From IMG/VR virus record IMGVR_UViG_3300028025_000873, positions 1 to 36,218 of that record: a stretch of DNA of 36,218 nucleotides, one strand, 5' to 3'. The first letter of the stretch is position 1, and every line of letters starts with the position of its first letter. A model generated the notes under the pieces. It ran no database searches. It had not been told where the DNA came from and worked only from the letters and a program-made list of their open reading frames with translations. The DNA comes from a virus. The position numbers and the translations under genes were made by a program. Below, one piece after another: positions 1-36,218 of this stretch.

Positions 1-1155
1 ATGGAGGCTACATACGGTGCTCCACAAGTATCTGTAGACACAGCCGGATTGACAGGCGCAGCGCCTAATATCCAAGGCACGCCTACTCTTTACTATGATC
101 CAAATGGAAATTTGGCTGGAGTATTGTCACAAAATGGCGTGGTAACTCCTGCGTCTATGAACGCATTAATACCAAATTTTTCTAGTACGGTTGCCACTGC
201 AAATACTCCAGTTCAGATGATTGACGCAGAAGGTGTAAGACTGTACTTGCGTGATGCAAACGACCCCGAGTCTGTTACTTATACCAATACGGGTATACCT
301 GCTATTGCCGGAACGCTAGGCGAATCTGCTTACCGTCCGGTTGAGCAAAAAGGCATCTTAGGCACTATTGGTGGTGACTTTGCCGGAGCAGCTAAAGACC
401 CGTCATTTTGGAAGTTTCTAGCCGCTGCTGCCGCCATTACAGGCGGTGGATTAGCGCTTAATAGTGCTTATGGTGCGGGTGGATTAGGTGCGGCTGGTGG
501 TGCTACGGCTTTCCCTGTTGCAGACCTTGGATTGTTAGGCGCTACTGAGTTAGGTGCGGGCGGTATGAGCGCAGCGGAAGCGCTTGCATTGGCTGCCGAG
601 GGCGGTCTAGGTGCAGAATTCGGTGTGCAAGGTGCTCTTGGCGGTTTAGGTGGAGCAGGTGCAGGTGGCATGAGTGCCGCAGAAGCGCTTGCATTAGCCT
701 CAGAAGGCGGTCTAGGCGCTGAGTTTGGCGTACAGGGTGCATTAGCTGCAAACCCTGGTCTCATGGCTTCACTTGAGGCTATGTTACCCGCAGGTGCTAT
801 GGGTTCACTCATTAAGGGTGGACTAACTCTAGGTGGTTTAGCAGCGTTAAGCGCACTAGCCCCTAAGCAGGGTGGCGGTGGTGGCACAAGCGGCACTCCT
901 AGCCTTAGCGCAGATCAGCTAAAGGCAATCGTATCTAGTATGCCTAGCGCAATGGGCAATTACTTGTCTATGGCGGGTAATCCCTACGGTTACGGTGGCG
1001 GCACGATTGATAGTGCTAATGCAAACCTAGCTAACTTGTTCCCAGGCTTTAGCTTGCCGACCGCAGGACCGTACTTCGGTGCGGGTAGGTTTGGAGACGC
1101 ATACGCACCACAAGCATTACCTACAGCACCAATATCTCCTACAGGGTTGGTATGA
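1..1155 (+). CDS. Gly/Ala-rich virion-associated protein (possibly 5'-continued from window end)
   Basis: 384 aa if it starts at the ATG on base 1. Residues ~1-125 look globular; ~138-300 are hydrophobic Gly/Ala/Leu-rich, with a 35-residue tandem repeat (GGMSAAEALALA core) at bases 559-663 and 664-744. The composition resembles phage internal or ejection proteins that can enter membranes, but I do not recognise a named family. It lies between the portal/GNAT block and the scaffold gene. If the molecule is circular, the acetyltransferase frame at the window end reads into this ORF with no stop, so the true gene could be a 532-residue fusion. Alternatively the ATG is a real start: the last bases of the window supply an AAGGTG about 7 nt before it. 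Function unknown; expression as a virion protein is inferred from position. Confidence 0.7.
   Translation: MEATYGAPQVSVDTAGLTGAAPNIQGTPTLYYDPNGNLAGVLSQNGVVTPASMNALIPNFSSTVATANTPVQMIDAEGVRLYLRDANDPESVTYTNTGIPAIAGTLGESAYRPVEQKGILGTIGGDFAGAAKDPSFWKFLAAAAAITGGGLALNSAYGAGGLGAAGGATAFPVADLGLLGATELGAGGMSAAEALALAAEGGLGAEFGVQGALGGLGGAGAGGMSAAEALALASEGGLGAEFGVQGALAANPGLMASLEAMLPAGAMGSLIKGGLTLGGLAALSALAPKQGGGGGTSGTPSLSADQLKAIVSSMPSAMGNYLSMAGNPYGYGGGTIDSANANLANLFPGFSLPTAGPYFGAGRFGDAYAPQALPTAPISPTGLV
559..744 (+). repeat. Tandem repeat, 105-bp unit, inside the Gly/Ala-rich gene
   Basis: The unit starting at 559 (GGMSAAEALALA...GVQGAL plus an 8-residue Gly linker) is repeated at 664, where the second copy stops after 27 residues. 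The two copies differ mostly at synonymous positions (for example ttggctgcc against ttagcctca). This suggests an older in-frame duplication kept for protein reasons rather than a fresh slippage event. Confidence 0.9.
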
Positions 1156-1382
1156 ACAAAGCAGAGCGTGCAGCAAGCCTTTTGAGAGACGAGTTCTTTG
1201 TAGAAGAGATTGAAAGGCTTAAACAGATGTACGTCACACAGATTGTTAACTCAAACGCAGAGGACATAGACGGTCGGGAACAAGCCTACCGGAATTACTC
1301 CACGATTGAGCAGATTATTTCTCACTTTCAATCTATTGCGGATGACGCAAAGATTAACGAGAAACGATGGAAGATATTTTAG
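1152..1382 (+). CDS. Small conserved-type phage protein, function unknown
   Basis: 76 aa, charged and mostly helical, starting in an ATGA overlap with the stop of the preceding gene, which implies translational coupling. No transmembrane segment and no recognisable motif. It sits between the portal-side genes and the scaffold gene, so it is probably expressed with the morphogenesis genes. I do not recognise a family. Confidence 0.7.
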   Translation: MNKAERAASLLRDEFFVEEIERLKQMYVTQIVNSNAEDIDGREQAYRNYSTIEQIISHFQSIADDAKINEKRWKIF

Positions 1383-1444
1383 GAATATGCGCCAAATGGT
1401 GCAAAACTGCGCTAGACAGTATCTAGCAACATTAGGGTAATCAA

Positions 1445-2413
1445 ATGAGCGAAAACATGACTCCCGCAGAGGGAAATGGGACGCTTTCGGTGGATCAAGC
1501 CGCCGGAGCATTTTTAGGGCTAATGGGTGGTGAGGACTCGCAAGAGCAACCAGATACCGCACAGGAATCCGAAGAGATAACTCAGGAAGCACAGTCAGAC
1601 GAGGAGCAATCCGAATCCGATGGTGAGCAAGTTGAAGACCAAGAGCAAGTAGAAGAGAAACCTCGCTACAAGGTGAAAGCCTCGGGTGAAGAAATAGAGG
1701 TTACGCTCGATGACTTAATCAAAGGTTATCAACGAGAGGCAGACTACACCAAGAAAACCCAAACACTCGCAGAACAGCGTAAGCAAGTTGAAGCCGAACG
1801 CCAAGTAATCGAGCAAGCAAAGACAGAGAGAGATCAGTACCAAGCTAGGCTTGCACTAATTGAGACCGCATTAAAGTCTCGTGAGCCGCAGGAAAACCTA
1901 GAAGCTCTTAAGGAAACCGACCCGATTGGGTTTGCAGTAAAGGTAGCCGAACAAACTCAGCGAGAGAGGCAGCTACAAGCTATTCAGCTAGAGCGAGCAC
2001 GCATTGCCCAACAGCAACAAGCGGAGCAGACTCAAAACTTAAATAGCCATCTAGCCGTTGAAGCGCATAAGTTAGCAGAGGCAATACCCGAGTATGCAGA
2101 CGAGCAGAAGTCCGTACAGGTCAAAAAAGACATACGAGATTATGCTAAAAAGATTGGATGGTCGGACGAAGAGTTGGCTAGTGTGTATGACTCTCGTGCC
2201 GTTCTGACTTTGTATCGTGCGATGCAATACGAAAAGCTAATGGGCAACAAGGCAACCGTAACCAAAAAGGTTAACGAAGCCCCTAAGATGCTCAAGCCTG
2301 GCGTATCCCGTCAAACGGATGCAAATGCAGATCAGACTAAGAAAGCCCAAAACAAGCTCAAGCAAACCGGAAAAGTCCGAGACGCAGCGAGCGTATTTGA
2401 ACGATTCATTTAA
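1445..2413 (+). CDS. Capsid scaffolding protein
   Basis: 322 aa, immediately upstream of the major capsid gene, as usual for scaffolds. Residues ~25-75 are extremely acidic and Gln/Glu-rich. Residues ~105-210 form a long charged helix with coiled-coil character (AEQRKQVEAERQ). The C-terminus is basic (KKAQNKLKQTGKVRD), matching the basic capsid-binding helix of scaffolds. Its role would be to template procapsid assembly inside the shell and then exit. The call rests on composition and position; scaffolds diverge too fast for motif identification. Ends 9 nt before the capsid start. Confidence 0.85.
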   Translation: MSENMTPAEGNGTLSVDQAAGAFLGLMGGEDSQEQPDTAQESEEITQEAQSDEEQSESDGEQVEDQEQVEEKPRYKVKASGEEIEVTLDDLIKGYQREADYTKKTQTLAEQRKQVEAERQVIEQAKTERDQYQARLALIETALKSREPQENLEALKETDPIGFAVKVAEQTQRERQLQAIQLERARIAQQQQAEQTQNLNSHLAVEAHKLAEAIPEYADEQKSVQVKKDIRDYAKKIGWSDEELASVYDSRAVLTLYRAMQYEKLMGNKATVTKKVNEAPKMLKPGVSRQTDANADQTKKAQNKLKQTGKVRDAASVFERFI

Positions 2414-2422
2414 GGAATTATT

Positions 2423-3367
2423 ATGCCTACATTTACCGCACATAGTGCTATTGGTCAGCGTGAAGACCTATCCGATGTTATCTATAACATTGCTCCAACA
2501 GAAACCCCATTGCTAAACACTTTGGCTCGTGCCAAAGCTACAGCCGTGTACCACGAGTGGCAGACAGACTCGTTGGCAGCCGCTACTACTGCTAACGCAG
2601 CAGTTGAAGGCGCTGACGCTACTTCGGCAACACTCAGCCCAACAACCCGCCTCGGTAACTACACCCAGATCGTTCAAAAGACGATTCAAGTGTCCGGCAC
2701 TCTTGAGACTGTTAACAAAGCAGGTCGCAAGTCGGAAAAGGCTTACCAATTGGCTCGTGCATCAAGCGAGTTGAAGCGTGACATCGAAACGATCCTTTGT
2801 GCAAACCAAGGTCGTAGCGCAGGTTCGTCAAGCACAGCCCGTACAATGGGTTCGATGTTGTCGTGGTTGACTAGCAACGTAGACAAAGCCTCTAACGGTG
2901 CAAACCCAACAACTATCGGTGTGTCTACCCGTTCGGACGGTACTGCTCGCACGTTTACTGAGACTCTTCTCAAGAACGTGATTGCATCCGTTTACTCTTC
3001 GGGCGGTTCGCCAAAAGTGTTGATGGTGGGTACAGCAGGTAAGCAGAAAGTGTCGAGCTTTGCAGGTATTGCTGCACAGCGCTACATGGCTCCAGCCGAT
3101 GCTCCTACTACCATTATCGGTGCAGCCGATGTTTACCTTTCGGACTTTGGTTCGGTAAGCGTTGTGCCTAACCGTTTCATGCGTGCAAGCGATGCTTTCG
3201 TGCTCGATCCTGAGTACGCAGCAGTTGCTTACCTACGCCCATTCGCAACAATCGAATTGGCTAAAGCTGGCGATAGCGACAAGACTCAGATTCTTGCTGA
3301 GTTGACGCTTGAAATGCGTAACGAAGCAGCTCATGGCTTGGTCGCTGACCTGAACATGGCGCTGTAA
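2423..3367 (+). CDS. Major capsid protein, SU10 type (DUF5309-like)
   Basis: 314 aa. The N-terminus (APTETPLLNTL), the central QIVQKTIQVSGT segment and the C-terminal AKAGDSDKTQILAELTLEMR match the SU10-like major capsid family formerly called DUF5309, a HK97-fold shell protein. Position directly after the scaffold supports this. The start has an AGGAATT just upstream. Base composition is slightly richer in GC and preferred codons than neighbouring genes, as expected for the most abundant virion protein. A stable hairpin lies 16 nt after the stop. Confidence 0.95.
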   Translation: MPTFTAHSAIGQREDLSDVIYNIAPTETPLLNTLARAKATAVYHEWQTDSLAAATTANAAVEGADATSATLSPTTRLGNYTQIVQKTIQVSGTLETVNKAGRKSEKAYQLARASSELKRDIETILCANQGRSAGSSSTARTMGSMLSWLTSNVDKASNGANPTTIGVSTRSDGTARTFTETLLKNVIASVYSSGGSPKVLMVGTAGKQKVSSFAGIAAQRYMAPADAPTTIIGAADVYLSDFGSVSVVPNRFMRASDAFVLDPEYAAVAYLRPFATIELAKAGDSDKTQILAELTLEMRNEAAHGLVADLNMAL

Positions 3368-3381
3368 TCTCAACTTGAGAT
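3367..3381 (+). repeat. Short inverted repeat at capsid stop codon
   Basis: ATCTCAACTTGAGAT is a perfect palindrome with one central base, overlapping the last base of the capsid stop. It lies immediately before the larger UUCG hairpin, so the two may form one stacked 3'-end structure on the capsid message. Confidence 0.6.
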
Positions 3382-3382
3382 A

Positions 3383-3406
3383 GGGGTAGGGCTTCGGCTC
3401 TACCCC
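3383..3406 (+). terminator. Very stable cUUCGg hairpin after the major capsid gene
   Basis: GGGGTAGGGC-TTCG-GCTCTACCCC forms a 10-bp stem (one G-T wobble) closed by the C(UUCG)G tetraloop. There is no T-run afterwards: the next bases are GACATAGG and then the next ATG at 3418. It is therefore not a canonical intrinsic terminator. It may partially attenuate transcription or protect the capsid mRNA 3' end, raising capsid expression relative to downstream genes. Confidence 0.75.
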
Positions 3407-3417
3407 GACATAGGATT

Positions 3418-3738
3418 ATGAGCAAACTATTTAATGTTGACACCGAAGTAGGTAGACATACGGTAGCCCACGATGACGGAAATGGTGGACTAATCCTCGA
3501 AACCAAACAAGATATTTCAGAAATACTAGAAGCAAACAAGCGGGACTACAACAGTATCACTTCTGTAGACCGTTGGGGTGATTTAACACACATAGCTCGG
3601 ATACCTTACACGGTCATTGATGATCTGAATAGAAAGGGTATTATGAGAGGGTTCGCAGTTGTTGACGAAAGCGCATTTGCTGCTTTCCTTAACAATCCTG
3701 ATAACCGATTTTTGCGTGTTCGCCCAGGGAATATATGA
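3418..3738 (+). CDS. Phage protein after capsid gene, function unknown
   Basis: 106 aa, soluble, no membrane segment. Ends with DNRFLRVRPGNI, a Pro/Arg-rich tail of a type I associate with small phage proteins encoded just downstream of capsid genes. An AGGATT precedes the ATG closely. It overlaps the next gene by 4 nt (ATGA). Position suggests a head or connector accessory protein, but no domain is recognisable, so this is inference. Confidence 0.75.
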   Translation: MSKLFNVDTEVGRHTVAHDDGNGGLILETKQDISEILEANKRDYNSITSVDRWGDLTHIARIPYTVIDDLNRKGIMRGFAVVDESAFAAFLNNPDNRFLRVRPGNI

Positions 3739-4415
3739 AGATAGCTATATGCGTACCATGCCGTGATAGCGTTATGTCGGGCTTTGCCTTTGACCTAGCA
3801 AATATGGTTGGTTACACAGCAAGAAATACTGACCACAAGATAACTTTATTACAGATGCCAGGCACGCTAATCTTTACACAGCGTGAGATGTTGGCAGACG
3901 ATGCTCTAGCAGACGGTGCGGAAGCTATCTTATGGATTGACTCAGATATGCGGTTTCCGGCAAATACGCTAGAAGTGATGTTAAGCCGGAAAGTACCTAT
4001 CTTGGGAGTTAACGCTACGACACGCAGAACACCAATTCTCCCCACAGCATTAAATCTGGAGATGGAGAAAGATACTGCCGTATTACGCAAGGTAGAAAGT
4101 AGAGGCAAACAAGGGATAGAGCAGGTAACAGCCGTAGGATTCGGGGTTACGCTTGTTAAATCTCAAGTATTTAGGGAAATCCCTAAGCCTTGGTTTAACA
4201 TTATCTGGAAGGATGATGGAGACATTATTGGCGAGGATGTACATTTCTGCGTCAAGGCGCTAGATTTCGGGATAGAAACTTATGTCGATCACGACCTAAG
4301 CCCGTTAATCAAGCATATAGGCACAAAAGAATACGGATGGGATGACGTAAAACATGGCAATAACAACATACAGCGACCTGCAAACAACAATCGCAAACTA
4401 TCTCGCAAGAAGTGA
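3735..4415 (+). CDS. Glycosyltransferase-like protein (GT-A fold) within the head genes
   Basis: 226 aa. The N-terminal MKIAICVPCRDSV strand and WIDSDMRFP (DSD at residues 69-71, metal/nucleotide-sugar binding) fit a GT-A glycosyltransferase. GEDVHFC (166-171) resembles the ED motif of such enzymes, and His194 in KHIG could be a late metal ligand. It sits between the capsid gene and the head-tail adaptor, an unusual place for an enzyme. Its last ~20 codons overlap the adaptor gene by 62 nt, producing an Asn/Lys-rich tail. It may glycosylate a virion protein or a host surface component; substrate unknown. Confidence 0.75.
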   Translation: MKIAICVPCRDSVMSGFAFDLANMVGYTARNTDHKITLLQMPGTLIFTQREMLADDALADGAEAILWIDSDMRFPANTLEVMLSRKVPILGVNATTRRTPILPTALNLEMEKDTAVLRKVESRGKQGIEQVTAVGFGVTLVKSQVFREIPKPWFNIIWKDDGDIIGEDVHFCVKALDFGIETYVDHDLSPLIKHIGTKEYGWDDVKHGNNNIQRPANNNRKLSRKK

Positions 4416-4974
4416 CCTAACGGCTCAGATTCCGGACTTTATCCGGTTAGCCGAAACACGCTTGCGTAGGGATTTGCGTATTCGGCAGATGATGAACGCA
4501 GCCACCACAAGCACTACAGGTGGAGATGCTACCGTAGCCCTGCCTAGTGACTTCCTAGAGGTGCGTGATTTGGTGTTGTTGACCAACCCTGTTACGCCAT
4601 TGAATTACATCTCCCCATCCGTATTTTCTCGTAACGCTCGTGTGACTGAATCAGGTAGACCATTGGATTACACCATCTTGGCTACCGAGTTTAAGTTTGC
4701 ACCCGTACCGGACTCTGCGTACACGATTGAGATTCTCTATTATGCAGCACCAGCGTTCCTAACAAGCTCAAACCCTAGCAATACATTCCTAGCCGTTTGC
4801 CCTGACCTACTGCTTTACGCATCCTTGGTCGAGGCAGAACCGTACCTTATGAACGATTCACGGATTCAGGTATGGGCGGGTATGTACGACAGAGGTTTAG
4901 CATCAACAAATACATCGGATGAAGCCGCCCAATATAGCGGTGTTCCGCTTACAATGACACTTACAACGAGGTAA
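4354..4974 (+). CDS. Head-tail adaptor (SU10 adaptor / gp6-like connector)
   Basis: 206 aa. The start MAITTYSDLQTTIANYLARS, RLAETRLRRDLRIRQM and the ALPSDFLEVRDLVL segment are characteristic of the phage adaptor family that docks on the portal ring. The C-terminal half (YYAAPAFL, CPDLLLYASLVEAEPYL) fits the same family. It would connect portal to tail after DNA packaging. The ATG lies inside the preceding glycosyltransferase gene (62-nt overlap); the strong family N-terminus decides this start. Confidence 0.85.
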   Translation: MAITTYSDLQTTIANYLARSDLTAQIPDFIRLAETRLRRDLRIRQMMNAATTSTTGGDATVALPSDFLEVRDLVLLTNPVTPLNYISPSVFSRNARVTESGRPLDYTILATEFKFAPVPDSAYTIEILYYAAPAFLTSSNPSNTFLAVCPDLLLYASLVEAEPYLMNDSRIQVWAGMYDRGLASTNTSDEAAQYSGVPLTMTLTTR

Positions 4975-4977
4975 AAC

Positions 4978-5364
4978 ATGGCTGCTTTTAGCAATTACTT
5001 AGAAAACGCACTTATCAACGGTACGCTGCGTGCTACATCTTACACAGCACCAACAACGGTATACGTTGGTTTGTTTACCTCTGACCCTACGGACGCAGGT
5101 TCGGGTACTGAGGTATCGGGTAACGCATACGCACGACAATCCGCTACATTTGCTGCACCATCGAACGGCGCAAGCTCTACTAACGCAGATGTGCAGTTTC
5201 CACAAGCTACAGGCACATGGGGTACAGTTGGTTGGTTTGGTATCTTTGATGCGTTGACATCCGGTAATCTTATGTACCACGGTGCATTGACAGCAAGCAA
5301 GACGATTGAAACAGGCGATGTATTCAAGATTGCCTCCGGCAACCTAACGGTTACGCTCGCTTAA
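4978..5364 (+). CDS. Small virion protein with VYVGLFT motif
   Basis: 128 aa, beta-rich, Ala/Thr/Ser-rich. The pattern LENALINGTLR...TVYVGLFTSDPTDAGSGTEVSG...YARQ recurs in phage structural proteins often labelled tail-fibre-associated or minor tail protein. GAGGTAAAAC precedes the ATG. It lies between the adaptor and the gp10-like tail protein, supporting a tail or decoration role. The exact structural role cannot be read from the sequence. Confidence 0.8.
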   Translation: MAAFSNYLENALINGTLRATSYTAPTTVYVGLFTSDPTDAGSGTEVSGNAYARQSATFAAPSNGASSTNADVQFPQATGTWGTVGWFGIFDALTSGNLMYHGALTASKTIETGDVFKIASGNLTVTLA

Positions 5365-5365
5365 C

Positions 5366-6019
5366 ATGGCAGATATTTGTGGACCATACACGCTAGAACA
5401 GTTAGACCTGTTCGGGGGTAACTTAGATACCCTTGCGTTCTCGCTTGATAGCGAAATATGGACTTCACCAAATACCTGCATTTTTGACGTTTCATTATCA
5501 ACATCAGGCGTAGCTACAGTTGTAGCAATTGGCGAACGCATACTAGATGGATCGGCAAGCGTATCGGCAAGCGCATCTGCAAGCAGCACAGCAATTCGTG
5601 TCAGGACATCTACAGCAAGCGTAAGCGCAGAGGCTACAGCATCTAGCGAGGCTATTAGGGTTCGCCTAAGCTCCGCAGATGTTACGGGTATTGCAACCGC
5701 AAGCGCACTAGGTGGTGTTGAATACAGCGCAGAAGGCGTATTGGCTGGTATTGCATCCGCATCCGCATTGCCTTACGCAGATTGGCTAGATAGCGCAAAT
5801 GTTTACGCAGCCGCAAGTGTGGCTTGTATTGCCGAGCGCTTGGGTGAGAATTGGACGGACGAGACATTTGGGGATAACTCTTGGTCTCTTAACCCTGCAA
5901 ACGACAATATATGGGTTGATGAGTCTGAAGGTTCTAATACATGGACAGAATTGCCAGTTAGCTCTAACACTTGGGTAAACGAGGCGCAAGGGAATAACTC
6001 ATGGCAGAAAGTAGGATAA
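5366..6019 (+). CDS. Ser/Ala-repeat virion protein with C-terminal Asn-Trp repeats
   Basis: 217 aa. Residues ~55-155 are low-complexity Ala/Ser/Val with repeated AIRVR and ASASA blocks. Residues ~165-217 hold five spaced Trp motifs (GDNSW, NDNIW, GSNTW, SSNTW, GNNSW) 9-13 residues apart. The reading frame overlaps the next gene by 19 nt. The repeated polar-Trp pattern suggests a beta-repeat or binding surface. Position among tail genes suggests a virion part; function is unknown. Confidence 0.75.
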   Translation: MADICGPYTLEQLDLFGGNLDTLAFSLDSEIWTSPNTCIFDVSLSTSGVATVVAIGERILDGSASVSASASASSTAIRVRTSTASVSAEATASSEAIRVRLSSADVTGIATASALGGVEYSAEGVLAGIASASALPYADWLDSANVYAAASVACIAERLGENWTDETFGDNSWSLNPANDNIWVDESEGSNTWTELPVSSNTWVNEAQGNNSWQKVG

Positions 6020-7428
6020 ATCTAGGCGAATGGATGCCGGATCAGCCAGGCTTGGCTGGCAACATTACCGAGGCGCTCAATGTTGTGCCTACGGCTATTG
6101 GCTACGGTCCATTTTCGTCCGAAGTAGCCTTGTCTGACAGCGCATCTCAAGACTTATTGGCTGTCTTTTCGGGTAAGTTTGCGAATGTTACGACATTGTT
6201 TGCGGGTGGTGATACCAAACTATTTAAGTTTGATTCTACCGACCTAGACTTGGACGATGTATCTCGTACAGCTAGTGCTTACACCTCTACTGATATGTGG
6301 GACTTTACACAGTTTGGCAAGGTAATTATTGCCGCCAATGGTAAAGACAAACTACAGGCATGGACGCTAGGAACATCTACTAACTTTGCGGATGTTGCCG
6401 CTGCTGCACCTACCGCATCTTACGTTACGGTTGTGCGTGACTTTGTGGTGGCTGCTCGTACAGCATCAAACCCTAACCGTGTGTATTGGTCAGATATTAA
6501 CGATGAGACGGACTGGACTTCTGGTGCAGCGTCTCAATCGGACTATCAAGACATTGCAGACGGTGGAGACATTCAAGGCATTACAGGCGGTGAGTTCGGC
6601 TTAATCTTGCTTGAGCGTGCAATCGTTCGCATGAGTTATGTCGGCTCGCCTTTATTCTTTCAGTTTGACACCATCTCACGCAGCTTAGGATGTTACGAGC
6701 CTCGCTCGATTGTGCAATACGGTCCTGTAACATATTTCCTTGCGGACGATGGTTTTTATATGTGCGATGGGCAGACAATTAAGCCTATCGGTACAGAGCG
6801 TGTGGATCGTTTCTTTTTTAATGATGCTAACCCTAGCTTGTTTAGCCAAATGAGTGCGGCTGTAGACCCAATTAACAACTTAGTTATCTGGGGCTATACC
6901 AACACATTTAGCAAGAAGTCTATGCTGATTTATAACTGGCAAACTAACCGCTGGTCACACGCAGAAACGACCACGACATACATTGCCACGGCTGCTAGTG
7001 CAACAATTACGCTAGAAGGCTTGGACTCATACGGCACGATGGACTCGCTTACAAGTAGCTTGGACTCTCGTTTGTGGTCAGGCGGTAAGATTCTATTGTT
7101 TGGCGTGGATGAGGACAAAATCTACACCTTTACGGGTCAGCCTAAAACGGCAGATGTGCAAACCGGAGACTTCCAAGCCGGAGCGCAGTCTATCGTTAAG
7201 TTAGCCCGTCCGCAGGTTGATAACGGTTCGGCTAATGTTGCCGTGTTTTCACGCAATAGGTTGGATACCGAGGTAATCTTTGGCGACACGACTCCTGCAA
7301 GCGATGAGAACAGGGTTTCTCTGCGGTCTGTAGGTAGATACCATCGGCTTAAGATTGTGCCGACAGGAGACCAATGGAAGCATTTGGTGGCTATTGATGT
7401 AGACGCTACTCCGGTAGGTGCAAGATGA
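6001..7428 (+). CDS. P22 gp10-like tail hub / packaged-DNA stabilisation protein
   Basis: 475 aa. N-terminus INLGEWMPDQPGLAGNITEALNV (start at ~6), TLFAGGDTKLFKF, a series of beta blades (VVRDFVVAARTA, RVYWSDINDETDW, MLIYNWQTNRWSH) and the terminal RYHRLKIVPTGDQWK are typical of the P22 gp10-like nozzle/stabilisation protein that plugs the connector after packaging and carries fibre attachment. Length matches the family (~470). It follows adaptor genes and precedes fibre-like genes, the expected order. Ends in an ATGATG overlap with the next gene. Confidence 0.85.
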   Translation: MAESRINLGEWMPDQPGLAGNITEALNVVPTAIGYGPFSSEVALSDSASQDLLAVFSGKFANVTTLFAGGDTKLFKFDSTDLDLDDVSRTASAYTSTDMWDFTQFGKVIIAANGKDKLQAWTLGTSTNFADVAAAAPTASYVTVVRDFVVAARTASNPNRVYWSDINDETDWTSGAASQSDYQDIADGGDIQGITGGEFGLILLERAIVRMSYVGSPLFFQFDTISRSLGCYEPRSIVQYGPVTYFLADDGFYMCDGQTIKPIGTERVDRFFFNDANPSLFSQMSAAVDPINNLVIWGYTNTFSKKSMLIYNWQTNRWSHAETTTTYIATAASATITLEGLDSYGTMDSLTSSLDSRLWSGGKILLFGVDEDKIYTFTGQPKTADVQTGDFQAGAQSIVKLARPQVDNGSANVAVFSRNRLDTEVIFGDTTPASDENRVSLRSVGRYHRLKIVPTGDQWKHLVAIDVDATPVGAR

Positions 7429-8207
7429 TGTTCCGCAGACTTCCTCCGCAGGGTGGTGATTCTCGCTCTGTTGCTGAGATTGTCAACAATATTATGGATG
7501 GCAAGACCAACAATACAGGTCTTGTCACTCTTAATACTGGTAACGCTACTACTACTACCATCTATAACGAGCGTATAGGCTACGACAGCTTAATTATCCT
7601 AGTTCCGGTATCTGCTGCTGCGGAGGCTGATTCAGCGCCTTATGGGTCGTTTCAGAGCCTTGCAGACCAAACGGCTGCGGCGGCTAATACTGAGTATCAG
7701 GTAACTTACGACACGACAGATTATTCTAACGGCGTTGCTCTTAGCACTAGCTCTAGGATTCAGGTTAAGAATTACGGCATTTACAACTTTCAGACAAGTA
7801 TTCAGTTAACAAATACAGATTCTCAAGCCCATGCCATAAGCGTGTGGTTTAAGAAAAACGGGACTGCAATTGTAAATAGTAATTCTGAGCTTTCTGTTCC
7901 ATCTAAGCATGGAAGCACGGATGGCAGAGCTTTGTTTGTTGTTAACTTTTACTTTGAGCTACAGGCTAACGACTACATCGAGATGGCTTGGTCAACAGAA
8001 AGCACGGCAGTAAGTTTGCAATACATTCCTACACAAACAACGCCTACAAGACCTGCTACACCATCTGTTATCGCAACATTGCAGTATGTTGCTCCGGCTG
8101 CGTCAACAAATGTATACGTTTCAACACAAACTAATGGAAGTGCAACGCTCACTCACTACGCCAATAACACGGCAGATAAAACCTACGGATATGTGGTTAT
8201 CGGATGA
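7425..8207 (+). CDS. Tail-associated protein with TNF/C1q-like jelly-roll domain
   Basis: 260 aa. Residues ~85-205 read as a C1q/TNF-type jelly roll: NGVALSTSSRIQVKNYGIYN, then QTSIQLTNTDSQAHAISVWF, then GRALFVVNFYFELQANDYI and EMAWSTES. Such domains trimerise and occur in phage fibres and base structures that touch the host. The first ~25 residues may be the virion anchor. Translationally coupled to the upstream gp10-like gene and overlaps the downstream gene by ATGA. Receptor binding is a reasonable inference, not demonstrated. Confidence 0.75.
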   Translation: MMFRRLPPQGGDSRSVAEIVNNIMDGKTNNTGLVTLNTGNATTTTIYNERIGYDSLIILVPVSAAAEADSAPYGSFQSLADQTAAAANTEYQVTYDTTDYSNGVALSTSSRIQVKNYGIYNFQTSIQLTNTDSQAHAISVWFKKNGTAIVNSNSELSVPSKHGSTDGRALFVVNFYFELQANDYIEMAWSTESTAVSLQYIPTQTTPTRPATPSVIATLQYVAPAASTNVYVSTQTNGSATLTHYANNTADKTYGYVVIG

Positions 8208-8602
8208 GATATGAATACGTCACGCAGCCCACGCTCAAACAGTATTGGGACTTTATTAAGTTTGGACTCAACAAAATCTTACGGAAGTCACCGGAGGATT
8301 GGATACCGGAAGACGTATATGCGAAAGCGGTCTATCAGCAAGCGCATATATGGTTGGTTAAATCAGAAAATGGCAATAGTGATGGGTTTTTCATCCTTGA
8401 ACCAAGTGGAGATACTTGCCATGTTTGGTGCGCTTGGGCTGTTGAAGCTGATTTATTGGTAGACGGTGTTGAGCAGATAGAAAAGATTGCAAGAGAAACC
8501 GGAGCTAAACGTATCACTTTCGATACGAACCGAGCCGGATGGTCAAGAGTAGCTAACAAATTAGGATTTATGCCCCGTACATGGGTTAAGGAGTTGAAAT
8601 GA
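8204..8602 (+). CDS. Small gp13-like / GNAT-fold phage protein
   Basis: 132 aa. The layout (YWDFIKFGLNKILRKS early, GFFILE strand in the middle, GAKRITFDTNRAGWSRVANKLGFM near the end) resembles the degenerate GNAT fold of T7 gp13-type internal virion protein A. No classical acetyl-CoA loop (RxxGxG) is visible, so catalysis is doubtful. Coupled by ATGA overlaps to both neighbours and followed by internal virion proteins, consistent with an assembly role. Confidence 0.65.
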   Translation: MRYEYVTQPTLKQYWDFIKFGLNKILRKSPEDWIPEDVYAKAVYQQAHIWLVKSENGNSDGFFILEPSGDTCHVWCAWAVEADLLVDGVEQIEKIARETGAKRITFDTNRAGWSRVANKLGFMPRTWVKELK

Positions 8603-9534
8603 GTGGTTCAAGCACACCTAGCACACAGGTAGTCACGCAGCAGATTGACCCGTCTATGCAGCCGTACATTAGCTACGGTCTACAAGAAGCGCAGAAGCTA
8701 TACCAAAACCCTAGCGTGCCAGGGTATTACCCAGGTCAGGGCTATGTATCGCCTACCGAGTCTACACAACAGGCTCTACAGTTTGGCGCTAATCGTGCCG
8801 TACAGGGAAACCCGTTACTGCCTCAAGCGCAACGGACTGTTAGCGGTATGCAGAACACATTTAACCCTGCCATCCAACAGATGCAAGGTACGGCAAGCGG
8901 TCAATACCTATCGGGTAATCCATTCTTTAGCGGTGCGTTCGATGCTGCATCTCGTGCTGCGGGTACGACTTTCCAAGACCAAATGCAACAAGTAGCATCC
9001 AACACAAGCCGAGCAGGTCGTTACGGCTCAGGCGCAATGGGTCAGCTACAGGATCGTGCGGCAGGTACATTTGCTAGTGCATTGACAGATACGGCAGGTA
9101 AACTAGCCTATCAGAATTACGATGCCGAACGAGCACGCCAAGAGGCTGCAATGGGTAACATTGGTAACTTGTATGGCGCTGATTACGCTCGCCAATTGCA
9201 AGCCGCACAGATGTCTCCCGCACTTGCACAAGCTGACTATCAAGACATTAGCCAACTATATCAAGTTGGTCAGGCTCAAGAAAGCTATCAACAAGCGGCT
9301 CTTGCAGACGCTATGCAGCGTTATAACTTCCAACAAAACCTACCCGCAGCCAAGTTGCAGAGCTTCCTATCGGCGGCTTATGGCGCTCCTATGGGTCAGC
9401 AAACCACACAGCCTATCTATCGCAATCAGGCAGCCAATGTACTCGGCGGCGCAGCGTTAGGTGGGGCATTGGGTGGCGGTCCACTAGGCGCAGGTATCGG
9501 CGCAGGTGCAGGATTACTTGGACTCTTGGGGTAA
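8599..9534 (+). CDS. Internal virion / DNA-ejection protein with Gly-rich hydrophobic C-terminus
   Basis: 311 aa. Residues 1-265 are Gln/Ala/Tyr-rich and helical with the pattern GRYGSGAMGQLQDRAAGTFA. The last ~35 residues (LGGAALGGALGGGPLGAGIG) form a glycine-zipper membrane-inserting segment. This two-part design is common among podovirus internal proteins that are ejected to build a channel across the cell envelope. Three more proteins of similar flavour follow directly, forming an ejection module. Assigned by composition and context. Confidence 0.8.
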   Translation: MSGSSTPSTQVVTQQIDPSMQPYISYGLQEAQKLYQNPSVPGYYPGQGYVSPTESTQQALQFGANRAVQGNPLLPQAQRTVSGMQNTFNPAIQQMQGTASGQYLSGNPFFSGAFDAASRAAGTTFQDQMQQVASNTSRAGRYGSGAMGQLQDRAAGTFASALTDTAGKLAYQNYDAERARQEAAMGNIGNLYGADYARQLQAAQMSPALAQADYQDISQLYQVGQAQESYQQAALADAMQRYNFQQNLPAAKLQSFLSAAYGAPMGQQTTQPIYRNQAANVLGGAALGGALGGGPLGAGIGAGAGLLGLLG

Positions 9535-9537
9535 ATT

Positions 9538-9819
9538 ATGTCAGGAATGTTTAACCCAGAAGGCACGCTAGATACATCTAAACTTGAGAATATGACTCAG
9601 GAAGATGTAATGAAAATGATAGCAACGCAGCGAGCACAACAGACTCAAAGCGGAATAATGCAACAGGCTATGCAGATGCAAAACCAAAAGATGCAAGGTC
9701 AAGCACCTGCGCCACAAATTAAGCGTGGTCAAGCACCGCAGATTATGTCTCCGTATGAGGAGCTTATGAAACTACAGCAGATGCAAGCAATGCGTCAGCG
9801 CCCACAATCTTTACTCTGA
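9538..9819 (+). CDS. Met/Gln-rich small virion protein
   Basis: 93 aa with an exceptional Met and Gln content (QSGIMQQAMQMQNQKMQGQ). It starts 3 nt after the preceding stop. Low-complexity Met/Gln proteins in this position accompany the internal-protein cluster in several podoviruses. No fold can be predicted beyond helix or disorder, and no specific function can be assigned. Confidence 0.7.
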   Translation: MSGMFNPEGTLDTSKLENMTQEDVMKMIATQRAQQTQSGIMQQAMQMQNQKMQGQAPAPQIKRGQAPQIMSPYEELMKLQQMQAMRQRPQSLL

Positions 9820-9826
9820 GGTAGAC

Positions 9827-10900
9827 ATGGCAGATTTTATTAGCGGATTACTTGGGCTTGGGTCAGACCAAGACCCTATGGAGCGAGCAAAGCAAGCCGG
9901 ATTGTTAGGATTTGGCGCAACAGCATTACAAGCTGGTGCTCCGTCTCTTACGCCTACATCCTTGGGTAGCATCCTTGGTCAAAGCGTAATGGCAGGTCAG
10001 CAATCCTCGCAACAGGCTTTACAGCAAGCACGCCAACAGGCTATCCAACAGGAAATGATGGGTACGATGGGCGGCATGGGTGGTGGTGCGGGTGGGGATG
10101 TTGCGGCGCAGATTGCTAAGCTGCAAAAGATGGCATTGCTTGATCCTAAAAACGCTAACACATACTTAAAACTTTCCGAGCAGTTACAAGGCAAAGCACC
10201 TATGTTTACGGGTGAAACGGCTAACGCTGCGCTAAGTTTATTCGGTACATCTGATGTATCTAAGTTGACACCTGAACAACGCCAGCAAGCTACTGAGGCT
10301 GCTGACGCTGCAAGGATTCGTGCTGCTAATGCTGCGTCTCCACGCTTGAGCGTTAACACATCTGACCCTACGGCTGTTGCTCGTGAAATTCGTGCTATTA
10401 CAAACGATTACGATACTCGTATGGCTGACGCACAAAAGATTGCTAAGACATATACAGTAATGCAAAACTCAGTAGATAATCCATCTCCTGCTGGTGATAT
10501 TTCTCTTGTGTTTAACTACTTTAAGACGATTGACCCTGCGTCTACTGTCCGAGAGGGTGAATACGCCACAATCATTAACTCTGGTTCTGTTCCTGATCGT
10601 ATCAAGAATTACGCACGACAATTACAGGATGGCACAAAGTTAAATGATGCTCAACGTAATGATTTGTTAAATACCGCAAAACAAAACGTATTAGCCCTTG
10701 CTCCGCAAGTTAACCAAACGGTTAATACCTACCGTAGTTTGGTATCTTCTCTCAAGGAAGACCCTGATAAGATTATCCGCAACCCATTTGCAGATATTCT
10801 TGTGCCTCAGGGTGGCGGCACTCCTGCGCCATCCGCAGCACCAAGTACCACGAGAGAGCCTCGTAGACGTTGGAATCCACAAACGGGAGCGTTTGAATAA
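9827..10900 (+). CDS. Internal virion protein
   Basis: 357 aa. The N-terminus is hydrophobic/Gly-rich with a Gln-rich helix (~60-80) and a Gly/Met run. Residues ~205-300 contain the block PAGDISLVFNYFKTIDPAST followed by VREGEYATI and SVPDRIKNYARQL, which I know from large internal or ejection proteins of many podoviruses. The C-terminal tail is Pro/Arg-rich (TREPRRRWNPQTGAFE). Its stop overlaps the next start by one base (TAATG). A capsid-internal ejection protein is the best call. Confidence 0.8.
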   Translation: MADFISGLLGLGSDQDPMERAKQAGLLGFGATALQAGAPSLTPTSLGSILGQSVMAGQQSSQQALQQARQQAIQQEMMGTMGGMGGGAGGDVAAQIAKLQKMALLDPKNANTYLKLSEQLQGKAPMFTGETANAALSLFGTSDVSKLTPEQRQQATEAADAARIRAANAASPRLSVNTSDPTAVAREIRAITNDYDTRMADAQKIAKTYTVMQNSVDNPSPAGDISLVFNYFKTIDPASTVREGEYATIINSGSVPDRIKNYARQLQDGTKLNDAQRNDLLNTAKQNVLALAPQVNQTVNTYRSLVSSLKEDPDKIIRNPFADILVPQGGGTPAPSAAPSTTREPRRRWNPQTGAFE

Positions 10901-13131
10901 TGGAAGACGATATTGTTATTGATGTGCCTGGGTATGGTGAGGTAGCTTTCCCCAAAGGTACTTCGGATGCTGAAATGATTAAGGCTTTAAAAAGCCTTAC
11001 AGCCAAGCCTCCTGAAACACCACAGGCTGCACCACAAGCCGCTCCTGCACTACAAGCACCACAAGCCGCACCCGTAGCACGCACGCCTGTAGCAGTCGCA
11101 CCAAAGCCTGTAGCGGAAGCTCCACAAGTAGTACAGACAACTCCTCCGCCCACTTTGTTTGCTCCACGAAAGAGCGCAGAGCAAGTTAGGCAGGATAAAT
11201 TAGGATATATAGAATCTCCTGAAATGGGTGCAAGTCCATCTGCTGCCTTGGTTGCTGGTACGCAGACACAAAAAACACAGGCTATTACGGAGTTTGCAAA
11301 GGCTCGTGGTATTCCTGAAAGCCGCTATCGTGTTGTAAACGGTAATATTGTTTACCAAGCGGATGATGGAAAGTATTACGCAGAAGTCCCAGGCTTGTTT
11401 AAAAAGCCCATGACCTCGTTAGCGTATAACGCACCAGATGTGGCAGAAGCAATCCCTAGCGTTATTGCAGGTTTGTCTACTGTTCCTATGCTAATGACGG
11501 GCGTGCCTGGTGCTTTAGGTAGCGCAGCAATTACAGGCGGCGTATCGTCTTTAGCTAACGCTGCTCGACAAGGTGTTGCAGGATTGTTAGCGGGTGAAAA
11601 GCGTCCATTAGATATTCCGCAAGTTGCTACTAGCGGGTTATTGGATGCTGCTACGCAAATGATTCCGGCAGGTAAGTTAGCTATGTATAACCGTAGGGTG
11701 GCTACAGACATTAACAAACTTGATCCTGCTGCCGTAAATGAGTTAAATCGTTTGGCACAAGAACGAGGGATTACACTTACCCCTGCTGAAATGACAAACC
11801 TTAGCTCGCTAAAAGCACAGCAAAAGGTATTGGGTAATATTCCTGAAAGTGGCGATACGTTAGCTAAGTTTTACGAGAAGCGTTATACGCAACAGATTCA
11901 ACCTGCGGTAGATGATTTCTTGGCAACTATCAGCAAAGTAGATGACCCAATGACTGCGGGCTTTAGTGGACAAAAGGCATTGCAAGATCAACTTGCTAAC
12001 CTTAAGTTAGTCCGTGAAAAAGAAACCGAGCCGTTATATACAGCCGCTTTTGCATCGTCCGTTCCTGTTGATATTAAGCCTGTTGTTGCACAATTAGACA
12101 ATATGCTTAATATTGCTAAGGGTGACGAGAAGCGTGCGCTTGAGCGTATTAAATCTAACCTATATCGTGAAAAGACAACGCTTGATGCTAACGGTAATGA
12201 GGTAGTTAGCAAGGTTCTAGAGGATCGTTTACCTGCCCTACAACGTGTCAAGTTTGATATTGACGCAATGCTAAAGGGTGATGCTGCCGGATCAATGGAT
12301 CAGGTTGTATTGCGTGATCTTGGCAAAATTAAAGACGATCTATTGGCACGCATGGGTAAAGACAATCCTGCTTATCTAGATGCTAACGCAGCATTTGAGA
12401 TTGCTTCAGCGCCTATTAACAAGTTTATGGAGAGACGCACAGGAACATCTCTAATAAACATTAGCCAAGACAACCTAAACCAATTTGCTACAAAAGTGTT
12501 TGAGGGTTCGCCTCAGACAGTACGTTACGTTAAAAAGCAGATACAAGAGTCTAATCCTAAAGCGTGGGATGAGGTAACTCGTGCTTACTTGCAACAGACT
12601 TGGGAAAAGGCTATGTCGGTAACACCAGGCGCTAAGGAGTTGCCAATAGACGCAGGTGCGGCATGGCGCAATATGTTGCTAGGCAATACAAAGACTCAAC
12701 GAGTATTGCAAGAAGCATTGCCACCGGATCAGTTTGTAGCTCTTAAAAACCTAACTACAGTCCTAGAGGCGGCAGGAAAGGTTAAGAAGATTGGATCGGA
12801 TACGGCTTACAATCAAAAGATTATTGCTAATCTGGAAGATAAAGCCCCTGGCGTATTTGCTGAAATGGGCAGACTTGCAGGTGGCGCAATTAGTCCTCAG
12901 AGATGGGGTCAATTTATTAGCGATTGGGCTGGAGAGCGTGCATTTGCTAAAAATGCAGACACTTTAGCGAACATTATTACCGAACCAATGGGCATACTAA
13001 AGTTACGGGAGTTGCGTAAAATGTCTCCCACGAGCCTAGAGTTTTGGTCTGGTATGTCTCAATTAGCCGTAGATTACTCTAAGTCTGAGATACAGGACTT
13101 TTTTGGTAATTACGGAACAGTTAAACAGTAA
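10900..13131 (+). CDS. Large internal virion / ejection protein
   Basis: 743 aa. The N-terminus VPGYGEVAFPKGTSDAEMIK matches a short module found at the front of many phage internal proteins. A Pro/Ala/Gln linker follows (~40-90), then a hydrophobic stretch ~165-225 (AEAIPSVIAGLSTVPMLMTG, GALGSAAITGGVSSLA) able to insert in membranes. The remaining ~500 residues are long charged helices. It is the longest of the internal-protein series and directly precedes the tail fibre. No lysozyme or peptidase motif is visible. Confidence 0.8.
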   Translation: MEDDIVIDVPGYGEVAFPKGTSDAEMIKALKSLTAKPPETPQAAPQAAPALQAPQAAPVARTPVAVAPKPVAEAPQVVQTTPPPTLFAPRKSAEQVRQDKLGYIESPEMGASPSAALVAGTQTQKTQAITEFAKARGIPESRYRVVNGNIVYQADDGKYYAEVPGLFKKPMTSLAYNAPDVAEAIPSVIAGLSTVPMLMTGVPGALGSAAITGGVSSLANAARQGVAGLLAGEKRPLDIPQVATSGLLDAATQMIPAGKLAMYNRRVATDINKLDPAAVNELNRLAQERGITLTPAEMTNLSSLKAQQKVLGNIPESGDTLAKFYEKRYTQQIQPAVDDFLATISKVDDPMTAGFSGQKALQDQLANLKLVREKETEPLYTAAFASSVPVDIKPVVAQLDNMLNIAKGDEKRALERIKSNLYREKTTLDANGNEVVSKVLEDRLPALQRVKFDIDAMLKGDAAGSMDQVVLRDLGKIKDDLLARMGKDNPAYLDANAAFEIASAPINKFMERRTGTSLINISQDNLNQFATKVFEGSPQTVRYVKKQIQESNPKAWDEVTRAYLQQTWEKAMSVTPGAKELPIDAGAAWRNMLLGNTKTQRVLQEALPPDQFVALKNLTTVLEAAGKVKKIGSDTAYNQKIIANLEDKAPGVFAEMGRLAGGAISPQRWGQFISDWAGERAFAKNADTLANIITEPMGILKLRELRKMSPTSLEFWSGMSQLAVDYSKSEIQDFFGNYGTVKQ

Positions 13132-13143
13132 TAAGGAATAAAT

Positions 13144-15717
13144 ATGCCACGCACAAAAATCTCTGAGTTCAGCGCAACACCAGGCGATAACACCGACATT
13201 GACGGTATCGACATTGCAGAAGGCTGCGCTCCATCCGGTATTAACAATGCTATCCGTGAGCTTATGGCTCAACTTAAGGATATGCAGACAGGCTCATCCG
13301 GCGATACCTTTACGCTTACTACCGTTAACTCTACTACTGTAGACACCACAAACCTAGAGGTTACTAACCTTAAGGCTAAAGACGGTACTTCCGCAGGTTC
13401 TATTGCTAACTCTACGGGTGTTGTAACCCTAGCGTCTAGTGTCCTGACCACAGCGGATATTAACGGCGGTACGGTAGACGGTACTACTATCGGCGCTACA
13501 ACTCCCTCAACAGTAGTAGCTACGCAAGTAGACATTACAGCCCAAGGTGATCTGCGCCTACAGGACACGACAGGAGGGCAGTATGTAGCCCTACAAGCCC
13601 CTGCAACGATTGCTACTAGCTACACCCTTACCTTACCCGTAGATGACGGTACGAGCGGTCAGGCGTTGATTACAGACGGCTCAGGCGTATTGTCTTGGTC
13701 TAGTGCTGCATCGGGAGATGTGTACGGACCTGCCTCCGCTACGGATAACGCTGTCGCTCGGTACGATGGCACAACAGGCAAGATTATCCAAAACTCAGCG
13801 GTTACGATTGCTGACGATGGTGCGACTGTAATTGCGGCTAATAGCTCGTCTGACGGTCTGCGGATCACACAGATTGGTGCTGGTAACGCTCTTGTCGTTG
13901 AGGATAGTGCTAATCCTGATGCTACGCCTACTGTGATTGATGCAAGTGGAAACGTGGGGATTGGTGCTACATCTCCCACACAAGCTGGATTAGTTATTTC
14001 TAAAGTTGGCTCAGATGCTAATACTTCAGCAAGATTAGCTTTAAAGTCTAATGAAACTAGCGCAAGCACCTACATGAGATTTGGTAGGTTTGGCGGTGGT
14101 GATGATTCTTTAATGACTATTGGTAATAATTACAATAGAGACGGCGGGACTTTTGCTGCTGACTATTCATCATATGGCGTAACAAACATACTTTTTGATG
14201 ACGGATTTTTATCATTTGGTACTGGTGCTGCTGGATCGACTTTCCCAACTGAGCGGATGCGGATTAATAGTGTTGGCGCTGTCGGAATTGGCGGAACGCC
14301 GGGAACAGGGCAAACATTATTTTTACAAAAATCTATAACGGGTAATATAGACAGCACTACCGTTAGGCAAATAGGCACTGTGGCAAGCGATGTTACATCT
14401 TCAGTTCACGCTTTTGATAACGTGGCACAAACAGCGGCAACTGCCTTTACTCTTTCCAATTACAGACATTTTGTTGCACAACAAGGTTCATTTGGCGCAG
14501 GTTCAACAGTTACTAACCAATACGGCTTTTGGGCAGACGGAAGTCTTACTGGGGCAACTAACGACTACGGCTTCTACGGCAACATCGCAAGCGGCACAGG
14601 TCGTTATAACTTCTACGCTGCGGGTACGGCTGCTAACTACTTTGCTGGTAATGTGGGGGTTGGTATTACAACACCTGCAACTAATTTAGATGTTGCGGGC
14701 AGTTCAAGCACCTCTTTCCCAATCATTAGAATTACCGACACAAATACAGCTTCTGCGACCCAAGTGCAATCAGCGTTGCAGTTTTATTCTGCTGACGCAA
14801 GTTCTCCTGCGGCTGCGTCTGTAAGGGCGCAAATAGATACATTTGCCAATGCAAATGGTGGAGCATCTGATTTCCGGCTTTTAATAAATGACGGTACGCT
14901 AACTGAGAGATTCCGCATTGCCTCCGCTGGAACAATCTCCCTAGGCGCAGCCCCCGGCGCAGAATCCCTGCGTGTCACGCCTGTTGCTAGTGCGGTGAAT
15001 TATTACAACGTCACTGGTGGCGCTACAGGACAAAGCCCATATTTACAAGCCGCTGGTTCTGATACAAACATTCATTCGCAATATCTGTCTAAGGGTACAT
15101 TTGGGCATATTTTTAACACAGGAACGGCTGGCAACTTTCAGTTTTATGTATCCCACACAGCCTCCGCTGTTAATTACATACAAGTTCAAGGTGGGATTAC
15201 TGGGTCACCTGCAATCACTAGCGCTCAGGGTTCTGATGCAAACGTATCTTTGCAGTATTTAAGCAAAGGCACAGGCAACCATAACTTTGGGACAGCAGGT
15301 GGAACGGCTCAGTTTCTAATCACCCACACAGCCTCCGCTGTTAATTACTTACAGGTATCTGGTGCGGCTACTGGCGGTGTTCCGATATTTCGAGCAACAG
15401 GCTCAGATACCAACGTGCCGCTTACTATTCTTACAAAAGGTACTGGATATTTTAATTTTCAGTCTGGCGGCGGCACACAATTCTTTGTTGGCAATACAGC
15501 CTCTGCTGTTAACTACCTACAGGTAACTGGTGGAGCTACGGGAACTGCGGTGGCTATGTCGGCACAAGGATCAGACACCAACATTGACCTAGCCCTTACA
15601 CCAAAAGGCACAGGCAACGTAAGATTCGGCACATACACAGCAGGAATTCTTGCCCAAGCTGGCTACATCACGATTAAAGATGCAGCGGGTAACACTCGCA
15701 ACCTTTTAGTTGGTTAA
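13144..15717 (+). CDS. Tail fibre protein
   Basis: 857 aa. The N-terminus (TKISEFSATPGDNTDIDGID, then EGCAPSGINNAIRELMAQL) is the virion-attachment module seen on fibres of many aquatic podoviruses. The middle carries repeated beta-helix-type motifs (DASGNVGIGATSP, AVGIGGTPGTG, AGNVGVGITTPATN). The last ~250 residues are four 56-58-residue repeats beginning at bases 14986, 15160, 15331 and 15499, each with ASAVNY, GATG and SDTN...KGTG. The chain ends AGNTRNLLVG with no recognisable intramolecular chaperone. An AAGGAATAAAT precedes the ATG. Role: receptor recognition. Confidence 0.9.
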   Translation: MPRTKISEFSATPGDNTDIDGIDIAEGCAPSGINNAIRELMAQLKDMQTGSSGDTFTLTTVNSTTVDTTNLEVTNLKAKDGTSAGSIANSTGVVTLASSVLTTADINGGTVDGTTIGATTPSTVVATQVDITAQGDLRLQDTTGGQYVALQAPATIATSYTLTLPVDDGTSGQALITDGSGVLSWSSAASGDVYGPASATDNAVARYDGTTGKIIQNSAVTIADDGATVIAANSSSDGLRITQIGAGNALVVEDSANPDATPTVIDASGNVGIGATSPTQAGLVISKVGSDANTSARLALKSNETSASTYMRFGRFGGGDDSLMTIGNNYNRDGGTFAADYSSYGVTNILFDDGFLSFGTGAAGSTFPTERMRINSVGAVGIGGTPGTGQTLFLQKSITGNIDSTTVRQIGTVASDVTSSVHAFDNVAQTAATAFTLSNYRHFVAQQGSFGAGSTVTNQYGFWADGSLTGATNDYGFYGNIASGTGRYNFYAAGTAANYFAGNVGVGITTPATNLDVAGSSSTSFPIIRITDTNTASATQVQSALQFYSADASSPAAASVRAQIDTFANANGGASDFRLLINDGTLTERFRIASAGTISLGAAPGAESLRVTPVASAVNYYNVTGGATGQSPYLQAAGSDTNIHSQYLSKGTFGHIFNTGTAGNFQFYVSHTASAVNYIQVQGGITGSPAITSAQGSDANVSLQYLSKGTGNHNFGTAGGTAQFLITHTASAVNYLQVSGAATGGVPIFRATGSDTNVPLTILTKGTGYFNFQSGGGTQFFVGNTASAVNYLQVTGGATGTAVAMSAQGSDTNIDLALTPKGTGNVRFGTYTAGILAQAGYITIKDAAGNTRNLLVG
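14986..15650 (+). repeat. Four tandem coding repeats in the tail-fibre C-terminus
   Basis: Copies start at 14986, 15160, 15331 and 15499 (periods 174, 171 and 168 nt). The protein core is ASAVNYLQVTGGATG...GSDTN...LTKGTG. Copies are diverged at DNA level, so they are established structural repeats rather than new duplications. Each copy may be one shaft unit of a trimeric fibre. Confidence 0.85.
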
Positions 15718-15733
15718 TCACAGGAGCTTTAAA

Positions 15734-15910
15734 TTGAAAGAAATCCCTCTTAGTCTTGCCCCCGAAGAAATCAACTTCATTCAGCAAGTTCTGGGTGAGT
15801 TGCCGTCGAAATCGGGAGCTTTTATGTTAATGCAAAAGATTAAACAACAATCGGATGCGGCTGCTATTACGCAAGCCCCCGTTACTTCAATCCCACAGGT
15901 GCAACTATGA
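15734..15910 (+). CDS. Small phage protein downstream of fibre (TTG start)
   Basis: 58 aa if translated from the TTG at 15734, which has CAGGAG centred about 9 nt upstream. An in-frame ATG at 15710 would add 8 residues but overlaps the fibre's end and lacks a good ribosome site, so TTG is preferred. Sequence EIPLSLAPEEINFIQQVLGE is a short helical module I recognise as common near phage fibre or lysis genes, without known function. It overlaps the next gene by ATGA. Confidence 0.75.
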   Translation: MKEIPLSLAPEEINFIQQVLGELPSKSGAFMLMQKIKQQSDAAAITQAPVTSIPQVQL

Positions 15911-16242
15911 AAACTTGGAAAATCAATTCGCTCTCGACCATGAACACGCCAGAGCCAGAAACGGCAGTAATGTCGAATTTCACAATCTCTGAGGACGGTC
16001 AATCGGTGACTTACTCTGTCAACCTCCTGCCCGCAGATGCCTCTAAGTTCACACCCTACGCTGATATAACGCAAGATATGGCTGTAGCGTGGACTAAAGA
16101 CGCTCTAGGCGCTGACCGTGTAACAGCTATGGAAGCCGAAGTAGATGCGCTAATTGCACAAGCGGCTATTCCTGCTCCACAACCACAGCCTTTGCCTTGG
16201 GTAGCACCAGAGGAAGCTGCTTCCGATGCTTTAGCTACATGA
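15907..16242 (+). CDS. Small phage protein after tail fibre, function unknown
   Basis: 111 aa: an N-terminal beta part (WKINSLSTMNTPEPETAVM, then TISEDGQSVTYSVNLLP), a central helix and a Pro/Gln-rich tail (AIPAPQPQPLPW). Such proteins often follow fibre genes in podoviruses of this kind. Fibre assembly or attachment is possible but unproven. Coupled by ATGA overlaps to both neighbours. Confidence 0.7.
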   Translation: MKTWKINSLSTMNTPEPETAVMSNFTISEDGQSVTYSVNLLPADASKFTPYADITQDMAVAWTKDALGADRVTAMEAEVDALIAQAAIPAPQPQPLPWVAPEEAASDALAT

Positions 16243-16517
16243 ACCAAACCAACTTTACCCATGCGGGTATAGCAGCAGCACTCTGCCTACTTGTTGTCGG
16301 ACTATCTGGCAACATTTTGGCGGGTGCTTTGTTTGCTATAGGCGTGTTTGTAGGTCGGGAACACGCTCAGCGGGAATACAAACTAGGCGATCCTAGCAAG
16401 CTAAACGGTTACGAGGCTTTAGACATTTGGCGCTGGAGTTTAGACGCTAAATTGGACTTGTTATTTCCCGTAATAGCCGTAAGTCTCGTATCTCTTGTCC
16501 TATGGTTTGTAATGTAG
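16239..16517 (+). CDS. Small membrane protein, holin candidate 1
   Basis: 92 aa from the ATG at 16239, which overlaps the preceding stop (ATGA) and gives the natural start. A longer in-frame extension to 16197 is unlikely. Hydrophobic segments lie at ~8-23 (AAALCLLVVGLSGNILAG), ~20-35 (merged or second) and ~70-90 (LDLLFPVIAVSLVSLVLWFV), separated by VGREHAQREYKLG. It is in the lysis region just upstream of a terminator. Either a holin or an accessory inner-membrane protein. Confidence 0.7.
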   Translation: MNQTNFTHAGIAAALCLLVVGLSGNILAGALFAIGVFVGREHAQREYKLGDPSKLNGYEALDIWRWSLDAKLDLLFPVIAVSLVSLVLWFVM

Positions 16518-16540
16518 TGTATTAAATATATGTTATAAAT

Positions 16541-16561
16541 ACCCGCTACGGCGGGTTTTTC
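16541..16561 (+). terminator. Rho-independent terminator
   Basis: ACCCGC-TACG-GCGGGT followed by TTTTTC: a 6-bp GC-rich stem, a UNCG-class tetraloop and a T-run. It lies 24 nt after the membrane-protein stop and 14 nt before the next ATG. It probably ends part of the late structural transcript, leaving the lysis genes to read-through or their own promoter. Confidence 0.85.
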
Positions 16562-16574
16562 TTGCGAGCGCAAC

Positions 16575-16799
16575 ATGGAAAAAGATGTTACACACCGAGA
16601 GATATACGACCGCTTGGTAGCAGTAGAAGTAAAGGTAGACAGGTTAACCGAGAGTACAGCAGAAGTAGTAAGCGCCTTTGGAGCAGCCAAGGGTGCGTTT
16701 CTAGTTCTTGATTGGATCGCTAAAGTTGCTAAACCTATCCTATGGGTAGCAGGGTTAGGGGCGGTGATAGTAGCTCTGTATGAACGGTTTAAACCATAG
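16575..16799 (+). CDS. Small coiled-coil/membrane protein, holin candidate 2
   Basis: 74 aa. Residues 1-40 form an amphipathic helix (IYDRLVAVEVKVDRLTEST); residues ~47-68 are hydrophobic (LDWIAKVAKPILWVAGLGAV, then IVALYE). One C-terminal transmembrane helix after a coiled coil resembles XhlA-type and related holin-accessory proteins. It is the first gene after the terminator at 16541, so it may be translated from read-through or a separate lysis transcript. Confidence 0.75.
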   Translation: MEKDVTHREIYDRLVAVEVKVDRLTESTAEVVSAFGAAKGAFLVLDWIAKVAKPILWVAGLGAVIVALYERFKP

Positions 16800-16807
16800 G
16801 ATCGTAT

Positions 16808-17050
16808 ATGAAAAGCCCCAAGCTAGTGATAGTAAAATGGATAGACGCATACCACCTAGACGGATGGATGTTTGGGGAGAATACAGAGATTACCGCAGAG
16901 CCTTGTTGGTCTACAGGGTTTCTCGTTAAGCAGAATAAGAAAGGCGTGATGCTTGCACAAACTTGGTTTCCCGAGGATTGCGCTAACCTTATCTTCATTC
17001 CAAAAGGGATGATTCAAAAGATTACCAAGCTAGGTGATCTAAAAACTTGA
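16808..17050 (+). CDS. Small phage protein in lysis region, function unknown
   Basis: 80 aa, compact and beta-rich (LVIVKWIDAYHLDGWMFG, STGFLVKQNKKGVMLAQTWF, NLIFIPKGMI). Short proteins of this pattern recur in phages beside metallophosphoesterase and lysis genes. No membrane segment, no catalytic motif. Same strand and spacing (8 nt gaps) as its neighbours, so co-transcribed. Confidence 0.75.
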   Translation: MKSPKLVIVKWIDAYHLDGWMFGENTEITAEPCWSTGFLVKQNKKGVMLAQTWFPEDCANLIFIPKGMIQKITKLGDLKT

Positions 17051-17057
17051 GGGCTAT

Positions 17058-18098
17058 ATGCCAACACCACCCATAGCAGATAAGTTGCTTGTCGAGGCTT
17101 GGAACGCTTTACAAGATTCTCCTAGTAAACAAGCTGCGGCAAATGCTCTAAAGATTCCGGTTACTACTCTCGCATCTAGGATAAACACCTACAAGATGCG
17201 TTTTCCTAATGGCGCTACATCTAAGCCTGAGTTCACGGTATCTAACCTACCGGACGATGACATAGATATAGACGAATTGGTTGAGCACCGGATTAAACAG
17301 TTTGAAAAGAAAAAGCGACATCAAGAGGCTACCAAACTTATTCCGATAAAGGTACACATCCCAGGCGTGATCGGGATTCTCCACTTTGGAGACCCTCATG
17401 TGGACGATGACGGTACAGACCTAGACGCAATACGCCAACACGGTGATCTAACGCACCAAGAGGGCATTTGGGGTGCTAACGTAGGCGATACTACTAATAA
17501 CTGGGTTGGACGCTTAGCGAGGCTCTATGCCCACCAAAGCACCTCCGCAGATCAGGCGTGGAAATTAGCCGAGTGGTTTATTCAGCGCACAAGATGGCTG
17601 TATATGATCGGCGGAAATCACGATGCGTGGTCAGGCTCTAGCGACCCTATTAAGTGGATCAGCAAGCAGTCTAATACCCTGTATCAGTCAAGCGAGTGCC
17701 GTATCGGTCTACGCTTTCCAAACAAGCGGGAAATTATTGTAAATGCTCGGCATGATTTTGCGGGGCACTCACAATGGAATCCTACACACGGGCAGATGAA
17801 AGCAGCGCAGATGGGTATGCGTGACCACATTATGATTAGTGGACACAAACACACCTCCGGTTATGGGTTGATTAAAGACCCGTCCACAGGCAAGGTCTGC
17901 CATGCTATTCAAGTTGCGAGCTACAAGATTTTTGACAGTTACGCAAAAGAGCGTGGGTTTAGAGATCAGTCTCTATCCCCTGCTTGTATGACAGTTATTA
18001 ACCCTGATTTACCTCAAGACCACCCAGACATGGTTAAAGTGTTTTGGGACCCGTTTGAAGGTGCAGACTTTGTTAAATGGAAGCGTAATAAAAAATGA
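17058..18098 (+). CDS. Calcineurin-like metallophosphoesterase with N-terminal helix-turn-helix
   Basis: 346 aa. All five motif blocks of the calcineurin-like family are visible: GDPH (111-114), GDTTNN (143-148, normally GDxxN/D), GGNHDAW (185-191), RHDF (231-234) and GHKH (262-265). Residues ~10-45 look like a helix-turn-helix (KQAAANALKIPVTTLASRI), giving a DNA- or RNA-binding handle to a phosphodiesterase/phosphatase. The next gene overlaps by 4 nt. Possible roles are nucleic-acid end processing or nucleotide turnover. It is odd that it sits among lysis genes rather than replication genes. Confidence 0.9.
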   Translation: MPTPPIADKLLVEAWNALQDSPSKQAAANALKIPVTTLASRINTYKMRFPNGATSKPEFTVSNLPDDDIDIDELVEHRIKQFEKKKRHQEATKLIPIKVHIPGVIGILHFGDPHVDDDGTDLDAIRQHGDLTHQEGIWGANVGDTTNNWVGRLARLYAHQSTSADQAWKLAEWFIQRTRWLYMIGGNHDAWSGSSDPIKWISKQSNTLYQSSECRIGLRFPNKREIIVNARHDFAGHSQWNPTHGQMKAAQMGMRDHIMISGHKHTSGYGLIKDPSTGKVCHAIQVASYKIFDSYAKERGFRDQSLSPACMTVINPDLPQDHPDMVKVFWDPFEGADFVKWKRNKK

Positions 18099-18595
18099 GT
18101 TTTGACATAGCTATCGAGCGAGTCTTGGGGCATGAAGGGGGTTATGCCAATATCAAAGAAGATTTGGGCGGCGAGACCAATTGGGGTGTAACTATCGGCA
18201 CAGCACGAGAGAATGGCTTTCATGGTGACATGAAGACCATGAACCGTAACGAGGCGATAGTTATCTACAAGCGTGCCTTTTGGGATAAAAATAGGTGCGG
18301 CGAGATGCCGTTTCCTATTGCATACCAATTCTTTGATGGCTGTGTGAACCACGGCGCAGGTAATGCCGCTAAATGGCTTCAGAAAGCCGTAGGCGCTGTT
18401 CCTGACGGAAGTGTAGGTAACGAGACCCTTTCTAAAACAAACGCCTCTAATGTCACGAGAACCGTTTTTAAGATGATGGCAGACCGCTTAAACTTTTACA
18501 CGGTAAACAGTACATGGGAGCATTTTGGGCGTGGCTGGATTAACCGGATGGCAGGAAATGCAAGATACGCCTCAATCGACCTTACCGGATACTGA
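18095..18595 (+). CDS. Endolysin, glycoside hydrolase family 108 (N-acetylmuramidase)
   Basis: 166 aa. HEGGY (13-17) carries the catalytic Glu14 of GH108 lysozymes, followed by GGETNWGVT (25-33) and the AYQFFDGCVNHGAGNAAKWL block and C-terminal GRGWINRM. Length is typical for the family. No signal peptide or transmembrane anchor, so it would need a holin to reach peptidoglycan. Coupled to the phosphoesterase by ATGA and to a membrane-protein gene that overlaps its 3' end, forming a lysis cassette. Confidence 0.93.
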   Translation: MSFDIAIERVLGHEGGYANIKEDLGGETNWGVTIGTARENGFHGDMKTMNRNEAIVIYKRAFWDKNRCGEMPFPIAYQFFDGCVNHGAGNAAKWLQKAVGAVPDGSVGNETLSKTNASNVTRTVFKMMADRLNFYTVNSTWEHFGRGWINRMAGNARYASIDLTGY

Positions 18596-18797
18596 CCGCT
18601 GGCGCAATCGGCGCAAGATGGCTTGGCTATCCATGTTGGGCGGGCTATTCTTTCCTTTGCTTATCTTGGCTACAGAATCAGCTACATTGGGGCAAATTGC
18701 CCTACCTTTCTACGGGTTTGTAGGGGCTGTAGTAGCGGCTTATATAGGGTTTGCGACATACGATGACATACATATTAAACCTGCTAACAAACCTTAA
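18525..18797 (+). CDS. Small membrane protein overlapping endolysin, holin candidate 3
   Basis: 90 aa from TTG at 18525 (GGGAG 5-8 nt upstream) or 79 aa from ATG at 18558; the start is uncertain. Two transmembrane helices: MLGGLFFPLLILATESA and LPFYGFVGAVVAAYIGFA, preceded by RWRNRRKMAWL (positive inside). Such two-helix proteins beside an endolysin are typical class II holins. Overlaps the endolysin gene by 71 nt in another frame and the spanin by 35 nt. Confidence 0.75.
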   Translation: MGVAGLTGWQEMQDTPQSTLPDTDRWRNRRKMAWLSMLGGLFFPLLILATESATLGQIALPFYGFVGAVVAAYIGFATYDDIHIKPANKP

Positions 18798-19269
18798 CTC
18801 TACGCTTGTAGCTATTGTCCTAGCATTTGGTCTAGGGTCGGCTTCAGGATGGTATCTAACCGCAGAGTACAAAAACAACAAGCACGAGGCTATGGTAGGC
18901 AAGATGCAAAACGAGGCTAATATTGCATTGCGTCAAGCTGTGGATAAGTTAATTGAAACTGAGCGTAATAACGCCAAGTTAGCAAACGAGATAGAGGTAA
19001 GCCATGTTGAAAACCGCAAAAAGCTCGATGATCTATTTTCTGATAATCTCAGGCTTGCTAGTGAGTATGCAGGGCTGTATGACCGTTACGCCACCAATAG
19101 TTGCTCCGTGTCCGGCAAACCCGATACCTCCGGCAATCCTAACAACGCCACCTCCGGTGCAAGACTTTCAGATCAGGCTGCGGGATTTCTTCTTAACGAG
19201 TCCCGCAGGGCAGATGAAGCAGCCGCCTACGCAGCCGCCTGTTACGAATGGGTCAAGAAACTAAAGTAG
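18763..19269 (+). CDS. Inner-membrane spanin, Rz-like
   Basis: 168 aa from ATG at 18763. An N-terminal transmembrane anchor (TLVAIVLAFGLGSASGWYLT) is followed by a long periplasmic coiled coil (~35-105) rich in charged residues, then a Cys-containing C-terminal part. It follows the endolysin and holds an out-of-frame lipoprotein gene (19004-19264), the classical arrangement of Rz/Rz1 outer-membrane-disrupting spanins. Its 3' end overlaps a convergent minus-strand gene by 17 nt. Confidence 0.85.
   Translation: MTYILNLLTNLNSTLVAIVLAFGLGSASGWYLTAEYKNNKHEAMVGKMQNEANIALRQAVDKLIETERNNAKLANEIEVSHVENRKKLDDLFSDNLRLASEYAGLYDRYATNSCSVSGKPDTSGNPNNATSGARLSDQAAGFLLNESRRADEAAAYAAACYEWVKKLK
19004..19264 (+). 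CDS. Outer-membrane spanin lipoprotein, Rz1-like, nested in Rz
   Basis: 86 aa in the +1 frame of the Rz-like gene. Signal sequence MIYFLIISGLLVSMQGC ends at Cys25, a near-lipobox (Met at -3 is unusual; Leu or Val is preferred). The mature part is Pro-rich (TPPIVAPCPANPIPPAIL), as in Rz1 proteins. AGAGGT about 6 nt before the ATG gives it its own ribosome site. Fully embedded Rz1 inside Rz is known in lambda-like phages. Together they would span the periplasm and fuse the two membranes at lysis. Confidence 0.8.
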   Translation: MLKTAKSSMIYFLIISGLLVSMQGCMTVTPPIVAPCPANPIPPAILTTPPPVQDFQIRLRDFFLTSPAGQMKQPPTQPPVTNGSRN

Positions 19270-19420
19270 TCCTGGCTGATAACGCCTGAATCTTTTGCCA
19301 CTTGGCAATTACCTCTTGATCCTCGCTCGCAGGAATCCATCCTTGCTCACGCCAGCGCTTAGTAATACAAGTGCCGATTGGTGTGTAGACAAATTCAGGG
19401 TTTAGTAGTTGTGCTTGCAT
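19253..19420 (-). CDS. 55-aa protein at the distal end of the early operon
   Basis: Reads MQAQLLNPEFVYTPIGTCIT, then KRWREQGWIPASEDQEV, ending in RTTLVS. CTAGGAGAG about 6 nt before the ATG is a strong ribosome site. Trp-rich helical end (REQGWIPAS, AKWQKIQ). It overlaps the end of the preceding minus-strand gene by 26 nt and the convergent Rz-like gene by 17 nt. Not recognised; possibly a small DNA- or protein-binding factor. Confidence 0.75.
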   Translation of the reverse strand: MQAQLLNPEFVYTPIGTCITKRWREQGWIPASEDQEVIAKWQKIQALSARTTLVS

Positions 19421-19775
19421 CGTGCTCTCCTAGTTTCTTGGATAGTCTGCGGTGTGCTTCTTCCAAGTTGTTTGTAAACTTTTTTGGTGACATTCTTACA
19501 AAGTGCGCCACATGATTTATGTTGTGGTACGGAAAACTAATATAGCGTGCCTTTACAACGGTACGCAAATCGGTACGCAATCCACACACGGCTATCTCTA
19601 CTAAGTTAGCATCGAGCACATCCGGCTCAATCTTATCCTCCGGCTCTTCATCCCAAACCGATCCAGTCTCAGGCGTGTACATACGCTCGGCAGACCTGCA
19701 ATGGTTATCTGGCTGTGGACCAGTAGCACCCTGCATGGCAAACGACCAGTTAACAAGTCTGTCTTTTAAGCTCAT
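19395..19775 (-). CDS. Antiterminator-Q-like / sigma-region-4-like protein
   Basis: 126 aa from the ATG at 19775, which forms an ATGA overlap with the preceding gene and has GGGGAAG upstream; the longer in-frame extension is unlikely. The C-terminal half (LVEIAVCGLRTDLRTVVKARY, HNINHVAHFVRMSPKKFTNN, LEEAHRRL; residues ~70-115) has the helix-turn-helix layout of phage Q antiterminators and sigma region 4. Position at the end of the early operon fits a late-gene activator. No zinc motif is seen. The call is moderate because the family is diverse. Confidence 0.65.
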   Translation of the reverse strand: MSLKDRLVNWSFAMQGATGPQPDNHCRSAERMYTPETGSVWDEEPEDKIEPDVLDANLVEIAVCGLRTDLRTVVKARYISFPYHNINHVAHFVRMSPKKFTNNLEEAHRRLSKKLGEHDASTTTKP

Positions 19776-20065
19776 AGCTTTATCTTCCCCGAGGTAAACA
19801 GCCAAGCAATAGTAGAATTGTGTGCATTTTGCCACATTTGTTTACGTTCGTCTTTGCTCATTGTTTTTCCTTGGTCTAGCGCTGAATGACACCTAAAGCA
19901 CAATGCTGCTATCTTGTAGTCGTGAGCCTTAATCCCCATGCCTTTCCCATCCTCTGCCCAATTACTGTGTGCAGCGCAAACTGTCCCGTCCTCTGCTCCG
20001 CAATGCTGACAGGGTGACTGTCTGACAACCTCAAGCAGTTTCTTGTTTCGATAGTTTCCACGCAC
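19772..20065 (-). CDS. DUF1364 / YbcO-like nuclease
   Basis: 97 aa from a GTG start at 20065 with GGGAG upstream. SPCQHCG (17-23), AAHSNW (31-36), GMGIKAHD and CFRCHSALD (~56-64) reproduce the Cys-x2-Cys...His...Cys-x2-Cys-His zinc arrangement of DUF1364 proteins such as YbcO, HNH-like nucleases of lambdoid nin regions. It overlaps its upstream neighbour by 35 nt. Its partners NinB, ERF and YqaJ nearby support a recombination role. Confidence 0.85.
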   Translation of the reverse strand: MRGNYRNKKLLEVVRQSPCQHCGAEDGTVCAAHSNWAEDGKGMGIKAHDYKIAALCFRCHSALDQGKTMSKDERKQMWQNAHNSTIAWLFTSGKIKL

Positions 20066-20231
20066 GATGCACAGCTCCCTCTAGTATTTCTGCGGCTTGA
20101 TCGCCACGTTTAGTTCTAATCCTGCCCAAATAGGCAGTACGAGACTTTTTGTCCTTTAGACCTAATACATGGCGTGCCTCACACTCTAGCCGCCATTCTT
20201 CCGACCAAGTATCTACAGGTGCGTCATCCAT
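20031..20231 (-). CDS. Small basic phage protein (EEWRLECEAR motif)
   Basis: 66 aa, helical and charged: WSEEWRLECEARHVLGL, then YLGRIRTKRGDQAAEILEGA. Short proteins with this pattern occur beside DUF1364 and winged-helix genes in betaproteobacterial phages; no function is known to me. Overlaps both neighbours (19 and 35 nt) in a compressed operon. Confidence 0.75.
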   Translation of the reverse strand: MDDAPVDTWSEEWRLECEARHVLGLKDKKSRTAYLGRIRTKRGDQAAEILEGAVHRAWKLSKQETA

Positions 20232-20545
20232 ACCGAGGCTACATCCCTGCGTGGTGTAAATGGCTGCTTAGCTGCTAACAGTCTTTCCTTTCTACGCTCC
20301 GTAGCGTACTTAACAGGAGGCTTCTCAGCGTCCATCTCGTCTCCCGCAGCATACCAAGGGCGCAAGCAATTACGCTTGTCAGGACGATACTCCTTTACAT
20401 ATATGAGCCTAGCTTGGTGCAAGTTACGCAAGATTTGCTGTATGTGACCTGGCGCAAGCTCAAAGTTCCTAGCTACGGATTCTGAGTTTATGGGGCTTTG
20501 TTCCGTAACAACCTTAAGCACCATAGAGTAAGTATTGTGTGTCAT
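20213..20545 (-). CDS. Winged-helix DNA-binding protein
   Basis: 110 aa starting at the ATG at 20545, which overlaps the stop of the 48-aa peptide gene as ATGA; this decides the start over longer in-frame options. Residues ~6-55 (YSMVLKVVTEQSPINSESVA, then ELAPGHIQQILRNLHQARLI) form a helix-turn-helix with wing, like short phage regulators. The C-terminal half is basic and probably disordered. It may regulate the operon or act with the recombination proteins. Confidence 0.75.
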   Translation of the reverse strand: MTHNTYSMVLKVVTEQSPINSESVARNFELAPGHIQQILRNLHQARLIYVKEYRPDKRNCLRPWYAAGDEMDAEKPPVKYATERRKERLLAAKQPFTPRRDVASVWMTHL

Positions 20546-20688
20546 AGGCAGCTCGTCATACATCCTGTTGGTGTGCAGCAAGTTGTACACACAGTTACCT
20601 TGTAGCCGTTTACAAAGGTAGACGAGAAGCACCGAGCGTAGACTGTGGTGCTGGATACTATTAGCGCAATGGCTAGTATTGTTTTCAT
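20542..20688 (-). CDS. 48-aa predicted secreted Cys-rich peptide
   Basis: Begins MKTILAIALIVSSTTVYA, a textbook signal peptide (Lys, 10-residue hydrophobic core, AxA-like VYA site), followed by a ~30-residue mature part with six Cys (RC, VC, TTCC, GC, SC). AAGGA lies 6 nt before the ATG, the start is 2 nt after the NinB stop, and its stop overlaps the next start (ATGA). This translational coupling argues strongly for a real gene. The mature peptide would reach the oxidising periplasm and could form three disulfides. Function unknown. Confidence 0.75.
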   Translation of the reverse strand: MKTILAIALIVSSTTVYARCFSSTFVNGYKVTVCTTCCTPTGCMTSCL

Positions 20689-20690
20689 AA

Positions 20691-21047
20691 TCATTCCTTG
20701 TTTGAGTGATAAAACGCCATGACCTGCTCTATAAACTCGCTAAACTGCTCTTTCGTAAGGTCTGCCGTACTAGGCTCGGCTTCCACGATATGACCGTAGG
20801 GTAGCTCTATGATGCGCCCAGGCAGGAATCTTTCTTTGAAGTATTTATGCCAAACGGTAGCCAAATACTGCTTACCGTCTATCTTTACATTCTCCGACAG
20901 GTCATGCAGGGTAGCCCAATACAAGGCGTTTTGATCCTTTGTACGGCTAGGCTCTCGCACCTCTACAACCCACCCATCCGGCGATATGTCTATAATGTGC
21001 TTAACCCTAGACCTGTCTGCGGTAAGGGTAAACTTTACTCTCTCCAT
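20691..21047 (-). CDS. ninB: NinB-like recombination protein
   Basis: 118 aa. EPSRTKDQNALYWATLHDLS (32-51) is the hallmark of NinB (recombination mediator, lambda Orf family), and the C-terminal YGHIVEAEPSTADLTKEQF, SEFIEQVMAF matches its tail. NinB/Orf helps load recombinase on SSB-coated DNA. GGGGAAAG lies upstream. It sits with ERF, exonuclease and SSB-like genes, as expected. Confidence 0.92.
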   Translation of the reverse strand: MERVKFTLTADRSRVKHIIDISPDGWVVEVREPSRTKDQNALYWATLHDLSENVKIDGKQYLATVWHKYFKERFLPGRIIELPYGHIVEAEPSTADLTKEQFSEFIEQVMAFYHSNKE

Positions 21048-21256
21048 TTGGCTTTCCCCACCATCTCACCATCTTCACGGATAAACCTCGCCATAGGTTT
21101 TGCACATCTTTGGTCTTTTATCATCTTTGCTTGATACTCCGGTGTACAGTCAGCGCAGATGTGCGAGCCGCCTGGGTTACTCTGTCTAGCGGCTGCTTTC
21201 CACAGGTTATATTGCGCCAAACTGTCAAAGCACAACGGATGGGTATTCTTAATCAT
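21035..21256 (-). CDS. Small Cys-containing phage protein
   Basis: 73 aa. HICADCTPEYQAKMIKDQRC (32-51) suggests a small zinc-binding site (CADC plus a later Cys and His). Basic, soluble. Overlaps NinB by 13 nt and the preceding gene by 8 nt. Similar one-zinc proteins accompany NinB in some phages, but I cannot name it. Confidence 0.7.
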   Translation of the reverse strand: MIKNTHPLCFDSLAQYNLWKAAARQSNPGGSHICADCTPEYQAKMIKDQRCAKPMARFIREDGEMVGKAKWRE

Positions 21257-21386
21257 TTGTCTCGCCTAACGCTACGGCAATTTCCGCAAACAGTTCTAGT
21301 GGATATTCAAGCTCAAATTCATCACACAGAATCGCAATAAATTCTCTGCATCCTCCTAACAATTCCTGCATCTCAGAGGTTTTCAT
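21249..21386 (-). CDS. 45-aa acidic phage peptide
   Basis: Sequence begins MKTSEMQELLGGCREF and continues IAILCDEFELEYPLELFAEI, ending ALGETND; predicted helical and acidic. The start shares ATGA with the upstream stop and its stop overlaps the next start by 8 nt, so it is part of the coupled operon. Not recognised. Confidence 0.65.
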   Translation of the reverse strand: MKTSEMQELLGGCREFIAILCDEFELEYPLELFAEIAVALGETND

Positions 21387-21568
21387 CTCAACTTATCACC
21401 CTTTTGGCAGCGGTCGTTAAACTCGCACTCCCGAGGGCTGATACAGGACACACACACATCGTCCGAATCACGGATAGACTGCAAAACCGTAATAGCTGAC
21501 TTAATGTCTAGCTTGCTACCCATTTGCAGGAATTCCAAAGCCATCTTTATTTTGTTTGCTTTGTCCAT
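21383..21568 (-). CDS. 61-aa Cys-rich phage protein
   Basis: Helical first half (NKIKMALEFLQMGSKLDIKS) and a C-terminal VCVSCISPRECEFNDRCQKG with four Cys at close spacing, likely a zinc or disulfide knuckle. Overlaps the DUF3310 gene by 22 nt. Not recognised; small zinc proteins are common in such early operons. Confidence 0.7.
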   Translation of the reverse strand: MDKANKIKMALEFLQMGSKLDIKSAITVLQSIRDSDDVCVSCISPRECEFNDRCQKGDKLR

Positions 21569-21777
21569 GATTCATCTTCCGTAAGTGTTTCTATTAACTT
21601 ATCGAGATAATGCCTAGCTTTTTGTAAATCTTCTACCCCGTGTTTACCCTTATATCGTGTTACATATTTGATTATGTTGCCCTCTAGGTATCCTAGATTG
21701 TTTTGGATAATGTAATCCCACGGCTCAATAGTTAGCCTGTAATGCGTACCGCCTATCTGTTTGTCATTGGCGCTCAT
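21547..21777 (-). CDS. DUF3310 family protein
   Basis: 76 aa. GGTHYRLTIEPWDYIIQNNL and GYLEGNIIKYVTRYKGK plus DLQKARHYLDKLIE are the full DUF3310 signature, a small phage family of unknown biochemical role, sometimes fused to nucleotide-metabolism enzymes. Length equals the family core. ATGA-coupled to the upstream gene. Confidence 0.92.
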   Translation of the reverse strand: MSANDKQIGGTHYRLTIEPWDYIIQNNLGYLEGNIIKYVTRYKGKHGVEDLQKARHYLDKLIETLTEDESWTKQTK

Positions 21778-22235
21778 GTGTTGCGCTCCCGTAATTTTTC
21801 TTCTATTTTTTGCGCTACACCACTTCCGCTTAAACGGCTGTTGTAATGTTTGATCTCAAGCTCCGTCAGACCGACCCATTCTTTGCGTGGTGCGAGGTTA
21901 GCCCGACAACAGCCGGAACGGTCACACCCATCTGGACAACCACAGTGCCCCAACACGCAACCGCCATCCCACGTCACAGGCTCTTGCTTCTCTGCTTGTT
22001 GTGGTACGGCATATAGAGGTTTACTCTCACCTTTAATTGCTCCTGCTGGGTTTTCAAAAGCGCACGGATACCAAGAGCCATCAATAGAATCACGAACCAT
22101 CCACGCCACAGGCTCTTGCTTCTCTGCTTGCTCAATGGCTTGACGTAGGGCGGTGATGGCTTTAAATTGTTTCTGTTGTGGATAAATGCATTTTTCCAAC
22201 GCCTCCAACGCTTGCTTCATAACTGTGATACTCAT
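21774..22235 (-). CDS. Phage protein with repeated AEKQEPVxW modules
   Basis: 153 aa. N-terminal MKQALEALEKCIYPQQKQFK, AITALRQAIEQAEKQEPVAW, then PQQAEKQEPVTWDGG, a module that is extremely widespread in phages and often duplicated. A Cys-rich loop follows (GHCGCPDGCDRSGCCRAN, residues ~96-113), then a Glu/Lys-rich end. The duplicated module is also visible as a 24-bp DNA repeat. Function unknown. Overlaps the DUF3310 start by ATGA. Confidence 0.85.
   Translation of the reverse strand: MSITVMKQALEALEKCIYPQQKQFKAITALRQAIEQAEKQEPVAWMVRDSIDGSWYPCAFENPAGAIKGESKPLYAVPQQAEKQEPVTWDGGCVLGHCGCPDGCDRSGCCRANLAPRKEWVGLTELEIKHYNSRLSGSGVAQKIEEKLRERNT
21975..22130. repeat. 24-bp direct repeat within the AEKQEPV gene
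   Basis: CACAGGCTCTTGCTTCTCTGCTTG (given in part: CACAGGCTCTTGCTTC) occurs at 21975-21998 and 22107-22130, identical over 24 bases, 132 bp apart in the same frame. Near-identity at synonymous sites suggests recent duplication or gene conversion of the module. Confidence 0.9.
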
Positions 22236-22432
22236 GTGTTTCCCCTTGCTTTGATATAAATTGGCACATCTATTTGCTTGCTATACTTCAGGGCATTCTC
22301 TTTCGATGTAACCAAAACCTTTTTGCCCATAAATTCAAAGTAATTGCCAACATCAACGTGTTTAAACCCGTCTTTTCTGTTTGCGTCTGGCACAGTAACT
22401 ATGCACATTGCGCCTGTGTTTTTTAAGTTCAT
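22232..22432 (-). CDS. 66-aa phage protein, function unknown
   Basis: Small alpha/beta protein (GAMCIVTVPDANRKDGFKHV, then NYFEFMGKKVLVTSKENALK). No membrane or metal motif. Coupled to neighbours with 4-nt overlaps at both ends. Not recognised. Confidence 0.7.
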   Translation of the reverse strand: MNLKNTGAMCIVTVPDANRKDGFKHVDVGNYFEFMGKKVLVTSKENALKYSKQIDVPIYIKARGNT

Positions 22433-22650
22433 TTCGTCACCTCGTCTAGTGCGTAGAGTAAAGTTTCTTTAGGCAGCACAACATCATCAAACAATGCAGC
22501 ACCATCAATAAGAGTTATCCCAACAAGCTTCAACGCTTTCAGTTCACGGGCAGCGGCGAGTGCTTCGTCAAGCATTTCATCTTGATGCGCCCCTTCTTTT
22601 AGCAGTTTGGCGTATTCGATGTTTTCAATAATTAAATCAATCTTGTTCAC
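22429..22650 (-). CDS. 73-aa phage protein (GTG start), function unknown
   Basis: Helical: IDLIIENIEYAKLLKEGAHQ, DEALAAARELKALKL. The start is GTG at 22650 in a GTGA overlap with the preceding stop. Possibly a small adaptor or regulator; no motif. Not recognised. Confidence 0.7.
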   Translation of the reverse strand: MNKIDLIIENIEYAKLLKEGAHQDEMLDEALAAARELKALKLVGITLIDGAALFDDVVLPKETLLYALDEVTK

Positions 22651-22946
22651 TCTGTTCTCTCTCTGATTGCTTCACACTCCTTGCACAGCCAAGGCATTGA
22701 ACCCATGTCGCTATCGCCACAGCCAACTACCCAGCCGCTGCCAAGGTCTAGTCTTTTGCCGCAACCCTTTGGCATGACATACTTTAGCCGACCTTCTGCT
22801 TTCAATCGTTCACGCTCATCTTGGCGCACTAGCTCGGTAAAGCGTTCAAGGTCTTCCAGATCAAAAACGTAATCTGTTTCTATGCCAGTCATTGTTTCTG
22901 TGTGCATGGCAAATTCTTCAGCAAGCTCTTTGATTCGTTCTTTCAC
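22647..22946 (-). CDS. Phage protein with C-terminal zinc knuckle (GTG start)
   Basis: 99 aa from GTG at 22946, in GTGA overlap with the upstream stop and with GGAGG 8 nt before it. This is far better than the ATG at 22961, which lies inside that ribosome site. N-terminal acidic helices, LVRQDERERLKAEGR, then MPKGCGKRL...VGCGDSD...WLCKECEAIRE, four to five Cys likely binding zinc. Helical segment plus zinc ribbon occurs in several phage families; function unknown. Confidence 0.75.
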   Translation of the reverse strand: MKERIKELAEEFAMHTETMTGIETDYVFDLEDLERFTELVRQDERERLKAEGRLKYVMPKGCGKRLDLGSGWVVGCGDSDMGSMPWLCKECEAIRERTE

Positions 22947-23086
22947 GATGCAAGCCTCCATAAGCCGATTTGACTAAACGCATAACCTGCCCAAACCATT
23001 CCGGTGCTCATATTGCCTTTGTGGAATTGCTCAATACTTACCCATAGGTAGGCAACTCCGGTCGCTGCGATTAGCCAATGGCTCAT
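22943..23086 (-). CDS. 47-aa two-helix membrane protein
   Basis: Begins MSHWLIAATGVAYLWVSIEQ, then HKGNMSTGMVWAGYAFSQIG and LWRLAS. Two hydrophobic helices with a short charged loop. AGGGGAT lies 6-7 nt before the ATG and its stop overlaps the next GTG start. Similar tiny two-helix proteins are found in early regions of other phages, sometimes as superinfection-exclusion candidates; the role here is unknown. Confidence 0.75.
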   Translation of the reverse strand: MSHWLIAATGVAYLWVSIEQFHKGNMSTGMVWAGYAFSQIGLWRLAS

Positions 23087-23095
23087 GTTTATCCC

Positions 23096-23344
23096 CTAAA
23101 AAGGCGTATCGTCTGGTTCGTCTGCAATGCTTGCTTGGCGCTGTCGTGGCTGCTCGTCCTTAGCTTTAGGCTCAAACAAGCTAAACCAACCGTCTGACCC
23201 TACAGGGATAGCCTCTAGCTTGAGTGCTAGACCGCCTGTCTTAGTGTTCATAACAATCCCACACTTTAGCCAACGGCGCTTCTCAGTGCCATTCTTGTCT
23301 GTGTACGATCCGGTACTAGCCATTACTTCGTAAACGATACTCAT
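23096..23344 (-). CDS. Single-stranded-DNA-binding-like protein
   Basis: 82 aa. Beta-strand core (YEVMASTGSYTDKNGTEKRR, WLKCGIVMNTKTGGLALKLE, AIPVG...GWFSLFEP) typical of a small OB-like phage protein, then a linker rich in Gln/Arg and the acidic tip PDDTPF. That tip is the DDxPF-type tail bacterial SSBs use to recruit partners. It directly follows the exonuclease (ATGA), completing an ERF-exonuclease-SSB recombination set. Short compared with host SSB (~170). Confidence 0.8.
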   Translation of the reverse strand: MSIVYEVMASTGSYTDKNGTEKRRWLKCGIVMNTKTGGLALKLEAIPVGSDGWFSLFEPKAKDEQPRQRQASIADEPDDTPF

Positions 23345-23946
23345 TTCATTTTTTCCTTTAAGCCTGTTACGGCGCTATTTACTTCGTCTAAAAACTTAAT
23401 TACTCGGTCTTGCAACTTCTCGATATACTCATCGTCCCTGTCAACACGGACAATCAGCATTTGTAAACCATCCGGCAATCGTGGGTCAAAACTTACGAAA
23501 TCACACCACTTCCGACCTGTAACTGCTAGTTGGCATTGAATCTGCGGGATGTACTTTGTGGGTACTTTGTCCTGCATAACATAATCTATATGCGTAGCCG
23601 TGTTGGGACACTTGATCTCAATAAGCCCATCCTCACCCACCAACCCGTCCGGTGAGCATCCGAACATAGGGATAGTCTGGTGCTCAACAAAGGCAACTTG
23701 GTCTACAAAGTTACCCGTCTTAACCTCGTATTCAGCACGAGCTAGAGGCTCTTGGTCAACTCCCCATTGCATAGCAGCATTGGTAAACGACTCGGTTTTG
23801 TTACCCGTAAGACGCTCTACCACTAGGTCAGCAAGGTAATTGCGATACCCTGCTGTTGTAATGGAGGACATTACATCCGTTACTTTAGAGGCTGTAACTT
23901 TGCCAGCACGAATGGCAAACCACTCGGGACTGCCTTGCTCGATCAT
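23341..23946 (-). CDS. YqaJ / lambda-exonuclease-family recombination nuclease
   Basis: 201 aa. GSPEWFAIRAGKVTASKVTD at the N-terminus, the nuclease core GCSPDGLVGEDGLIEIKCPN with Asp100, Glu110 and Lys112 as the PD-(D/E)xK triad, and the C-terminal helix (DDEYIEKLQDRVIKFLDEV) are diagnostic for YqaJ-type 5'-3' exonucleases. It would resect DNA ends to leave 3' overhangs for the ERF annealing protein, which is encoded directly upstream. Confidence 0.95.
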   Translation of the reverse strand: MIEQGSPEWFAIRAGKVTASKVTDVMSSITTAGYRNYLADLVVERLTGNKTESFTNAAMQWGVDQEPLARAEYEVKTGNFVDQVAFVEHQTIPMFGCSPDGLVGEDGLIEIKCPNTATHIDYVMQDKVPTKYIPQIQCQLAVTGRKWCDFVSFDPRLPDGLQMLIVRVDRDDEYIEKLQDRVIKFLDEVNSAVTGLKEKMK

Positions 23947-24500
23947 TCTGCCACCTTTGCTAACAGTTCAGCCTTGCGAGCATCCTTAGCTGCATTAACC
24001 TTTGCAAATGCCTCTGTATCGCCTTTAAACAGTTTTACAGCGCTTGAGAAGTGGGTCTTGAGTGAATCTAAGTCTACGGCTGATTGGATCGCCTTGATCG
24101 CTACCTCTACATCTACCGTAGGTTTCTGCCTGGACGCTGCGTTACCGTCATCATCTTCTCCTGCGATACCGCAAGCTGCCATAATGCTATAGCGTCTTGC
24201 ATAAGAAAGCGCCGAGCCGTAGCCCTGTGGGTCTTGCTTACTAGCGGGAACGTGCAACATACCGCCTTTAAGCATCTCACCTGACTCGTGCAGGAATACT
24301 GTTTCTACTACCACTCCGCTATCGCACATAGAAGTTTCTTGGTATACAGCAATACCGTTATTTAGGAGAGCATCGTTTACAGCCTCCAAACAGGCAGCTA
24401 GATCGGCATACTTGCTACGGAAGTGTGGGTTAACAGATGTTTTAAGTGCCGGAGCAAACTCTCGTTTTGCCTTAACAAATGCTTGTGCTATTGCTTTCAT
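23943..24500 (-). CDS. erf: ERF-family single-strand annealing protein
   Basis: 185 aa. FAPALKTSVNPHFRSKYADL (15-34), EAVNDALLNNGIAVYQETS and QGYGSALSYARRYSIMAACG (92-111) are the ERF family blocks; the downstream GIAGEDDDGN is also typical. ERF anneals complementary strands for circularisation of redundant ends and recombination repair. ATGA-coupled to the exonuclease. The C-terminal third is a charged helix. Confidence 0.95.
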   Translation of the reverse strand: MKAIAQAFVKAKREFAPALKTSVNPHFRSKYADLAACLEAVNDALLNNGIAVYQETSMCDSGVVVETVFLHESGEMLKGGMLHVPASKQDPQGYGSALSYARRYSIMAACGIAGEDDDGNAASRQKPTVDVEVAIKAIQSAVDLDSLKTHFSSAVKLFKGDTEAFAKVNAAKDARKAELLAKVAE

Positions 24501-24709
24501 TTTGTCACCTTGTAGATTCGTGCTTCGATTTTGTCTAACATCTCGCCAATTGCAGGATCGGGACTGTAGTAAGCCTCGGAGATGGTCTTAAGCAAGTCCA
24601 TAACAAAGTGCTTATCGCTCATGTGCTCAGCCCAAAATTCTGCGTCACGGATCGGGTACTTACCGTCTGAGAACGCTTGCATAATGCGGACATTGGTTTC
24701 GAGGTTCAT
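24497..24709 (-). CDS. 70-aa phage protein, function unknown
   Basis: Start at ATG 24709 with GGAG 6 nt upstream and ATGA overlap with a 28-aa upstream gene; the much longer in-frame extension would run through that gene and is rejected. Helical, acidic: LETNVRIMQAFSDGKYPIRD, EFWAEHMSDKHFVMDLLKTI. Precedes ERF with a 4-nt overlap. Not recognised. Confidence 0.75.
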   Translation of the reverse strand: MNLETNVRIMQAFSDGKYPIRDAEFWAEHMSDKHFVMDLLKTISEAYYSPDPAIGEMLDKIEARIYKVTK

Positions 24710-24792
24710 AGCAGCTCCAGCACAAACAAAGCGCCAAAGGCAAAAGCGGCAATTGCGTAGAGTGCAGCATCGTATGTAGATATTGTTTTCAT
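24706..24792 (-). CDS. 28-aa membrane microprotein
   Basis: MKTISTYDAALYAIAAFAFG then ALFVLELL: one 18-20 residue hydrophobic helix after a short polar N-terminus. AAGGAG lies 7 nt before the ATG, a near-consensus ribosome site, and the stop forms ATGA with the next gene. First gene after a 77-nt gap containing a palindrome and possible promoter, so it may lead a sub-operon. Function unknown. Confidence 0.7.
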   Translation of the reverse strand: MKTISTYDAALYAIAAFAFGALFVLELL

Positions 24793-24844
24793 GGTCTAGC
24801 TCCTTGGTAAAGTGATGTAACTGTAAATCTGTGGCTTTTGTGCG

Positions 24845-24874
24845 TATATAGGGACTTTCCCTAATAGACTTAAA
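24845..24874 (-). promoter_or_regulatory. Possible internal leftward promoter overlapped by palindrome
   Basis: On the minus strand TTTAAG, 18 nt, TATATA; the -35 is weak. The spacer carries the palindrome TAGGGA-CTT-TCCCTA (24849-24863), which resembles the palindrome at the main leftward promoter. It lies in the 77-nt gap before the 28-aa gene. It could drive the recombination half of the operon. Confidence 0.4.
24849..24863. promoter_or_regulatory. Palindrome TAGGGA-CTT-TCCCTA, operator candidate
   Basis: A perfect 6-bp inverted repeat with a 3-nt centre, extended on one side to ATTAGGG. A related palindrome ATTGGGG-GAAA-CCCTAAT lies at 27720-27737. Both are just upstream of minus-strand gene starts, so a shared regulatory protein could bind both. 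Confidence 0.5.
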
Positions 24875-25178
24875 ACTCAAACTCCTTTACTTCGTACCGT
24901 CCTTTAGCGTTCTTCCACCAGCCCTGTACTAGCACACGCCATCCTGACCGCAGCATTTCAGGGAAAGCATCGGATGCCTCAATCTTCTTAATCCTGCTAG
25001 ACATATTGGACTTGCTCGTAACCTGTACCGCTACCGTCTCTCCGTTACCAATGCAGAGCAGGTCGATACATCCGTACAGATCGTGTCTACGCTTGGTAAA
25101 GTAGTTGTAATGGTCGCAATTAGCTACCTGATAACCGAGGGACTTCATGAGTGCTATCGAGCGTGCGGATGGTGTCAT
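24870..25178 (-). CDS. PD-(D/E)xK-like nuclease-fold phage protein
   Basis: 102 aa. HDLYGCIDLLCIGNGETVAV followed by QVTSKSNMSSRIKKIEASDA shows the D...QxTS arrangement of a compact restriction-endonuclease fold (Asp39 and Gln52-Thr-Ser in place of ExK). Family members occur near replication genes of phages as resolvase-like or VRR-type nucleases. The substitution of the catalytic Glu/Lys by Gln/Thr makes activity uncertain. Overlaps the upstream gene by 59 nt. Confidence 0.7.
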   Translation of the reverse strand: MTPSARSIALMKSLGYQVANCDHYNYFTKRRHDLYGCIDLLCIGNGETVAVQVTSKSNMSSRIKKIEASDAFPEMLRSGWRVLVQGWWKNAKGRYEVKEFEF

Positions 25179-25716
25179 TTCGGTGTCCTATCAGGATTGG
25201 CTTAGATTTGAAATTAACGCCCGCTAGAGCGTTTTGTTGGTCGGTGATTCCCACAAGTACCTGCGGTGCTTCAATCGGTGCTCCTGTGGTCTTTAAACCC
25301 CTGTAGCGGGTCTGAAACTCCTTAGCTACAAATGCCCACTCGTCTTCCTCTTTTTTGCCAAGATGTACCCACCCACCCATGTCTTGTATGACCCTGTGGA
25401 TAATCGGGTCTGCAAACTGTACGGTTTGGTATGTGCCGACTGATCGGATGGCTTTGTCTACGAGCGACCAGGCTTGCAGAGCAGTATCAATATTAGTACC
25501 ACCTATAAGTTTTACAACATCCGCAGGTTTAGGTAGGAATTGACCGTTATCAGGGTTAAGCAGATGGCGAGCTAGTGCATCCTTTACGGCTTTCAGGTCG
25601 TATTGGCGCAAAGCCTCAAACCATATACGCAGAAGCATGGTGCTAACTTCCTTGCCGTAGACCGCAAACATACCGCCCATAAACTGAGCAAACTCTTTCT
25701 TGTCTTCGTCAACCAT
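25120..25716 (-). CDS. Replication / helicase-loader-like protein (DUF6475-like)
   Basis: 198 aa. FAQFMGGMFAVYGKEVSTML, FEALRQYDLKAVKDALARHL, NPDNGQFLPKPADVVKLIGG (residues ~9-72) form the N-terminal domain I know as DUF6475, found in phage replication loci and proposed to act as a helicase loader. The middle is Trp/Gly helical (MGGWVHLGKKEEDEWAFVAK); the C-terminus is probably flexible. It follows an RHH/replication protein and, with no phage helicase or primase visible, is the best candidate for recruiting host DnaB. Confidence 0.75.
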   Translation of the reverse strand: MVDEDKKEFAQFMGGMFAVYGKEVSTMLLRIWFEALRQYDLKAVKDALARHLLNPDNGQFLPKPADVVKLIGGTNIDTALQAWSLVDKAIRSVGTYQTVQFADPIIHRVIQDMGGWVHLGKKEEDEWAFVAKEFQTRYRGLKTTGAPIEAPQVLVGITDQQNALAGVNFKSKPILIGHRNDTIRTLDSTHEVPRLSGS

Positions 25717-26158
25717 TTATGAAAGCCTCCGCAGCTTGTTGGTTAGAGTTCTCTAGTGCTTGTTGCTTGCTTGCCTTGTTTACCCAATTAGCCTTAAATC
25801 CTAGCCACCCACGGGAGCAGCACTCCATTACAGCCTCGTTTAGAGACCATCCTGCCTTGTCTGCCTCTGCCCGCAGTTGGTTAATAGCTGACTCGGTAAT
25901 AGGTGACTTCTTAGCCCTGCGGACTTCCATGTAGTCCAACCATACCTGCGGTGCTACATCATGCGGGCGTGATACTTTTGGTTTTGTATCTTTTATGATA
26001 CTTTTTGGCTCGGAGGTAACATTTATGTTACTTAGGGATAACTTTAGGAAATGCAAAGCCTGACCGCCTAAGCTGCGACAGTTCTCTGCTGCTAGGTCTT
26101 CTAGCTGTTGCCGAATCTCGGATGGTATGCGGATAGATATTGTTGTGTCGTTTTTCAT
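25709..26158 (-). CDS. RHH DNA-binding domain fused to replication-protein C-terminal domain
   Basis: 149 aa. Residues ~5-48 (TTISIRIPSEIRQQLEDLAA) are an Arc-type ribbon-helix-helix. Residues ~68-130 (VAPQVWLDYMEVRRAKKSPI, LRAEADKAGWSLNEAVMECC, RGWLGFKANW) match the C-terminal domain of many phage replication initiators and loaders. The usual version has a winged-helix or primase front end, so RHH here is a notable swap: it could bind the origin. Overlaps the DUF6475-like gene by 8 nt. Initiator role inferred. Confidence 0.75.
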   Translation of the reverse strand: MKNDTTISIRIPSEIRQQLEDLAAENCRSLGGQALHFLKLSLSNINVTSEPKSIIKDTKPKVSRPHDVAPQVWLDYMEVRRAKKSPITESAINQLRAEADKAGWSLNEAVMECCSRGWLGFKANWVNKASKQQALENSNQQAAEAFING

Positions 26159-26985
26159 TTGTCTTCCAAAGTGATAAGTTTCATTCCATATTCGTTAACA
26201 TCTGCTGAAATTAAAATATCTTGTTTACGTTTAAGTATGTTTTTTTTAAACCTCTTGTAATCAACATGGTGATGCCATCTGTTAAATCTCCACACAACTT
26301 TTGCAACGTCTGGATGCCAATCTACCAATGCTTGTGACTTTTCTAACGTCCCGTTTTTGTAAACCTCATCCGTATTACCGCCTTTCATGCGTTGGGTAGT
26401 AACCTTACCAGCCAAAAAAGCATTAAATTGAATTGTGCAATAACCATCTTTCAGCACTCGTAACGATAGGTCTGTGTCTTCGTTATATTTTCCTCGCCAT
26501 CTGTACGGTATATCGTTTTGAATCAAAATGCACGAATAAATCCTAGTGTTTAAAACATAAGGAGGTAGCTTGTCACAGGTTTTGCAAAAAGAATAGTAGT
26601 TAAAACCAGAAATTGCTACGTTCTCGTAGCGATTAACAAAGTCCTCTGCTGCCCTAAATATAGAACCAGTTAAAGCAATTGGTTTCATGTTTCTATTTAG
26701 TCTGTGGAAGTTTTCTATGTTGTCATCAAGTATCCAATGTTTTGCAGCACCAATGTTGATCGAATGATCCCAGACCCAATTCCTAGCTGGTATTGATCCT
26801 TGTCCTAAATTGCTAAACGGCAATACAAGTATTTTTTGTTGATCTATTACGGAAGCATAATTTTCGTATTCTTGAGGCTCAATCACAATTTTGTAAGGAA
26901 CATTCATTCGTTCTAAAGCCTTGCTTGTTAACCGTGTATCCCAGCGTCCTTTTGAAATAATGTAAACAGGGTAGTTAGGATTCAT
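26155..26985 (-). CDS. TET-associated-type glycosyltransferase (TAGT-like)
   Basis: 276 aa. YPVYIISKGRWDTRLTSKAL (5-24), EPQEYENY (36-43), LVLPFSNLGQGSIPARNWVW (53-72) and WILDDNI (84-90, metal-binding DDN) match the TAGT family, glycosyltransferases linked in phages to modification of 5-hydroxymethyl-type bases. NEDTDLSLR (168-176) supplies the GT-A ED motif. It lies in the early operon directly before the replication proteins and is visibly more AT-rich than its neighbours, suggesting acquisition. No TET/JBP oxygenase or hydroxymethylase is seen in this window. Substrate could be modified DNA; this is inference. Confidence 0.8.
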   Translation of the reverse strand: MNPNYPVYIISKGRWDTRLTSKALERMNVPYKIVIEPQEYENYASVIDQQKILVLPFSNLGQGSIPARNWVWDHSINIGAAKHWILDDNIENFHRLNRNMKPIALTGSIFRAAEDFVNRYENVAISGFNYYSFCKTCDKLPPYVLNTRIYSCILIQNDIPYRWRGKYNEDTDLSLRVLKDGYCTIQFNAFLAGKVTTQRMKGGNTDEVYKNGTLEKSQALVDWHPDVAKVVWRFNRWHHHVDYKRFKKNILKRKQDILISADVNEYGMKLITLEDK

Positions 26986-27208
26986 CTACCCACCTTTTGT
27001 TAGAGTTAATTCCTCTTGTTAATGTTGGAAACCATAACGATTTTGTTTTTTTTGTTAATGGCTGCTGCAATGCTTTTGAAAGAGCCATTAAGTCTTCTTC
27101 GTTAGCAACACGAATAATTATTTTTGCGTAAACGTCTTGTTTTTCTTGAACAAACTCTGGCATACCAAACCATTCCGGATACTCATCAAATAATTGATCT
27201 GTTTTCAT
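26975..27208 (-). CDS. 77-aa phage protein with TKSLWFP motif
   Basis: KIIIRVANEEDLMALSKALQ then PLTKKTKSLWFPTLTRGINS: a small alpha/beta unit. Similar short proteins ending in a TKSIWYP-like motif accompany DNA-modification or ParB-type genes in phages and plasmids, as far as I remember, so a partnership with the adjacent glycosyltransferase is possible. Overlaps it by 11 nt. AT-rich like its partner. Confidence 0.7.
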   Translation of the reverse strand: MKTDQLFDEYPEWFGMPEFVQEKQDVYAKIIIRVANEEDLMALSKALQQPLTKKTKSLWFPTLTRGINSNKRWVDES

Positions 27209-27447
27209 TCGTCCCCCATTGCTATCTCAAGTTTGTAATGAACACACTTTGCAAACTGTCTGTCATCAAACCTATTCCAATCCTTACGCACATTACCGTC
27301 CGTATCCAGAATGTCGTAGTCGTAATCCAGAATCCCGCAATCCTCGCCTGACGATAGAATGTGTTTGCGTACAGATACACCAACAACACAAGGCTGCTCA
27401 TCATCCGTATCGGTCTGGATATACATAGGTAGCTTGTAGTCGTACAT
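27205..27447 (-). CDS. 80-aa acidic phage protein, function unknown
   Basis: Asp-rich and beta-rich (PMYIQTDTDDEQPCVVGVSV, CGILDYDYDILDTDGNV, KDWNRFDDRQFAKCVHYKLE). AAGGATAAAACA precedes the ATG. The acidic surface recalls DNA-mimic inhibitors, but that is speculation; no family recognised. ATGA-overlaps the next gene. Confidence 0.7.
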   Translation of the reverse strand: MYDYKLPMYIQTDTDDEQPCVVGVSVRKHILSSGEDCGILDYDYDILDTDGNVRKDWNRFDDRQFAKCVHYKLEIAMGDE

Positions 27448-27463
27448 TGTTTTATCCTTGGTA

Positions 27464-27477
27464 GGGGCTTGCGCCCC
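27464..27477. terminator. GC hairpin between first two early genes
   Basis: GGGGC-TTGC-GCCCC, a 5-bp stem, in the 40-nt gap between the stop at 27488 and the next start at 27447. On the minus strand it is followed by TACCAAGG (the ribosome site), not a T-run, so it is more likely an mRNA processing or attenuation element than a terminator. Confidence 0.5.
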
Positions 27478-27487
27478 CTTAATTTAG

Positions 27488-27652
27488 TTAATTACAACCA
27501 GAATCTTCCCAACGACCCTCTGCTTCTGCCATAGCTTCATTAGCAATAGCGTCTTGATAATATAAATCTTGAATCGCCTCCATAGACATACCAGGATGAG
27601 CATCAAAATCTTCTTGAGTTAAATCAAAATCTGCTGGTGAGAATGTTGTCAT
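27488..27652 (-). CDS. 54-aa acidic first gene of the early operon
   Basis: Starts at ATG 27652 with AAGGAAAACAAA upstream; a longer in-frame ATG at 27685 would place the ribosome site inside the protein and is rejected. Sequence TTFSPADFDLTQEDFDAHPG, MEAIQDLYYQDAIANEAMAE: very acidic and helical. As the promoter-proximal early gene it may inhibit or redirect a host function, a common role for small acidic early proteins. Not recognised. Confidence 0.7.
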   Translation of the reverse strand: MTTFSPADFDLTQEDFDAHPGMSMEAIQDLYYQDAIANEAMAEAEGRWEDSGCN

Positions 27653-27719
27653 TTTGTTTTCCTTGGTTACTGGCGTTAGTGCCATGTATTAAATTCTACA
27701 CAATTTAGGACAGCAAAAC

Positions 27720-27737
27720 ATTGGGGGAAACCCTAAT
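27720..27737. promoter_or_regulatory. Palindrome ATTGGGG-GAAA-CCCTAAT, operator candidate
   Basis: Seven-base arms with one mismatch, placed directly downstream of the candidate leftward -10, where it would cover the transcription start. Related to the palindrome at 24849. A phage or host repressor is the natural candidate ligand. Confidence 0.5.
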
Positions 27738-27738
27738 T

Positions 27739-27767
27739 TGTATATAAATGTTTTTATTGGTTTTTAA
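27739..27767 (-). promoter_or_regulatory. Candidate early leftward promoter
   Basis: Minus strand TTAAAA (27767-27762), 17 nt, TATACA (27744-27739): four of six matches in each box with ideal spacing, in AT-rich DNA. Predicted start near 27732, giving an ~80-nt leader before the first early gene. No alternative of equal quality was seen. Confidence 0.5.
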
Positions 27768-27787
27768 GTTTTAATAAACAAAACCTA

Positions 27788-27815
27788 TTAGAGTATTGTT
27801 TTTGTCGTGTATAAT
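27788..27815 (+). promoter_or_regulatory. Candidate rightward promoter for structured RNA
   Basis: A perfect -10 TATAAT at 27810-27815 with a poor -35 (TTAGAG at 27788, 16-nt spacing). Predicted start near 27822. It leads straight into the hairpin-rich RNA that ends at 27962. A weak -35 suggests an activator or a partly strength-limited promoter. Confidence 0.5.
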
Positions 27816-27821
27816 CTCTAT

Positions 27822-27962
27822 ATCTGGTGGATTGGTAACCCATTGGTAGTTGAGTGAAACGGAGAATCCCTACTGAGGTAGGCTTCGTCAAAGCTAGAGA
27901 AGATGTCACTCCATCCCTCTATGCGGCAACCAAGCCTAAAGCCTGTCTCAGTAGGGTTTTTT
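27822..27962 (+). ncRNA. Structured small RNA with terminator
   Basis: The 3' part folds as nested stems: CCCTACTGAG (27868-27877) with CTCAGTAGGG (27947-27956), 10 perfect pairs; TAGGCTT (27879-27885) with AAGCCTA (27932-27938), 7 pairs; then TAGAG/CTCTA (27895/27917) enclosing GATG/CATC (27902/27912). TTTTTT follows the outer stem, so it is also the intrinsic terminator. A TATAAT lies just before the proposed start. I do not recognise a known RNA family; function unknown. Confidence 0.7.
27947..27962 (+). terminator. 3' arm and T-run terminating the small RNA
   Basis: CTCAGTAGGG followed by TTTTTT. The complementary arm lies 69 nt upstream at 27868, with a folded domain in between, so it is a long-range intrinsic terminator. 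Formation depends on the inner domain folding, which leaves room for regulated read-through into the rightward genes. Confidence 0.65.
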
Positions 27963-27968
27963 GTTTTG

Positions 27969-28034
27969 TAGCCTACCCGTACTCCACACGATAGCAAGAG
28001 CCTACATGGGCTGCGTGGAATAGAACATAGGCTA
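27969..28034 (+). ncRNA. Hairpin element downstream of the small RNA
   Basis: TAGCCTA (27969-27975) pairs perfectly with TAGGCTA (28028-28034); inside, TCCAC (27983) pairs with GTGGA (28015), and AGCC (27999) with GGCT (28009). Three stacked stems over 66 nt. Possibly a leader element or a second RNA domain; no known family recognised. Confidence 0.5.
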
Positions 28035-28142
28035 ACGTACACCCCGTAGCAAGCCTCGCCGACTTAAATGGGTACGGCACAAGGTATAGGGACATGGTGG
28101 GACAAGACCTATGCTGATTGAACATTAACTCCGTGTAGGACT

Positions 28143-28167
28143 GGTATATATCTCTACAGGTATATAT
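28143..28167. repeat. Direct repeat GGTATATAT, 16-nt period
   Basis: GGTATATAT occurs at 28143-28151 and 28159-28167, separated by CTCTACA. The spacing is about 1.5 helical turns. Could be paired binding sites or duplicated -10-like sequences; no -35 with good spacing was found. Confidence 0.5.
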
Positions 28168-28177
28168 GGGTCAGGCA

Positions 28178-28206
28178 GGTAAAGCGTAGGAAACTACACG
28201 CTTACC
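28178..28206 (+). ncRNA. Hairpin with GNRA (GAAA) tetraloop
   Basis: GGTA (28178), AGC (28183) and GTAG (28186) pair with CTAC (28094 of the other arm: 28194-28197), GCT (28200-28202) and TACC (28203-28206) around a GAAA loop, with an unpaired A82 and a two-base AC bulge. A GNRA loop on a bulged stem is typical of functional RNA rather than a terminator; no T-run follows. Confidence 0.5.
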
Positions 28207-28240
28207 ACCCTTGGGGAGACTATCACTCAAGATAATGCAC

Positions 28241-28280
28241 ACTAACAATACTAGGGTTAGCGATAGTAAAAACTGTTAGT
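28241..28280 (+). ncRNA. Two-part hairpin ACTAACA / TGTTAGT
   Basis: ACTAACA (28241-28247) pairs with TGTTAGT (28274-28280), seven perfect pairs; inside, TACTA (28249) pairs with TAGTA (28264). There is no T-run. It may be part of the leader of the rightward transcript or a protein-binding palindrome. Confidence 0.5.
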
Positions 28281-28308
28281 TATCCTGTGGTACATTCATT
28301 GCGTGGGT

Positions 28309-28329
28309 ACTAAGCGTTAGCGGCTTAGT
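28309..28329 (+). repeat. Inverted repeat ACTAAGC / GCTTAGT flanked by GTGGGTA repeats
   Basis: ACTAAGC (28309-28315) pairs with GCTTAGT (28323-28329) around a 7-nt loop. GTGGGTA precedes it (28303) and overlaps its end (28328), giving a direct repeat on top of the inverted repeat. Operator or leader structure are both possible. Confidence 0.5.
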
Positions 28330-28433
28330 GGGTATGAAAAACATGAGCATCTTGGCGGGCGCTCGCACTCTTCACCCAATTTTCGATCTCGATCCTGCTT
28401 TATGGAAACCCACACCTAATTCTGGAGACAACA

Positions 28434-28592
28434 ATGGAATACAAAGGATTTACTATCGACCAGCTACCTATCCGGCAGGGTGCAATGGAGATTCTCAGGA
28501 AGCCATCACTTATAGGCGGTAACTTGTACAAGTCTGTATTTGCTGAAAAACAACAAGAATGTAAACAACTTGCGCCTAAAAGCAAAAAATAG
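28434..28592 (+). CDS. 52-aa phage protein with LPIRQGAMEIL motif
   Basis: Starts at ATG 28434 with GGAG 6 nt upstream. YKGFTIDQLPIRQGAMEILR followed by KPSLIGGNLY resembles small phage proteins with a conserved PIRQGA core that I have seen in P22-like phages, function unknown. The C-terminus is Lys-rich. First gene of the rightward block and followed by a terminator at 28651. Confidence 0.7.
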   Translation: MEYKGFTIDQLPIRQGAMEILRKPSLIGGNLYKSVFAEKQQECKQLAPKSKK

Positions 28593-28650
28593 TATCATTT
28601 GTGCGGGGTAGTGTTTTCTGAAAACGTGCCTCAATCTCCTTGGTTCTTTA

Positions 28651-28675
28651 TCCTCACTCTTGTGGGGATTTTTTT
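28651..28675 (+). terminator. Terminator-like hairpin ending at the start codon of the next gene
   Basis: TCCTCAC-TCTT-GTGGGGA (one T-G pair) followed by seven T, then directly ATG at 28676. It has all parts of an intrinsic terminator. Its 3' arm holds GGGGA, the only ribosome-site-like sequence for the following gene. Termination and start-site masking are therefore both possible. Confidence 0.75.
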
Positions 28676-29281
28676 ATGCACACAATCGTTACGATATGTT
28701 GGGGCAATTACTGGGAGACATACGGTAAGCAATGGCTACAAGCCGCTACCGCAATCTCCGGTAAACCTGAGATTATTATTGTGTCTGACAAACCGTTAGA
28801 CACAGAGCACAAGGTCGTTATCAACACGACCAAGCACGCAGGTCTAGCTAGGAACGCAGGTATCCAAGTAGCTACGGGCGATTATGTATCGTGTTCGGAT
28901 ATAGACGATGTACCTTACACACACTATTTCGATGGTGTGGATGGTGTCCACGACATAATAGGCTTTGCGCTTGATATAGAGGGCGGTGGGCGCATGAATC
29001 CCGATCCCTATACATGGGATAGGGCTTTGGAAATAAACGCTCAAAACCCGCTTATTGTGTCCTCCGCTGTAAAACGAGAATTGTTGCTCAAACATCCATA
29101 CCGTAATGTCGGGTGGGAGGATTGGGCGCTTTGGTTAGATTTACGCAAGGCTGGTGCATCCGTCAAGTTTGATATGACACCTCGATATTTCTACAGCCGC
29201 CCTGTTGGTTCGTTAGCTACGGTTAACGCACGAGCCAAGACGGAGGAAATACGGGACATGAAACGACAAGGTGTATGGTGA
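28676..29281 (+). CDS. GT2-like glycosyltransferase
   Basis: 201 aa from ATG 28676; a longer TTG start would lie upstream of the terminator hairpin and is unlikely. MHTIVTICWGNYW, GLARNAGIQVATGDYVSCSD with DIDD (75-78) and GWEDW (146-150) are the family-2 glycosyltransferase blocks: nucleotide binding, metal site and acceptor-side acid. Short relative to usual GT2 (~250+). It overlaps the next glycosyltransferase by 7 nt, forming a pair. Target (virion protein, host surface sugar or DNA) is unknown. Confidence 0.85.
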   Translation: MHTIVTICWGNYWETYGKQWLQAATAISGKPEIIIVSDKPLDTEHKVVINTTKHAGLARNAGIQVATGDYVSCSDIDDVPYTHYFDGVDGVHDIIGFALDIEGGGRMNPDPYTWDRALEINAQNPLIVSSAVKRELLLKHPYRNVGWEDWALWLDLRKAGASVKFDMTPRYFYSRPVGSLATVNARAKTEEIRDMKRQGVW

Positions 29282-29928
29282 TACCTAAGAAACTACATAT
29301 AGTTTGGGTAGGCGATGAATCTAAACGACCTGATAATTGTATTGACACTTGGCGCAATCACAATCCTGATTGGGATATTAAAGTTTGGGGCAACGAGGAT
29401 TTAGTAAAGACCTCGTGGCGCAATGCCAAACACCTACAGGATATGTGGAAGGTAGAGCTAAACGGTGTAGCTGACCTTATGAGATACGAGATACTGTACG
29501 AGCATGGCGGGTTTGCGGTGGATGCGGATAGTATCTGTGTCAAGCCTATACCGGATTGGATGTTGCAAGCTAACGAGTTCACTTGTTGGGAGAACGAACA
29601 TCAACGCCCTGGACTATTGGCGGCTGGCTACCTTGCAGCGCAAAAGAGCAGTCCTTTCATTGGACAAATTATCGAAGACATCCACGCCGAGCAAACAGTC
29701 ACAGACAGACCTGCTTGGCAGACAGTCGGACCGCAAAGGCTTACGGACATTTGGCAGCGTTTCCAATACGGGCTAACTATTTACCCATCCCACTACTTTA
29801 TCCCTAGACACTTTACGGGTCAGGAATACAAGGGAGAGGGACACATCTTTGCCAAACAGTTTTGGGGATCAACCCGCAAGATTTACGACAGCCTGTACAT
29901 GGCTGAAGCGATAGAGGAAAAGGAATAA
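29275..29928 (+). CDS. DXD sugar transferase (GT32/OCH1-like)
   Basis: 217 aa. IPKKLHIVWVG (3-13) and ADLMRYEILYEHGGFAVDAD (66-85), with the DAD metal motif, are diagnostic of the Gly_transf_sug / GT32 group also found in capsule and effector enzymes. ACAAGGTGT precedes the ATG; a GTG one codon later is also possible. Paired with the GT2-like gene, suggesting two sequential sugar additions. It ends one base into the next ATG. Confidence 0.88.
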   Translation: MVIPKKLHIVWVGDESKRPDNCIDTWRNHNPDWDIKVWGNEDLVKTSWRNAKHLQDMWKVELNGVADLMRYEILYEHGGFAVDADSICVKPIPDWMLQANEFTCWENEHQRPGLLAAGYLAAQKSSPFIGQIIEDIHAEQTVTDRPAWQTVGPQRLTDIWQRFQYGLTIYPSHYFIPRHFTGQEYKGEGHIFAKQFWGSTRKIYDSLYMAEAIEEKE

Positions 29929-30107
29929 TGCCAAGCGTATCGAAAGCCCAAGCGCAGTTTATGCGTGCCGCAGCCAACTCACCTAAGTTCGCTAAGAAAG
30001 TAGGTATCCCTGCAAAGGTAGCTAAGGAGTACATGGCTGAAGACAAGAAGTCCGGCAAGTACGGCTACAAGAAGCAGCTAAAGAAAGAAGAGACGGGGAT
30101 GTACTAA
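29928..30107 (+). CDS. 59-aa basic phage protein, DUF3008-like
   Basis: MPSVSKAQAQFMRAAANSPK, then YMAEDKKSGKYGYKKQLKKE: a SKAQ...FM front and Lys-rich body, as in DUF3008-type small phage proteins. GAGGAAAAGGAATA precedes the ATG. Basic charge suggests nucleic-acid contact. The stop overlaps the next start by one base. Confidence 0.8.
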   Translation: MPSVSKAQAQFMRAAANSPKFAKKVGIPAKVAKEYMAEDKKSGKYGYKKQLKKEETGMY

Positions 30108-30592
30108 TGAAATGTCCCGCATCCACTCAAGACGTAAAGCTAAATCTCAAGAATCGGGATTGGGCATTTAAGAATGTAGGCTACGGTCCTGCAAACCCTG
30201 ATTATGAAGATACCGAGTTTTGGGCTGAACGTGCTAAAGAATGGAACACAACAGAAGACGAGGCTAAGACAATGCGCTGCGGTAACTGTGCTGCGTTTAT
30301 TGTCACTCCCGAGATGGAGATGTGCATTGTCAACGGCATGGGTTCAGGCACAGGCGGCGAGGAGTACGAGGCAATTGCAGACGCAGCCGATTTAGGCTAT
30401 TGCGAGCTGTTTGAGTTCAAGTGTGCAGGTAGCCGGACGTGTTCGGCATGGCTATCGGGCGGTCCTATCAAGACAATTATGACCAAGAAGCAGAAAGAAA
30501 TGCTTGCTATGGCTAAGTTGGAATACGAGGAAGCCGAGCAGAAATACGAGGACTTGAAAGAGTCTATAACGGGTGAAGACGAAGAGGATTAA
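30107..30592 (+). CDS. Cys-rich phage protein, function unknown
   Basis: 161 aa. Cys sites RCGNCAAF (57-64), MEMCIV, GYCELFEFKCAGSRTCSAWL (~97-116) give about seven Cys in a pattern suggestive of metal or Fe-S binding (HiPIP-like spacing). The C-terminus is a charged coiled coil (LEYEEAEQKYEDLKESITG). Proteins of this layout occur next to terminase genes in podoviruses; role unknown. Confidence 0.8.
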   Translation: MKCPASTQDVKLNLKNRDWAFKNVGYGPANPDYEDTEFWAERAKEWNTTEDEAKTMRCGNCAAFIVTPEMEMCIVNGMGSGTGGEEYEAIADAADLGYCELFEFKCAGSRTCSAWLSGGPIKTIMTKKQKEMLAMAKLEYEEAEQKYEDLKESITGEDEED

Positions 30593-30594
30593 GC

Positions 30595-30738
30595 ATGAAG
30601 GGTCTCTACGCAAATATCAATGCCAAACAAAAGCGCATTGCAGCCGGATCAGGCGAGAAGATGAACAAGGTTGGTAGCAAGGCAGCACCTAGTGCTAAAG
30701 ACTTTAAGACAGCCGCTAAAACGGCTAAAAAGAAATGA
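30595..30738 (+). CDS. 47-aa Lys-rich phage protein
   Basis: MKGLYANINAKQKRIAAGSG then KMNKVGSKAAPSAKDFKTAA: matches a common tiny phage protein (GLYANIxAKxKRIAAGSGE). Strongly basic, probably DNA- or capsid-associated. Ends in ATGA overlap with the next gene. Confidence 0.8.
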   Translation: MKGLYANINAKQKRIAAGSGEKMNKVGSKAAPSAKDFKTAAKTAKKK

Positions 30739-30986
30739 TTAAGCGTGGCAAGGAAACATTCTCGGGCTTTAACAAGCCTAAGCGCACTCCTAGCCATCCT
30801 ACTAAGTCCCATGCTGTACTTGCCAAATCAGGCGAGGACACAAAACTTATCCGCTTTGGTCAACAAGGCGCTACAGGCAGTCCTGACGGTAGTAAGCGAA
30901 ACGAAGCGTTCAAAGCTCGGCACGCTGAAAACATAGCTAAAGGTAAAATGTCCGCAGCTTATTGGGCTAATAAAGTTAAATGGTGA
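30735..30986 (+). CDS. 83-aa conserved basic phage protein (FNKPKRTP / LIRFGQQG)
   Basis: IKRGKETFSGFNKPKRTPSH, AKSGEDTKLIRFGQQGATGS, FKARHAENIAKGKMSAAYWA: the complete signature of a highly conserved small phage family (I believe DUF6321). No enzyme motif. Basic; probably packaged or DNA-bound. Coupled by ATGA to the previous gene, 3 nt before the next. Confidence 0.88.
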   Translation: MIKRGKETFSGFNKPKRTPSHPTKSHAVLAKSGEDTKLIRFGQQGATGSPDGSKRNEAFKARHAENIAKGKMSAAYWANKVKW

Positions 30987-30989
30987 GAT

Positions 30990-32057
30990 ATGAAAGGATT
31001 GCTCAGTGAAGAAGAAGAGTTGCGTAGATTTAACGCAGCTCAGGGCGGCGAGCAACCTTGGTATGCTAAAGCCTTGCCGATGGAAGGTAGAGCTACTATT
31101 CTCCCGTTTCGTGACTCAATGCCTGGCTCTGTGTTTAATAAGCGTGAGTTTGCGCTACCAGGGCTGCTTGCAGAGGCGGTAAACGCATTTACCTCACCTG
31201 CTCGTGCATTGCTCGGTACAGATGCAGACTTTTACCCTGAGAAAGAAGCCGCAAACATGGCGCTTAATTTTATGGGCGGTGGTTTGGGTGTCGGGAGTGG
31301 GATAAAAAACCCAACAGGCACAGGTGGTTTTGATTTAAATATCGTTCCAACTTCTGTAGCTAAAGATATTAAAATGGCTACATCTTTGCCAACTGACGAT
31401 GTATTTTTAAATGCCGTAAAAAATACCCCTGGCGCTGAGATAGTTGACGGTGGATTAAAAATGTCTTTGGTGAGAAACCAAAAACCAGAGCAAGCGGGTA
31501 TGGAATCCGTAAGGGGTGGGGTTTTTTACTTGCCAGAAGGCTCTGCCAATGCAAAGTATTACTCTACTGGTGTGTCTGGTTACGGTGGTAAAGAAAATAT
31601 ATCTGGTGAAACCTTTGTTAAAAACCCATTGTTTGTAAAAGGCGCAACGGGTGGTAAAGCACCTGCCGCTGCTTACGATCAACTAATGGGTAAGGGCGCT
31701 TATGAAAATATGCGTCAAGATGTAATACAGGCAACTAGAGTTACTTCAATACCGAGCAATTTGCTAACCAACGCAGAAAAAGCAAAACACATTGGCGAAA
31801 CCCTGCAAAAATACGGTGTAGACCCTTATCTTTCAAACTACATTATGCAAAACAGCAAATCTGGCAATCAATTGCCGTATGCTATGCAAGAGTACATAGT
31901 TAGTGAGGCGGCAAGAAAAGCAGGACATGATTCAATTGTTGGATTTTCTAAAAAGAAAACAGGTGAACCATTTATTTCAGAGGTTTTTGATTTAAGAGAA
32001 GCAACATATCCAACAAAATCTGGCGGGTATGAATTAAGAGATGAATTTTTGCTTTAA
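30990..32057 (+). CDS. Virion-associated protein with possible ADP-ribosyltransferase-like C-terminus
   Basis: 355 aa. The N-terminal ~105 residues (LPMEGRATILPFRDSMPGSV, NMALNFMGGGLGVGSG) resemble front modules of phage structural proteins. Residues ~175-340 hold GGVFYLPEGS (176-185), KNPLFVKG (211-218), AGHDSIVGFS (311-320) and EVFDLREATYP (331-341), an order like ADP-ribosyltransferase-type toxins and effectors (strand with Tyr, NPL, G-D-IV, E-V-F). Codon use and AT content change from about base 31300, suggesting a transferred domain. Not verified; could be an unrelated phage fold. Confidence 0.6.
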   Translation: MKGLLSEEEELRRFNAAQGGEQPWYAKALPMEGRATILPFRDSMPGSVFNKREFALPGLLAEAVNAFTSPARALLGTDADFYPEKEAANMALNFMGGGLGVGSGIKNPTGTGGFDLNIVPTSVAKDIKMATSLPTDDVFLNAVKNTPGAEIVDGGLKMSLVRNQKPEQAGMESVRGGVFYLPEGSANAKYYSTGVSGYGGKENISGETFVKNPLFVKGATGGKAPAAAYDQLMGKGAYENMRQDVIQATRVTSIPSNLLTNAEKAKHIGETLQKYGVDPYLSNYIMQNSKSGNQLPYAMQEYIVSEAARKAGHDSIVGFSKKKTGEPFISEVFDLREATYPTKSGGYELRDEFLL

Positions 32058-32096
32058 GCTAAATTGTATTTAACACGATGACCCATTAGGAATCGT

Positions 32097-32378
32097 ATGG
32101 ACAGTAAAATAGAAACAGTTACAGAAAAGCGTATGCCTCCCAATGCGGGTAAGGGTAGACCAAAGGGTGCGTTAAACCGCACCACAACCTCTGCTAAGGA
32201 AGCAATTGCTATTGCCGCTGATAAGCTAGGTGGCGCTGAAAGACTTGTAGCATGGGCGCAGGAAGACCCTGCTAACGAGCGTGCATTTTGGGCAACTATC
32301 TATCCTAAGTTGCTACCGTTGCAGGTAAGTGGTGAAGATGGTGCGCCGATTCAAGCCGTAATTACATGGCAAAAGTAA
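32097..32378 (+). CDS. Terminase small subunit-like protein
   Basis: 93 aa. NAGKGRPKGALNRTTTSAKE then LGGAERLVAWAQEDPANERA and FWATIYPKLLPLQV: the GRPKGxxN front and KLLPLQV end are typical of short TerS proteins that recognise pac/cos DNA. AGGAATCGT precedes the ATG. It overlaps the large terminase by 13 nt, the expected arrangement. Confidence 0.85.
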   Translation: MDSKIETVTEKRMPPNAGKGRPKGALNRTTTSAKEAIAIAADKLGGAERLVAWAQEDPANERAFWATIYPKLLPLQVSGEDGAPIQAVITWQK

Positions 32379-33634
32379 TCGAGATACCGTACTCACCCAG
32401 AGAGCCGCAGCTAGAGATACACAAGGCGATGGATGATAGCCGCTTTGTGGTGGTTGTAGCGCATCGTAGGATGGGTAAGACAGTATCGGCAATCAATCAG
32501 CTAATTAAGTCTGCTATCGAGTGCGATAGAGAGCGTCCAAGGTTTGCATATATTGCACCTACATACTCTCAGGCTAAGCGGGTGGCGTGGGATTACCTGC
32601 TTCACTACACAAGACCGCTAGGCGCAGAGGCTAACATTGCCGAGATGCGTGTAGACTTTTGGGATAGGCGCATACAGTTATACGGGTCTGATAATCCTGA
32701 TAGCTTACGGGGACAGTATTTTGATGGCGTGATCTTAGATGAGATTGCAGACCAAAACCCTAAGATATGGAATGAGATTGTTCGCCCTGCCCTAGCGGAT
32801 CGTGCTCCCCAAAGTTGGGCAATGTTTATCGGCACACCAAAGGGACAGAACCACTTTAAGGACCTGCGGGATAGGGCAGAGGTAGAGCCTAACTGGAAGA
32901 TGCTTGAGTTTAAGGCGAGCCAGACCAAACTTGTACTTGAGTCTGAGCTAGAAGCCGCCAAGCGTGAGATGGGCGAGGATAAGTACAACCAAGAGTTTGA
33001 GTGTAGTTTCTCAGCAAGCGTAGAGGGAAGCTACTACGGTCAAATCTTGAATGGCTTAGAATCCGAGGGTAGATACCACAAGATAGAGCGTGATGACCTT
33101 TGCAAGACATTTGTTGCGTGGGACTTGGGCATGGGTGACAGTACATCTATCTGGGTCGCTCAGTTGGTTCATAACGAAGTAAGGCTCATGGATTACATAG
33201 AGAATCATGGGCAAGGTTTAGATTGGTACGTTCGGGAGTTGACTAACCGAGGTTGGCACAAAGCGCCTCAGTTATTGCCGCACGATGTACAGGTCAGAGA
33301 GCTAGGCACAGGCAAGAGCCGTTTAGAGGTTCTACAAGAGGCAGGTCTAGACTGTACGGTAGTGGGTAGGCTAGGCGTAGATGATGGCATACAAGCCGTT
33401 AGAAGGCTTTTGCCGAGGTGTTATTTCAATGTGCCACAGGTTAAGCAAGGATTGGATTGTTTGCGTAACTATAGGCGAGAGTTTGACGAAAAGAGACAAG
33501 TGTTTTTCGACAAGCCTTTGCACGATTGGTCGAGCCACGGTTCAGATGCTTTCCGCTACTTAGCGGTGGGTATGGACGAGCGAGGCTCAGGATGGGGTAA
33601 GCCTATCATTGTTAATACTAAGTGGGTGGTCTAA
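32366..33634 (+). CDS. Terminase large subunit
   Basis: 422 aa. ATPase: HRRMGKT Walker A (33-39), VILDEIAD Walker B (122-129), GTPKG coupling motif (157-161). Nuclease: AWDLGMGDSTSIW with Asp253, HD (306-307) and HGSDAFRY (391-398) with Asp394, an RNase H-like site. Length and order fit headful-type packaging motors. It cuts and pumps DNA through the portal encoded just downstream. Confidence 0.95.
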   Translation: MAKVIEIPYSPREPQLEIHKAMDDSRFVVVVAHRRMGKTVSAINQLIKSAIECDRERPRFAYIAPTYSQAKRVAWDYLLHYTRPLGAEANIAEMRVDFWDRRIQLYGSDNPDSLRGQYFDGVILDEIADQNPKIWNEIVRPALADRAPQSWAMFIGTPKGQNHFKDLRDRAEVEPNWKMLEFKASQTKLVLESELEAAKREMGEDKYNQEFECSFSASVEGSYYGQILNGLESEGRYHKIERDDLCKTFVAWDLGMGDSTSIWVAQLVHNEVRLMDYIENHGQGLDWYVRELTNRGWHKAPQLLPHDVQVRELGTGKSRLEVLQEAGLDCTVVGRLGVDDGIQAVRRLLPRCYFNVPQVKQGLDCLRNYRREFDEKRQVFFDKPLHDWSSHGSDAFRYLAVGMDERGSGWGKPIIVNTKWVV

Positions 33635-33820
33635 ATGTTTGTGGAACGCCGAGGCAATCCGGTAACTCGTGAAGAGTACGATAATTTATTAAGGCGTGTT
33701 CAAGCGCTTGAGGAAATGTATGGACGATGGGAAACTGAAGTCGATTCTGGAAAACGAAATCGACAACGCAATCGGGTATCTGGACACAGAGACAACGGAA
33801 GCGAGAACCAAAGCCCTTGA
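33635..33820 (+). CDS. 61-aa phage protein between terminase and portal
   Basis: RRGNPVTREEYDNLLRRVQA then LEEMYGRWETE: a short coiled coil followed by an Arg/Asn tail that lies wholly in the portal gene in another frame (101-nt overlap). Because the helix precedes the overlap, the useful part is probably residues 1-35. Small coiled-coil genes occur in this spot in related phages; function unknown. Confidence 0.6.
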   Translation: MFVERRGNPVTREEYDNLLRRVQALEEMYGRWETEVDSGKRNRQRNRVSGHRDNGSENQSP

Positions 33821-35771
33821 ATACTACCTGCGTCAGCCGTATGGCAACGAGGTAGATGGTCGCAGTCAGATCGTCACGGGTGAGGTAGCAGAGGCTATAG
33901 ATGGCGCTCTGCCACAACTCGTGCGTGTCTTTACTCAGTCGGATGATATTGTCCGCTTTGAGCCGAAAGGACCAGGCGATGAGGAAGGCGCTAAGCAAGC
34001 TACGGATTACTGTAATTGGGTGTTCTACTCGCAAAACCCAGGCTTTACGATCCTGCATAACTGGTTTAAAGACGCTCTCCTGCAAAAGAATGGCGTGGTT
34101 AAGTGCTATTGGGACGTCAAGGAAGATGTAACCAAAGAGGAATACCGCGGGCTGACAGACGAGGAGTTGATGCTCCTAATGTCGGACGGTAGCCGTGAGG
34201 TTGTAGCTCAGGACACCACAATAGTAGAGCAGGTAGGCATGGATGGTCAGCCTATCATTATGCAAACAAGCGATGTAATTGTCGCAAAACGTACACAACA
34301 TGGCGCAGTCAAGGTTGAGAATGTACCGCCTGAAGAGTTCCTAATTAGCAAGCGTGCACGCTCTATTGCCGACAGTCCATTTGTTGCACACCGTAAGCTG
34401 TTGCCACGTTCAGACCTTATCGCTATGGGCTTTGACCCTGAGATTGTGGAAAACTTACCGTCATTTAATGACCTGAGTTTCACAGACGAGCGATTGGCAC
34501 GATACAGCCGAGGTGAGCAGCCGGACGAAGAGGCATCACTTGACCATAGTATGCAAGAGATTGAGGTGTACGAAGCCTATCTCATGACAGACTATGACGG
34601 TGACGGGATCGCTGAGTTGCGTCAGATATTCTACGCAGGTTCAGACATCCTGAGCAACGTAGCAACAGATTACAACCCGTTCCACTCGCTTTGCCCTATC
34701 CCGATTCCGCATAAGTTCTTTGGTGAATCGTTAGCAGACCGGAGTATGGACATTCAGTTGATTAAGTCTACTGTTGTCCGTCAGATGCTAGATAACCTTT
34801 ACCTGTCTAACAACGCCCGAGTTGGCGCTGTAGAGGGTCAGGTTAACTTGGATGACTTGCTGACCGTTACGCCTGGTGGCGTGGTTCGCATGAAGTCTCC
34901 AAACGCAGTCGTACCCATGCAAGTGCCAAGCGTTATCGCCCAAGCGTTCCCAATGTTGCAATACTTGGATGACGCACAAGCAAAGCGCACAGGCGTATCG
35001 GATATGCAACAAGGGTTAAACCCCGATGTGTTGCAGAACGTAACGGCTGCGGCTGTTGCTGCGTCTACCGCTGCGGCAGGTGGCAAGCTAGAGCTAGTGG
35101 CTCGTATCTTTGCCGAGACAGGCGTTAAAACCCTGTTCCAAGGCATCCTACAGCTACTTTGTAAATATCAAGACAAGCCTACTGTTATGCGTTTGCGTGG
35201 CAAGTATGTGCCTGTAGACCCTCGTGAGTGGTCGAATCAGTACGATGTAGACATTTCCGTAGGTTTAGGGACAGGCTCGAAAGCCGAGCAGATGACTATG
35301 TTGCAGATGGTTCTTGCTAAACAAGAGGCGATCCTGCAACAGTTCGGTCCTAACAACCCGCTAGTATCTGTCGGACAGTATCGTGGCACGCTAGGTCGGT
35401 TTATCGAGGCAGCAGGGTTTACAGACAGCGCAGAGTTCTTTAAGGAGATTACTCCTGAGATTGAGGCGCAACTTGCACAACCTAAGCAACCACAGGCTGA
35501 CCCAACTACTCAAGCTCTGATTCAGCAATCACAAGCACAAATTCAGATTGCTCAACAGAAAGCACAGGCAGATGTACAGGCAGCACAACAGAAGGCTATG
35601 GCTGACATTCAGTTACAGCGTGAGAAAGCAGCCGCAGAGATTCAGTTAATGCGGGAGAAGACAGAGGCACAGATGGCGCTTAAGGCTCGTGAGCTAGAGG
35701 CTGAGATTCAGCTAAAAGCCGCAGAGTTAAGCGCTGGCATTGTCACTAGCGCAAACATCCGCAGCGTATAA
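33720..35771 (+). CDS. Portal protein, P22 gp1-like
   Basis: 683 aa from ATG 33720 with GAGGAA just upstream; the in-frame TTG further back is unlikely. RSQIVTGEVAEAIDGALPQL, DYCNWVFYSQNPGFTILHNW, EEFLISKRARSIADSPFVAH, YLMTDYDGDGIAELRQIFYA and KTLFQGILQLLCKY follow the P22-like portal family in order. The last ~110 residues are a Gln/Ala coiled coil (barrel). It forms the dodecameric DNA gate at one capsid vertex. Confidence 0.95.
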   Translation: MDDGKLKSILENEIDNAIGYLDTETTEARTKALEYYLRQPYGNEVDGRSQIVTGEVAEAIDGALPQLVRVFTQSDDIVRFEPKGPGDEEGAKQATDYCNWVFYSQNPGFTILHNWFKDALLQKNGVVKCYWDVKEDVTKEEYRGLTDEELMLLMSDGSREVVAQDTTIVEQVGMDGQPIIMQTSDVIVAKRTQHGAVKVENVPPEEFLISKRARSIADSPFVAHRKLLPRSDLIAMGFDPEIVENLPSFNDLSFTDERLARYSRGEQPDEEASLDHSMQEIEVYEAYLMTDYDGDGIAELRQIFYAGSDILSNVATDYNPFHSLCPIPIPHKFFGESLADRSMDIQLIKSTVVRQMLDNLYLSNNARVGAVEGQVNLDDLLTVTPGGVVRMKSPNAVVPMQVPSVIAQAFPMLQYLDDAQAKRTGVSDMQQGLNPDVLQNVTAAAVAASTAAAGGKLELVARIFAETGVKTLFQGILQLLCKYQDKPTVMRLRGKYVPVDPREWSNQYDVDISVGLGTGSKAEQMTMLQMVLAKQEAILQQFGPNNPLVSVGQYRGTLGRFIEAAGFTDSAEFFKEITPEIEAQLAQPKQPQADPTTQALIQQSQAQIQIAQQKAQADVQAAQQKAMADIQLQREKAAAEIQLMREKTEAQMALKARELEAEIQLKAAELSAGIVTSANIRSV

Positions 35772-35774
35772 GGA

Positions 35775-36218
35775 ATGAAGCCTTCCCTAAAGGTTGAGCA
35801 TATTGAGGACATAGTGGACGAGTTATTGCCACTAGCTATTAAGCACCATGCGGAAGTAAATGCTTTCCCTGATACCGAGCTAAACATAGATTGGCGCAGG
35901 TACTCAGTTGCAAAGAAGTCTTACAGGCTAATTACTTGCCGAGTTGATGGCAAACTTGTCGGATGGGTTGGATTCTTTATTGCTGACCACATCCGGCACA
36001 ATGGCTACAGGATAGCAAAAGAGGATTGGTATTACGTTGTTCCTGAGTACAGGGGTAACGGCATTGGCAATGGAATGTTTAGATACGCAGAGAATGTATT
36101 GCGTAATGCCGATGTTAAACGGGTGATGATTAGCTGCAAAGTAGATCACGACCACACGGGCTTAATAGAGTCTTTAGGCTACATGAATTACGAAAAGAAT
36201 TTCACTAAGGTGATTGCA
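35775..36218 (+). CDS. GNAT-family N-acetyltransferase (runs off window end)
   Basis: At least 148 aa, 3'-open. YYVVPEYRGNGIGNGMFRYA (86-105) with R93-G94-x-G96-x-G98 is the acetyl-CoA loop; MISCKVDHDHTGLIESLGYM fits motif B. It begins 3 nt after the portal stop. Such GNAT genes follow P22-like portals in several phages. The frame reaches the last base with no stop and would continue in frame into base 1 if the molecule is circular. Substrate unknown; may modify a virion protein. Confidence 0.85.
   Translation, partial: MKPSLKVEHIEDIVDELLPLAIKHHAEVNAFPDTELNIDWRRYSVAKKSYRLITCRVDGKLVGWVGFFIADHIRHNGYRIAKEDWYYVVPEYRGNGIGNGMFRYAENVLRNADVKRVMISCKVDHDHTGLIESLGYMNYEKNFTKVIA

Follow-up and report, generated by a model that had tools for sequence, protein, structure and literature searches.

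Introduction

GOLLD and ROOL are phage-encoded structured RNAs of unknown function that were first found in metagenomes and that carry covarying junction-loop pairings, which proved to be intermolecular (PMC12286853). In spirit, they may be regarded as the nearest known systems to the RNA that we describe here, RNA1, which is likewise structured, encoded by phages and endowed with covarying pairings of the junction-loop type. GOLLD and ROOL often lie near tRNAs; a tRNA-Met accompanied 5 of 60 RNA1 loci scanned. However, they measure about 660 to over 800 nt and RNA1 only about 141 nt, and neither family model in Rfam matches it.

Other phage RNAs invite comparison. The c4 and CI RNAs of phages P1, P7 and P4 are antisense RNAs, made by processing, whose target lies in the same leader. 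Like RNA1 they are short, linked to termination and given their specificity by short complementary segments (PMC12197685). By contrast, the complement in RNA1 lies inside its own fold, and RNA1 has no Rfam c4 match. In lambda, the promoter and terminator of the 6S RNA/tR' late leader yield a short RNA at the head of an operon. RNA1 also heads a rightward operon in the DNA analysed here, but its relatives occupy other positions, it is pseudoknotted, and no Q-type gene was identified. Because the context of RNA1 varies, we rejected a lambda-like late leader as a general explanation. Type III toxin-antitoxin RNAs (ToxI, AbiF RNA; PMC12373285) consist of a pseudoknotted or structured RNA followed by a terminator. 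We rejected this class too: RNA1 is a single unit in the aligned relatives, without tandem repeats and without a recognised toxin gene behind the terminator, where the first reliable gene is a median of 407 nt away and the genes differ.

Results

An uncatalogued RNA with an unusual terminator

The window, as we call the whole stretch of DNA analysed, is the 36,218-nt virus record IMGVR_UViG_3300028025_000873 of IMG/VR. Positions 27822–27962 of its plus strand encode a small RNA of lake-water phages that is real and had not been catalogued before (RNA1, class I). Its structure is near certain; its function is inferred, at roughly even odds. RNA1 is noncoding and runs for about 141 nt from an inferred +1 to the end of a U-run. 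It begins 7 nt after a −10 box, TATAAT (27810–27815), which we take as its own promoter, and no good −35 is present upstream in the window member. The RNA scores 124.6 bits with the covariance model and has 83 distinct relatives. Its minimum free energy is −50.3 kcal/mol, compared with a mean of −36.8 for shuffled sequences (z −3.88, none of 200 shuffles as good), and a 149-nt stretch reaches z −4.48. The minus strand folds comparably (z −4.14). Nevertheless, the promoter, the U-run and the covariation described below assign the sense to the plus strand.

The original prediction of a TATAAT box, nested perfect stems with inner stems and a closing TTTTTT was confirmed. The perfect 10-bp stem, CCCTACTGAG (27868–27877) with CTCAGTAGGG (27947–27956), extends through two G-U pairs to AGGCTT (27880–27885) and AAGCCT (27939–27944), so that the terminator stem P2 (5' arm of 18 nt, 27868–27885; partner 27939–27956) has 18 bp in total. 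Inner hairpins lie within P2. The 3' arm and the U6 tract (27957–27962) together form an intrinsic terminator (27939–27962) whose U-run is in the same place in the aligned members. The further claim that this is a long-range terminator also held. P2 meets the definition of an intrinsic terminator, a GC-rich stem followed by a U-run, and is conserved. It does not meet the definition of a short-loop terminator, because its 53-nt loop contains a folded domain; a scan for ordinary terminators (loop 3–8 nt) therefore missed it.

The remaining elements dock that enclosed domain onto the 5' part of RNA1. Upstream of P2 is the P1 hairpin (27824–27846), formed by CTGGTGG (27824–27830), the loop ATTGGTAAC and CCATTGG (27840–27846). 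The P1 loop holds UUGGU (27832–27836), the 5' strand of pseudoknot PK2, whose proposed partner is ACCAA (27929–27933). Between P1 and P2 is the 5' strand of pseudoknot PK1, GAGTGA (27852–27857), a hypervariable 'barcode'. Its partner TCACTC (27906–27911) is in the loop of P3 (27893–27924), a hairpin with a GATG/CATC apical stem and a 6-nt loop. The P4 hairpin GGC-AACCAA-GCC (27925–27936), which carries the 3' strand of PK2 in its loop, is invariant in an alignment of 66 sequences. The overall topology is thus an 18-bp terminator stem enclosing a domain that is docked to the 5' part by two pseudoknots. These pseudoknots, like the size of the family, go beyond what had been predicted.

Covariation supports every variable helix

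We assessed the fold in two class I alignments, one of 66 sequences and one, gap-free, of 13. Both support the predicted P1, P2, P3, P4 and two pseudoknots, and every variable helix of RNA1 is supported by covariation. In the 13-sequence alignment 98.1% of cells are paired, and slid structures collapse. Fourteen pairs are changed on both sides, against a shuffled mean of 5.2 (0 of 500 shuffles as many). The compensatory changes in both stems that the original prediction had named in advance as a check are present. In the smaller alignment both sides change in three of the six P1 pairs and in four P2 pairs. All six P1 pairs are formed in 65–66 of the 66 sequences of the larger one. Similarly, all four pairs of helix 5, in P3, change on both sides in the 13 sequences, and 89.5% of P3 cells are paired compared with 72% after shuffling.

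The 6-bp PK1, between the strand after P1 and the P3 loop, is perfect in 33 of 34 sequences in a fixed register. Across these sequences 200 of 204 cells (98.0%) are paired, where shuffling gives a mean of 126 (about 62%) and a maximum of 142, and all six positions carry three or four Watson-Crick types. Without any alignment, the two strands of one RNA match over 6.10 nt, as opposed to 4.55 ± 0.15 nt when strands are dealt between sequences. The only non-matching class I member of the 34 (L100:1060-1207, CTAGGA with ATAACG) is possibly a recombinant.

PK2 has a different basis. UGGU in the P1 loop and ACCAA in the P4 loop are invariant in the 66 sequences, so no covariation within class I is available. 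We propose the pairing from this conservation and from an analogous, covarying pairing in other classes.

Covariation cannot separate pairing within one RNA from pairing between two, and PK1 is a pairing of the junction-loop type. A pseudoknot in cis is sterically plausible, with a linker of 10 nt or more. Linker length also correlates with stem length (rho 0.42), which we do not take as proof because the correlation is confounded by lineage.

PK1 changes faster than the rest of the RNA

In pairs of class I RNAs with no more than eight differences between them, the per-site rate of difference is 0.256 in PK1, compared with 0.051 in P3, 0.008 in P2, 0 in P1 and 0.028 at unpaired sites. Two of these RNAs (L038 and L040) differ at 4 of 148 positions, all of them in PK1 and all compensatory. 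Between the window and L001, four of six PK1 pairs differ and the DNA behind is 96.5% identical. Such patterns suggest diversifying selection on PK1 but do not prove it, because in some lineages PK1 is constant though the flanks differ by 5–10%.

The class I family and where it is found

A gapped terminator-stem pattern matched seven IMG/VR contigs. The pattern GGCTTNGTCAN{28,55}GGNAACCAAGCC matched 109 stretches in IMG/VR, and on inspection all but two (L059, L081) were true members. From 106 loci (about 106 IMG/VR contigs) we cut the 83 distinct class I RNAs. They vary in length, and indels among them are not multiples of three. Applied to 84,980 species genomes of bacteria and archaea, the same pattern gave 23 matches, all of which inspection showed to be due to chance, so that class I is known only from virus contigs. 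The class I model found nothing in 399 Burkholderiales genomes, a weak negative since there was no positive control.

The view that the RNA belongs to no known class stood up. For the RNA1 window Rfam returned nothing at gathering score, and only chance matches with E up to 10. For RNA1 classes I–VI no Rfam 15 family reaches gathering score; only the downstream RNA family RF02932, discussed below, and tRNA were reported. A blastn search of named phage and plasmid records found no RNA1 relative for classes I–IV, and the literature, searched in open-licence papers only, yielded no description of RNA1. Reading of sequence did reveal a divergent class II RNA in MW202674, a metagenome assembly. This deposited phage record carries both a class II RNA and RNA2 (L009:4965-5125), and minus-strand 'hypothetical protein' genes of 93–150 nt are annotated across its RNA1/RNA2 noncoding region.

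An autonomous unit in varied surroundings

A −10 box matching at least five of six positions precedes RNA1 in 78 of 82 class I loci, compared with 8% of random upstream windows, and nearly all of these boxes end 7–8 nt before the same point of the RNA. RNA1 had been placed between divergent transcripts. For the window this is correct: on one side, genes for replication and recombination point leftward and end at 27685; on the other, those for a glycosyltransferase, terminase and portal point rightward. It does not generalize, because the relatives carry RNA1 in several gene contexts with varying neighbours (their replication, recombination and terminase genes were recognised from sequence by eye, not by family search). 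The first reliable downstream gene, a median of 407 nt away, shares the strand of RNA1 in 80 of 99 loci. Moreover, an identical RNA1 occurs in two loci with non-homologous flanks (L040 and L093). Identical copies in unrelated flanks and varied neighbours together indicate that RNA1 is an autonomous unit and not the leader of one gene. A tRNA-Met was found on 5 of 60 loci scanned (L018, L043, L064, L076, L088), and none in the window.

A second noncoding stretch behind the terminator

RNA1 is followed in the window by RNA2 (W type; 27970–28225, plus strand), a conserved noncoding stretch with a diagnostic motif at 28064–28083 that is found in 78 IMG/VR contigs. It has no recognisable promoter of its own, no Rfam match and only a weak fold (z −1.58). 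Apparent compensatory changes were seen around 28064–28083 (GCCG/CGGC, GCTG/CAGC, GCAG/CTGC). Because no −10-like box was seen between the U-run and RNA2 in the sequences read, read-through is the simplest inferred source of RNA2, though an unrecognised promoter might exist.

Betaproteobacteria-1 RNA (RF02932), a different RNA from RNA1, is another RNA2 type. It was found at L048:10563-10680, L143:849-967 and L173:1051-1176, beginning in L048 just 17 nt behind RNA1. This places an orphan family in an exchangeable phage RNA locus. It is above cut-off in 4 of 399 Burkholderiales genomes, and the bacterial loci read had no class I or II RNA1 upstream. In four class I loci (L018, L023, L051, L114) a gene directly behind the terminator takes the place of RNA2. 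In L055, L047 and L113 tRNA-like pieces, T-arm and D-arm-like, lie inside the RNA2 behind RNA1; they were not called by ARAGORN.

One architecture, many sequences

Scanning for W-type RNA2 gave 58 distinct loci whose upstream sequence was long enough. Of these, 54 have a strong terminator stem and U-run 98–110 nt before the RNA2 motif, and in nearly all of the 54 a 5' segment, mostly the loop of a 5' hairpin, pairs with a segment abutting the 3' arm (7.56 nt for each RNA's own segments, 5.19 ± 0.16 nt when mispaired). The effect is also seen within classes, for which the automatic class labels used are rough. By eye there are at least six sequence classes. Class II (23 distinct RNAs) has a promoter, a 5' hairpin and a terminator stem of 20 bp, and a segment in the loop of that stem is complementary to the loop of the 5' hairpin (7.57 versus 5.15 ± 0.33 nt). 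Class IV has a second, PK1-type pairing (6.42 versus 4.44 ± 0.26 nt), and both pairings are present in L218, the single class V example. At least three classes, with no evident sequence similarity, thus have the double-pseudoknot topology.

The window's close relatives, retrieved through its glycosyltransferase gene, place these classes at one locus; the newly fetched ones gave no match to the class I model. From 27955 on, L144 shares 98.5% identity with the window, but ahead of that position it bears a class II RNA. In L001 the class I RNA is retained and window positions 28031–28218 are replaced, and in L143 and L154 both RNA1 and RNA2 are replaced. Therefore RNA1 and RNA2 reassort, with junctions at the terminator end and at the RNA2 borders, and phages that are otherwise nearly identical differ in the RNA at this site. 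We read this, from sequence comparison alone, as a putative superfamily of pseudoknot-locked terminator RNAs exchanged as cassettes; whether the classes share descent or converged we cannot tell. That the same topology recurs in dissimilar RNAs replacing each other at one locus suggests that fold rather than sequence carries the function. Because phages swap RNA1 for unrelated RNAs of the same plan, it probably has an important, still unknown job during infection.

Discussion

The RNA1 superfamily is large and well supported, and neither Rfam nor the named phage records searched contain it, except for one metagenome assembly. What is new is an RNA family and the design of its locus, not a proven mechanism. 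The recurring fold gives a direct handle on the role of structured phage RNAs, and in its segments, which change fast yet nearly always stay complementary, the evolution of RNA-RNA specificity in phages can be put to the test.

We propose, with a probability of about 0.5, that RNA1 is an autonomous terminated RNA that acts in trans and whose terminator also gates RNA2. There are no expression data, no trans target was sought, and a regulatory role is unproven. In this reading a sigma-70-type promoter belonging to RNA1 starts its transcription, and its own terminator stops it. From the sequence, P1 forms first and P2 encloses P3 and P4, with the P3 loop pairing to the strand after P1 and the P4 loop to the P1 loop. 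We infer that, during transcription of the 3' arm, the pseudoknots keep the 5' end docked on the loop, and that this hold would let the terminator close in time despite its loop of about 50 nt. The inferred product, a compact and stable molecule of about 141 nt, would accumulate and, as a structured RNA, most likely act on a partner from the phage or the host. Transcripts that read through the locked terminator may supply the promoterless RNA2, at a level below that of RNA1. Fast change in the pairing strands would prevent the RNA of one phage from pairing with the RNAs of its competitors. Unrelated RNAs of the same architecture replace RNA1 as alleles.

We rank this action in trans ahead of gating in cis, and both ahead of pairing between molecules. 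Order and spacing of RNA1, U-run and RNA2 are fixed across many classes, and the downstream gene is on the same strand in most loci (80 of 99, median 407 nt), which would suit a cis-acting attenuator: RNA1 as the 5' part of a longer transcript, controlling RNA2 and the operon behind it through a pseudoknot-dependent terminator switched by a protein, a ligand or a trans RNA, like the lambda PR'-tR' late leader or a riboswitch. This is possible, but it has to accommodate downstream genes and RNA2 types that vary, so that the constant regulated gene of a riboswitch is missing, as well as identical RNA1 copies in non-homologous contexts and RNA1 and RNA2 alleles that reassort independently; nor was an antiterminator alternative evident, although this had no systematic test. 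The rate of change in PK1 (0.256 per site versus 0–0.051 elsewhere among near-identical pairs) and the four of six pairs that separate the window from L001 over 96.5% identical downstream DNA raise instead the reading that PK1, and the P1-loop pairing of other classes, acts between molecules. Such self-recognition could build oligomers as in ROOL, GOLLD and phi29 pRNA, or serve as an immunity or incompatibility tag like c4/CI RNA, and the intermolecular junction-loop covariations of ROOL and GOLLD (PMC12286853) lend it some support. We find it rather doubtful: PK1 can plausibly form in cis (linker at least 10 nt) and stays constant in some lineages despite flank divergence of 5–10%; neutral compensatory drift with recombination could explain part of the rate, and sites outside PK1 may simply be more constrained.

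More doubtful still is an extension to a self/non-self tagging system of interchangeable, equivalent RNAs whose hypervariable segments pair between molecules. The RNA of a resident or co-infecting phage would open or close the locked terminator of an incoming relative and so gate RNA2, the effector, which would amount to RNA-based superinfection control. Phage-borne pseudo-ToxI is a precedent for RNA decoys, and RNA1 might likewise mimic an RNA antitoxin, or some other RNA that the abortive-infection proteins of the host detect. Such an arms race would fit an RNA that is pseudoknotted, carries a terminator of its own, is exchanged as alleles and varies fast, and there are Abi toxins that bind RNA and are neutralised by RNAs bearing a terminator (AbiF/RCd22, PMC12373285); yet, with no tandem repeats, no toxin gene recognised beside RNA1 and no Rfam match, a decoy seems improbable. 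Finally, short minus-strand open frames cross the region, as they might if the structure were due to chance or the region were coding. That explanation can be dismissed: the folding z-scores, the compensatory changes and the indels that are not multiples of three contradict it, and the covariation already refutes it.

Apart from RNA1 and RNA2, the window has a hairpin with a T7 run at 28650–28678 that ends immediately before the glycosyltransferase ATG, and its stem shows a compensatory change among relatives (ATCCTCAC/GTGGGGAT and GCCTAACT/GGTTAGGC). On the minus strand, positions 26155–26985 encode a TET-associated/HMC-type glycosyltransferase (Pfam TAGT), a hint that the phage DNA carries glycosylated bases.
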